Assembly (NCBI GenBank): GCA_040879145.1 | Contig: JBBDKX010000004.1 | Span: forward strand, 3,202 to 47,121 | Direction: 5' to 3' | Source: Candidatus Spechtbacterales bacterium | Lineage (GTDB): Bacteria; Patescibacteriota; Minisyncoccia; Spechtbacterales; 2-12-FULL-38-22 | Length of the DNA: 43,920 nucleotides | Shown here: in pieces, positions 1 through 43,920 of the stretch | Position numbering within the stretch: position 1 is the first letter of the stretch | How the letters are laid out: each line of letters opens with the position of its first letter | The notes under the pieces: generated by a model | The model's input: the letters and a program-made list of their open reading frames with translations, nothing else | What the model was told of the DNA's origin: nothing | The model's database searches: none | Position numbers and translations under genes: made by a program

Positions 1-72
1 GTGACCACGCAGAAGTTTCCTTTTTCCTTCCATCTGTGAATCTTTCCCACATACCACACATTTCTTTGCCAT
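1..72 (-). CDS. rpmB: Ribosomal protein bL28, N-terminal part (cut by window edge)
   Basis: Reading the minus strand from the ATG at 72 gives 24 residues before the window ends, beginning MAKKCVVCGKD and continuing to KRKLLRGH. bL28 is a small protein of the large ribosomal subunit. The start carries a C-x2-C pair (residues 5 and 8), as in zinc-binding L28 forms, and the basic KRKLLRG stretch fits the family. The gene is divergent from the M50 protease gene. Only the first third is visible, so the identification rests on a short but characteristic N-terminus. Confidence 0.75.
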   Translation of the reverse strand, partial: MAKKCVVCGKDSQMEGKRKLLRGH

Positions 73-225
73 AATTTGATATATATGATTAGTTAATATA
101 TTATTAAATATATACTGCGTCGCTTGGAAAAGAAAATAAATTTTCTTTTCACTCACTATCCTCGTATATAGAATTAATACTATGATAGTATATATCAACC
201 TTAAATTAAAATCAAGATAACTTTT
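73..225. other. Divergent AT-rich intergenic region
   Basis: This gap separates the divergent bL28 and M50 protease genes and should hold a promoter in each direction. It contains small palindromes, ATACTA/TAGTAT around 178-192 and GAAAAT/ATTTTC around 133-146. No -35/-10 pair stands out in either direction, so no promoter is assigned. Confidence 0.4.
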
Positions 226-882
226 ATGGATGGAGGCTTTATAATATTTGCAATATATATAATTATACTTTTGTTTTCTGTTGTTTTGCATGAAGTATCT
301 CATGGCGCGGTCGCCAACTATCTTGGTGATCCCACCGCAAGAATGATGGGGCGTCTTACCTTGAACCCTCTTCCGCATTTGGATATGTTTGGTTCGGTTA
401 TCCTACCGCTTCTTTTGGCTATACCTATATTTTTTGGGATGCCGGCTATAATATTCGGCTGGGCGAAACCGGTGCCGTATAATCCCAATAATTTGCGTTA
501 CAAAAAATGGGGCCCCGCGCTTGTTGGAGGAGCGGGACCTGCTACTAACATTTTTTTGGCTTTGGTTTTTGGACTCGCGTTACGTTTTATTATGCCGCTT
601 CCCGCAGGTTCCCCTCTCACCGGAGCAGTAATTGTATTTTTTGCAATAACATATATTAATCTCTTACTTGCAATATTTAACATGGTTCCAATACCTCCTT
701 TGGATGGTTCAAAACTTATGTTCTCAATGTTTAATGTTCCGTATAAAACACGAATGTTTCTTGAACAGAATGGTTTCTTACTACTTTTGTTGTTTATATT
801 TTTTGGCTTCAAGATTATTCTCCCCCTGATAGAAGGGGCATTTGTGCTTATAACCGGCATCAACTCGGGCACTTTTATGTAA
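226..882 (+). CDS. M50 family site-2 protease-like membrane metallopeptidase
   Basis: A 218-residue membrane protein with the two signatures of M50 intramembrane zinc proteases: HEVSHG at residues 22-27 inside the first hydrophobic segment (HExxH, two zinc ligands and the catalytic Glu) and NMVPIPPLDG at 152-161 near the C-terminus (third ligand Asp). Four to six membrane segments can be seen. It lacks PDZ or CBS domains, so it is the compact form, similar to the YwhC/SpoIVFB-like group. Its substrate cannot be read from the sequence. It stands alone between bL28 (divergent) and the rpsL promoter. No SD precedes the ATG. Confidence 0.88.
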   Translation: MDGGFIIFAIYIIILLFSVVLHEVSHGAVANYLGDPTARMMGRLTLNPLPHLDMFGSVILPLLLAIPIFFGMPAIIFGWAKPVPYNPNNLRYKKWGPALVGGAGPATNIFLALVFGLALRFIMPLPAGSPLTGAVIVFFAITYINLLLAIFNMVPIPPLDGSKLMFSMFNVPYKTRMFLEQNGFLLLLLFIFFGFKIILPLIEGAFVLITGINSGTFM

Positions 883-900
883 GGCCTGCGGAGGCTTCAT

Positions 901-929
901 TTGACAATTATTTTTTTTTCATATAAATT
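901..929 (+). promoter_or_regulatory. Sigma-70 promoter of the str operon
   Basis: TTGACA at 901-906 and TAAATT at 924-929 are 17 bp apart. Transcription would start near 936, giving a leader of about 30 nt to rpsL. Confidence 0.7.
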
Positions 930-944
930 ACATAAGTATGAATT

Positions 945-963
945 AAGCGCATGTTGCGCTTTT
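945..963 (+). promoter_or_regulatory. Short hairpin plus U-run in the rpsL leader
   Basis: AAGCGC (945-950) and GCGCTT (956-961) form a 6-bp stem with a 5-nt loop, followed by a short U tract and then the rpsL ATG at 968. It resembles a weak intrinsic terminator placed just before the start codon and may act as an attenuator or shape initiation on a leader without SD. Confidence 0.5.
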
Positions 964-967
964 AAAT

Positions 968-1381
968 ATGCCGACAATAAATCAATTAGTTCGCAAATCA
1001 AGAAAGAAACCAAAGAAGAAAGATAAGTCTCCGGCTTTGAGTCGGGGTTTTAACGCGCTTCAAAACAAGCCGACGAGTTACCAGAGCCCATTTAAACGTG
1101 GAGTGTGTACGCGTGTTACAACAGTAACACCCAAGAAGCCTAACTCCGCATTGAGAAAGGTAGCCAGGGTGCGTCTTACTAACGGTATGGAAGTTACAGC
1201 TTATATTCCGGGAGAGGGGCACAACCTTCAGGAGCACTCCGTGGTTCTTATCCGCGGCGGAAGAGTGAAGGACTTGCCCGGTGTACGTTATCATATAGTG
1301 AGAGGTGTACTTGATACTGCAGGAGTTGAGGGAAGAAAAACTCAGCGCTCCAAGTACGGAACAAAAGCACCTAAGGAATAA
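968..1381 (+). CDS. rpsL: Ribosomal protein uS12
   Basis: A 137-residue small-subunit protein of the decoding centre. It shows [12 protein letters not shown] and the downstream block [14 protein letters not shown], the two conserved loops that contact the A-site codon-anticodon helix; Lys residues associated with streptomycin sensitivity are present. The basic N-terminus ([14 protein letters not shown]) binds rRNA. It is first in the str operon, 6 bp ahead of rpsG, and is preceded by its own promoter and a short hairpin. Length is normal. Confidence 0.98.
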
Positions 1382-1387
1382 AAAACT

Positions 1388-1855
1388 ATGAGAAAACAAG
1401 GAGGATTTAAAAGAAGGGTATTGCAGCCCGATTACAAATACAACAACCCGCTGGTGACTAAGTTCGTCAACTATATAATGTGGGAAGGAAAAAAATCTGT
1501 TGCACGTAAAGTTGTTTACGATGCTTTTGATATTATTCAGAAAAAGACAAAAGAAGATCCTATGGACGTTTTTGATAAGGCTCTTAAGAATGTCGCGCCA
1601 ACCCTTGAAGTAAAAACACGAAGAATAGGAGGTGCAAACTATCAGGTACCTATACAGGTTAAGGGTGACAGGCGCATCATACTTGCTATGCGTTGGATTC
1701 GTGAATCTTCAAGAAATCAAAAAGGAAAACCCATGGCTCAAAGCCTCGCGCAGGAGCTTATGGCTGCTGCAAACAATGAGGGCGAAGCTATTAAGAAGAA
1801 AGAAGCAACTGAGAGAACGGCTCGTGCTAACCGCGCGTTTGCCCATTTTGCATAA
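1388..1855 (+). CDS. rpsG: Ribosomal protein uS7
   Basis: A 155-residue protein that nucleates assembly of the 30S head and lines the E/P site. Conserved family blocks are present: [17 protein letters not shown], then [14 protein letters not shown], then a helical region ending with [10 protein letters not shown]. It follows rpsL after 6 bp and precedes fusA by 2 bp, so the three genes are translationally close. No SD is visible; the ATG follows an AATAAAAAACT stretch. Confidence 0.98.
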
Positions 1856-1857
1856 AT

Positions 1858-3963
1858 ATGCCCAGAGAATATCCACTTGAAAAAGTTAGAAATATCGGTA
1901 TAATCGCGCACATTGACGCCGGAAAAACAACAGTTAGTGAGCGCATACTTTTTTATACAGGTATTTCCCACAAAATAGGAGAGGTTCACGAAGGAGAGGC
2001 TATTATGGATTGGATGGAGCAGGAACAGGAGAGAGGTATTACAATAACCTCTGCTGCTACTACTGCCTTTTGGGTTCCCAGCTACTTACCTCAGGACCAA
2101 CAGGAAAATAAATATAGAATAAATATTATTGACACTCCCGGACACGTTGACTTTACTGTAGAGGTAGAGCGCTCTTTACGCGTCTTGGATGGAGGGGTTG
2201 TAGTTTTTGATGGTGTTGCCGGAGTTGAACCGCAGTCAGAGACAGTTTGGCGGCAAGCCGATAAATATAAGGTTCCCAGATTTTGCTTTGTAAATAAAAT
2301 GGACAGGATGGGAGCCAGTTTTGATTTTAGCTTTAACTCTATAAAAGAAAGACTCAGCCCCAATGCTGTGGCAATACAACTTCCCGTTGGAGCCGAGAGT
2401 GATTTTGACGGCGTTATTGACCTTGTAAATATGCAGTGGATAAGAAACGAAGGTGAACATGGTGAAAAAGTTTTACGCGAAGAAGTTCCCGCCAATCTTA
2501 AGGAGCAGGCGGAGAAGATGAGAGCAGAACTTGTTGAAAGAGTGGCTGAGCAGGATGAAGAGCTTACAGATAAATTTTTAAATGGTGAAGAAATAAGCGT
2601 AGATGAGCTGAAGAAGTCTTTGCGAAAAGCGACAATAGATAATAAACTTATACCTGTTTTGTGTGGAACAGCTTTGAAAAATCAGGGCATACAATCTCTT
2701 TTAGACGCAGTTGTTGAGTATCTTCCCAGTCCTGTAGATGTACCTGCTGTTCAGGGTGAAGACCCAGATAGTGAAGAGCACATTCAGGTAAATGTAACAG
2801 ATGAGGAACCTTTTGCGGCACTCGCTTTTAAAGTTGCAACAGATCCTTTTGTGGGGCAACTTGTATACTTCAGAGTTTACTCAGGTACTCTTTCTTCAGG
2901 ATCCTATGTGTTAAACGCCTCTACTGGAGACAAGGAGCGCTTAAGCCGAATTTTACGCATGCACTCAAACCACAGAGAAGAGGTGGATGCAATATATTCG
3001 GGAGATATTGCCGCTGCAGTTGGTTTGAAGGGAACCACGACAGGAGATACGCTTGTTGACCCTAAGCGACCTCTTGTATTGGAAAAAATAACATTTCCTC
3101 AACCGGTTATCGCTGTGCGTATTGAACCAAAGACACGCGCTGATCAGGATAAAATGGGAATTGCTTTACGACGTCTTGCCGAAGAAGACCCTACATTTCA
3201 GATAAGTTCCGACGAAGAAACAGGAGAAACAATTATATCGGGCATGGGAGAGCTACATCTTGAAGTTCTTGTAGATAGAATGAAGAGGGAATTTAAGGTT
3301 GAGGCCAATGTTGGACAGCCACAGGTAGCTTACAGAGAAACAATACGAATTGAAGCTGAGGCTGAAGGTAAGTACATAAGACAAACAGGAGGACGCGGAC
3401 AGTATGGACACGTCTATCTTAGAGTAGAACCCATGGAGGCAGGCGAGGGCTTTGAGTTTTCCAATGAGATAAAAGGAGGCGCTATTCCCCAGGAGTACAT
3501 TCCACATGTAGGCAAAGGTGTTCAGGAGGCTATGGGCAAAGGTGTTTTAGCCGGTTATCCTATGGTGGATATTAAAGCTACGCTTTATGACGGATCTTTT
3601 CATGAGGTTGATTCATCTGAATCGGCATTTAAAATTGCGGGCTCTATAGCTTTTCAGGAAGCTGTTAAAAATGCAAAACCTGTTCTACTTGAGCCTATGA
3701 TGAAGATGGAGGTTACAATTCCTGAAGAATATCTCGGTGATATAACAGGAGACTTAAGTTCCAGAAGAGGTCAAATAGAAGAACTTGGTGAAAGAGCTAA
3801 TCTTAAAACAGTTAGAGCGATAGTTCCTCTATCCGGACTATTTGGGTACACAACAGAGTTGCGTTCTATGACGCAGGGACGGGGTACCGCGATAATGGAA
3901 TTTAGCCATTATGCTGAAGTTCCGCAGAGCATTTCTCAAGAAATAATGGAATCACGGAAATAA
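1858..3963 (+). CDS. fusA: Elongation factor G
   Basis: The 701-residue translocase GTPase. G1 is AHIDAGKTT (residues 17-25), G2 lies in [13 protein letters not shown]3 is DTPGH and G4 is NKMD, followed by domains II-V with the expected length. It drives tRNA-mRNA movement and, with ribosome recycling factor, subunit splitting. Only 2 bp separate it from rpsG. Unlike many str operons, tuf does not follow directly: a palindromic element and a small Phd-like gene lie between. Confidence 0.98.
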
Positions 3964-4006
3964 AGTTGAGCTTAATGAGCGCGTAGCGTGAATTTAGTGA
4001 AACTTA

Positions 4007-4152
4007 CCCCGCCCTTATTTTGCTTCGTATAACCAGCATAAGCAGGATTCTAAGTTTAAGTAATTTAAAATCCTGCGGCGCTGTGCCCACATAGGGCAGG
4101 GGCTATTCGCCCCTTGCGCCGCCAGGGTATACAAGGCAAAATAAGGGCGGGG
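4007..4152. repeat. 146-bp inverted-repeat element between fusA and the Phd-like gene
   Basis: The ends are a perfect 17-bp inverted repeat, CCCCGCCCTTATTTTGC at 4007-4023 and its complement at 4136-4152. Inside lie three nested hairpins: GCAGGATT/AATCCTGC, GCCC/GGGC and GGGG/CCCC, bracketed by GGCGC/GCGCC. There is no ORF inside. It may be a MITE-like element or a long processed stem in the str transcript. Confidence 0.75.
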
Positions 4153-4162
4153 TGCTCAGTTT

Positions 4163-4185
4163 TGCCTGCCTACCGCAGGCAGGCA
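4163..4185. repeat. TGCCTGCCT palindrome
   Basis: TGCCTGCCT (4163-4171) and AGGCAGGCA (4177-4185) form a perfect 9-bp stem with loop ACCGC. A close relative occurs after rplB (9351-9390), so this GC-rich palindrome is a dispersed unit. A further small hairpin, TTGCCC/GGGCAA, follows at 4212-4227 just before the next gene. Confidence 0.65.
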
Positions 4186-4234
4186 GCCAATCGGGCTGCG
4201 TTAAAATTAACTTGCCCTCTTGGGCAAAAATGGC

Positions 4235-4618
4235 ATGTGGGATAAATTAAAAGAAATATTAAAAGCAAGTGGGGGAAAGGCAGTTATTGTTGAAGATGGA
4301 GATCCAAAATATATTGTAATACCCGTTGATGAGTATCTTAAACTTACCGGCGGAGTTAATAGTGTGGCACAGCCGGCTTTAGGCGGGGAGGAAAAAACCA
4401 CCCCCTCACCCTTTGGGAGCTCCGAAACATCTGCTCAGTCCAGCCCCGCTCAGCCCGCGCCCGCAAACGATAACGAATCCATTTTTTTGGGAGCAATTGA
4501 TCCGTCGCGAAGCGATGCGCCTGTAGACTTGAGCGATATTGACACAGCGGACACCCCATCACTGGCTGATTATAATGGATACAGTTCTGATATAGATTTA
4601 AGCGACCTGCCTTTATAG
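4235..4618 (+). CDS. Phd/YefM antitoxin-like small protein
   Basis: I chose the ATG at 4235 (127 residues), over a TTG at 4220 that overlaps a hairpin. Residues 1-40 read MWDKLKEILKASGGKAVIVE and then a strand-helix pattern (KYIVIPVDEYLKL) resembling the DNA-binding fold of Phd/YefM antitoxins, in which similar V-I-P-V-x-E-Y-x-x-L blocks occur. The rest is a low-complexity acidic, Pro/Ser-rich tail with repeated DLSD motifs. No toxin gene is adjacent, which argues against a standard toxin-antitoxin pair. It sits between fusA and tuf and may be a regulator or a structural small protein. Function unproven. Confidence 0.55.
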   Translation: MWDKLKEILKASGGKAVIVEDGDPKYIVIPVDEYLKLTGGVNSVAQPALGGEEKTTPSPFGSSETSAQSSPAQPAPANDNESIFLGAIDPSRSDAPVDLSDIDTADTPSLADYNGYSSDIDLSDLPL

Positions 4619-4631
4619 AATTGTAACGGGG

Positions 4632-4659
4632 TTGACGAATTATTTAACTCGTGTAAAAT
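4632..4659 (+). promoter_or_regulatory. Promoter upstream of tuf
   Basis: TTGACG (4632-4637) and TAAAAT (4654-4659) are separated by 16 bp. This gives a leader of about 120 nt before tuf, which ends in a GGC-GAA-GCC mini-hairpin and an A-rich stretch ahead of the ATG at 4788. Confidence 0.55.
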
Positions 4660-4787
4660 ATTATTTGTATCTCTGCATACTGCATAGATCAACTTTTAAT
4701 CAAATAATTATTAAAAATTAATAACTAAGCTCGCTTCGTTCGCTTACTTTTAACTGTTTGTGAGGCGAAGCCAAACAAAACAAATTT

Positions 4788-5984
4788 ATGGCAGTAGAAA
4801 AATTTGAACGAACAAAACCGCACGTTAACGTCGGTACAATTGGTCACGTAGACCACGGTAAGACAACACTTACGGCAGCACTTTTGAAGTATGCTCAGCT
4901 TACGGGCATGAAGCATTCAGAAAAAAACATTGATCAGATTGACGCAGCTCCTGAAGAAAGGGAGCGAGGTATTACAATTGCGTTAGCTCACGTAGAGTAC
5001 GAGACAGAAGCGCGTCACTATGCCCACATCGATGCCCCTGGACACGCTGACTACATTAAGAACATGATTACAGGTGCCGCTCAGATGGACGGTGCCATTT
5101 TGGTGGTTTCAGCTGCTGATGGACCTATGCCCCAAACTCGTGAGCACATATTGCTTGCGCACCAGGTGGGTGTTCCAAAGATTATTGTTTTTCTAAACAA
5201 AGTTGACCAGGTTGATGATCCGGAACTTATAGATCTTGTTGAAGCTGAGGTTCGTGAACTTCTTTCAAAATATGAATATGATGGAGACAACACTCCAATT
5301 ATAAGAGGTTCTGCTCTGCAGGCCTTGAATGCCTCAAGTGTTGACGACGATGCCGCAAAGCCTATGGGTGAACTTCTTAAGGCGGTAGATGAGTACATAC
5401 CTGTACCCGAAAGAGAGGTAGACAAGCCCTTTCTTATGCCCATTGAAGACGTTTTTTCAATTGAGGGACGCGGAACAGTTGTAACAGGAAGGATTGAAAG
5501 AGGAAAAGTAAATGTAGGTGAAGAGATTGAAATTGTTGGTATGAGAGACACGCAAAAGACAGCTGTTACAGGAGTAGAGATGTTTAATAAACAACTTGAC
5601 GAAGGATTGGCCGGAGATAACGTAGGGCTTCTTTTACGAGGTCTTAAAAAAGACGATGTAGAAAGAGGACAAGTTATTGTAAAGACAGGATCTGTAACTC
5701 CGCACACAGAGTTTGAAGCTGAGGTATATATTCTAAAGAAGGAAGAAGGAGGAAGGCACACACCCTTTTTTACAGGTTACAAGCCTCAGTTCTACTTTAG
5801 AACAACTGATGTAACGGGAGATGTAACTTTGCCTGAGGGTACTGAAATGGTAATGCCCGGCGATACTGTAACTTTTAAAGTAAAGCTTGTGGTACCGGTT
5901 GCGATGGAAGAAAAGCAGAGGTTTGCTATCCGTGAAGGAGGCAAGACTGTAGGTGCGGGGGTTATTACTAAGGTTGTAAACTAA
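4788..5984 (+). CDS. tuf: Elongation factor Tu
   Basis: A 398-residue GTPase that delivers aminoacyl-tRNA to the ribosome. G1 is GHVDHGKTT (19-27); G3 is DAPGH (82-86) and G4 is NKVD. Domains II and III follow, with [13 protein letters not shown]. Two local differences from the commonest bacterial sequence: switch I reads [14 protein letters not shown] (AL where NT is usual), and G3 has Ala where Cys is usual. It has its own promoter and leads into rpsJ after 32 bp. Confidence 0.98.
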
Positions 5985-6016
5985 ATAGTTTAGCAGGATT
6001 AAATTACATTTCCAAT

Positions 6017-6370
6017 ATGGCAAGCGCGCAAGATGCGAAATCAAAAACCAAAGAAAAAGAAGATCTAAGGCAAAGAATTAGGATAAAAATAAAATCTTAT
6101 GATCATCAGGTTATCGACTCTAGTGTTAAACAGATAGTTGATACTGCTCTTCGTTATGGTTCAGAGATTAAAGGGCCCGTCCCCTTACCTACAGAGATAA
6201 AGAAGTACACGGTAAATAGATCTAGTTTTGTTCACAAAACATCCAGAGAGCAGTTTGAAATGCGAATCCATAAGCGTCTTATAGACATATACAATCCTTC
6301 GGGACAGTTAATAGACGCATTAATGGATTTAAATTTGCCTGCAGGGGTTGATATTGAGGTGAAAATGTAA
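6017..6370 (+). CDS. rpsJ: Ribosomal protein uS10
   Basis: A 117-residue small-subunit protein, also known as NusE in antitermination complexes. The core [20 protein letters not shown] and the block [20 protein letters not shown] are typical. A charged N-terminal extension of about 20 residues ([19 protein letters not shown]) precedes the usual start. It follows tuf and is separated from rplC by 254 bp of palindromic sequence, much longer than other gaps in the series. Confidence 0.97.
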
Positions 6371-6431
6371 TATACTGTCACTGCTTAAAGATATTTAAAT
6401 TATAAATACAGGCCCTCATTAGGAGAGCCAA

Positions 6432-6501
6432 AACCCGCCCAAATTTTTGGATAAGTTCCTCTTTTAAAAGAGGTAATACTGTCTAAAAACTTGGGCGGGT
6501 T
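6432..6501 (+). promoter_or_regulatory. Long hairpin in the rpsJ-rplC gap
   Basis: AACCCGCCCAA (6432-6442) pairs perfectly with TTGGGCGGGTT (6491-6501); a perfect CCTCTT/AAGAGG hairpin lies inside. It could be a processing site, an attenuator for the downstream S10 genes, or a mobile palindrome. No strong T-run follows. Confidence 0.55.
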
Positions 6502-6514
6502 ATGTTGAAAGCGA

Positions 6515-6603
6515 GCTAACGCTCGCTTTGATTACGCTGATAATAGCTGATACCACTGATGGTATTTAGAGTATCAGCGAAATCAGTTACTATCAGCGGT
6601 ATC
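6515..6603. repeat. 89-bp palindromic repeat, copy 1 (upstream of rplC)
   Basis: Matches 12121-12209 at 88 of 89 positions. Inside, two arms of about 26 nt (6535-6560 and 6574-6599), each built from CTGAT-containing units, form an imperfect inverted repeat around a 13-nt loop. It ends 21 nt before the rplC ATG; a TTTTGC-GAA-GCAAAA mini-hairpin fills the remaining space. Confidence 0.88.
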
Positions 6604-6624
6604 TGATTTTGCGAAGCAAAATTT

Positions 6625-7242
6625 ATGAAATTTATTATTGGAAAAAAATTAGGAATGACACAGATTTACGACAATAATGGTAATGTTGTTCCGGTAACTT
6701 TAATTGACGCATCGGGTGCCGCTGTTACCCAAGTGCTTAAGGAAGACAAGCAGGGGTATAATGCTGTCCAGCTTGGCGTGGGCAGTAAAAAGCTCAGCAA
6801 GCCGGAACAGGGGCATATTAAAGACTCTGTTGATGATAAAGGAAATGGATTTGCTTTTTTGCGTGAGTTTCACGTAGAAGGAGGCGAGCTTAAAAAAGGA
6901 GATAAGATTGTAGTAGACCAGTTTGAGGTGGGTGACAAAGTTGTTGTCCGCGGCACAACTAAAGGAAAAGGTTTTCAAGGAGTTGTTAAGAGGTGGGGAT
7001 TTGCCGGCGGGAATAAAACCCATGGCAACAAACACACCCTCCGTACCCCCGGGTCTATAGGGTCAGCATTTCCACAGCGCGTTTTTAAAGGATTAAAAAT
7101 GGCGGGACACATGGGTGTTGACCAAAAAAGCGTAATAAATTTGAAGGTTGCATATATAGATAAAGAAAATAACATCCTGGGCGTTAAAGGTTCCGTCCCC
7201 GGCAACAACGGCAGTTATGTAGAGGTTGTTACAAGAAAATAA
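6625..7242 (+). CDS. rplC: Ribosomal protein uL3
   Basis: A 205-residue large-subunit protein whose extended loop reaches toward the peptidyl transferase centre. The N-terminus MKFIIGKKLGMTQIYDN and the central GFQGVVKRWGFAGG, with the Gln that is methylated in some bacteria, are diagnostic. It is followed 2 bp later by rplD. The start lies directly after a TTTTGC-GAA-GCAAAA hairpin and an 89-bp repeat, with no SD. Confidence 0.98.
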   Translation: MKFIIGKKLGMTQIYDNNGNVVPVTLIDASGAAVTQVLKEDKQGYNAVQLGVGSKKLSKPEQGHIKDSVDDKGNGFAFLREFHVEGGELKKGDKIVVDQFEVGDKVVVRGTTKGKGFQGVVKRWGFAGGNKTHGNKHTLRTPGSIGSAFPQRVFKGLKMAGHMGVDQKSVINLKVAYIDKENNILGVKGSVPGNNGSYVEVVTRK

Positions 7243-7244
7243 AC

Positions 7245-7985
7245 ATGATCAAGCTTGAAGTATACAACAAAGAAGGAAAGAAAACAGGTTCTCAGGAAGT
7301 ACCCGAAACTGTTTTTGGATTATCTCGCAATGACGCTCTTGTGCATCAGGTGTATACATCAAAACTTGCTAATAAGCGTCGCCCTTACGCACATACAAAA
7401 ACCAGAGCGGAAGTTAGAGGAGGAGGGCGAAAACCATGGAGACAGAAAGGAACCGGGCGCGCAAGGCATGGGTCAACCCGTTCGCCCATATGGGTCGGAG
7501 GTGGTGTGACATTTGGTCCACGCAATGACCGTGTTTTTTCAAAGAAAGTAAACAAGAAAATGAATCGTAAAGCTATTGTTACAGCGCTTAGCGCGAAAGC
7601 GGAAGCCGGAAATATATATGTAGCAGAGTCTCTTGAATATCCGGAGTTAAAAACAAAGCATGGCGCGGGATTTATTTTTCAGTTGGGCATTCAGGGTAAA
7701 TCCGCTGTAGTTTATGGAACAGCAGAAGATAAAGGTTTTAGCAGGGTGTTTCGTAACTTACCAAGAGTAAAACCTGTAAATATAAACAGGCTAAACATAC
7801 TGGACATTTTAGATAATAGATATTGTATAATTTCAAAAACAGCATTAACACATATAATTAATCAATATGCCAATACTTCAACACATATTCAAAAAGAATC
7901 AGGGGAAGGAAAGGCCCCAAACTCAGAAGAAAAAACTGAGAGAAGAAAAGCAGGGGCAGAGAGAGCAGGAGTTAAAGAAAACTGA
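7245..7985 (+). CDS. rplD: Ribosomal protein uL4 with C-terminal extension
   Basis: A 246-residue protein; most bacterial L4 are about 205-210 residues. The family blocks are clear: RPYAHTKTRAEVRGGGRKPWRQKGTGRARHG is the extended loop lining the exit tunnel, and the globular end runs to ISKTALTHIINQ. The last 40 or so residues (from about 207) are a charged tail of Lys, Glu and Arg. Its final 119 nt are shared in another frame with the start of rplW, so the tail is probably a by-product of, or constrained by, that overlap. Confidence 0.96.
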   Translation: MIKLEVYNKEGKKTGSQEVPETVFGLSRNDALVHQVYTSKLANKRRPYAHTKTRAEVRGGGRKPWRQKGTGRARHGSTRSPIWVGGGVTFGPRNDRVFSKKVNKKMNRKAIVTALSAKAEAGNIYVAESLEYPELKTKHGAGFIFQLGIQGKSAVVYGTAEDKGFSRVFRNLPRVKPVNINRLNILDILDNRYCIISKTALTHIINQYANTSTHIQKESGEGKAPNSEEKTERRKAGAERAGVKEN

Positions 7986-8352
7986 TAAGCTCCAGACGGA
8001 ATCCGGTTCACCTAAGACAAAGAAGAGTAGGGATAAGCAGTCAACCTCTGCAATCAATTTAAATAACGCTTACGGCGCTTATGGAGTTGTATTGCGACCA
8101 CATATATCTGAAAAGAGTGTTTCTCAAAATTCTGAAGGAAAATATGTGTTTGAGGTAGCTCCCCAGGCAGGAAAGAAAGAGATACAGAAGGCAATTGAAA
8201 TTATGTATGGTGTTAAGGTTGATAGTGTAAATAAAATTAAAATGCCTGCAAAAAGAACACGATATAGATTTCAGAGCGGTACAAGTTCACGCCCTGGCAA
8301 GGCAGTTGTTACCTTGAAGAAGGGGCAAGAAATAGAAGTTTTACCACAGTAA
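7867..8352 (+). CDS. rplW: Ribosomal protein uL23 with long N-terminal extension
   Basis: A 161-residue protein; ordinary L23 is about 95-100. The L23 domain starts near residue 66 (GVVLRPHISEKSVSQ) and continues through IMYGVKVDSVNKIKM. The first 60 or so residues are highly charged, rich in Lys, Gln and Glu. No ATG occurs in this frame between 7867 and the core, so the upstream start, inside rplD, is needed. The overlap is 119 nt. L23 docks trigger factor and SRP at the tunnel exit. Confidence 0.95.
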   Translation: MPILQHIFKKNQGKERPQTQKKKLREEKQGQREQELKKTDKLQTESGSPKTKKSRDKQSTSAINLNNAYGAYGVVLRPHISEKSVSQNSEGKYVFEVAPQAGKKEIQKAIEIMYGVKVDSVNKIKMPAKRTRYRFQSGTSSRPGKAVVTLKKGQEIEVLPQ

Positions 8353-8416
8353 AGTAGTTGCTTAACGAGCAAAGCATTTAAATTTATTGAATGCTTTGAG
8401 AGTTTAGAAACTACTT

Positions 8417-8455
8417 ACCCAGCACTTACTTTGAAATTCAAAGTAAGTGCTGGGT
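8417..8455 (+). promoter_or_regulatory. Perfect 17-bp hairpin before rplB
   Basis: ACCCAGCACTTACTTTG (8417-8433) and its exact complement (8439-8455) enclose the loop AAATT. Just upstream, CAAAGCATT/AATGCTTTG gives a second 9-bp stem. There is no U-run, so this is more likely a processing or stability element, or a mobile palindrome, than a terminator. Confidence 0.65.
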
Positions 8456-8506
8456 GCTCATGAATGTAAGCTCATGCATCGCATGGCTCGCATTCGCTAA
8501 CCATTC

Positions 8507-9346
8507 ATGGCTGTTAAACGGCACAAACCAACAACTCCGGGAAGAAGAGGAATGGTAACTACAGATTACGGAGTTTTAACTAAAAAGGAGCCTGAAAAAA
8601 GCTTAACGAGTGCTTATCATAGAAAAAAAGGAAGAAGCCACGGAAAGATATCAGTTAGACACAAAGGAGGCGGCTCTAAAAAGTTATACAGAGATATAGA
8701 CTTTAAACAGGACCAGGTTGGGGAGACGCTAACTGTTAAAGCTCTTGAGTACGATCCATACAGGTCTGCGTTTATAGCTCTTGTACATAATGATAATGGT
8801 ATTAAGCGGTATATACTTGCACCGGAGGGAATTAAGGTTGGGGCTAAACTCAGCATTGCAGAAAAAACTCCTATTAAGGATGGCAATCGCATGATACTGG
8901 GAAATATTCCAGTTGGCACATTTGTACATAATGTAGAGATAAAAAGAGGCAGGGGCGGACAGCTTGCAAGGTCTGCAGGTTCATATACGCGTGTTCTTGC
9001 GCATGATGCCCAAAAAACCCAACTTGTCATGCCCTCGTCTGAAGTCAGAATAATTTCAAGCGCAGGATTTGCGACAGTAGGCACTGTTTCTAATAGTACA
9101 CATAGGGAAGAAGTTGTAGGAAAAGCGGGAAAGAACAGATTAAGAGGAAAGAGGCCACATGTAAGAGGTTCAGCAATGAACCCCGTTGACCATCCTCACG
9201 GAGGAGGTGAGGGTCGGTCTCCGATAGGAATGAAGCACCCCAAAACACCATGGGGTAAAAACGCATACGGTGTTAAGACCAGGCGACCCAATAAGTATTC
9301 TGATAAGCATATAGTTAAAAGGCGTAAAAAGAAAAAAAGAAAATAG
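8507..9346 (+). CDS. rplB: Ribosomal protein uL2
   Basis: A 279-residue protein needed for subunit association and peptidyl transfer. The start MAVKRHKPTTPGRRGM and the C-terminal block MNPVDHPHGGGEGR with the universally conserved His are present. The Lys/Arg-rich tail (RRKKKKRK) ends directly in TAG. That stop is part of the motif TAGCTCGC, which recurs after other genes of this operon. Confidence 0.98.
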   Translation: MAVKRHKPTTPGRRGMVTTDYGVLTKKEPEKSLTSAYHRKKGRSHGKISVRHKGGGSKKLYRDIDFKQDQVGETLTVKALEYDPYRSAFIALVHNDNGIKRYILAPEGIKVGAKLSIAEKTPIKDGNRMILGNIPVGTFVHNVEIKRGRGGQLARSAGSYTRVLAHDAQKTQLVMPSSEVRIISSAGFATVGTVSNSTHREEVVGKAGKNRLRGKRPHVRGSAMNPVDHPHGGGEGRSPIGMKHPKTPWGKNAYGVKTRRPNKYSDKHIVKRRKKKKRK

Positions 9347-9350
9347 CTCG

Positions 9351-9390
9351 CTTCGCCTGCCTGTGCGTGAACGCACGCAGGCAGGCGAAG
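9351..9390. repeat. GCCTGCCTG palindrome after rplB
   Basis: CTTCGCCTGCCTG (9351-9363) pairs with GCAGGCAGGCGAAG ending at 9390; a GCGT/ACGC extension closes on a GA loop, with a 2-nt bulge. It is related to the hairpin at 4163-4185. Confidence 0.65.
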
Positions 9391-9395
9391 AGAAT

Positions 9396-9486
9396 CCCTA
9401 GGCCTAATGGCCGGTGGCTAGACGTAAAGTCGCCATCCCGGCACAGCCTAGGGAGATGGCGGCCCAAAGGGCTTAGCCACAAAAAA
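9396..9486. repeat. Composite intergenic element before rpsS
   Basis: Contains CCTAGGCCTAATGGCCGG followed by a second half ending GGCGGCCCAAAGGGC, TTAGCCAC and an A-run. The same two ends, without the middle 40 bp or so, occur before rpsH (13865-13915); a related inverted form lies before rplV (9890-9928). It runs to within a few bases of the rpsS ATG. Confidence 0.65.
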
Positions 9487-9491
9487 TTATT

Positions 9492-9776
9492 ATGAGTAGA
9501 TCACTAAAAAAAGGACCATACGTAGACGAAAAATTGTTAAAGAAGTTGCAGAAAGTCAAAAAAGATGAGAAAACCGTTATTAAGACATGGGCGCGCGCGT
9601 CTACCATTACTCCGGAGATGGTTGGGTACACGATAGGAGTTCATAATGGAAAGGAACATACACCTGTATTTATTACCGAAGATATGGTTGGACACAAGCT
9701 TGGTGAGTTTTCTCCTACAAGAAAGTTTGTAAGACACGGAGGGAAACTTCAAAGCAGTATGGAAAAGAGACACTAG
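9492..9776 (+). CDS. rpsS: Ribosomal protein uS19
   Basis: A 94-residue small-subunit protein of the 30S head that pairs with S13 and the A-site finger. [19 protein letters not shown] and [24 protein letters not shown]-type blocks (here [16 protein letters not shown]) and the terminal [13 protein letters not shown] are typical. Its stop is the TAG of a TAGCTCGCTAAAGCTCGC repeat. No SD; the leader is the tail of a composite palindromic element. Confidence 0.97.
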
Positions 9777-9942
9777 CTCGCTAAAGCTCGCAGGTATCAG
9801 GTTTTAGGTAATAGGTATTACACTAGTGTAGCACCTAGTACCTAAAACCTAGAACCTAATTTGTGAGGCGAAGTCCCTAAGCGGCTTTGCCGCCGGGATC
9901 TCCCTAGCCACCGGCCGAAGGCCTAGGGGTGAACAAAAAATT
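9774..9942. repeat. Composite intergenic element between rpsS and rplV
   Basis: In order: TAGCTCGCTAAAGCTCGC overlapping the rpsS stop; a hairpin (9792-9858) of two 29-nt arms built from 7-nt AGGTNNT-like units (23 of 29 positions pair) around the loop CACTAGTG; TTTGTGAGGCGAAG; then an inverted version of the GCCTAGG/GGCCGGTGG unit. The same module order, shortened, precedes rpsH. Confidence 0.7.
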
Positions 9943-10422
9943 ATGGCAGAATACAAAGCAAAATTATCATATTTAAAGATATCACCAAGAAAAGTAAGGT
10001 TGGTTGCGGATTTAGTGCGGAACCAGAATATTGAGGAGGCTCGCATGCAGTTAAAATATTCAAACAAAAGAGCTTCTGTTTCACTGTTAAAGCTTTTAAA
10101 TTCAGCTGTAAGTAACGCAAAAGATGTTACTGAGGGTATTAATGAAAGCAATTTGCGCATCAAGGAAATTCGTGTTGATGAAGGCCCTATGCTAAAAAGA
10201 TATATGCCCGTTGCGCGTGGCACGGTGCATGAGATACAGAAAAAGACAAGCCACGTGACTTTAATTCTTTCGGAGAAAGAATTAAAGAAGCAACAAGAGA
10301 CAAATAACAAGAGACAAGCAAAATCAGAGCGAAAACCATCTGAAAGTGAAAAAGTAAAAACGCAAAATACAAAAACACAAGGTAAAAGTAAAAAACAAAA
10401 TATCGCCAAAGGCGATAACTAA
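9943..10422 (+). CDS. rplV: Ribosomal protein uL22 with basic C-terminal tail
   Basis: A 159-residue protein; standard L22 is about 110. The core (AKLSYLKISPRKVRLVADLVR through RVDEGPMLKRYMPVARGTVHEI) includes the beta-hairpin that narrows the exit tunnel. From about residue 112 a Lys/Gln/Ser/Thr-rich tail follows, low in complexity and probably disordered. Its start is preceded by the composite repeat. It is 47 bp upstream of rpsC, with AT-rich, 7-nt-periodic sequence between. Confidence 0.95.
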   Translation: MAEYKAKLSYLKISPRKVRLVADLVRNQNIEEARMQLKYSNKRASVSLLKLLNSAVSNAKDVTEGINESNLRIKEIRVDEGPMLKRYMPVARGTVHEIQKKTSHVTLILSEKELKKQQETNNKRQAKSERKPSESEKVKTQNTKTQGKSKKQNIAKGDN

Positions 10423-10423
10423 A

Positions 10424-10466
10424 ATTTTTAATTTTTCGTTTTAAATTTTTAATTTGAGCGATAGCA
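10424..10466. repeat. AT-rich heptad-like sequence before rpsC
   Basis: Units resembling ATTTTTA recur at roughly 7-nt spacing with an imperfect inverted arrangement, ending in GAGCGATAGC, a small GC-GATA-GC hairpin, and then the rpsC ATG. A similar tract precedes rplO (16110-16182). Confidence 0.45.
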
Positions 10467-10469
10467 AAC

Positions 10470-11150
10470 ATGACTCATAAAACTCACCCACTTAGTAAAA
10501 GATTAGGATATACAAAAGGATGGAATTCCCGTTGGTTTGATAGTAAAAAATATGCTGAAAATGCCCAGCAAGACTACCTTATAAGAGAATATACTCTTGA
10601 AAAATTTAAAAACGCGGGAGTTGCCAGTGTTGAAGTTGAAAGGTTTGCTAATTCAATTTCAGTTATAATATATACTTCAAGACCAGGGTTAATAATTGGA
10701 CGCGGGGGAACAGGAATAGAAGAGGCTAAAAAAGAGATGCACAAAGAGTTGCGTAATAAAATGAGGCGCAGGCACGATGCCAGAGAGCGCGAACAGTTGG
10801 TAGCCCCCGAGATTAGAGTAGAGGTAAGAGAGGTTCGCGACAGCGATGCTCACGCCCGACTCATTGCACTTAACGTAGCAGAACAGCTTGAAAGAAGGAT
10901 GCCTTTTAGGAGAGTTATTAAGAGGTCGCTGGATAGAGTTATGACTAATAAGGAGGTTGAGGGGGCTAAAATATCTGTTGCAGGTCGGCTTAATGGAGCG
11001 GAAATGGCAAGGAGCGAGTTTGTTAAGGAAGGCAATCTACCCCTTCAGACACTACGTGCCGACATAGATTATGCGTATGTACAAGCTTTGACTAAATATG
11101 GAGTGATCGGAGTTAAGGTTTGGATATATAGAGGAGAAAAATTAGAATAA
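10470..11150 (+). CDS. rpsC: Ribosomal protein uS3
   Basis: A 226-residue protein at the mRNA entry channel. The N-terminus THKTHPLSKRLGYTKGWNSR, the KH-type motif GLIIGRGGTGIEEAKK (GxxG in the middle) and the C-terminal domain GRLNGAEMARSEFVKEG are diagnostic. Length is usual. A 61-bp gap to rplP follows, with no obvious element. Confidence 0.98.
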   Translation: MTHKTHPLSKRLGYTKGWNSRWFDSKKYAENAQQDYLIREYTLEKFKNAGVASVEVERFANSISVIIYTSRPGLIIGRGGTGIEEAKKEMHKELRNKMRRRHDAREREQLVAPEIRVEVREVRDSDAHARLIALNVAEQLERRMPFRRVIKRSLDRVMTNKEVEGAKISVAGRLNGAEMARSEFVKEGNLPLQTLRADIDYAYVQALTKYGVIGVKVWIYRGEKLE

Positions 11151-11211
11151 TATTTACATTATAAATGTTGCACAATTGTTCAATCCGTGATATTTTAATA
11201 AGGTTTTAAAC

Positions 11212-11622
11212 ATGCTGTTACCTAAAAAAGTAAAACATAGAAAATGGTGGAAAGGCCGCAAAAGAACGAGTATGGAAAGTCGCGGGACGTATTTGGCATT
11301 TGGGCAGTATGGTTTACAGGTTTCCGAAGGGGAGGCATGGATAACTTCGCGCCAGATAGAGGCATCACGTCGTGCGATAACGAGATATATGAAGCGAGGC
11401 GGAAAAGTTTGGATAAGAGTTTTTCCTGATAAGCCCGTAACTCGAAAGGGTACAGAGGTTCCCATGGGTGGCGGAAAGGGTGCTGTAGATCATTTTGTAA
11501 CTCCTGTATATCCGGGAAGAGTACTCTTTGAGGTAGATGGAGTTTCTGAAGAGATAGCACGCGAGGCTCTTAAAAGAGCAAGTTATAAGTTACCGGTAAA
11601 AACTAAGGTGATAGTCCGCTAA
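11212..11622 (+). CDS. rplP: Ribosomal protein uL16
   Basis: A 136-residue large-subunit protein that positions tRNA in the A and P sites. [16 protein letters not shown], the [14 protein letters not shown]-like block ([24 protein letters not shown]) and the [11 protein letters not shown] loop are typical. Its last two codons, CGC and TAA, lie inside a CCGCTAACGCTCGCAGG stretch, another instance of the stop-associated repeat of this operon. Confidence 0.98.
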
Positions 11623-11641
11623 CGCTCGCAGGAATAAAATT

Positions 11642-11848
11642 ATGAAAGCACAGGAATTAAAGAAAAAATCAAGCGAAGAGTTAAATAAACTACTTAAGGA
11701 TAAAAAAAGCCAGGCAGTAAATTTAAGAATGAATATCGCTAGTGGTAATGTTAAGAATGTACGTGAATTGCACAATATTAAAAAAGATGTAGCGCGTATT
11801 ATCACAATATTGAGAGAGAGAGCTGTCGCTGTTACTACAGAAGAATAA
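11642..11848 (+). CDS. rpmC: Ribosomal protein uL29
   Basis: A 68-residue, two-helix protein at the tunnel exit. [20 protein letters not shown] and the second helix [21 protein letters not shown] match the family. It lies between rplP and rpsQ with gaps of 19 and 8 bp. The order L16-L29-S17 is the standard S10-spc arrangement. Confidence 0.96.
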
Positions 11849-11856
11849 AACTTATT

Positions 11857-12117
11857 ATGACAAACAAAAAAGAGAAAAAAGAGAATACAGTAAACCGAAA
11901 GAAGATGAGAGGTACTGTTGTTTCAAACAAGATGGAAAAAACCCTTGTAGTAGAGGTAAATCGCTTGCTTGAACACCCAAAGTACAAAAAAAGATTTAAG
12001 AAATCAAAAAAATATAAGGCCCACTACGAAGATGGTGAATACAACATCGGTGATAAGGTTGTAATAGAAGAAACAAGGCCTATTTCAAAAGATAAAAGAT
12101 TTCGTGTACTAAAATAG
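11857..12117 (+). CDS. rpsQ: Ribosomal protein uS17
   Basis: An 86-residue OB-fold protein of the 30S body. [37 protein letters not shown] and [20 protein letters not shown] are the expected blocks. A short charged N-terminal extension precedes the core. The TAG stop at 12115-12117 begins a TAGCTCGCTAACGCTCGC motif that leads into the second copy of the 89-bp repeat. Confidence 0.97.
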
Positions 12118-12120
12118 CTC

Positions 12121-12209
12121 GCTAACGCTCGCTTTGATTACGCTGATAATAGCTGATACCACTGATGATATTTAGAGTATCAGCGAAATCAGTTACTATC
12201 AGCGGTATC
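12121..12209. repeat. 89-bp palindromic repeat, copy 2 (upstream of rplN)
   Basis: Nearly identical to 6515-6603 (one difference, GATGG versus GATGA in the loop region). As at copy 1, it follows a GCTCGC-type motif and ends a short distance (13 nt) before a ribosomal start codon. Confidence 0.88.
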
Positions 12210-12222
12210 GGGACAAAAAAGT

Positions 12223-12588
12223 ATGATACAAAACCAGACAAGACTAAAAGTAGCAGATAATTCAGGTGCCAAAGAGATAATGTGCATCCGCGTTTTGGGA
12301 GGCAGTAAAAGAAGATATGCTGAAATAGGCGACGTTATTGTGGCATCTGTTAAAAAAGCTGAACCGCGTCGTCCTGTAAAGAAAAAGGATGTGGTTAGGG
12401 CTGTTATTGTGCGTCAGAGAAAACCTTTTCGCAGAAAGGATGGGTCATATATTTATTTTGATGAGAATGCGGCAGTTATTTTGGATGGAGTAATGCCTAA
12501 GGGTGGTAGAATATTTGGACCAATACCAAGAGAGTTAAAACAGAGAGGTTATGCTAAAATAGCTTCGTTGTCACAGGAATTATTGTAA
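12223..12588 (+). CDS. rplN: Ribosomal protein uL14
   Basis: A 121-residue protein at the subunit interface. [19 protein letters not shown] is the textbook start; [28 protein letters not shown] closes the fold. Normal length. It starts 13 bp after the 89-bp repeat and is followed by rplX after 4 bp. Confidence 0.98.
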
Positions 12589-12592
12589 ATTT

Positions 12593-12901
12593 ATGAAAAT
12601 AAAAACAGGAGACAAAGTATTAATATTGCACGGTAAAAATCGGGGAAAGACCGGAAAGGTTCTTTCTGCTATACCTCAAAAAGGAACTCTGGTTGTAGAG
12701 GGAGTGAATATTCAGAAACAGCATGTAAGGCCTAAAAAACAAGGTGAAAAAGGACAGGTTATTGAAAAGCCCGGCCCTGTTGATGTATCTAATGTAAAAC
12801 TGGTTTGCACAAACTGCAATAAAGCCGCGCGCGTAGGATATAAAGTAGAAGGGGGTACAAAATATAGAGTGTGCAAGAAATGCAACAATGCAATTAAATA
12901 G
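12593..12901 (+). CDS. rplX: Ribosomal protein uL24
   Basis: A 102-residue assembly initiator of the large subunit. The KOW motif region (GDKVLILHGKNRGKTGKVL) is at the start. The C-terminal part carries two C-x2-C pairs (C72/C75 and C94/C97), a zinc-ribbon-like feature of many bacterial L24 proteins. Stop TAG is followed by a long inverted repeat before rplE. Confidence 0.97.
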   Translation: MKIKTGDKVLILHGKNRGKTGKVLSAIPQKGTLVVEGVNIQKQHVRPKKQGEKGQVIEKPGPVDVSNVKLVCTNCNKAARVGYKVEGGTKYRVCKKCNNAIK

Positions 12902-12911
12902 GAATTAGGCG

Positions 12912-12966
12912 TTAACTTTTTAGTTTTTTATCCGCCAGCCGACGGGCCAAGAAGCTAAAAAGTTAA
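12912..12966. repeat. Inverted repeat between rplX and rplE
   Basis: TTAACTTTTTAG (12912-12923) pairs perfectly with CTAAAAAGTTAA (12955-12966). It is followed by CTCTTAAAAAGATA and the rplE ATG. The pgk-recJ gap (24424-24475) has the same design and shares TTAGGCGTTA upstream and CTTAAAAAG downstream, so the two are copies of one element type. Confidence 0.7.
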
Positions 12967-12984
12967 CTCTTAAAAAGATAAATC

Positions 12985-13569
12985 ATGGCAGAAACACTAA
13001 GTTTAGATAAAGAATATAAGGAAAAGATAAAACCCGAACTCGCTAAGGAGTTCGGTGGTCTTAACTCGCACGCAGTTCCGCGTCTGGAAAAAATAATTGT
13101 AAATAGCGGTATTGGTAAGATAGCGATGTTGCGAAAAGGTAAAAGCACTGGTTCTCAAACAGATGAAGAAATGCTCGGTGATATTGTTGAAGGACTAAGT
13201 AATATAGCGGGTCAAAAACCACATCTTATATATGCTCGAAAAAGTATTGCGGGATTTAAACTAAGAGAAGGAATGCCCGTCGGTCTAAGAGTTACTCTTA
13301 GAGGTAAAAGAATGTATGATTTCCTGGCTCGCTTAAATAACGTTGCACTGCCTAGAACAAGAGATTTTAGAGGTATTTCTTCTGAGGGGGTTGATAAAGG
13401 TGGTAATTTGACAATAGGCATCAAGGAGAGTAGTATTTTTCCTGAAGTGCCAACATCTAATTTTAACTGGGGTTTTGAAATTACTCTTGTAACCAATACT
13501 AATGACAAAGAGCATGCCCTACAGTTATTTAAAAGGTTGGGTGTGCCATTTAAATCCGAAGATAAGTAG
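12985..13569 (+). CDS. rplE: Ribosomal protein uL5
   Basis: A 194-residue protein of the central protuberance that binds 5S rRNA and contacts P-site tRNA. Blocks present: VPRLEKIIVNSGIGK, GQKPHLIYARKSIAGFKLREGMPVGLRVTLRG (shown in part), and the LPRTRDFRGIS segment. Somewhat longer than the usual 180 because of an insertion near residues 50-60 (GKSTGSQTDEE). Confidence 0.97.
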   Translation: MAETLSLDKEYKEKIKPELAKEFGGLNSHAVPRLEKIIVNSGIGKIAMLRKGKSTGSQTDEEMLGDIVEGLSNIAGQKPHLIYARKSIAGFKLREGMPVGLRVTLRGKRMYDFLARLNNVALPRTRDFRGISSEGVDKGGNLTIGIKESSIFPEVPTSNFNWGFEITLVTNTNDKEHALQLFKRLGVPFKSEDK

Positions 13570-13578
13570 TTTATTTAT

Positions 13579-13764
13579 ATGCCTAAGAAATCTAAAATAG
13601 CAAAAGCATACAAAAAGCCAAAGTTTTCAACCAGAAAAGAAAACAGGTGTTTTCGATGTGGGAGGAACAGAGGATATATGCGTGATTTTGACCTTTGCAG
13701 AATATGTTTTCGTGAAATGGCAAGCCGGGGAGAATTACCCGGTGTCCGAAAATCAAGCTGGTAA
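13579..13764 (+). CDS. rpsN: Ribosomal protein uS14, zinc-binding type
   Basis: A 61-residue S14 of the short zinc-binding class: C24, C27, C40 and C43 form two C-x2-C knuckles ([22 protein letters not shown]). It ends with the canonical RKSSW. It is 9 bp after rplE. Directly after the TAA comes TAGCTCGCTAAAGCTCGC and then the composite palindromic element leading to rpsH. Confidence 0.98.
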
Positions 13765-13916
13765 TAGCTCGCTAAAGCTCGCAGGGGTTAGGTACTAGGT
13801 TCTAGGTATTAGACTAAAACCTAACACCTGTAACCCAACACCTAATTTGTGAGCAAAACGAATCTCTAGGCCTAATAGCCGGGATGGCGGCCCAAAGGGC
13901 TTAGCCACAAAAAACT
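13765..13916. repeat. Composite intergenic element between rpsN and rpsH
   Basis: The module order of 9774-9942 recurs: TAGCTCGCTAAAGCTCGC, then heptad-like AGGTNNT units forming an imperfect hairpin, then CACCTAATTTGTGAG, then CTAGGCCTAATAGCCGG joined directly to GATGGCGGCCCAAAGGGC, TTAGCCAC and an A-run next to the ATG. Compared with 9396-9486, about 40 central bases are missing. Confidence 0.7.
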
Positions 13917-14315
13917 ATGTCACACACAGATCCAATAGCAGATATGTTAACAGTTATAAGAAACGCGCAAGCCGCGAATAAAAGTACGGTTAAAATTCCT
14001 TACTCCGGAGTTAAGTTTGAATTGGTAAAAATATTAGAAAAAGAGGGTTATATCGGTTCAGTTGAGAAAAAAGGAACAAAGCCCAAGCAGGTTATAATTG
14101 TTAATTTGAAATATAAAGAAAGCGGCATGCCGCAAATAACACATATCAAAAGAATAAGCACACCGGGTCAGAGAATATACATAGGTTATAGAGATGTGCA
14201 GAATGTGAAGGAAGGTTATGGCACAGCTGTAATATCAACACCCGCGGGTCTTCTTACAAACGAGGAAGCTAAGAAACGCAAATTAGGAGGAGAGCGGATA
14301 TGTGAGATTTGGTAA
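13917..14315 (+). CDS. rpsH: Ribosomal protein uS8
   Basis: A 132-residue protein of the 30S central domain; in many bacteria it also represses the spc operon. DPIADMLTVIRNAQ and the C-terminal VISTPAGLLTNEEAKKRKLGGE are diagnostic. The start codon follows the A-run of the composite repeat. A 111-bp palindromic gap follows before rplF. Confidence 0.98.
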   Translation: MSHTDPIADMLTVIRNAQAANKSTVKIPYSGVKFELVKILEKEGYIGSVEKKGTKPKQVIIVNLKYKESGMPQITHIKRISTPGQRIYIGYRDVQNVKEGYGTAVISTPAGLLTNEEAKKRKLGGERICEIW

Positions 14316-14324
14316 ATAAACTTA

Positions 14325-14426
14325 GCTTACAAGCTGTCAGTTTATAGCTTTCAGCTTAAGGTATATAATGAATTATAAAACGATAAAATTTAAAGCTGAT
14401 CAGCTAAAAGCTAGAAGCTAAAAGCT
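14325..14426. repeat. AGCTNNN heptad palindrome before rplF
   Basis: Downstream arm: AGCTGAT, one C, then AGCTAAA, AGCTAGA, AGCTAAA and AGCT at exact 7-nt steps (14394-14426), touching the rplF ATG. Upstream arm (14325-14360) holds complementary AGCTT-containing units. The loop between contains TATAAT, a possible -10 element. A second AGCTNNN array lies before tpiA (22484-22511). Confidence 0.75.
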
Positions 14427-14975
14427 ATGTCACGAATAGGAAAAAAACCAATTGATATCCCCGACAAAGTAGAAGTAACAGTTGAGGATGATACCATCAA
14501 AGCTAAAGGCCCTCTTGGGGAACTATCTTTGGATTTCCCCGATATTGTAAAAGTTGAGTTAACAGATAATACTGTTGCTGTTTCATTGGCAAGAACTGGA
14601 AATAAATTTAAGCCGTATTGGGGACTTTACAGAGCGCTTATCGCAAATATTATACAGGGAGTTCATGAGGGTTTTCAGAAAAAGCTTAGCATAGAAGGTG
14701 TTGGGTACAGGGCGGAGATTAAAGGAGATGAGTTGGTTTTAAACCTTGGATATTCGCACCCCGTTGTTATGGAGATTCCAAAAGATTTGAAAATTGAAGT
14801 TGAAAAAAACATAATAACTGTTTCAGGTATAGACAAACAAAGAGTTGGGCAGATGGCAGCAGATATAAGAAGTAAGAGAAAACCCGAACCTTACAAGGGT
14901 AAAGGTATAAGATACGAAGGTGAGCACGTGCGTAGAAAAGCAGGTAAGCGCGCCATAGCCGGAGGTGGTAAATAA
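14427..14975 (+). CDS. rplF: Ribosomal protein uL6
   Basis: A 182-residue protein near the factor-binding site. [17 protein letters not shown], the [25 protein letters not shown]-type block (here IEGVGYRAE) and the end [15 protein letters not shown] are typical. The ATG abuts the last AGCT of a heptad palindrome, which leaves no room for an SD. Confidence 0.98.
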
Positions 14976-14983
14976 GCAAAAAC

Positions 14984-15346
14984 ATGTCAAAAATAAAAGA
15001 AAGAAGATTAAAAAGAATAAGAAGGCACAAGCGAGTGAGGGCGCGTGTTTCAGGTACACCGCAACGTCCGCGTTTATTTGTCTTTAAGAGTAATCAGCAT
15101 ATATATTGCGGGTTGGCAGATGATGTAAATAGTAAGGTGTTGTTAGTATTTTCTGATTTAAAATTGTCCGGCAAAAAGACAAACAACCCTACTTTGGAAA
15201 TATCAAAAAAAGTAGGTGAGGAACTGGGTAAAGGGGCTGTAAAGGCGGGATATAAAAAAGTAGTATTTGATAGAGGAGGATATAAATATCACGGAAAAAT
15301 AAAAGCGCTTGCCGAAGGTGCGCGCTCAGCAGGATTAAAATTCTAA
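14984..15346 (+). CDS. rplR: Ribosomal protein uL18
   Basis: A 120-residue 5S rRNA-binding protein of the central protuberance. Blocks: [34 protein letters not shown], and the terminal [19 protein letters not shown]. It is 8 bp after rplF. Length is normal. Confidence 0.97.
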
Positions 15347-15357
15347 ATAATATTAAT

Positions 15358-16101
15358 ATGGTACAACAGCAACAACAACAAAGAGGCCCTGGAGGTCCCG
15401 GAGGACAAAGAGGAGGTCATAGAGGCCCTGGAGGTCCCGGAGGGCAAAGAGGAGGTCATAGAGGCCCTGGAGGTCCCGGAGGGCAAAGAGGGGGAGGGCA
15501 CAGAGACCCAAGAGGACAACAAAGGGAAAGAGATCAGGAGTTTGACCAGAAGGTTCTTGATATTGCGCGAGTGGCTCGTGTTGTAGCTGGTGGCCGCAGA
15601 TTTAGTTTTAGAGCTACGGTTGTCATAGGCGATAAAAAGGGCCGTGTGGGAGTAGGTGTTGGAAAGGGTTCTGATGTAACAATTGCGATAGGAAAAGCTG
15701 CTAAAAATGCTAAGAAAAATGTAATGACAGTTCCTATGACCCCGGAAGGCACCTTACCTTACGACATAACAGGAAAGCAGTCTTCATCTGTTGTCTTTTT
15801 GAAGCCCGCAAAGGAAGGTAGGGGTGTTATTGCGGGAGGAGCTGTCCGTACAGTATGCGACCTTGCAGGATATAAAGATATAGCAGCTAAGGTTTTATCC
15901 AGAAGCACAAATAAACTTAATATGGCCTTGGCCACTGTAAATGCTCTTGAGAAGATAGACTACAAGGCACCTGCTGAGGTTAAAAAACCCGAAAAGAAGA
16001 TTGGAAAATCAAAAGAAAAGACAGAAGTAAAGACTGGAAAAAAGAAAACAGAAAAGTCTGATAAGAAAACCGTTAAAGCAAAATCTACAAAAAACGAATA
16101 A
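15358..16101 (+). CDS. rpsE: Ribosomal protein uS5 with repetitive N-terminal and basic C-terminal extensions
   Basis: A 247-residue protein; ordinary bacterial S5 is about 165-175. Residues 1-60 are low complexity: a Gln run followed by three units of RGPGGPGGQRGGH, resembling RGG-type RNA-binding tails. The S5 core begins near residue 60 (QEFDQKVLDIARVARVVAGGRRFSF) and includes GRVGVGVGKGSDV and the C-terminal S5 fold. After residue 205 a Lys/Thr/Glu-rich tail follows. S5 lies at the mRNA entry channel and affects decoding fidelity. The gene after it is rplO, so rpmD is absent. Confidence 0.97.
   Translation: MVQQQQQQRGPGGPGGQRGGHRGPGGPGGQRGGHRGPGGPGGQRGGGHRDPRGQQRERDQEFDQKVLDIARVARVVAGGRRFSFRATVVIGDKKGRVGVGVGKGSDVTIAIGKAAKNAKKNVMTVPMTPEGTLPYDITGKQSSSVVFLKPAKEGRGVIAGGAVRTVCDLAGYKDIAAKVLSRSTNKLNMALATVNALEKIDYKAPAEVKKPEKKIGKSKEKTEVKTGKKKTEKSDKKTVKAKSTKNE
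15382..15498 (+). repeat. Three 39-bp direct repeats inside rpsE
   Basis: Units start at 15382, 15421 and 15460 and each encode RGPGGPGGQRGGH or a close variant. They are almost identical at the DNA level (GGACAA versus GGGCAA in the unit), which suggests recent expansion by slippage or unequal recombination. Confidence 0.9.
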
Positions 16102-16109
16102 TAAATAAT

Positions 16110-16182
16110 AAACCATTTTTACTTAGTCAATTTTTAACTTTTCATTTTTAATTTTAAATTTGACTGAGCGAAGCGAAGAAAT
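16110..16182. repeat. AT-rich inverted repeat before rplO
   Basis: TTAGTCAATTTTTAA near 16121 is imperfectly complementary to TTTTAAATTTGACTGA ending near 16166, with T-rich roughly 7-nt units between. It ends in GCGAAGCGAAG and then the rplO ATG. It matches in style the tract before rpsC. Confidence 0.5.
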
Positions 16183-16632
16183 ATGCAGGTTCACGATATA
16201 AAAAAACCAAAACAGAAGTCTCGAAGAAGGGTAGGCAGGGGCGGAAAACGCGGAACATATTCCGGTAGAGGAATGAAGGGACAAAAATCACGCGCAGGAC
16301 ATAGAATAAGGCCTCAGATTCGGGACTATATATTTAAGGTTCCCAAGTTAGGAGGTCCTACAAAAAAAGCAGGCAACGCAATTGGTTCACAGTCTGCACC
16401 GGTGTTTTCGGTTAATACTGGAGATTTGGAAAAGGTTGTAAAAAAAGGAGATGTCGTTGATATTGAGTTTTTGATAAAAAATAAGCTTGTAAAAAATTAC
16501 AAAGGACGCCCTCCCAAGCGTGTAAAACTTTTAGGCAAGGGCGAGCTTAAAAAAGCTGTTACCATAAAAGGACTAATTCTTTCAAAAAGCGCAAAAGAAC
16601 AAGTTGAAAAATCCGGAGGAAAAATAGAATAA
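16183..16632 (+). CDS. rplO: Ribosomal protein uL15
   Basis: A 149-residue large-subunit protein. The Gly/Arg-rich N-terminal extension (RRVGRGGKRGTYSGRGMKGQKSR) threads into 23S rRNA; FKVPKLGGP-type and the C-terminal KRVKLLGKGELKKAVTIKGL block are typical. It follows rpsE directly in the series, where most bacteria have rpmD. secY starts 3 bp downstream. Confidence 0.97.
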   Translation: MQVHDIKKPKQKSRRRVGRGGKRGTYSGRGMKGQKSRAGHRIRPQIRDYIFKVPKLGGPTKKAGNAIGSQSAPVFSVNTGDLEKVVKKGDVVDIEFLIKNKLVKNYKGRPPKRVKLLGKGELKKAVTIKGLILSKSAKEQVEKSGGKIE

Positions 16633-16635
16633 ATT

Positions 16636-17925
16636 ATGAAGTGGTATCAACAAATATTAGCGGTATTTAAAATAAAAGAACTGAGAAACAAGGTCCTGTT
16701 TGTTTTGGGTATTCTTGCAATATTTCGCGTTGCCGCTGTTATTCCTGTTCCGGGAATAGATCGTTCTCAGCTGGAATCATTTCTAAGCGGTAACCAGTTT
16801 TTTGGTATTTTAAATATATTTTCAGGAGGAGCTTTAAGCAACCTTTCAATTGTAATGCTTGGATTAGGTCCTTACATTACAGCTACAATTACACTACAGC
16901 TTTTAACAATGATATTCCCCCGTCTTAAAGAGATGTATGAAGAAGAGGGTGAACAGGGCAAGCAGAAATTTAATCAATATGGACGACTGGCAACAGTCCC
17001 CTTATCGTTTTTACAAGGATATGGATTGTACTCCCTTTTTAGGAGTCAGGGAGTACTAACCACTCTTCCACCCATGGAACTAATTGCCTTTTTGATAACT
17101 GTTGCAGGAGGTGGAATATTTTTAATGTGGTTAGGTGAGCTTGTTACAGAAAAGGGCATAGGTAATGGTATTTCTCTTTTGATTTTTGCAGGAATTATCG
17201 CTTCCCTGCCTGTAACTATAAGAAATGCTATTTTAACTGCAACACAGGAGGACATTCCGAGCTATGTGGCATTTGCTCTGATAAGCATCTTTATAATAGC
17301 GGCTGTAGTTGTGGTAAATGAGGCGAGAAGAAACATACCAGTCTCATATGCCAAGCAGGTGAGAGGAAATAAGATATATGGAGGTTCTTCAACATATCTT
17401 CCTTTGTCTCTTAACCCTGCGGGAGTTATTCCTATAATTTTTGCCCTGTCTCTTATTTTGTTTCCGGGAATTATAGCTAATTTTCTCCAGGGGAGTTCAA
17501 ATCAATTCTTAGCAGGACTTGCCAATATTATGAATGAGTTCCAAAATAATCTGACGCTTTATACTTTGGCATATTTTCTGTTAGTTGTATTCTTTACTTA
17601 TTTCTATACAGCAGTAACATTTAATCCTGAGAACGTTGCGGAGAACTTGCAAAAACAGGGAGGGTTTGTGCCTGGAATACGTCCGGGAAAACCCACAGCT
17701 GAGCGCTTAAACTATATTTTGAATAGAACATTGTTGGTTGGAGCTCTGTTTTTGGGAATTATAGCTATTGTTCCAAACATTGCGCAGGGCATGACAGGAG
17801 GTTCAGGAGGCATAGGTGACCTGACATTTGTTATAGGAGGTACCTCTATTTTGATTTTGGTTTCTGTGGTTTTGGAGACAATACGACAGGTAAAAAGCCA
17901 GATAGTAATGAGGCAGTATGAGTAA
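16636..17925 (+). CDS. secY: Preprotein translocase subunit SecY
   Basis: A 429-residue channel subunit with ten membrane segments. Recognisable parts: RVAAVIPVPGIDRSQL (TM1/plug entry), FNIFSGGALSNLSI-type plug segment (NIFSGGALSNLSIVMLGLGPYI), QQLLTMIFPRLKEM-like TM2-3, GNGISLLIFAGI, the cytosolic loop with YAKQVRGNKIYGG, and NPENVAENLQKQGGFVPGIRPG. It ends the ribosomal series and is followed by a terminator-like hairpin. Confidence 0.98.
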   Translation: MKWYQQILAVFKIKELRNKVLFVLGILAIFRVAAVIPVPGIDRSQLESFLSGNQFFGILNIFSGGALSNLSIVMLGLGPYITATITLQLLTMIFPRLKEMYEEEGEQGKQKFNQYGRLATVPLSFLQGYGLYSLFRSQGVLTTLPPMELIAFLITVAGGGIFLMWLGELVTEKGIGNGISLLIFAGIIASLPVTIRNAILTATQEDIPSYVAFALISIFIIAAVVVVNEARRNIPVSYAKQVRGNKIYGGSSTYLPLSLNPAGVIPIIFALSLILFPGIIANFLQGSSNQFLAGLANIMNEFQNNLTLYTLAYFLLVVFFTYFYTAVTFNPENVAENLQKQGGFVPGIRPGKPTAERLNYILNRTLLVGALFLGIIAIVPNIAQGMTGGSGGIGDLTFVIGGTSILILVSVVLETIRQVKSQIVMRQYE

Positions 17926-17954
17926 TTTTATTTTTGAATATTAAAAGTATGATA

Positions 17955-17983
17955 AAATGCTTAGTATAAATTAAGCATTTTTT
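17955..17983 (+). terminator. Hairpin plus T-run after secY
   Basis: AAATGCTTA (17955-17963) and TAAGCATTT (17972-17980) form a 9-bp stem ending in six Ts. The next ATG is only 8 nt further on. An extended -10-like TGATAAAAT overlaps its start (17950-17958), so a new transcript may begin inside the terminator, as at rpsL. Confidence 0.65.
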
Positions 17984-17990
17984 AATTTCA

Positions 17991-18554
17991 ATGGGGAACG
18001 CAAAAATAATTATAGCGGTTGTCGGGCTTCCCGGCTCAGGCAAATCAGAAGCGGTGGGCCGTTTTGAGAAAAAAGGATTTGAACGGGTGGGCTTTAACGA
18101 TGTTGTAATGGATGAGGTGGAACGCCGGGGATTGGAACCAACACAGGAAAATGAACGCCCTATTCGTGAAGAATTGAGGCGAAAATATGGTATGGACGTT
18201 ATGGCGGTAAAATCCATGCCTAAAATAGAAAAAGCGCTCGCTGATGGCAAAAATGTGGTTATAGATAGTTTTTATAGTTGGGAGTCGTACAAAACAATGA
18301 AAAAAGAATTCGGGGATCAGTTCCGTGTTCTTGCAATTTACGCGCCGGCTAGTGTACGGTATAAACGTCTTGAAAAGCGTCCTATACGTCCGCTTGCATC
18401 AGTTGAGGCTAAAGATAGGGATTATTCCCAGATAGAAGCGCTTCAACAAGCCAGTCCTATTGCAATGGCTGACTGGACCATACAAAATATCGGAACAATA
18501 GAGGAATTTCATAACTCCGTAGATAATTTAATAAATAATATTTTAACTTTATGA
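17991..18554 (+). CDS. UPF0200-like P-loop nucleotide kinase
   Basis: A 187-residue P-loop protein with GLPGSGKS at residues 12-19. The following sequence, FNDVVMDEVERRGLEPTQEN with REELRRKYGMDVMA, and the later VVIDSFYSWESYKTMKKEFG and IQNIGTIEEFHNSVDNLI resemble the archaeal UPF0200 kinase-like family more than dephospho-CoA kinase or adenylate kinase. The substrate is unknown. It overlaps adk by 4 nt (ATGA), so the two are cotranslated. Its position between secY and adk is not standard and suggests recruitment from another lineage. Confidence 0.7.
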   Translation: MGNAKIIIAVVGLPGSGKSEAVGRFEKKGFERVGFNDVVMDEVERRGLEPTQENERPIREELRRKYGMDVMAVKSMPKIEKALADGKNVVIDSFYSWESYKTMKKEFGDQFRVLAIYAPASVRYKRLEKRPIRPLASVEAKDRDYSQIEALQQASPIAMADWTIQNIGTIEEFHNSVDNLINNILTL

Positions 18555-19117
18555 AACCCGATAACGCTATACTAATAGGCCGCTCGGGCTCAGGTAAAGG
18601 AACCCAGGCTGAGCTGTTAATAAAAAAAATAGATAATTTCTTTACCCTTTCAACGGGTGATCTTTTTCGTGATCTTGCAAAACAAAATTCTGATGCCGGT
18701 CAAAAAATAAAAGATATAGTAAATAGTGGCGGACTGCCTTATGATGATATTGCAACAGCCCTGTGGATGCATGAACTTTCCTACAATCTTCGTTCGGACC
18801 AAGGTCTGCTTGCAGACGGTTTTCCAAGACGATTAAACGAGGCAAAGACTTTAGATAAATATCTTGAATTTCTGGAAAGAATGGACAGGACTTTTATCTT
18901 TTTGGTAAATATTTCTGCTGACGAAGCCCGCCGCCGCCTTTTGGCAAGAGGCAGGGAAGATGATACAGAGGAAGCCATAAAAGAACGCATGAATTATTAT
19001 GACAAATGGGTAATGGAGGTTGTGGAGTACTACGACTCTATGGGTAAACTTATAAAAATAAACGGTGAAGGCGCGCCGGAAAAAGTCCACGAGGAAATAA
19101 TGAGCCACTTGAGTTAA
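18551..19117 (+). CDS. adk: Adenylate kinase
   Basis: A 188-residue enzyme interconverting AMP, ADP and ATP. The P-loop is GRSGSGKGT (residues 10-18); Ser replaces the usual Pro. STGDLFRDL is the AMP-binding segment and ADGFPRRLNEAKTLD is the family signature. The LID is short and lacks Cys, so this is the short, zinc-free form. The start overlaps the stop of the UPF0200-like gene. secY-adk-map is the common spc-alpha order. Confidence 0.94.
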   Translation: MKPDNAILIGRSGSGKGTQAELLIKKIDNFFTLSTGDLFRDLAKQNSDAGQKIKDIVNSGGLPYDDIATALWMHELSYNLRSDQGLLADGFPRRLNEAKTLDKYLEFLERMDRTFIFLVNISADEARRRLLARGREDDTEEAIKERMNYYDKWVMEVVEYYDSMGKLIKINGEGAPEKVHEEIMSHLS

Positions 19118-19156
19118 ATACTGTTTACTGTTATCTGCTACTTGTTTACTGACCGT

Positions 19157-19909
19157 ATGTCCAAACTAATTAAATCACAAAAAGAAATTGAGGCGATGCG
19201 TGAAAGCGGTAGAATTGCAGCTTTAATCTTGAAGCAACTTACTGAAGCCGCAAAACCCGGTGTTACCACATTAGAGCTGGACGCGCTCGCAGAAGAGCTT
19301 ATTCACCAACACGGTGTAAAGCACGCCTTTAAGGATTACGATGGCTTCCCGGGCGTTTTATGCACCTCTGTGAACGATATAATAGTGCATGGCGTACCTA
19401 ATGACACGGCTTTAAAAGACGGCGATATAGTTGGCCTTGATTTTGGAGTTATTTTGGACGGTTGGTATTCTGATACGGCGGTAACGGTGGGGGTTGGCGA
19501 AATATCGCACGAAGCACGCCGGCTTATGCAGGTTACAAAAAAGGCGCTCCGTCTGGGAATAAAAAAGGCAAAACCCGGAAGCACTACAGGAGATATCGGA
19601 AATACAATAGAAAGATATGTAGAGAGTGAGGGCTACTCAATTGTCCGTGATTTAGTAGGTCACGGAGTTGGTAAAAAACTACATGAAGAGCCACAAGTGC
19701 CAAACTGGGGAAAGCGCCACACAGGTACTGTATTGGAGGTAGGCATGGTAATTGCAATTGAGCCAATGGTGATTGATGGGCCTTCAAACGCTATTAAACT
19801 GGACTCGGATAAATTTAGTTATAAAAGCGCGGACGGCTCTTTAACCGCGCACTTTGAACACACAGTAGCTATAACCGAACAAGGCCCTAAAATACTTACC
19901 CAAGTTTAA
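19157..19909 (+). CDS. map: Methionine aminopeptidase, type I
   Basis: I prefer the ATG at 19157 (MSKLIKSQKEIEAMRESG, 250 residues) over an in-frame TTG at 19142, because the family begins with I-K-S-x-x-E-I-E-x-M. Metal ligands are visible: Asp in DFGVILDGWYSDTAV (two), His in GHGVGKKLHEEP, Glu in IEPMV and in FEHTVAITEQG. It removes initiator Met from nascent proteins. A terminator follows, so the block ends here rather than continuing into infA and rpsM. Confidence 0.96.
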   Translation: MSKLIKSQKEIEAMRESGRIAALILKQLTEAAKPGVTTLELDALAEELIHQHGVKHAFKDYDGFPGVLCTSVNDIIVHGVPNDTALKDGDIVGLDFGVILDGWYSDTAVTVGVGEISHEARRLMQVTKKALRLGIKKAKPGSTTGDIGNTIERYVESEGYSIVRDLVGHGVGKKLHEEPQVPNWGKRHTGTVLEVGMVIAIEPMVIDGPSNAIKLDSDKFSYKSADGSLTAHFEHTVAITEQGPKILTQV

Positions 19910-19942
19910 AAAATCAACTCATCTCTCTGATGCATTTATTTA

Positions 19943-19971
19943 AAAACGACTCATACTATGAGCCGTTTTTT
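19943..19971 (+). terminator. Intrinsic terminator after map
   Basis: AAAACG-A-CTCAT and ATGAG-C-CGTTTT form a stem with loop ACT and a T-run of six. It closes the secY-adk-map block. Confidence 0.85.
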
Positions 19972-19995
19972 GCACTTCGCCCACACTTTAAAACG

Positions 19996-20004
19996 TGATA
20001 TAAT
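19996..20004 (+). promoter_or_regulatory. Extended -10 promoter for the GT2 gene
   Basis: TGATATAAT (TGN followed by consensus TATAAT) lies just after the map terminator. Transcription would start near 20011, which makes the ATG at 20070 the first usable start of the next gene. Confidence 0.65.
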
Positions 20005-20069
20005 ACAAAAAAGATCGCTAAGGTTTGCAATAATATCCCGCTTTTTAAGAAGCTGTTACAAAAAACATA

Positions 20070-20839
20070 TGGCAGAAGAAAAATTACACTTATCAGTTAT
20101 TATACCGGCTTATAACGAAGCAAAACGTATAGGGGACACACTTTTAGATTTGGACAAGTATCTAAGTGCTCAGGATTATTCGTATGAGATATTGGTTGTG
20201 ATAGACGGCGCTACGGACAACACCTTTGAGGTGGTGCAGGGACATCAAAAATTAGTTCAGAGTATTAGAATAATAAACAATGAGGAAAATCACGGCAAGG
20301 GCTATGTGGTGCGCCAAGGCATGCTTGAAGCTAAAAGCAAATGGCGTTTATTTACTGATGCCGATGGTTCTACGTCAATAGATCACATTGAGAAAATGTG
20401 GCCTCTTACAAAAGAAGGTTGCGATGTTGTTATAGGTTCTCGTGACTCTAGAGATGTTAAAGGAGCCGGACAGGATGTTAAACAGTCCTTTTTAAAACAA
20501 TTTTTGGGCAATGCCGGTAACATATTAATACAGATATTTGCTGTTCCCGGAATATGGGATACACAGAATGGATTTAAAATGTTTTCCGCTGATGCTGCTA
20601 AAAAAGTTTTTTCTGTTGCTCGCATAGATCGTTGGGGGTTTGATATAGAGGCATTAGCTTTGTCCCGCAAACTGGGATACAAGATATGCAAAATACCAGT
20701 ACATTGGAAAAATGACCCGGATTCTCATGTAACTCTTGGCGGTTATTTACATACATTTGTTGAGCTTTTTCAAATACGAATGAATCTAATCCGCAACGTT
20801 TATGGCCTCTCTAAAAAGGAATCAAAAAACAAAAAATAA
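20070..20839 (+). CDS. Glycosyltransferase family 2, DPM1-like
   Basis: Start taken at 20070 (MAEEKLHLSVIIPAYNEAKR, 256 residues); the longer reading from 19958 runs through a terminator and promoter. It has the GT-A fold signatures IIPAYNEA, VVIDGATDNT and TDADGST (DxD for metal/nucleotide binding). The closest recognisable group is polyprenyl-phosphate mannosyl/glucosyltransferase (DPM1/DPG synthase-like), which makes lipid-linked sugars for GT-C enzymes such as the one at 41854-43665. It overlaps the GalT-like gene by 38 nt. Confidence 0.87.
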
Positions 20840-21836
20840 CAATATCTCAGAGTTTCGCCGTGATCTGGTTACAGGTGAGTGGATTTTGGTTGCAAAAGGG
20901 CGCGCTAAAAGGCCTCATTCAAAAAGAAAAGACAGTGAAGAATTAGATAGCGCTAAAGAATCCTGTCCTTTTGAAGATCCCCAGGCATCAGGCAATGCGC
21001 CTCCTGTTTTAGAGTATAAAAAGGGCAAAGAATGGAGCTTGCAGATAATACCAAATAAATATCCCGCGCTCTCCCACTTAGACAGTTGCGGTGAGATAAT
21101 GCAAAAAGGGGAATACCACGTACGTGAGGGTAGTGGTTATCACGAGGTTGTGATAACAAGGGATCACGATAAGCATATAGCCTTGCTTAACAATAAGGAG
21201 GTTTCTGACGTGGTTCGTGCGTATCAGGAAAGATACAAAACATTAAAAAAGGACAAGTGCATAAGGTATGTTTCTATATTTCATAATCACGGAAAAAGTG
21301 CCGGAGCTTCTCTTGCGCATCCTCACTCACAGATATTAGCAACTCCTATACTCCCTGTATCTGTTCAAAGATCTTTGCGCGGTTCAAATTTGTATTTTCG
21401 CAGAAATAAAAAGTGCGTACATTGCGTTATGATAGATTGGGAAAAAGAGGAAAAAGAACGTGTTGTATTTGAAAACAACGATTTCATAGTTTTTTGCCCC
21501 TTTGTTTCAAGAGTCGCATTTGAGGTACGCATTTTTCCAAAGAAACATGAAGCATATTTTGAAAAAACACTTCAGCGAGAGATAAAAAACCTTGCCGAAG
21601 CTTTACGTGTTGCTTTGCTGGCTTTGTATGATGAATTAGATAATCCCGATTATAACTTTTTTTTACATACGGCACCCGTTGATGAAAGAAGTTACCCGCA
21701 CTATCACTGGCACATTGAAATAAGACCTAAATTATTGGGAGCATTGCCCGCGGGATTTGAGCTGGGCACCGGCATAGAAACAACTCCGATAGAGCCCAAA
21801 AGTGCCGCAAAATATTTGCGTGAAAAAATTAAATAA
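20802..21836 (+). CDS. galT: Galactose-1-phosphate uridylyltransferase-like protein
   Basis: A 344-residue HIT-superfamily nucleotidyltransferase. EFRRDLVTGEWILVAKGRAKRP is the GalT N-terminal signature; the active site reads AHPHSQI (His-Pro-His) after FHNHGKSAGAS. A further HWHIEIRP lies near the C-terminus. The N-terminal zinc site is incomplete: SCPFED has one Cys where CPFC is usual, but a C-x2-C (CVHC) occurs near residue 205. It may act on another hexose-1-phosphate. The start lies inside the GT2 gene in another frame (38 nt overlap), which implies coupling. Confidence 0.8.
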   Translation: MASLKRNQKTKNNNISEFRRDLVTGEWILVAKGRAKRPHSKRKDSEELDSAKESCPFEDPQASGNAPPVLEYKKGKEWSLQIIPNKYPALSHLDSCGEIMQKGEYHVREGSGYHEVVITRDHDKHIALLNNKEVSDVVRAYQERYKTLKKDKCIRYVSIFHNHGKSAGASLAHPHSQILATPILPVSVQRSLRGSNLYFRRNKKCVHCVMIDWEKEEKERVVFENNDFIVFCPFVSRVAFEVRIFPKKHEAYFEKTLQREIKNLAEALRVALLALYDELDNPDYNFFLHTAPVDERSYPHYHWHIEIRPKLLGALPAGFELGTGIETTPIEPKSAAKYLREKIK

Positions 21837-21838
21837 CT

Positions 21839-22489
21839 ATGGATATTGTAGGCAACATATTAGAGTCAATAGCTGTGTGGGTTATAAGCGTTATAGAGGT
21901 TTCGGGATATTTCGGAATAGCGTTTTTGATGGCTCTTGAGGGGTCTTTTGTACCTATACCTTCAGAAATTATACTGCCCTTTTCGGGATATCTGGTACAT
22001 ACAGGCAGATTTTCACTTTTCGCTGTTGCTTTTTGGGGGGCTGTTGGAAACATCATAGGAACAGCTTTTACTTATGTTGTTGCCAGATTCGTCGGCTTGA
22101 ATTTTTTATACAAGTATGGAAAATATTTTTTGGTTACCAAGAAAGACATAGAAGATGCCTCAAAGTTGTTTAATCGGCATGGTGTAAAAATAATATTCAT
22201 ATCACGCCTTATTCCCGGAATAAGAGGGTTTATACCAATACCCGCGGGCATAGCAAGAATGAAATTTACCCCCTTTGTTCTCTATGTGTTTACGGGCTCA
22301 TTTATTTACTCCTTAGCTCTTACATACGTTGGAGTACTCACCGGAGAGAACTGGGATACACTTGCGCCATATTTTGAAAAATTCAACTGGGTTATTGTAG
22401 CACTTTTCTTTTTAGGTGTTGCCTGGTGGGTAAGGCGGTATATAAAAGGCATTAAGATTGAAAATAATAATAAAAAAGTTAAAAGCTAG
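21839..22489 (+). CDS. DedA family membrane protein
   Basis: A 216-residue membrane protein of the DedA/SNARE-associated (VTT) family. Signatures are ALEGSFVPIPSEIILPFSGYL near the start and FISRLIPGIRGFIPIPAGIARM in the middle, the conserved re-entrant loops; four to five hydrophobic segments surround them. DedA proteins act in lipid carrier or phospholipid flipping. It starts 2 bp after galT. Its last codons (AGC TAG) overlap an AGCTNNN heptad array. Confidence 0.9.
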   Translation: MDIVGNILESIAVWVISVIEVSGYFGIAFLMALEGSFVPIPSEIILPFSGYLVHTGRFSLFAVAFWGAVGNIIGTAFTYVVARFVGLNFLYKYGKYFLVTKKDIEDASKLFNRHGVKIIFISRLIPGIRGFIPIPAGIARMKFTPFVLYVFTGSFIYSLALTYVGVLTGENWDTLAPYFEKFNWVIVALFFLGVAWWVRRYIKGIKIENNNKKVKS

Positions 22490-22511
22490 TAGCTAATAGC
22501 TATAAGCTAAA
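22484..22511 (+). repeat. AGCTNNN heptad array before tpiA
   Basis: Four exact 7-nt units: AGCTAGT, AGCTAAT, AGCTATA, AGCTAAA, spanning the DedA stop codon and ending 4 nt before the tpiA ATG. The same unit forms the palindrome before rplF. Confidence 0.8.
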
Positions 22512-22515
22512 CACT

Positions 22516-23259
22516 ATGATTTATTTAATCGCAAACTGGAAGATGAACCCGACCTCCCAGGCGGAAGCTAAAAAACTTACAAAAGAGGTTGTGAGTGGTC
22601 TTGGCAGGCTTAAAAAAAGAACAGGAACAGAAGTTGTGCTGTGCCCTCCTTTTTCTTATCTGCAAATTGTTGGCACAGCGCTTAAGTCCGGTGTAAAGCT
22701 TGGCGCTCAAAACACTTACATCAAAGATAGCGGCGCATATACAGGAGAAGTTTCATCAAAAATGTTACAGGATTTAAAGTGCGAGTATGTAATAGTGGGA
22801 CATTCCGAAAGAAGAAACTACTTCAACGAAGACTCCGAATTAATAAACGGCAAATTAAAATCTGTTTTAAAGCATAAGATTACCCCGGTGCTGGCTGTCG
22901 GCGAAAAAGAGGGAGAATCTATATCTGTTATAAAAAAACAGGTAATAGATGCTTTTGAGGGTATTACCCCCGGACAAGTTAAGAAGATGGTTATAGCTTA
23001 CGAGCCCATATGGGCAATAGGCACAGGAAAGGTGGCATCTACCGACGACGCGATGAGCGCGCGCATCTTTATACAAAAAACATTGAGTGATCTTTATTCA
23101 AAAAATACTGCTGAATCCGTCCCTGTAATTTATGGTGGTAGTACAAATAGTAAAAATATCTCCTCCTTTATTATAGATGCGGGCATGATGGGGGCTTTGG
23201 TTGGAGGGTCCAGCTTAAATCCCAAAGAATTTATAAAAATGATAGAACAAATTATATGA
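22516..23259 (+). CDS. tpiA: Triosephosphate isomerase
   Basis: A 247-residue TIM-barrel enzyme interconverting dihydroxyacetone phosphate and glyceraldehyde-3-phosphate. ANWKMNP supplies Asn and Lys, VIVGHSERR the catalytic His, and AYEPIWAIGTGK the catalytic Glu and loop 6. The phosphate-binding end (VIYGGSTNSKNI, GALVGGSSL) is intact. Stop TGA overlaps the pgk start by 4 nt, giving a tpiA-pgk pair. Confidence 0.97.
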   Translation: MIYLIANWKMNPTSQAEAKKLTKEVVSGLGRLKKRTGTEVVLCPPFSYLQIVGTALKSGVKLGAQNTYIKDSGAYTGEVSSKMLQDLKCEYVIVGHSERRNYFNEDSELINGKLKSVLKHKITPVLAVGEKEGESISVIKKQVIDAFEGITPGQVKKMVIAYEPIWAIGTGKVASTDDAMSARIFIQKTLSDLYSKNTAESVPVIYGGSTNSKNISSFIIDAGMMGALVGGSSLNPKEFIKMIEQII

Positions 23260-24413
23260 AGAAATTAAAAGATATAGACATTAAACCCGGAACCCGTGTT
23301 TTACTAAGAGCGGATTTTAACGTTGCTATGGACAAGGGAAATATTGAAGATGATTTTCGCATGCGCGCCACACTGCCCACAATAAATTATTTAAGGGAAA
23401 GAGGTGCGCGTGTTTTAATATTGGCACACCTGGGAAGGCCGAAGGACGGTTATGAAGAACCTCTTAGCTTAATGCCGATTGCGGAACATTTAGGCACACT
23501 TTTAAGTGCGGATATTAAATTTTTTGAGGAAATAGAAATAGCGGAACAGGAATTGCCGAAAATGGAAAATGGAGAAGTGGCTGTTTTAGAAAATCTAAGG
23601 TTTGATAAAAGGGAGGAGGAAGGAAGCGAGGAGTTTGCGAAAGAACTCGCCGCCTTAGGCGATGTTTATGTGAATGATGCTTTTGGTGTAATTCACAGAG
23701 AGCATGCATCTGTTTATGCCTTGGCTAAACTTCTTCCTCATTCAGCCGGACTGCTTGTTGAAAAAGAAGTGGATATTTTAAGTACAATTCGCAAAGAGCC
23801 TGCAAAACCTCTTGTTTTTGTGATGGGAGGTAGCAAGGTTGAAACAAAAATAAAAACACTGTATAAACTTTTTGGTAGCATTGACGATGTGTGTCTTGGG
23901 GGGTTAATGTCAAACTCTATCATGAAGCTTAAGGGAATGGAAATTGGAAAATCGATGTATGATAAGGGTATCGACTTGGTATATATAGATGGAATGAACT
24001 TGAACGATGAAAAAATTCACCTTCCTTTGGATGTTGTTGTATCAACTGATGCTTCGGGTAAAAATTCTGTTAGGGTAACAGATATAGAACACATTGAAAA
24101 AGATGAGATGATATTGGATGCCGGCCCCAGAACAATAGAGTTATTCTCTCAGATAATAAAAAAGGCTGGAACCGTAGTGTGGAATGGACCACTGGGTCTT
24201 ATAGAGGTTGATAAATTTGCTGAAGGCACGCGCGGGCTTGCACAAGCCATACTTAAAACAGAGGCAAAAGTTGTTGTAGGAGGGGGCGATGTTATGCGTA
24301 TAATAGATGAGGTTGGCGCTGTTGATAAAATACACCATGCTTCAACCGGAGGCGGGGCCATGCTGGAATATCTTGCAGAGGGAACCTTACCTGCTTTGGA
24401 AGTTCTTAAGTAG
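23256..24413 (+). CDS. pgk: Phosphoglycerate kinase
   Basis: A 385-residue two-domain enzyme making ATP from 1,3-bisphosphoglycerate. RADFNVAMD, LAHLGRPKDG, AVLENLRFDKREEEG and the DAFGVIHREHAS motif mark the N-domain; FVMGGSKVETKI, VWNGPLGL and GGGDVMRII mark the nucleotide domain. Length is normal. It shares 4 nt with tpiA. A palindrome of the same design as that before rplE follows. Confidence 0.97.
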   Translation: MKKLKDIDIKPGTRVLLRADFNVAMDKGNIEDDFRMRATLPTINYLRERGARVLILAHLGRPKDGYEEPLSLMPIAEHLGTLLSADIKFFEEIEIAEQELPKMENGEVAVLENLRFDKREEEGSEEFAKELAALGDVYVNDAFGVIHREHASVYALAKLLPHSAGLLVEKEVDILSTIRKEPAKPLVFVMGGSKVETKIKTLYKLFGSIDDVCLGGLMSNSIMKLKGMEIGKSMYDKGIDLVYIDGMNLNDEKIHLPLDVVVSTDASGKNSVRVTDIEHIEKDEMILDAGPRTIELFSQIIKKAGTVVWNGPLGLIEVDKFAEGTRGLAQAILKTEAKVVVGGGDVMRIIDEVGAVDKIHHASTGGGAMLEYLAEGTLPALEVLK

Positions 24414-24423
24414 GCTTTAGGCG

Positions 24424-24475
24424 TTAGCTTCTTAATTTTTTGGAGAAAAGATAAGAAGAGCTTCTAAGAAGCTAA
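24424..24475. repeat. Inverted repeat between pgk and recJ
   Basis: TTAGCTTCTTA (24424-24434) pairs perfectly with TAAGAAGCTAA (24465-24475). Its flanks, TTAGGCGTTA before and CTTAAAAAG after, match the rplX-rplE element at 12912-12966. Confidence 0.7.
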
Positions 24476-24504
24476 AAAGCTAATTCTTAAAAAGTTACTT
24501 TATC

Positions 24505-26262
24505 ATGAGTCTTTTTAATAAAATATGGAAGTTGCAAGAATCTGCTCCCGCGGAGTTTTTAAATGCGCATCCAAATTATTCACGCACCACAAAACAGCTT
24601 TTGTGGAATAGGGATATAAAAAAGGAGGAAGATATAGATAACTTTTTTAATTCTAATTACAACAAAGATGTACATAGCCCTCACACCTTAAAAGATATTG
24701 ACCGAGCTGTTTCACGGATTAGCAGTGCCTTAGATAAAGGTGAGAGCATCTTAATTTATGGAGATTATGATGCCGATGGGGTTTGTGGAACAGCTTTGTT
24801 AAGAGAAGTTTTTAATGAGTTGGGGGCTAAAAAATTATCAACATACATACCTCATCGGGAGGATGAGGGTTACGGGCTTAACACACCCTCTATAAAGGAT
24901 TTTATAAAAGAGGGTATTAATCTTATAGTTACCGTAGATTGCGGATCAAGCAACATAGAGGAAATAGAGTTTGCTAACAGTAGCGGTATAGATGTTGTAG
25001 TAATAGACCATCATCAGATTACTCGAGATGATAACCCTGCCTTCGCGCATGTGAACCCTCACCAGGAGGATGACAAGTACCCTTTTAAGGATCTTTGCGG
25101 GACAGGGGTAGCGTTTAAAGTATGCACCGCTCTTTTGGATTTTCGCCGCAAGAAGGGTGCCAAGGCGCCCATGGAAGGGTGGGAGAAGTGGCTTTTAGAT
25201 TTGGTCGCGCTTGCAACAGTTACAGACGTCATGCCGCTCAAGGGAGAGAACAGGACGTTAGTAAAATACGGTCTTTATGTTCTTGCCCAAACACGCCGAC
25301 CCGGCCTACAGGCGCTTTTAGAAAAAGCCCGTGTAAATGCAACATATGAAGATGGAGATATTTCCACCAACCTGGACGGATTTACCTTAGGTTTCATTTT
25401 GGGTCCGCGTATAAACGCCGCCGGAAGAATGGAACACGCTAATTTGGCATTAGATCTTTTGAATGCGAAAACAAAAAAAGAAGCGGATGTTTTGGCGCAT
25501 ATTTTAGATACAAAAAATAAAGAGCGCCAAAAACTTGTAGAAGACATTATTAACGAGATAGACCACAAGCAACTGGAAAGTTCAAATGTTATTTTCGCCG
25601 GTACCCATGACTGGCCGATAGGTGTCGCGGGTATTGTAGCGGGACGCCTTACGCAAGCATATAATAAGCCGGCCTTTATATACCAGAAGAAAGGAAACAA
25701 GCTCATCGGATCTGTTAGAGGTCCTGAGCATTTAAATATAGTAGAAATATTGCAGGGATGTGAAGATTTTCTTGATAAATTCGGAGGTCACAGGCAGGCA
25801 GCCGGCTTCACAGCTTTAGTTGAACATGAGGATAATCTTTTACGTAGCTTAAAGACCCAGGTGGCCCTGGCGATGGGAGAAATGTCTAAAGAGGAGGTAT
25901 CGCCACGGGTTGTTGTTGATTCGGAAATAAGCGCTGAAGAAATAAACTGGAATTTGTATGATGAACTTGAAAAATTTGATCCATATGGAGAGAGTAACCC
26001 CAAGCCGGTTTTTTTATTACGCGGAGTTATAATAAGAAAACCCAGCATGGTGGGAGATGCCAAGAATCATTTCAAGTGTCTTATTGAAACATCATCAGGA
26101 CGGACACTAAAAGCCATAGGATTTCGTTTCCCCCCCGAGGTAGCTCACACAGGGGATGGCTCACCTGCCGATATTCTTTTTGAGTTAGATAAAAATGAGT
26201 GGAACGGAACTCGTGAATTAGATCTCAAGCTTGTAGATGTCAGTGCAAAATATTTGTTGTAG
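24505..26262 (+). CDS. recJ: Single-stranded-DNA-specific exonuclease RecJ
   Basis: A 585-residue DHH-family nuclease acting 5' to 3' on single-stranded DNA in recombination and mismatch repair. Motifs in order: DYDADGVCGTALL (residues about 89-101), TVDCGS, DHHQI, then the DHHA1 part GGHRQAAGF, and a C-terminal OB-like domain (FLLRGVIIRKPSMVGDAKNHFKCLI, seen in part). Length is typical. Upstream is a palindrome; downstream lies a strong promoter for the TrmB-type gene. Confidence 0.95.
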   Translation: MSLFNKIWKLQESAPAEFLNAHPNYSRTTKQLLWNRDIKKEEDIDNFFNSNYNKDVHSPHTLKDIDRAVSRISSALDKGESILIYGDYDADGVCGTALLREVFNELGAKKLSTYIPHREDEGYGLNTPSIKDFIKEGINLIVTVDCGSSNIEEIEFANSSGIDVVVIDHHQITRDDNPAFAHVNPHQEDDKYPFKDLCGTGVAFKVCTALLDFRRKKGAKAPMEGWEKWLLDLVALATVTDVMPLKGENRTLVKYGLYVLAQTRRPGLQALLEKARVNATYEDGDISTNLDGFTLGFILGPRINAAGRMEHANLALDLLNAKTKKEADVLAHILDTKNKERQKLVEDIINEIDHKQLESSNVIFAGTHDWPIGVAGIVAGRLTQAYNKPAFIYQKKGNKLIGSVRGPEHLNIVEILQGCEDFLDKFGGHRQAAGFTALVEHEDNLLRSLKTQVALAMGEMSKEEVSPRVVVDSEISAEEINWNLYDELEKFDPYGESNPKPVFLLRGVIIRKPSMVGDAKNHFKCLIETSSGRTLKAIGFRFPPEVAHTGDGSPADILFELDKNEWNGTRELDLKLVDVSAKYLL

Positions 26263-26266
26263 AAAA

Positions 26267-26295
26267 TTGACAAATATTCATAGAAAGTTTATAAT
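26267..26295 (+). promoter_or_regulatory. Consensus sigma-70 promoter of the TrmB-type gene
   Basis: TTGACA (26267-26272) and TATAAT (26290-26295) are exactly 17 bp apart, with perfect consensus hexamers. Start would be near 26302, 40 nt before the ATG. Confidence 0.88.
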
Positions 26296-26342
26296 AGGTA
26301 TATATAATGTAATTGGAAGTAGAAAGTAACAATTTTTTATTT

Positions 26343-27128
26343 ATGAGCACAAACCAACTACAACAATTATCAACACACCTGCAAGTTTTAGGATTGCAGG
26401 AAAAAGAAGCAAAGGTTTACGTTGCCTCCTCTTTTTTAGGCCCTTCTCCAGTACAACAGATTGCCAAGCAGGCAGGCATAAATAGGCCCACAGCTTATGT
26501 TATACTTGAGCAACTCGCTGAAAAGGGGCTGGTAAGTGAATCGACAGAAGAAAAGAAGGCAGTATATGTTCCCGAACCACCCGAAGCTCTTGAGCGGTGG
26601 CTTGAAAAACAGGAGAAAGAGCTTGAATTTAAAAAAAGAGAGCTGAAAGAGATGATTCCAAAACTTAAAAATACTCACAGAGAAAACATACCGGATGCGC
26701 CTCAAGTAAGGTTTTACAGGGGCTTGGACGGCATCAATGCCGTGTTGGCGGAATCTTTTAGAAAAGCTAAATCCAAGTCCGAGGTTTATGGCTTTACCAA
26801 TATTGACCGGGTGCAAAAAATATTTCCTAAGTATTTTACTCAGGCCCCCAGTAAGAGAGTAAAAAAGAGTATATCAAGCAAGGTTTTGTACTGGTCTACA
26901 AAAACAGATGAGCCTTCGGATGAAAAATTACTTCGCACTACCCAAAAAATAGATGCGCCCCCAAAGGCCGATATTACTTTGTTTGAAGATCGCGCTACGC
27001 TTCTTACTTATAACGATAAGGATTCAGTAGGTATTGTTATAGAAAGCAAGGATATAGTAGGGGCTTTACGCCAGGTTTTTGAGCTCGCGTGGAAAAATCA
27101 AGATACTAAAGAAGGTGAAGATAAATAA
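26343..27128 (+). CDS. TrmB family transcriptional regulator
   Basis: Start taken at ATG 26343 (MSTNQLQQLSTHLQVLGLQE, 261 residues); the upstream TTG adds hydrophobic residues not seen in the family. Residues 10-75 form the winged helix typical of TrmB: GLQEKEAKVYVASSFLGP, then IAKQAGINRPTAYVILEQLAEKGLV. A coiled region follows (EKQEKELEFKKRELKEMI), then a phospholipase-D-like ligand domain (VRFYRGLDGINAVL). TrmB proteins are common in archaea and CPR. The effector is unknown; the adjacent RNA-rich island is a possible target. Confidence 0.85.
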   Translation: MSTNQLQQLSTHLQVLGLQEKEAKVYVASSFLGPSPVQQIAKQAGINRPTAYVILEQLAEKGLVSESTEEKKAVYVPEPPEALERWLEKQEKELEFKKRELKEMIPKLKNTHRENIPDAPQVRFYRGLDGINAVLAESFRKAKSKSEVYGFTNIDRVQKIFPKYFTQAPSKRVKKSISSKVLYWSTKTDEPSDEKLLRTTQKIDAPPKADITLFEDRATLLTYNDKDSVGIVIESKDIVGALRQVFELAWKNQDTKEGEDK

Positions 27129-27142
27129 TTTGTCACCACAAC

Positions 27143-27171
27143 TTGACAAATTAGGCAATATCTGCTAATAT
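27143..27171 (+). promoter_or_regulatory. Consensus promoter of small transcript A
   Basis: TTGACA (27143-27148), 17-bp spacer, TAATAT (27166-27171), with TG two bases before the -10. The start would be about 27178, the first base of the GACTGTAGC stem. Confidence 0.85.
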
Positions 27172-27207
27172 ATACGCGACTGTAGCGAAATCAAGGAGGT
27201 GTGGTCA

Positions 27208-27276
27208 ATGAAAACATGTAAAGTTTTCCGAAAAATTAGAACACCAAATTCCTCCTTCATGCTACAGTCCCAGTAG
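27208..27276 (+). CDS. Possible 22-residue peptide with sequestered SD
   Basis: ATG at 27208 follows AAGGAGGTGTGGTCA, one of the strongest SD sequences in the window. The product would be a basic 22-mer (MKTCKVFRKIRTPNSSFMLQ and two more residues). The ORF lies wholly inside the hairpins of transcript A, and its SD is paired in the predicted fold, so translation may depend on refolding. It could equally be incidental to a non-coding RNA. Confidence 0.35.
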   Translation: MKTCKVFRKIRTPNSSFMLQSQ

Positions 27277-27293
27277 CATGAAAGGAGAAAAAG

Positions 27294-27308
27294 ATGGGTG
27301 GACACTGA
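27294..27308 (+). CDS. Possible four-codon minigene (MGGH)
   Basis: ATG GGT GGA CAC TGA, preceded by AAAGGAGAAAAAG with normal spacing. It lies directly after the alternative hairpin of transcript A. Such minimal ORFs occur in leader regulation, but chance cannot be excluded. Confidence 0.2.
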   Translation: MGGH

Positions 27309-27371
27309 TATAAAAATCCACGCACAACATCATCAGCTATAGTTAGTTCCTCTCTAAAAGTTTAGTGAAAC

Positions 27372-27426
27372 ACCCCTTTTGCCATGTTGTATTTATTACA
27401 TGCCGGCTGAGGGGTTTTTGTTTTTT
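27372..27426 (+). terminator. Terminator of transcript A
   Basis: ACCCCT (27372-27377) and AGGGGT (27410-27415) close a stem that includes CATGT/ACATG, followed by TTTTTGTTTTTT. Confidence 0.8.
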
Positions 27427-27550
27427 AGTGATATTTATTTTCTAAGTATAAAAAATATTACTATGTACTAAATTTGTAACAAAAAATACACAAAAAATAC
27501 GCTGAAGTACAAGTAAATTGGTTGATTGTTTAAAAATTTGTAAAAAATAT
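27427..27550 (+). other. AT-rich spacer
   Basis: About 120 nt of AT-rich sequence between the transcript A terminator and the next promoter. I see no gene or strong structure in it. Confidence 0.5.
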
Positions 27551-27579
27551 TTGACACTTTTTTAAAAGTATGCTAACAT
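27551..27579 (+). promoter_or_regulatory. Promoter of transcript B
   Basis: TTGACA (27551-27556), 17-bp spacer, TAACAT (27574-27579), with an extended -10 TG. Predicted start about 27586. Confidence 0.82.
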
Positions 27580-27585
27580 GTTGCC

Positions 27586-28135
27586 AATCAGGTTAATATC
27601 CCAATAACTTGATTAGCCCTTTTTATGAGGGACGGGATTCGAACCTGCTCTCTACAATTAAAAGTTGCAGAGAGCATATGGCCATTTCGGTTTTCCGGAG
27701 TTGCTACGCCACGAGGCATGCTTGGGAACAAGTGTCTTGCGAAACAAAAGGAGAGAGAAAGCGACACGCCAAAAAGTAATACAAAAGGACGTTCAGTCGT
27801 TTTCCAAGTTTCATACAAGACACAAAGGCTTGTTGGAAAAGTTGCTTGTCCGACAGGCCCTCAAACATCCGCAGCGGAGGAAGTATTAAGGAGAGAGACA
27901 ATTTTCATATTAGTTTTTTTGTACTTCCTTCGCATCGGCTGTTTGAAGCCAATTATAAGGTTCTTTAGTTAGAGGAAGCGACCCCTCACATGCAATGCAT
28001 GTGAGGGGTAAGCGAAACGCGAGAGTCGCTTAATAATTCCTCTGGGTAGTATCGCCCATTTTATCAAAAAATGGCCTCCTCGCTTCCATCCCTTCACGGT
28101 TTTATGTGAGAGACGATTAAAAGCGATACAAACAA
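27586..28135 (+). ncRNA. Candidate structured RNA B
   Basis: No credible protein gene follows the promoter at 27551. Structures visible: GCTCTCT/AGAGAGC with loop (27648-27675); a three-level stem at 27970-28042 made of AGAGGAA/TTCCTCT, AGCGAC/GTCGCT and an inner perfect CCCTCACATGC/GCATGTGAGGG; and GTATCGC/GCGATAC (28049-28055 and 28123-28129) enclosing CCATTTT/AAAAATGG and CTTCAC/GTGAG hairpins. No terminator follows, so this RNA may continue into RNA C. The first part is antisense to a tRNA-Lys-like sequence. No known RNA family is recognised. Confidence 0.5.
27623..27680 (-). pseudogene. tRNA-Lys(UUU)-like 3' portion, no D-arm or 5' acceptor found
   Basis: On the minus strand, TGCAA-CTTTTAA-TTGTA is an exact anticodon arm with a Lys UUU loop (loop 27664-27658), then 4 nt, then GCAGG-TTCGAAT-CCCGT, a T-arm with one mismatch. 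A discriminator-like A follows a CCCTCAT acceptor strand. No D-arm with normal geometry or ATGAGGG 5' strand is adjacent; instead the anticodon stem is extended to 11 bp (GCTCTCT/AGAGAGC). It may be a decayed tRNA, or a tRNA-mimicking part of the RNA on the other strand. Confidence 0.45.
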
Positions 28136-28188
28136 CAACACTAAATTTAGAGTATATAGATAAGGGTTGCTATTATTTTTGAAAGTTA

Positions 28189-28217
28189 TTTACAAAAAAT
28201 AAGAAACATGTTATAGT
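28189..28217 (+). promoter_or_regulatory. Promoter of transcript C
   Basis: TTTACA (28189-28194), 17-bp spacer, TATAGT (28212-28217). Predicted start about 28224. Confidence 0.72.
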
Positions 28218-28223
28218 TGTAAA

Positions 28224-28680
28224 ACATTTTTGCACCGCTCTCTCAGCAATTCAGCTGAAGTTGGATTTTTGAGAGAGTGGTTAAAGTAGGAAAACCCGGG
28301 TGTGAGCGTGTATGTGAGGGTTCCGTCCGAAAGGACAGGATAAACAAGACACGTAGTCGCGATATAATGCGCACCCAAAGCTTTAGTCACTTTTTCCTGC
28401 AAAAGGAAAAGTAAGGGATGCGGATCCTTGAGCAGAAACCTTCGGGAGCTGAGGCTTTATGAGAAGAGAGATAGCCGACTCTTCACCCAAAGTGGAACCT
28501 GCCAATCTGTATCTTGTATGTATAAGATACAGAGAACTTTCCTTTCCCGATTTCTGGCGGTTCGGGGTAAGCCCTCCATAGAGGGAAACAAAATCGCCAT
28601 CCATTTAACGCAGCACTTATCGCGTACGCGATAAGTGCTGCTACTCTCAACCTCAAACAAGAAGAAAGGAGGTGAGGAAT
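28224..28680 (+). ncRNA. Structured RNA C, 5' part (457-nt leader of the 67-aa gene)
   Basis: Dense predicted structure: CTCTCTCA/TGAGAGAG (28238-28245, 28270-28277); a branched domain closed by GGGTGTG/CGCACCC (28298-28304, 28370-28376) with CGTGT/ACACG and GTCC-GAAA-GGAC, a GNRA tetraloop (28325-28336); CC-TTCG-GG; GAAGAG/CTCTTC; a perfect 10-bp stem TCTGTATCTT/AAGATACAGA (28506-28533); CCCTC-CATA-GAGGG; and a perfect 14-bp stem CAGCACTTATCGCG/CGCGATAAGTGCTG (28611-28640). It ends 40 nt before a strong SD. It may be a large ncRNA or a very elaborate leader. Known large RNAs (GOLLD, ROOL, OLE, HEARO, tmRNA) were considered, but I cannot match it by eye. Confidence 0.6.
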
Positions 28681-28884
28681 ATGAGTACATTAATACTCAC
28701 GGTTGATGATCTAACCGATGAGATTGTTGAAAGAGCAATTTCCGCGGGGTTAGTTAATGAGGAATCTGTAGTGCCAAATGTGGCGATAAAAGATATCTCA
28801 GTTAATGAAGAGATTGTTGATCAAATTAACACAACGCTCAAAAGTGCTTTAAGCTTTCTTGAGCTTATAAAAAAGGTCCGTTAA
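28681..28884 (+). CDS. 67-residue protein of unknown function embedded in structured RNA
   Basis: ATG at 28681 is preceded by AGGAGGT at 28667-28673 with 7-nt spacing, a textbook SD rare in this window. The product is small and mostly acidic (MSTLILTVDDLTDEIVERAI at the start), with two probable amphipathic helices and a basic end (IKKVR). No motif, membrane segment or Cys is seen. The stop codon lies in the loop of a GGTCC/GGACC hairpin (28876-28890). It is flanked by several hundred bases of stem-loops on both sides. It may bind, or be regulated by, the surrounding RNA. Function unknown. Confidence 0.65.
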   Translation: MSTLILTVDDLTDEIVERAISAGLVNEESVVPNVAIKDISVNEEIVDQINTTLKSALSFLELIKKVR

Positions 28885-29260
28885 AGGACCAAAGGGTTAG
28901 CACCTTATATTTTCTGCTCTTATGGACAGTACCTAACGACGCAAGAGCAGCCGACCCTTTTGTTTTTCATTGTTGGAAAATAAAAGGGTCGGAGTGTTGC
29001 CCCTAATTGGGGCCCTTCGGCAAGTACTCTTCTTTAGGGAGAAGGGTCCGGTTTTTGAGGAGATCGCGTTATGCGGTTTCCCTAAACCGCATAACGTCTC
29101 TAGGTTTACCGAAACTAAACCTAATTCACCCCCCGGGGAGAGACCCGCGCGTAGACGCGGATAAGTCTCTCCCCGGCATTAAGTCCTTTCAGTTAGACCC
29201 GATGTACTATTTGTCTGCGTGCGAATGCACAGATAGAAGCACTCGGGTTTTTTTCTTTTT
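28885..29260 (+). ncRNA. Structured RNA C, 3' part
   Basis: After the ORF: an interleaved pairing, GTTAG/CTAAC (28896-28900, 28933-28937) with CTGCTCTT/AAGAGCAG (28914-28921, 28943-28950), that is, an H-type pseudoknot; a domain GAGT/ACTC with TTGCC/GGCAA and CCCC-TAATT-GGGG (28992-29030); a perfect 13-bp stem CGTTATGCGGTTT (29067-29079 with 29084-29096); TAGGTTTA/TAAACCTA (29101-29123); a perfect 12-bp stem CCGGGGAGAGAC (29133-29144 with 29165-29176) holding CCGCG/CGCGG; then a terminator. Such density is far above the background of the window. Confidence 0.6.
29197..29260 (+). terminator. Terminator of transcript C
   Basis: ACCCGA (29197-29202) and TCGGGT (29243-29248) close a branched stem with an inner GTGC-GAAT-GCAC hairpin; a T-rich tract of about 13 nt follows. 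Confidence 0.85.
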
Positions 29261-29346
29261 AACACGGCTGGCGTGTTAAAACCTGTGACAAGGTTTAAAT
29301 AACCTATTAGTAAAAAGACGGTCGTCGCTTAGCTAGTAGGTTATTT
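29257..29346. repeat. Further perfect stems between RNA C and the RNase H gene
   Basis: TTTTAACACG/CGTGTTAAAA (29257-29266, 29272-29281) is a perfect 10-bp hairpin. AAACCT/AGGTTT follows, then AAATAACCTA/TAGGTTATTT (29297-29306, 29337-29346), another perfect 10-bp pair. They may be extra terminators or processing sites. Confidence 0.6.
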
Positions 29347-29374
29347 GAAGGGTTAAAAGCTCAGGGTGAATAAA

Positions 29375-29383
29375 TGATACAAT
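29375..29383 (+). promoter_or_regulatory. Possible extended -10 element of the RNase H gene
   Basis: TGATACAAT ends 7 nt before the ATG at 29391. If used, the mRNA would be leaderless or nearly so, in keeping with the lack of an SD. No good -35 is seen. Confidence 0.4.
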
Positions 29384-29390
29384 ATAAACA

Positions 29391-29837
29391 ATGGCAAAGA
29401 ACTCAAAGAAAAAAATTGAAATTTACACAGACGGAGGAGCGCGCGGAAATCCGGGCCCCGCGGCTTTGGGTGTTGTAATTGGTGCCCCTTTGAACAAGAG
29501 CTACTCAGAGTTTTTGGGTAAAAAAACCAATAATGAGGCCGAGTATGAGGCAGTTGCCTTTGCTTTAAAAAAACTAAAGTCTCTTTTGGGCAAGGACAAT
29601 GTAAAAGACCTGGAAGTTGAAGTTTTTATGGATTCGGACTTGGCAGTAAACCAGCTTAATCATAAATATAAAGTTGAAAGCGAAAACATTATTCCTATAT
29701 TTATAAAAATCCATAATTTGCGTCTGGATTATGGAAAAGTTCACTTTACTCACGTTCCCAGAGAGAAAAATAAAGACGCGGATAAGATGGTAAATATAGA
29801 GTTGGACAAACAAGCGGGAGGCAGTAGTTTATTTTGA
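29391..29837 (+). CDS. Ribonuclease HI family protein
   Basis: A 148-residue RNase H-fold enzyme that cuts RNA in RNA-DNA hybrids. The four acidic catalytic positions are visible: Asp in YTDGGARGNPGPAA, Glu in NNEAEYEAV, Asp in MDSDLAVNQL and Asp in KNKDADKMVN. The motif order matches bacterial and archaeal type 1 RNase H; it lacks the hybrid-binding N-domain. It follows the RNA-rich island and may be leaderless. TGA stop. Confidence 0.92.
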   Translation: MAKNSKKKIEIYTDGGARGNPGPAALGVVIGAPLNKSYSEFLGKKTNNEAEYEAVAFALKKLKSLLGKDNVKDLEVEVFMDSDLAVNQLNHKYKVESENIIPIFIKIHNLRLDYGKVHFTHVPREKNKDADKMVNIELDKQAGGSSLF

Positions 29838-29904
29838 CATTAAAATAAAAGAACTGTATAAATACACATAGCAAGCGCTGGCGATTAAAAGAAGGTGGAG
29901 TCTA

Positions 29905-30303
29905 ATGGACTGTGGGGAAATAAAGGAAGAGCTTGCCTCGTTCTTTCAAAGGGAGTGCAAAGAAATAGGTTTAACTGATAATTTTGTCACAGGTCATAAG
30001 GTGGGGAGAACTTTTTGGACTTGGAATATCGCAGATACATCTGATTCTGTACGTAGGATAGTTGAGGTAGGTATTTACCCCGATAAAGCCATTGAGGTTT
30101 TAGCAAAAGTATTATCTGCATCCTTTAAGGAAAGATATAGGTCAAATGAGAAAGTTATAGGTGTTTTAAAACTCACTGAAAAATTGGATACAGTTTGGCT
30201 TCAAGATGCTCTGCATAGAGCGGGTAAGTTTGCTCGAAATAACGACCTTTTAGAAATTTCTATAAGTGATGCCATGCCCGGCACATATAGGGACGTACTT
30301 TAA
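29905..30303 (+). CDS. Unknown protein, 132 residues
   Basis: Start ATG 29905 is preceded by AAGAAGGTGGAG, an SD-like sequence. The product (MDCGEIKEELASFFQRECKE at the start) is soluble and mixed alpha/beta, with a Trp-containing segment (GRTFWTWNIAD) and later EKLDTVWLQDALHRAGKFAR. I recognise no family. It stands between RNase H and rnpB and is closed by an intrinsic terminator. Together with the small ORFs of the island it belongs to the only group of genes here with visible SD sequences. Confidence 0.72.
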   Translation: MDCGEIKEELASFFQRECKEIGLTDNFVTGHKVGRTFWTWNIADTSDSVRRIVEVGIYPDKAIEVLAKVLSASFKERYRSNEKVIGVLKLTEKLDTVWLQDALHRAGKFARNNDLLEISISDAMPGTYRDVL

Positions 30304-30310
30304 ACAGTTT

Positions 30311-30337
30311 AAAACCCTGCAAAACGCGGGGTTTTTT
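30311..30337 (+). terminator. Terminator after the 132-aa gene
   Basis: ACCC(T)GC and GCGGGGT stem with an A-rich loop, followed by a T-run. Confidence 0.75.
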
Positions 30338-30338
30338 G

Positions 30339-30379
30339 TATATCAAAAACCGCTCCTTTTGGGAACGGTTTTTGATATA
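30339..30379 (-). terminator. Terminator-like hairpin at the 3' end of rnpB
   Basis: TATATCAAAAACCG (30339-30352) and its exact complement (30366-30379) form a 14-bp stem with U-rich 3' side on the minus strand. It separates the convergent 132-aa gene and rnpB. Confidence 0.7.
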
Positions 30380-30830
30380 CTTCGAGCACTATAAGCCGAA
30401 TTCTGTCCTCCTGAAAATTCAAGATGGAGAGTCATTTATCTGGATGCCATGTTGCCATAACACCTCAAGCGGCACTCCCCGTTAAAACGGGGCACGGCCT
30501 TGCACCGGGTGGGGTTTACCACTCCTATATGTCGCCATATCGGAGATCCGCCTTAGGCGGAACTTTTCACCTTTTACCAATGCAAGCATTGGTTAGTATA
30601 GTCTCTGTGGCACTTTCCCTACCCCTCACATGGATCGCCAAACACGAAATATATTTTTTAAATCAACAATTCATGTTCGATGAACCATGTGAGGGGCGGT
30701 TGGTGTTACCAACCACCCACTTCCTCCGACATATGCCGGAGGGGTGTTCGGACTTTCCTCCCTTCGCTAAAGCTTCGGGAGGTAAACCTCCTTGGACAAA
30801 AACGAAGAGCGACCCTCTGTACCCGAAAGT
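30380..30830 (-). ncRNA. rnpB: RNase P RNA
   Basis: Read on the minus strand, the RNA contains GGAGGAAAGTCCG (CR-I, complement at 30749-30761), GGTAACACC, AAAGTGCCACAGAGAC (CR-IV), GGTAAACCCCACCCGG, and near the 3' end GGACAGAATTCGGCTTA (CR-V, P4 3' strand; complement at about 30393-30409). These are the conserved cores of bacterial RNase P RNA, which matures tRNA 5' ends. Length is about 450 nt, large because of a long hairpin with CCCCTCACATG arms. Ends are estimated from the promoter and hairpin. The type appears to be class A. Confidence 0.93.
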
Positions 30831-30836
30831 TCAATT

Positions 30837-30865
30837 ATTATACACTGTTTTTAAGATTGTGTAAA
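30837..30865 (-). promoter_or_regulatory. Promoter of rnpB
   Basis: On the minus strand TTTACA (30865-30860), 17-bp spacer, TATAAT (30842-30837). Start about 30830. Confidence 0.85.
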
Positions 30866-30936
30866 GTTGAGTTAATGGTTTTTTCGGTATATTATCAAGA
30901 CTGTATAACACTTTGTATATAATTGTAATTTCAGCT

Positions 30937-32319
30937 ATGCGTAGAAACGATCTCGTTTACAATATTTTTCTGGTTCCTCTGGATTTTTTGATGCTTATTG
31001 GCGCGGTCTTTGCGGCGTATTTTTTGCGCTTGAGTCCTTTTATAATAGATATTCGTCCAGTGCTTTTTAATTTGACTCCCGGTCGCGTTTTTACGCTTAC
31101 AGCGGCAGTTGCACTGTTTCTGATATTTTTGTTTGCTTTTAGCGGTTTATATCATATACGTAGAACAACATCTTTACTTGCTGAAGTTATAAAAGTCATT
31201 GTAGCAACATCTGCCGGGGTGGCAATTATAATTATATATATGTTTTTTCAGCGTGAATGGTTTGACTCGCGGTTTATCTTGCTTGCCGCCTGGGTATTTG
31301 CCGCTTTGTTTGTGAGTTTTGGAAGAATAGGAATGCGTTTTATTCGCAGGTTCGTTTTATACAAAAATGGCTTAGGCATTGAAAAAGTGCTGGTCTTTGG
31401 CGGGGGTGATAAGGTTTCTTTAATAAAAGAACAGGCAGCGCAAAATAAAACCCTGGGCTTAAAGCTGTTGAAGGTACTGGATTATCCTGATTTAGAGCTT
31501 ATAAAAAAATTTCATAAAGAGGAGAGGATTCAGAGAGTTTTAGCCGCAGACATTGATTTTGACAGGCTTGAAATAATGAAAGTTGTAAATTTTTGCGAAG
31601 AGAATGGAATTCAGTTTTCTTATGTTCCCGATATGCTTGGTTCAATAGTTGCTGAAATGTCCCTGGACATTATGGAAGGCATACCTGTGGTTTCTATAAA
31701 ACCAAGTCCTCTTGACGGGTGGGCTAAGGTTTTAAAACGCAGTGTCGATGTTATACTTTCAGTAATTGGCATTGTCTTGTTTTTCCCGCTTTTTCTTATT
31801 TTTGCGTTTTTAATAAAATGGGAAACAGAAGGTCCTGTTTTAGTAAAGTTAAAACGCGTAAGTAACGGAAAGGAGTTCGGGTTGTACAAGTTTCGCTCAA
31901 TGATAAAAGACGCGGATAAACAGAAAGATAAACTTCAACAGTTGAACGAGAGAGGCGACGGTCCGCTTTTTAAAATAGCTAACGATCCGAGAATTACAAA
32001 GGTGGGTAAATTTATGCGCGCGCGCAGGTTAGACGAGATACCACAACTTATAAATGTTCTTAGCGGTGACATGAGTCTGGTTGGTCCGCGTCCCCACGAA
32101 CCGGCTGAGATTGAACAGTATAAGGATTATCACAAGAAGGTTTTGGCTATTAAGAGCGGGGTTACAGGGATGGCGCAAGTAAGCGGGGCGAGCGATCTGC
32201 CTTTTGACGAGGAGGTAAAGCTGGATAGGTACTATGTTGAAAATTGGTCGCTAAAACTGGATATTATAATTATGTTTAAAACAGTTAAATTATTATTATT
32301 TGATAACAGCGGAATATAA
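30937..32319 (+). CDS. Polyprenyl-phosphate sugar-1-phosphate transferase (bacterial sugar transferase)
   Basis: I prefer the ATG at 30937 (MRRNDLVYNIFLVPLDFLML, 460 residues) over the TTG at 30913. Four to five N-terminal membrane segments and a CoA-binding-like middle domain (VFGGGDKVSLIKEQ) are followed by the catalytic sugar-transferase domain: KRSVDVILSVIGIVLFFPLF, FGLYKFRSM, RRLDEIPQLINVLSGDMSLVGPRP. It starts assembly of a lipid-linked glycan on undecaprenyl phosphate. A TATAAT at 30918-30923 suggests a very short leader. It heads the glycan cluster with two GT4 enzymes. Confidence 0.93.
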   Translation: MRRNDLVYNIFLVPLDFLMLIGAVFAAYFLRLSPFIIDIRPVLFNLTPGRVFTLTAAVALFLIFLFAFSGLYHIRRTTSLLAEVIKVIVATSAGVAIIIIYMFFQREWFDSRFILLAAWVFAALFVSFGRIGMRFIRRFVLYKNGLGIEKVLVFGGGDKVSLIKEQAAQNKTLGLKLLKVLDYPDLELIKKFHKEERIQRVLAADIDFDRLEIMKVVNFCEENGIQFSYVPDMLGSIVAEMSLDIMEGIPVVSIKPSPLDGWAKVLKRSVDVILSVIGIVLFFPLFLIFAFLIKWETEGPVLVKLKRVSNGKEFGLYKFRSMIKDADKQKDKLQQLNERGDGPLFKIANDPRITKVGKFMRARRLDEIPQLINVLSGDMSLVGPRPHEPAEIEQYKDYHKKVLAIKSGVTGMAQVSGASDLPFDEEVKLDRYYVENWSLKLDIIIMFKTVKLLLFDNSGI

Positions 32320-32333
32320 ATAAAATTTTCAGA

Positions 32334-32440
32334 TTTTGACTTAGTTCTAGGAAGCGCTGAGGAAGCGGAATAAGCGGTACTGACAGCGAAGCGTGTACCG
32401 TGTTGAGCACCGCAGGTGCTGACAACGAAATAAGTCAAAA
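32334..32440. repeat. 107-bp inverted-repeat element before the first GT4 gene
   Basis: TTTTGACTTA (32334-32343) and TAAGTCAAAA (32431-32440) are perfect 10-bp terminal inverted repeats. Inside are GGTAC/GTACC and AGCACC/GGTGCT hairpins. It resembles in design, but not sequence, the 146-bp element at 4007-4152. Confidence 0.65.
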
Positions 32441-32452
32441 GATAAATTTCTT

Positions 32453-33559
32453 ATGAGAGTAGCATTAGTCCATGATTACTTAGTCCAATATGGAGGAGCC
32501 GAACGCGTGCTTACTGAATTTGCGAATATGTTCCCCAATGCTCCAATATATACGCTTGTTTATGATGCCGATGCCACAGGACATGTGTTTGAAGGAAGAG
32601 ATGTGAGAACCTCGTTTTTACAGAGAATACCCAATTCGCGAATGCACTATAAGTTGTTTCCCCTGTTAATGCCACTTGCAATTGAGAGCTTTGATCTTAC
32701 AGAGTACGATTTAGTACTCTCAAGTTCTGCCTCGTTTGCTAAAGGAGTAGTGATGCGGGGTGATGGAATGCATGTGTGTTATTGTCATACGCCTATGCGT
32801 TACGCATGGTTTGATTATAAAAAAATAGCGGGGGACTCTATTTATCCTTCAGCGGTAGCGAAGCTTATACCGTTTGCGATGCCATATATGCGGTTTTGGG
32901 ACAGAAACAGCGCGCAACGTCCGGACTATTTTATATCTAATTCAAGTTTTATACAAAAAAAGATAAAAAAATATTATAATCGTGATTCCCGCGTTATTTA
33001 CCCACCTCTTAATCATGGCCGTTTTGGGATAGATACGCCTAAAGATTATTTTCTGCTTATCGGACGTATGGTTCCTTATAAAAGGTTTGATATTGCGATT
33101 AAGGCATTCAATGAGTTAAAGCTTCCGCTTAAAATAATAGGGGAAGGTACTGAATATGAAAATCTTAAAAAAATAGCCGGACCAACAGTAGAGTTTATGG
33201 GTTTGGTGCCCGAAAGTGATCTTTCTAAGTATTACGCGCAAGCCAGGGCTCTTATATTTCCACAGGAAGAAGACTTTGGAATCACCGCATTAGAAAGCAT
33301 GGCATCGGGAAGGCCTGTTATAGCTTATGAAAAAGGAGGTGCTCTTGAAAGTATAGAGAACAGAAAGACAGGCATACTATTTAAAGAACAAAGCGTCAGC
33401 TCTCTTGTAGGTGCTGTTAAGGAGTTTCAGGAAATGGACTTTGATCCGCGTTACATACGAGATAGTGTTGAAAAGTTTGACAAACTTCACTTCCGCCGCA
33501 ATGTGGCCACTTTTTTAGAAGAGAAGTGGAGAGAATCTCACAAGCTAATTTTGTCGTAA
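32453..33559 (+). CDS. Glycosyltransferase family 4
   Basis: A 368-residue GT-B enzyme. The N-terminal domain starts VALVHDYLVQYGGAERVL, with the acceptor-side GGAE. The C-terminal donor domain has GRMVPYKRFDIAIKAF and the E-x7-E region EEDFGITALESMASGRPVIA. It is expected to add a sugar to the lipid-linked glycan started by the upstream sugar transferase. The donor and linkage cannot be told. The next GT4 gene follows after 4 bp. Confidence 0.92.
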   Translation: MRVALVHDYLVQYGGAERVLTEFANMFPNAPIYTLVYDADATGHVFEGRDVRTSFLQRIPNSRMHYKLFPLLMPLAIESFDLTEYDLVLSSSASFAKGVVMRGDGMHVCYCHTPMRYAWFDYKKIAGDSIYPSAVAKLIPFAMPYMRFWDRNSAQRPDYFISNSSFIQKKIKKYYNRDSRVIYPPLNHGRFGIDTPKDYFLLIGRMVPYKRFDIAIKAFNELKLPLKIIGEGTEYENLKKIAGPTVEFMGLVPESDLSKYYAQARALIFPQEEDFGITALESMASGRPVIAYEKGGALESIENRKTGILFKEQSVSSLVGAVKEFQEMDFDPRYIRDSVEKFDKLHFRRNVATFLEEKWRESHKLILS

Positions 33560-33563
33560 TAAA

Positions 33564-34703
33564 ATGAAGATAGGCATAGACATCAGAGCTCTTAACACAT
33601 CCTCTTATGGCGGTGTAAGTGAATATATCCGGAATCTGCTTCCGGCTCTTTTTTTGGAAGGTGGCAATCGTCACTCATTTCACCTTTTTACTAATTCGCG
33701 CAAAAATCCTCAGGATTACAGCGATTTTTTAAGCTTTAATAATGTTACTCTTCATGAATTTAGATATCCTAATAAGTTTTTTACTTTTTCTTGCCGTTAT
33801 CTAAATAGACCATACTTGGATAAATTAGTGGGTGGGGTCGATGTGTTTTTTAGTCCACACTTTCTTCCGGCACCCGTTTCTCCCGGCACAAAAAGAGTAA
33901 CTACATTTCACGATTTAAGTTTTGAATACTTTCCCGAATATTTTGATAGGCGACGCAGGTTGTGGCATAAATATATGTCGCCTGCCACGCAGGCAAAGAT
34001 GTCAGATAAGCTGATAGCTGTGTCACACTCAACTAAAAATGACATAGTTAATATTTATGGTATTCCTAAAGAAAAAATAAATGTTGTCTATCTTGGAATA
34101 TGCGACTCGATAACGAATCCACCTGCTTCTAATTGGAACAGCGTAAAGCGTAAATACAAAATACAGGAAGATTATATTTTAAGCTTAAGCACAATAGAGC
34201 CCAGAAAAAATATAGTGGCTCTCATAAGGGCCTTCAACGATATTCACGAAGATAAGAAGTTCAAAAACCTGCATCTGGTTATAGCGGGAGCAAAAGGATG
34301 GGAGTATAAAAATATCTTAAAAGAGGCAAGTAACTCCCCTCATGTAAATAAGATAATTTTTACAGGTCCCGTGAAAGAGGATGAAAAATCTATTTTGTAT
34401 AAAAAAGCAAAGGTATTTATATACCCAAGCCTGTATGAAGGCTTTGGCTTCCCGCCTCTTGAGGCAATGTACAGCGGTACGCCGACAATTGCGTCTTTTG
34501 TAACATCCCTGCCGGAGGTTACAGGCGGAGCTGCTATTTTAATAAATCCGTATATTCCAAAAGATATATCAAGAGCGTTAAAAGAGATTTTGCTCGATAA
34601 AGGATTTGCGGAATATCTTTCAATAGAAGGTAAAAAGCGTGCTGAGAGATTTTCATGGGAAAAAACCGCAAAGGAAACACTTAGGGTCTTAATAGAGGAA
34701 TAA
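33564..34703 (+). CDS. Glycosyltransferase family 4
   Basis: A 379-residue GT-B enzyme: MKIGIDIRALNTSSYGGVSE at the start, VTTFHDLSFEYFPEYF in the acceptor domain, STIEPRKNIVALIRAFN and SLYEGFGFPPLEAMYSGTP in the donor domain. This pattern is close to mannosyl- or glucosyltransferases of the WbaZ/MtfB type. It is 4 bp after the other GT4 gene, and probably acts in the same glycan pathway. Confidence 0.92.
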   Translation: MKIGIDIRALNTSSYGGVSEYIRNLLPALFLEGGNRHSFHLFTNSRKNPQDYSDFLSFNNVTLHEFRYPNKFFTFSCRYLNRPYLDKLVGGVDVFFSPHFLPAPVSPGTKRVTTFHDLSFEYFPEYFDRRRRLWHKYMSPATQAKMSDKLIAVSHSTKNDIVNIYGIPKEKINVVYLGICDSITNPPASNWNSVKRKYKIQEDYILSLSTIEPRKNIVALIRAFNDIHEDKKFKNLHLVIAGAKGWEYKNILKEASNSPHVNKIIFTGPVKEDEKSILYKKAKVFIYPSLYEGFGFPPLEAMYSGTPTIASFVTSLPEVTGGAAILINPYIPKDISRALKEILLDKGFAEYLSIEGKKRAERFSWEKTAKETLRVLIEE

Positions 34704-34800
34704 AGTATTTTTATTTAAGTTTAACTGTGTTTTGTGGATATAGGCATAATAAACATTAATAAATATTAGCTTTTCAAACTCGTTTGTAGTATGTCTAATA

Positions 34801-34809
34801 TGCTATAAT
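34801..34809 (+). promoter_or_regulatory. Extended -10 promoter of the DUF4012 gene
   Basis: TGCTATAAT (TGN plus consensus -10). Start near 34816, about 60 nt before the ATG. No convincing -35 is seen. The rest of the 34704-34874 gap is AT-rich without visible structure. Confidence 0.6.
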
Positions 34810-34874
34810 TGAAGGTAACGAGAGAAAGAATTTAAGAGATGCAGGTTATGTAAACATATAGATACTTATAGATA

Positions 34875-37637
34875 ATGGCGCACAGTTTTAATCGACAAGA
34901 TAAAAACCTCAAAAAGACCCGTAAGGATGGGGAAAATTGGCGTACCTTAATGGATTACGATACCGTGGATTTGAGAAAAATAAAGGAATCTCGTGATGTT
35001 AAAAAAACTAAGCCCAAGGTAACAAAAATAATGAGGGATATAGGTTCTTATTCTGAGCCGCGCTCTTTATACCCCGATGTTAGACTTGCAGATATGCAAA
35101 CACCACTCTCGCCAAAGGAAAGTGGTGTTAATTTGACAGAGCAGGAATTTTCAAATTATATAAAAGAGGTAGAAGCGTTGAAGCCTTTCAGTCGCATAGC
35201 AGAAACTCGTGAAGAAAATCTTTCCAAGGAGGTTCTCGCAGATGAACTTTCCCAAATAGACAATAAAGATCTTTTAATAAAAGAAAGCATTATTAAAACA
35301 GCGATGCGGGGTGAAGGCGCAATAGAATTAGAAGCGGAATCGGACAATCTTAAAAAAAGCAATTTTCAGTTTATTCCCCGGGAAGAATCCGAAGCTGAAG
35401 AAATTGCAGAAGATGTTAAGTCTGACGGGCGTGGGAATGAGGACGATGTTTCGCCCTTTGATTTTAAAAAAGCCGAAGATGGCTTATCGCAAAAGGATGA
35501 AGTTTCTGAACCCGAACCCGAACTCGAAGAGCTCCAGTATTTGAAAGAAGAATCCAAACCTAAAATTAAAAAAGAACTTTCGGTAAGCAAGAAAAAAGAA
35601 AAAGAGCTTAAAAAAAAGGTTCTTTTGGGTGGAGACAAAAAGAAAAGGCGTTTTGGTAAAAAAGTACTTACAACCTCCTTGGTTGTGAGTCTTGCTGTGG
35701 GTGGCTTAATGTCCCAGAAAATGTTTTCTCTTAAAGTGCAGGGACAAGAGCACGCGGAAAGAGCATACGCTTATATGCAGGCGGGGCAGGATGCTCTGTC
35801 TGTTTTTGATACTAAAACAGCGGAAGAGAATTTTTTAAAAGCCAAAGAAGAGTTTGAGGAAATAGAACAAAAGTTCAGGTTTTTTGGTCGAGATGTTGTG
35901 AATCTTTCAGCAAGTCTTCCTGTGCAGTCTGAACTTACCTCTGTTGCGCATCTTGTTCGGGCAGGGAAGTTGTATTCCTTGGCGGGTTACGAGGCATCCC
36001 ATGCTTTGAGTTCTCTTTCTAATGCTAATTATTCTATTGATGCCGGCGATAACTCTAATTATTTTACTGACAGCTTAGTAGTTGCAGCACTCGGACTTAA
36101 AGAGGCGGGAGAGTATCTTAAGGAAGCTAATATGGAGGTATCTCATGTAAGACCTCAGGACATACCCAATGAATTTGAAAAAGATATCCGGCAGCTCCAG
36201 TCTAAGGCTGGTGAGATAGAGGCGCTTTTTGAAGAAACTTTGTCTTCACTCGACATATTACTTGCATTTCTTGGACACGAAAGCCAAAAAAATTATCTCC
36301 TGACTTTTCAGAATAATTCTGAGTTGCGCGCAACAGGAGGCTTTATAGGAACTTACGGAATATTATCGGTAAACAAAGGAAACATAAAAGAACTTTTTAT
36401 AGATGGAATTTATAATCCCGACGGGCAACTAAAGGTTAATGAGTTTTTTGTTGTGCCTCCCGATCCTCTACAATATGTAACTCCTTACTGGGGCACAAGG
36501 GATGCCAACTGGTTTTTTGACTTCCCAACTTCAGCTGAAAAGATAATTTGGTTTTATCAAAAAACTGGAGGACCCCCTCCAGGTGAGACAAGTTTCAGTG
36601 CTGACTTTGATGTTCACGGTGTTATAGCTTTAAACACGAATATTTTAACAAAACTTCTTAAGTTGTCCGGACCCATAGAGATGGAAGCTTACGGAACAAC
36701 TTTAACAAGTGAAAATTGGCTTGAACTGGTACAGAAAGAGGTCGAACAAGATTATGATAAGGAGCTAAATCGTCCCAAGCAGATTTTAGCTGATATGACC
36801 CCGATACTAATGGAAAGGCTGGGTGCTCATGATAAAAAAATAGATCTCATAAACATATTTATAGAATCTCTTGAAAGAAAGGATATTTTAGTATATTCTC
36901 GCGATGAAAGGGTAAATAATTTTTTGGCAGAGCAGAACTGGGATGGTGCTATTTTGTCTTCAAGCAATGGTGAAAACAACGTGATAGAGGATTATCTTGC
37001 TGTTGTTATGAGCAATATTGGCGGATGGAAGACTGATATTTATACAGATACGGAAGTAGATACAGTTACTAAGATATCAGAATCGGGGGACATTATACGC
37101 ACTGTGCTTATCTCCAGAAAACATAATGGTGGTTCTGCGCCGTATATGTGGTACAACAAGCCGAATCACGGATATGTGCGCGTCTACGCGCCGGAAGGTT
37201 CAGAATTTATATCCGCAGAAGGATTTCAACAAGCGCCGCGGTATATAGAAACTGATTATGAAGGAGAAGGATATATAAAAGACCCACTGGTAACATCTAT
37301 AAATAGCACCGCGTGGACAGCAGATGATGGTACGGATATATTTGAAGAATCCGGAAAAACAGTTTTTGGCAACTGGCTTTGGATACCTGCAGGAGAAAGA
37401 GTATTTGCTACTGTTACGTACAAATTGCCGTTTAAAATAGAAAAAGATACAGATGGATATGAGCTCTATATTCAAAAACAGAGCGGGTTGGATATAAAAT
37501 ATTCAGGTTCAATTGAGGAGTTTGACAGCGCTCTTGATTTGGACTCTTGTGGCAGGGATGAGGAAAGCTTTGGTGGTGCACAGTTTAAATTTATTCAGGA
37601 TTCAGACACTGTGATAAGGTGCGAGCTCGTGCGTTAG
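34875..37637 (+). CDS. DUF4012 domain-containing envelope protein
   Basis: A 920-residue protein. Residues 1-250 are charged and low in complexity, probably cytoplasmic and disordered. A single membrane segment lies at about 262-282 (LTTSLVVSLAVGGL), after a Lys/Arg-rich stop (KKKRRFGKK). The outer part includes a helical region and then the DUF4012 domain from about 465 (YLLTFQNNSELRATGGFIGT). DUF4012 proteins are widespread in CPR and Gram-positives, are linked with surface glycans and have no proven activity; some resemble LytR-CpsA-Psr partners. It follows the glycan genes and precedes murJ. Confidence 0.88.
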   Translation: MAHSFNRQDKNLKKTRKDGENWRTLMDYDTVDLRKIKESRDVKKTKPKVTKIMRDIGSYSEPRSLYPDVRLADMQTPLSPKESGVNLTEQEFSNYIKEVEALKPFSRIAETREENLSKEVLADELSQIDNKDLLIKESIIKTAMRGEGAIELEAESDNLKKSNFQFIPREESEAEEIAEDVKSDGRGNEDDVSPFDFKKAEDGLSQKDEVSEPEPELEELQYLKEESKPKIKKELSVSKKKEKELKKKVLLGGDKKKRRFGKKVLTTSLVVSLAVGGLMSQKMFSLKVQGQEHAERAYAYMQAGQDALSVFDTKTAEENFLKAKEEFEEIEQKFRFFGRDVVNLSASLPVQSELTSVAHLVRAGKLYSLAGYEASHALSSLSNANYSIDAGDNSNYFTDSLVVAALGLKEAGEYLKEANMEVSHVRPQDIPNEFEKDIRQLQSKAGEIEALFEETLSSLDILLAFLGHESQKNYLLTFQNNSELRATGGFIGTYGILSVNKGNIKELFIDGIYNPDGQLKVNEFFVVPPDPLQYVTPYWGTRDANWFFDFPTSAEKIIWFYQKTGGPPPGETSFSADFDVHGVIALNTNILTKLLKLSGPIEMEAYGTTLTSENWLELVQKEVEQDYDKELNRPKQILADMTPILMERLGAHDKKIDLINIFIESLERKDILVYSRDERVNNFLAEQNWDGAILSSSNGENNVIEDYLAVVMSNIGGWKTDIYTDTEVDTVTKISESGDIIRTVLISRKHNGGSAPYMWYNKPNHGYVRVYAPEGSEFISAEGFQQAPRYIETDYEGEGYIKDPLVTSINSTAWTADDGTDIFEESGKTVFGNWLWIPAGERVFATVTYKLPFKIEKDTDGYELYIQKQSGLDIKYSGSIEEFDSALDLDSCGRDEESFGGAQFKFIQDSDTVIRCELVR

Positions 37638-37656
37638 CATTGTCGCACATTTGATA

Positions 37657-39351
37657 ATGATAAAAAATCTCAATAAGTCTACAAACTCAGTGCCGGTGGC
37701 GGCACTTATACTTGGTGGCTCAGTTTTAGTAAGCCGTCTTTTGGGTTTGGTTAGAGACAGGATTCTCGCCGGTCTTTTTGGTGCCGGAATAGAATTAGAT
37801 GTATATTTTGCCGCTTTTCGCGTGCCCGATCTGGTTTATAACATAATAATAGGGGGCGCTGTTAGCTCAGCTTTTATACCGGTATTTATAAGTTACCTTT
37901 CTAAAAATAAAAATGAAGCATGGGAGGTAGCGAGATCTTTTTTCTACATGGCGACAGTCGGCCTCTTGGTCGTGTGCGCCCTGTTGTATGTTTTAATGCC
38001 CTTTTTAATACCGTTGGTAGTTCCCGGGTTTGACGACGAAAGCAAAAGTATTGCTGTTACAATGAGTCGCATAATGTTGCTGAGTCCTCTTTTTCTTGGA
38101 TTAAGCGCCATATTCTCCGGTATTTTGCACTCATTCAGGAAATTTTTTATATACTCTTTAGCCCCTATTTTTTATAATGTGGGCATAATTATCGGTGCGC
38201 TGTGGTTTACAGATTTTGCAGGCGTTAAAGGTCTTGCGTGGGGAGTAGCTCTTGGTGCCGTCCTGCACATGGTGGTACAGGCGCCGAGTAGTTTTAGCGC
38301 GGGATTTAGACTGCCGGGATTAAAAAATATATATCATCCGGCCATAAAGCGCATACTACGCCTTATGGGTCCTCGTGCGCTTGGTCTTGCCGCTTATCAG
38401 ATTAATCTTTGGGTGATAACCATAATAGCTTCAACTCTGGCTGTGGGTTCTTTGGCAATATTTACACTTGCAAATAATATACAGTACCTGCCCATAGGAA
38501 TTATTGGAACATCTTTTGCTACAGCGGTATTTCCTAATTTGTCTCAATCTTTTTCACGTAAAGATGAAAAGAGCTATCTCATGGAGATTTCACGCACGTT
38601 GAGAAGCGTCTTCTTTTTAGTTTTTCCCCTTAGCGTTATGTTCTTTATTTTTCGCGCGCAGATAGTTCGTATAATTCTTGGAACAGGTCAATTTAGCTGG
38701 GAAGATACACGCCTTACCGCCGCGGCATTGGGTGCTTTTAGTCTGGGTATTTCCGCGTACGCTCTGGCACCGATAATTTCTAAGGCATTTTACGCGCGGG
38801 AAAATACAAAAACGCCTGTTTTAGCAAATACGGCAGGTATAGTTATAAATATTATTCTTAGCGTACTGCTTATATTTTTTATATTTCCGGCTGATGGAAC
38901 ATTAAACATGATAGGGTCTTTTTTAAAGATAGATGATCTTCCGGAGATAGCCGTAATAGGACTGCCCATAGCCTTTTCAATTTCGGGAATTTTCTCTCTC
39001 ATCTTTCTTCTTGTAGCTTTTTTTAGAGAGGATAGAAATTTTTCAATTGTCAGAGATTTAAAAGAAGCATTTACACGCACTCTTTTTGCCGGGTTTATAT
39101 CGGGCGGAATTGGGTGGATGGTTTTGAAGCTTTTTGGAATATTTAATCCCATAAACACTTTTATAATGATATTTATTCAGACAGCTGTTTCTGCTGTTGT
39201 AGCCATTGCGGTGTATGTTTTTATTGCCTACTTTTTCAAATATGATGAATTTTCTCTTTTGCGCTCATTTATGAACGCAAAGTTTAAGCGTTCTAAATTA
39301 CCTCAGTCAGGTCCTCTGGACCAGATGAATGACCTTTCTCATCCGGAATAA
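37657..39351 (+). CDS. murJ: Lipid II flippase MurJ
   Basis: Start taken at ATG 37657 (MIKNLNKSTNSVPVAALILG, 564 residues), not the TTG at 37651. It has about 14 membrane segments. The N-terminal ALILGGSVLVSRLLGLVRDRILAGLFGAG is the MurJ/MviN signature; EVARSFFYM and the later GTSFATAVFPNLSQSFSRKDE fit. MurJ moves lipid-linked peptidoglycan precursor, and related flippases move other lipid-linked glycans. It starts 19 bp after the DUF4012 gene, suggesting a shared transcript. Confidence 0.92.
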   Translation: MIKNLNKSTNSVPVAALILGGSVLVSRLLGLVRDRILAGLFGAGIELDVYFAAFRVPDLVYNIIIGGAVSSAFIPVFISYLSKNKNEAWEVARSFFYMATVGLLVVCALLYVLMPFLIPLVVPGFDDESKSIAVTMSRIMLLSPLFLGLSAIFSGILHSFRKFFIYSLAPIFYNVGIIIGALWFTDFAGVKGLAWGVALGAVLHMVVQAPSSFSAGFRLPGLKNIYHPAIKRILRLMGPRALGLAAYQINLWVITIIASTLAVGSLAIFTLANNIQYLPIGIIGTSFATAVFPNLSQSFSRKDEKSYLMEISRTLRSVFFLVFPLSVMFFIFRAQIVRIILGTGQFSWEDTRLTAAALGAFSLGISAYALAPIISKAFYARENTKTPVLANTAGIVINIILSVLLIFFIFPADGTLNMIGSFLKIDDLPEIAVIGLPIAFSISGIFSLIFLLVAFFREDRNFSIVRDLKEAFTRTLFAGFISGGIGWMVLKLFGIFNPINTFIMIFIQTAVSAVVAIAVYVFIAYFFKYDEFSLLRSFMNAKFKRSKLPQSGPLDQMNDLSHPE

Positions 39352-39363
39352 AGTACAAGTCCA

Positions 39364-39392
39364 TTGCAAGCGACTGCTTTACCTGTTAGAAT
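39364..39392 (+). promoter_or_regulatory. Promoter of lepA
   Basis: TTGCAA (39364-39369), 17-bp spacer, TAGAAT (39387-39392). Start about 39399; leader about 30 nt. Confidence 0.6.
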
Positions 39393-39430
39393 CTTGGCAG
39401 ATGGCATGCTAATTTAAAACCTTTGTATTT

Positions 39431-41221
39431 ATGAAAAAGATAAGAAATTTCGTAATAATAGCCCATATTGACCACGGAAAATCCACACTGGCGGATAGGT
39501 TTTTAGAATTGACGCACGCGGTAGAAAAAAGAAAAATGCAGGAACAGTATTTAGATCAGATGGAACTTGAGCGCGAGCGCGGGATAACAATAAAGATGCA
39601 GCCGGTTACAATGGCGTACAGCGTGGACGGTGAATCATATACTCTTAATCTTATAGATACACCGGGACATGTGGATTTTTCTTATGAAGTTTCCCGCTCT
39701 CTTGCCGCGGTTGAAGGAGCTATATTGCTGGTAGATGCCACAAAAGGCATACAGGCGCAAACAGTAGCGCATCTTACAACCGCTATTGAACAGAAGTTAA
39801 AAATAATCCCCGTAATAAATAAAATAGATCTTCCCCAGTCCGAACCCGACGTCGCAGAAGAAGAGATATTGAATTTGCTTTTGTCTCTTGATTATGACAT
39901 CGGAGATGTGCATAGGATATCCGCAAAAACAGGGGAAGGCATAAAGGAGCTTCTTGATGATGTTGTAAGACAGGTTCCCGCACCTGAGCAAAAAACAGAA
40001 GCCCCTCTTAGAGCGCTTATTTTTGATTCAATGTACGACGACTACCAGGGAGTAATATCTCACGTGCGAATAGTTGAGGGAAAGATAAAGCCCGGAGATG
40101 ACATATTTTTTATGGCATCAAAAGAAAAAAGCGAGAGCAAAGAGGTTGGCATATTTTCTCCTCAGCGCATACAAAAGGACGGGCTTCAGGCAGGGGATAT
40201 CGGATACATAGTTGGAGGGATAAAAGATATAGAACTCGCAGGCATAGGAGATACTATAACACTGGCTAATAATAAGTCTGAAAGTTCAATACCCGGGTAC
40301 AGGCAGCCTCAGGCGGTTGTTTTTTCAACTATTTTTACAAAAGAAGACAGCAACTACGAGGATTTAAGGGATGCCTTGGAAAAACTTAAATTGAGCGATG
40401 CAGCTCTGTATTTTGAACCCGAAAGCTCTCCGGTTCTTGGACGCGGTTTTAAAACAGGGTTTTTGGGCATGCTTCATATGGAGATAATTTTAGAACGCAT
40501 GCGTCGTGAGTATGGTCTTGAACTTGTAGTTACATCTCCATCAGTAGCTTATAATGTGGCAATGAAATCCGGAGAGACTATCACTGTTTTTACTCCGTCT
40601 CAGTATCCTGATCCTTCAATCATTGAGGGTGCACAAGAGCCCTGGGTGTTTTTGCGCATCATTGTGCAACCTGAATATATGAATAATGTAATGAATCTTC
40701 TCAAAACCATTCGCGGACTTTACAAAGATACAGAGTATATAGGAAGTGATAGAATACGTATAAATTACGAAGCGCCTTTGGCTGATATAATTTCCGATTT
40801 TTATGACAATTTAAAGAATACAACCTCCGGCTACGGCTCTATGTCGTATGAGATAACGGGATACAGGCCTGTTGATATTGTAAAATTGGATATATTACTT
40901 GCCGGCGAACCTGTAGCCGCGCTTGCGCGCATGGTTCCCAAAGATTATGCAGAAAAAGAAGGAAGGAAGCTTGCGGAAAAAATAAAAAATGTTTTACCTG
41001 CAGAGCAGTTTGCGGTAGCAATTCAGGCCGCTGTTGGTGGCAAAATTGTAGCACGCGAAACTCGTAGCGCCATGCGCAAAGATGTAACAGCGGGACTGTA
41101 TGGCGGGGATTATACAAGAAAACGAAAACAGCTTGAAAAACAGAAAAAGGGAAAAAAGCGTTTGAAGGAACAGGGCAAGGTTGATCTGGATACGGATACT
41201 TTGATGAAGATATTTCAATAA
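39431..41221 (+). CDS. lepA: Elongation factor 4 (LepA)
   Basis: A 596-residue ribosomal GTPase. G1 is AHIDHGKST (11-19), then [27 protein letters not shown] and NKIDLP. The LepA-specific C-terminal domain, with EGAQEPWVFLRIIVQPE (in part) and the final RKRKQLEKQKKGKKRLKEQG, is complete. It helps ribosomes under stress and in biogenesis. It has its own promoter and a strong bidirectional terminator downstream. Confidence 0.97.
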   Translation: MKKIRNFVIIAHIDHGKSTLADRFLELTHAVEKRKMQEQYLDQMELERERGITIKMQPVTMAYSVDGESYTLNLIDTPGHVDFSYEVSRSLAAVEGAILLVDATKGIQAQTVAHLTTAIEQKLKIIPVINKIDLPQSEPDVAEEEILNLLLSLDYDIGDVHRISAKTGEGIKELLDDVVRQVPAPEQKTEAPLRALIFDSMYDDYQGVISHVRIVEGKIKPGDDIFFMASKEKSESKEVGIFSPQRIQKDGLQAGDIGYIVGGIKDIELAGIGDTITLANNKSESSIPGYRQPQAVVFSTIFTKEDSNYEDLRDALEKLKLSDAALYFEPESSPVLGRGFKTGFLGMLHMEIILERMRREYGLELVVTSPSVAYNVAMKSGETITVFTPSQYPDPSIIEGAQEPWVFLRIIVQPEYMNNVMNLLKTIRGLYKDTEYIGSDRIRINYEAPLADIISDFYDNLKNTTSGYGSMSYEITGYRPVDIVKLDILLAGEPVAALARMVPKDYAEKEGRKLAEKIKNVLPAEQFAVAIQAAVGGKIVARETRSAMRKDVTAGLYGGDYTRKRKQLEKQKKGKKRLKEQGKVDLDTDTLMKIFQ

Positions 41222-41226
41222 AAAAA

Positions 41227-41252
41227 GGGCTCGCGTTGCGAGCCCTTTTTTT
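41227..41252. terminator. Bidirectional terminator between lepA and the 37-aa gene
   Basis: GGGCTCGC (41227-41234) and GCGAGCCC (41238-41245), loop GTT, with an A-run before and a T-run after, so it can end transcripts from both sides. Confidence 0.92.
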
Positions 41253-41265
41253 ATTGTTTGTGGTA

Positions 41266-41379
41266 TTATGAAAATGCAGGCGCTACAAGGAAAAGTATCA
41301 TTCCTGCCGCTGCAAAAATAACCATAAGAGTCTGTCCTATTTTTACAACCTTTTTCTTTTTATTGGAATTTAATAACAT
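41266..41379 (-). CDS. 37-residue single-pass membrane protein
   Basis: On the minus strand, ATG at 41379 to TAA at 41266. The product begins MLLNSNKKKKVVKIGQTLMV and goes on with a hydrophobic run ending LVAPAFS. A basic N-terminus followed by one membrane helix predicts N-in topology. It lies alone between two convergent/divergent neighbours and shares the lepA terminator, which supports a real transcript. No family recognised with confidence. Confidence 0.6.
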   Translation of the reverse strand: MLLNSNKKKKVVKIGQTLMVIFAAAGMILFLVAPAFS

Positions 41380-41422
41380 ATGGTTAATAGTATATAACTT
41401 TTAGTAATTTTTTTCAACTGTA

Positions 41423-41794
41423 ATGAAGACTTTTTTTTATAAATTTATTTTACCCCCCACGCTCCTGGTACTTATTGGTGTTTTGGCTGTAGGTGTTTTC
41501 AATCAGGCAAAAAAAAATTATAACCTTCACGCGCAAATAAGTAAATTAGAGACCAATATAGAAAGTGTTGAAAAACAAAACGAAGATTTACAAAAGGCAA
41601 TTGAAAACTTTCAGGATCCCTCAACAATAGATAGGGAAGCCCGAAGACGTCTAAACCTTAAAAAAGATGGAGAAGAAGTTGTAATCATCTTGCCTCCGGG
41701 CGGCGAAGATAAAAATATCATAGAGGAGCAATCCCCTGAAACCGGGGATAAAGCGAGCTCTTTTTGGCACAAGATAATAAGTTGGTTTGAGTAA
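41423..41794 (+). CDS. FtsB/DivIC-like septum protein
   Basis: A 123-residue bitopic protein: short cytoplasmic end, membrane helix at about residues 10-28 (LPPTLLVLIGVLAVGVF), then a coiled coil (ISKLETNIESVEKQNEDLQKA) and the family motif DPSTIDREARRRLNLKKDGEE. FtsB/DivIC joins FtsL and FtsQ/DivIB in the divisome and controls septal wall synthesis. The C-terminal 40 residues are acidic and unusual in length. A 16-bp terminator follows. Confidence 0.85.
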   Translation: MKTFFYKFILPPTLLVLIGVLAVGVFNQAKKNYNLHAQISKLETNIESVEKQNEDLQKAIENFQDPSTIDREARRRLNLKKDGEEVVIILPPGGEDKNIIEEQSPETGDKASSFWHKIISWFE

Positions 41795-41827
41795 CTAAAA
41801 ACGCGCATAGAGCGCGTTTTTAGTTAC
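41791..41827. terminator. Bidirectional terminator after the FtsB-like gene
   Basis: GTAACTAAAAACGCGC (41791-41806) and its exact complement (41812-41827), loop ATAGA. The A- and T-tracts on each arm make it usable from both sides, between convergent genes. Confidence 0.9.
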
Positions 41828-41853
41828 TGGTAATTTACTGCTTCAATAAAATA

Positions 41854-43665
41854 CTAAATGTTTATCTGCCATGCCCAGAAGTATTCAAATTGAATTTCTT
41901 CACCTAACGGATAGCTTGTGCGTAATTTTTCTTTTATCTCATCAGTAGCACTAAGAGGCACAAATATAGTTTGCCCTTCAATTATAGCGGGTAGCTGATT
42001 TTCGCGTATGTATTTTGTACTCTGTATAGGTATCTCAGATCCATAGAAAGAATAGTCCAGAGTAGACTGTTTGGTGCGCTGTACAAACAATGTGGTTTGC
42101 GCGGACATGGGGAGTCGTAGTAATTCTTTATCTCTGGGGCAATCCAGACAGTCAGGAAAAAGTGCCAACGCTCCCTCTGTGGCAAGTTCTTGCGGATAAG
42201 TTACATCTATTCCACCCCCGTTTACTATAAGATACTTTTGTACATCCAGAGGTTGGCTATTAAAATATTTTCCTATCTCCACATATCCTTTACTAAATGC
42301 GTGTTCTGTTTCAGTGTTTTTACCCCAGTCAATAAAATAGTTCCGGTACTGGAATGATGCTATTACAAGTATCATTACTACTGCTGTCCCTAAGGCAAAA
42401 GGCCATATCTCTGCTCTGTGGTGAGTGTGCGGAAACATTATTCGTAAAAAATAAAGAAAACCAAAAGCGGCGTAAACAAAAACAAAAGGCATCATGCCTA
42501 TTACGCGCAGGGCGTGCGGTACTCCTTCCGCGGTAAGGGCTCCCGGAAGCATCATAGCTCCCAAGGCAGCAAGAAGAGTAAGGTGTATAACAATGGCCTC
42601 GCTGTTCTTATGCTTTACGCCATCTTTCATAATTAAGAAGGAATATATCAGTCCAAGGATAAACAGAATTCCAACAGGAAGCAGGAGTTGCGGTTCCGTA
42701 GAAAGGTTGTGCCGCCAGTTGGCATCACCACGGAAGAAGAACATTTGCATATGAAGACCGAGACTTTTGAGAAAGGCAATTACAGGGGTTGGTTCATCAA
42801 AAACTGAAATACCTGTAGCGCGCGATATAAAGTCCTCTCTGTTGTTTGCGAAGTGCAGTAGCATGGGAGCCATAGCAAGAAACATGGCTGTAAACATCGC
42901 ACATATATTTATCCACCTGTCGCGTATAAGTACTTCTTTTACCCATTCCCAACTTAACCGCGGTTTATTTCTAAAGAGATAAACAATAAAAGCTGCTGAT
43001 ATCATAAATAGTGGTATGCCGTAGGCTATTCTGAAAGCTATATATGTATGAAATCCGGCTCCCCAGAAAAGTCCCGCAAATATTGCAGCCCACAAACTCT
43101 TTTTTTCAATTGAGCTGTACTCCGAGGGCCCTATGGGGCGCAGTGCCTTTAATGTAAGCCACATTGCGAAGCTCAAAAGCATCGGTACCAGTATGGCTCT
43201 AAAGCCGATACGCGAAAAATTAATATGCCAGAAGCTGACAGCAAGAAACCCTGCCGCCAGTAACGCTATTGTTTCTCGCGCTATTGGCGCTATTCCTATT
43301 TTTGATTCTTCAGGGTCGTTTAATTCTTTGTATATAAAAATTTCGCGCGTAAAAAGATATGTGCCAAGTATTGTTAATATCCCTATTATCGCGCTTACCA
43401 TTCTTACTGCCGGAATATTTATTCCGTTGTATTGAAAAGAGGATGCTATCATCCAGACATATAAACCCTCCCGTCCGTTGTTTTCAGGATAGAACAGTTC
43501 ATATTCCCCGGTTTGCAGTGTTTCTACCGCGTCGTTGGCATTTTTTGCTTCATCAGGATAGATTCCCGGGGGCACTGTGTCTAATTTGTGCAACCTAAAA
43601 AAAGCTCCAAGTGCCAAAAGGAGGATGAGGACCAAAAAGGGCCATGTTTTTTTACCTAAAGCCAT
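41854..43665 (-). CDS. GT-C membrane glycosyltransferase (PMT/ArnT-like)
   Basis: I chose the ATG at 43665 (MALGKKTWPFLVLILLLALG, 603 residues); the 17 residues upstream are hydrophilic and lie in AT-rich DNA. About eleven membrane helices. The first outer loop has GIYPDEAKNA, the Asp-Glu of GT-C enzymes (PMT, ArnT, GT83), and a periplasmic domain ends the protein. These enzymes take sugars from polyprenyl-phosphate donors, which the DPM1-like enzyme at 20070-20839 could supply. The acceptor is unknown. It is convergent with the FtsB-like gene. Confidence 0.85.
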   Translation of the reverse strand: MALGKKTWPFLVLILLLALGAFFRLHKLDTVPPGIYPDEAKNANDAVETLQTGEYELFYPENNGREGLYVWMIASSFQYNGINIPAVRMVSAIIGILTILGTYLFTREIFIYKELNDPEESKIGIAPIARETIALLAAGFLAVSFWHINFSRIGFRAILVPMLLSFAMWLTLKALRPIGPSEYSSIEKKSLWAAIFAGLFWGAGFHTYIAFRIAYGIPLFMISAAFIVYLFRNKPRLSWEWVKEVLIRDRWINICAMFTAMFLAMAPMLLHFANNREDFISRATGISVFDEPTPVIAFLKSLGLHMQMFFFRGDANWRHNLSTEPQLLLPVGILFILGLIYSFLIMKDGVKHKNSEAIVIHLTLLAALGAMMLPGALTAEGVPHALRVIGMMPFVFVYAAFGFLYFLRIMFPHTHHRAEIWPFALGTAVVMILVIASFQYRNYFIDWGKNTETEHAFSKGYVEIGKYFNSQPLDVQKYLIVNGGGIDVTYPQELATEGALALFPDCLDCPRDKELLRLPMSAQTTLFVQRTKQSTLDYSFYGSEIPIQSTKYIRENQLPAIIEGQTIFVPLSATDEIKEKLRTSYPLGEEIQFEYFWAWQINI

Positions 43666-43685
43666 ATATTTAATATTAGCATTTT

Positions 43686-43714
43686 TTGTGGTATATTTGG
43701 GAGGATATTTATAC
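43686..43714 (+). promoter_or_regulatory. Possible promoter of the tRNA-like tandem
   Basis: TTGTGG (43686-43691), 17-bp spacer, TTATAC (43709-43714). Start would be about 43721, 35 nt before the first tRNA-like sequence. Confidence 0.45.
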
Positions 43715-43756
43715 ACAAGCTGGACTGGTTTCTATCGGGAGCCTGGCAGGTGGCAG

Positions 43757-43858
43757 GCCACCTTAGCTCAGTTGGTAGAGCAACGCACTCGCTCCGATAT
43801 TGCCCAAATCTTTGATTTGGTTGCAATGTCGAGAGTCCTCGATGTTCTATAAAATTTT
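43757..43858 (+). tRNA. tRNA-Thr-like sequence, copy 1, with abnormal 3' half
   Basis: GCCACCT, TA, GCTC-AGTTGGTA-GAGC, A, ACGCA, CTCG matches acceptor, D-arm and the 5' anticodon half of a tRNA-Thr (CGU-type loop). Then it departs: GCTCCGATATTGCC, a perfect CAAATC-TTT-GATTTG hairpin, GTTGC (able to pair with GCAAC in the 5' half) and GTCGA/TCGAT. No TGCGT anticodon partner, TTCGA T-loop or AGGTGGC acceptor partner is found in the next 100 nt. It could be an interrupted tRNA gene, a tRNA-like RNA or an assembly artefact. Confidence 0.4.
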
Positions 43859-43920
43859 GCCAGGATAGCTCAGTTGGTAGAGCAACGCACTCGCTCCGAT
43901 ATTGCCCAAATCTTTGATTT
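43859..43920 (+). tRNA. tRNA-like sequence, copy 2, cut by window edge
   Basis: Begins GCCAGGA where copy 1 has GCCACCT, then is identical to copy 1 for 55 nt (43866-43920 versus 43764-43818), including the non-tRNA part after the anticodon start. Period is 102 nt. The different acceptor strand with an identical body suggests that both are expressed tRNA-like units, or that the end of the contig is misassembled. The 3' half is outside the window. Confidence 0.4.

Follow-up and report, generated by a model that had tools for sequence, protein, structure and literature searches.

A trmB gene and a 2.2-kb RNA island lie between recJ and rnhA

The window, the whole 43,920-nt stretch of DNA analysed here, belongs to an 847-kb genome (G000) of a CPR-like (Patescibacteria-like) lineage. 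From the end of a trmB gene (27128) to the start of rnhA (29391) it holds 2.26 kb with no normal-sized protein gene. The first-pass annotation had described an RNA island of about 2.2 kb here, with promoters, terminators and dense stem-loops, and that description holds overall. The features considered below are as follows.

26263..29390, strand not assigned: insertion comprising trmB and the RNA island
26313..27128, + strand: trmB, gene for a TrmB-type winged-helix regulator (PF01978, E 1.3e-14; likelier ATG start at 26343)
27143..27171, + strand: promoter P1 (TTGACA-17-TAATAT, 10/12, TG before the -10)
27178..27420, + strand: RNA1, predicted short leader RNA ending in a terminator
27208..27276, + strand: mini-ORF of 22 codons, with a Shine-Dalgarno (SD) sequence, AAGGAGGT, at 27193
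27371..27418, + strand: intrinsic terminator of RNA1
27551..27579, + strand: promoter P2 (TTGACA-17-TAACAT, 10/12, TG before the -10)
27586..28160, + strand: RNA2, predicted structured RNA (start approximate, 3′ end undefined)
28189..28217, + strand: promoter P3 (TTTACA-17-TATAGT, 10/12, TG before the -10)
28223..29256, + strand: RNA3, predicted structured RNA of ~1.03 kb, whose ends can pair together
28681..28884, + strand: small ORF of 67 codons, with an SD, AAGGAGGTGAGG, at 28666
29196..29253, + strand: terminator of RNA3, from sequence reading
29391-29837: rnhA
30376-30828, - strand: rnpB

In four genomes of the same order (G003, G004, G005 and G006) and one more of the same class (G030), recJ adjoins rnhA with nothing between them. 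Because these two genes are neighbours in five related genomes, trmB and the RNA island are extra here; they could have arrived at the recJ/rnhA site either jointly or successively. The same-family genomes fall outside this comparison, the contig of G001 ending beside rnpB and G002 giving no rnpB match, and a search of genome contigs for RNase H returned matches in other phyla only. Two minor features flank rnhA. An imperfect palindrome of ~56 nt (29292-29347) recurs with 88% identity close to the end of contig C38 in the same genome (G000:C38:60177-60232), and the rnhA-rnpB interval contains an orphan ORF of 132 codons (29905-30303) with no match in Pfam or PADLOC and a chance-level match in NCBIfam.

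The PF01978 match bears out the earlier statement that the island adjoins a TrmB-type regulator gene. We rejected this regulator as the sign of a defence system, its PADLOC matches, to Csa3, CasR and similar proteins, being weak and falling mostly in the winged-helix region.

Three promoters and three strongly folded predicted RNAs

The three sigma-70-like promoters with 17-bp spacers that had been placed at 27143, 27551 and 28189 are all present. Only 0.17 promoters of this spacing at 10/12 would be expected, and three were reached in 0/500 shuffles. Direct reading likewise recovers the terminators reported at 27372 and 29197, neither of which was listed by a simple scan that accepted loops of 3-8 only. 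The first, ACCCCTTTTGCC...GGCTGAGGGGTTTTT, is paired in the fold; the 3′ strand of the second can alternatively pair with 28285-28302. A near-copy of P2 lies elsewhere in the same genome (locus L006, G000:C23 ~10968-11900), ahead of a 263-codon orphan gene that is GC-rich, has a hairpin leader and a AAGGAGGT SD, and belongs to no Pfam family.

Measured against dinucleotide-preserving shuffles, the folding z was -4.3 for RNA1, -8.9 for RNA2 and -12.9 for RNA3 taken as 28282-29256. On rerunning both strands, the + strand folded better than the - strand for RNA1 (-4.2/-2.7), RNA2 (-10.1/-6.9) and the whole of RNA3 (-14.6/-10.6), as expected because RNA uses G-U pairs. The strongest structured run in the 0.32 Mb scanned, mostly from this genome, was 28301-29501, which ranks above rnpB. 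Many perfect stems had been noted by eye, and examples of 12-16 bp are found at 27981-28009, 28610-28641, 29067-29096 and 29133-29176. Very probably, then, the 2.2 kb yields three strongly folded RNAs that carry tiny genes only.

Two observations on RNA2 stand apart from these statistics. Its stem at 27981-28009, CCCCTCACATG / CATGTGAGGGG, is found again inside rnpB (30623-30695) and in a terminator-like hairpin elsewhere in the genome (G000:C35:13596-13623). Antisense to it, 27632-27680 on the - strand looks like a tRNA 3′ half, with a CTTTTAA loop and a GGTTCGAATCC arm; its best match, a tRNA-Arg of the same genome, was too weak to build on.

Small ORFs exceed chance in RNA1 and RNA3

SD-led ORFs of at least 20 codons number two in the island, against 0.07 expected in shuffles (p 0.005); for those of at least 60 codons, of which the 67-codon ORF of RNA3 is one, 0.004 were expected. 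The earlier statement that the island has no recognisable protein gene is thus right for normal protein genes and fails for these ORFs of 22 and 67 codons, which exceed chance. No SD-led ORF was found on the + strand of RNA2. The 67-residue protein gave a single weak match of 27 residues among 286 genomes, viral contigs and phages, and no credible family in Pfam, NCBIfam, PHROGs or PADLOC. RNA3 may accordingly serve as a structured message, as a non-coding RNA or in both capacities.

For RNA1, folding of successive lengths predicts a co-transcriptional switch at the SD of the mini-ORF. In the first 98 nt the SD is predicted to be paired (0.85-1.0); at 123 nt most of the SD would be released by a competing hairpin, 27249-27265 with 27273-27289. 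The 153-nt transcript would divide about evenly between both forms, and once the RNA is complete the SD would be mostly open. With its SD, mini-ORF, competing helices and terminator, RNA1 is reminiscent of leader-peptide attenuators; unlike these, it is followed by an independent promoter rather than immediately by a regulated structural gene.

Other families of the class show a similar layout downstream of trmB

Homologues of trmB occur in 49/112 genomes of the class, the best identity to the window's TrmB being 39%. Among 18 such loci read further, structured runs of at least 500 nt lie downstream of trmB in 10; the 8 with no structured run include all of family f16 and G004, from the same order as the window. 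In 20 control loci centred on rnpB, structured runs were mostly rnpB itself, with a few elsewhere. A forward promoter of 11-12/12 lies 354-599 nt after the trmB stop in 9/18 loci, where shuffling predicts 0.013 per locus; in 7 of these 9 it is accompanied, at a distance of 78-171 nt, by a divergent promoter that also scores 11-12/12. Non-coding pieces of the related islands fold with z of -4.4 to -14.4, and coding controls with -0.2 to -1.4. Many loci carry, on the reverse strand of the stretch after trmB, an SD with a mini-ORF of 3-12 codons (MVW, MSMGVGY, MASPGGGR). In one (G129), trmB is oriented away from the RNA promoter.

When the features defining an island are taken from the other genomes, the window has a trmB homologue at its head, a promoter less than ~600 nt away and a long structured non-coding stretch, with P1 and P2 at 10/12 and promoters elsewhere at 11-12/12. 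As a separate short unit with an SD and a mini-ORF, RNA1 stands after trmB and before the long RNA; such a unit lies on the + strand here, as in G327, and on the reverse strand in most others. The closest parallel in order is G327, which runs trmB, P1, SD and MFW, terminator, P2, hairpin-rich RNA, small ORFs, Zn-ribbon, basic protein, and so shares trmB-P1-mini-ORF-terminator-P2-structured RNA with the window.

In a tree of TrmB, with island labels assigned by the author beforehand and the window counted as island-bearing, the island-bearing proteins cluster (4 changes against 9.3 in shuffles, 0/500 as low); the window's TrmB falls at the base of this cluster with weak support (85/45). The island DNA itself gave only promoter-length or repeat matches in 93 related genomes, phages and plasmids. 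Judging from trmB homology and layout, the window's island is likely, though not proved, to be a member of this trmB-linked group.

Cargo of the other islands

Tiny SD-led ORFs lie between hairpins in other islands, and two small protein families recur. A small basic protein (GGAxxxKKGxRGYxRxR), present in 7/142 genomes, is found inside the trmB islands of five of them (G129, G089, G015, G101, G084); in G043 it adjoins a broken trmB. A Zn-ribbon family, present in 6/335 genomes, is part of the trmB island in G075, G108 and G327. In G135, G152 and G218 it adjoins the basic protein, and the DNA read there contains no trmB; these three belong to family f66 (L128/L141, L142 and L143, respectively), where the pair has strong promoters nearby.

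A hairpin near the RNA 5′ end is common to four genomes of family f38 (G046, G129, G089 and G110). In an alignment of these four sequences on a hand-set structure, both partners differ in 4/15 pairs, against none in slid controls, which is supportive, though not conclusive, of covariation. Searched among 335 genomes, a model of this hairpin returned those four and one borderline match, and none in the window. The window's genome gave no hit for the Zn-ribbon, the small basic protein or the f38 hairpin; such cargo is present in some islands only and hence does not define them all. Hairpin modules are duplicated within locus L075 and also common to different loci, and some islands have lone tRNAs nearby. 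At the end of one island (L084:6604-6729, G075), the 3′ end of a tRNA-Arg is duplicated no more than 55 nt downstream of the gene, which could be an attachment-site scar.

Comparison with known elements

As the first-pass annotation had proposed, the island was compared with Rfam. At both gathering and loose thresholds cmscan returned nothing credible, with no match to OLE, GOLLD, ROOL, HEARO or another family, in keeping with the absence of their hallmarks noted by eye. A tmRNA was also discounted, as ARAGORN and Rfam were negative on the island and the genome has its own tmRNA at another locus (L103). In its RNAs of ~0.6-1 kb with dense stems and their own promoter and terminator, in an uncultivated lineage, the island does resemble OLE, GOLLD, ROOL and HEARO; it differs in its lack of an Rfam match, its small ORF with a strong SD and its place in a trmB-linked island.

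Integron cassette arrays resemble the other islands in having a strong promoter and small variable SD-led ORFs with hairpins between them. In contrast to such arrays, the islands have trmB, and no integrase was seen next to them on reading; the window, moreover, has no such array. The window's regulator shares the PF01978 domain with TrmB sugar regulators, but its gene lies beside a cargo of structured RNA and small ORFs rather than a sugar transport operon. A literature search found no paper joining 'candidate phyla radiation' with 'TrmB', and nothing surfaced on such loci.

A proposed trmB-linked unit making structured transcripts with tiny ORFs

The evidence fits best with the 2.2 kb being the part of a trmB-linked unit that is transcribed, into highly structured RNAs with tiny ORFs in them, a reading to which we give a probability of about one half. 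A doubtful alternative would make RNA2 and RNA3 large RNAs with no coding role at all, acting as scaffolds or a multimeric RNA like OLE, GOLLD or ROOL, with the 67-codon ORF incidental. The z of -12.9 and end-to-end closing helix of RNA3, the position of the ORF within the structure and the lack of an SD-led ORF on the RNA2 + strand would all suit such RNAs; the strong SD ahead of an ORF of a length expected 0.004 times, the SD-led small ORFs of other islands and the failure to match Rfam do not.

The island might instead derive from a mobile or cassette-type element, as its cargo or as what is left of it, with the hairpins serving as DNA sites of recombination or transposition. Its insertion at recJ/rnhA, the differing chromosomal places of trmB islands, the duplicated and common hairpin modules, the lone tRNAs and the recurrence of the 29292-29347 palindrome in the genome are consistent with mobility. 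DNA hairpins, however, leave unexplained why + strand folding is favoured in all three RNAs, and no phage or plasmid matched the island, with nothing useful from PHROGs, so we consider this origin unlikely. A neutral, non-functional insertion rich in inverted repeats by chance would fit the lack of homologues and the fast turnover of island sequence; set against the dinucleotide-preserving shuffles, the strand bias, the promoter and SD statistics and the recurrence after trmB in other families, it is very improbable.

If the 2.2 kb is indeed the transcribed arm of a trmB-linked unit, TrmB would control strong sigma-70-type promoters that drive hairpin-packed transcripts, a role suggested by the adjacency of its gene. 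RNA1 would act as a short leader in which the SD starts out buried and is later released by the competing hairpin, before the transcript ends at the terminator. RNA2 and RNA3 would be densely folded and probably long-lived, with RNA3 doubling as the message for the 67-residue protein and its hairpins segmenting and protecting that message. We further propose that island cargo turns over fast, which would be why the window's copy shares layout and not sequence with the other islands.

The first-pass annotation had supposed that a CPR lineage makes one or several large structured RNAs here, perhaps undescribed, beside a TrmB-type regulator. Fold z, strand bias, promoters, the Rfam result and the similar stretches elsewhere agree with this, and its exclusion of protein genes is the part that does not stand. 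Similar hairpin-packed stretches after related regulators point to an undescribed kind of locus. More tentatively, it is possible that the window belongs to a regulated island of structured RNA and microproteins, found in many families of one Patescibacteria class and with no described counterpart, in which TrmB drives fast-evolving transcripts acting both as RNAs and as messages for tiny proteins. That tiny, gene-dense CPR genomes keep kilobases of structured RNA beside a dedicated regulator, across families, suggests a real function missed by annotation. The recurring layout makes this testable, offering targets for metatranscriptomes, promoters for TrmB binding and tiny proteins to seek in proteomes.
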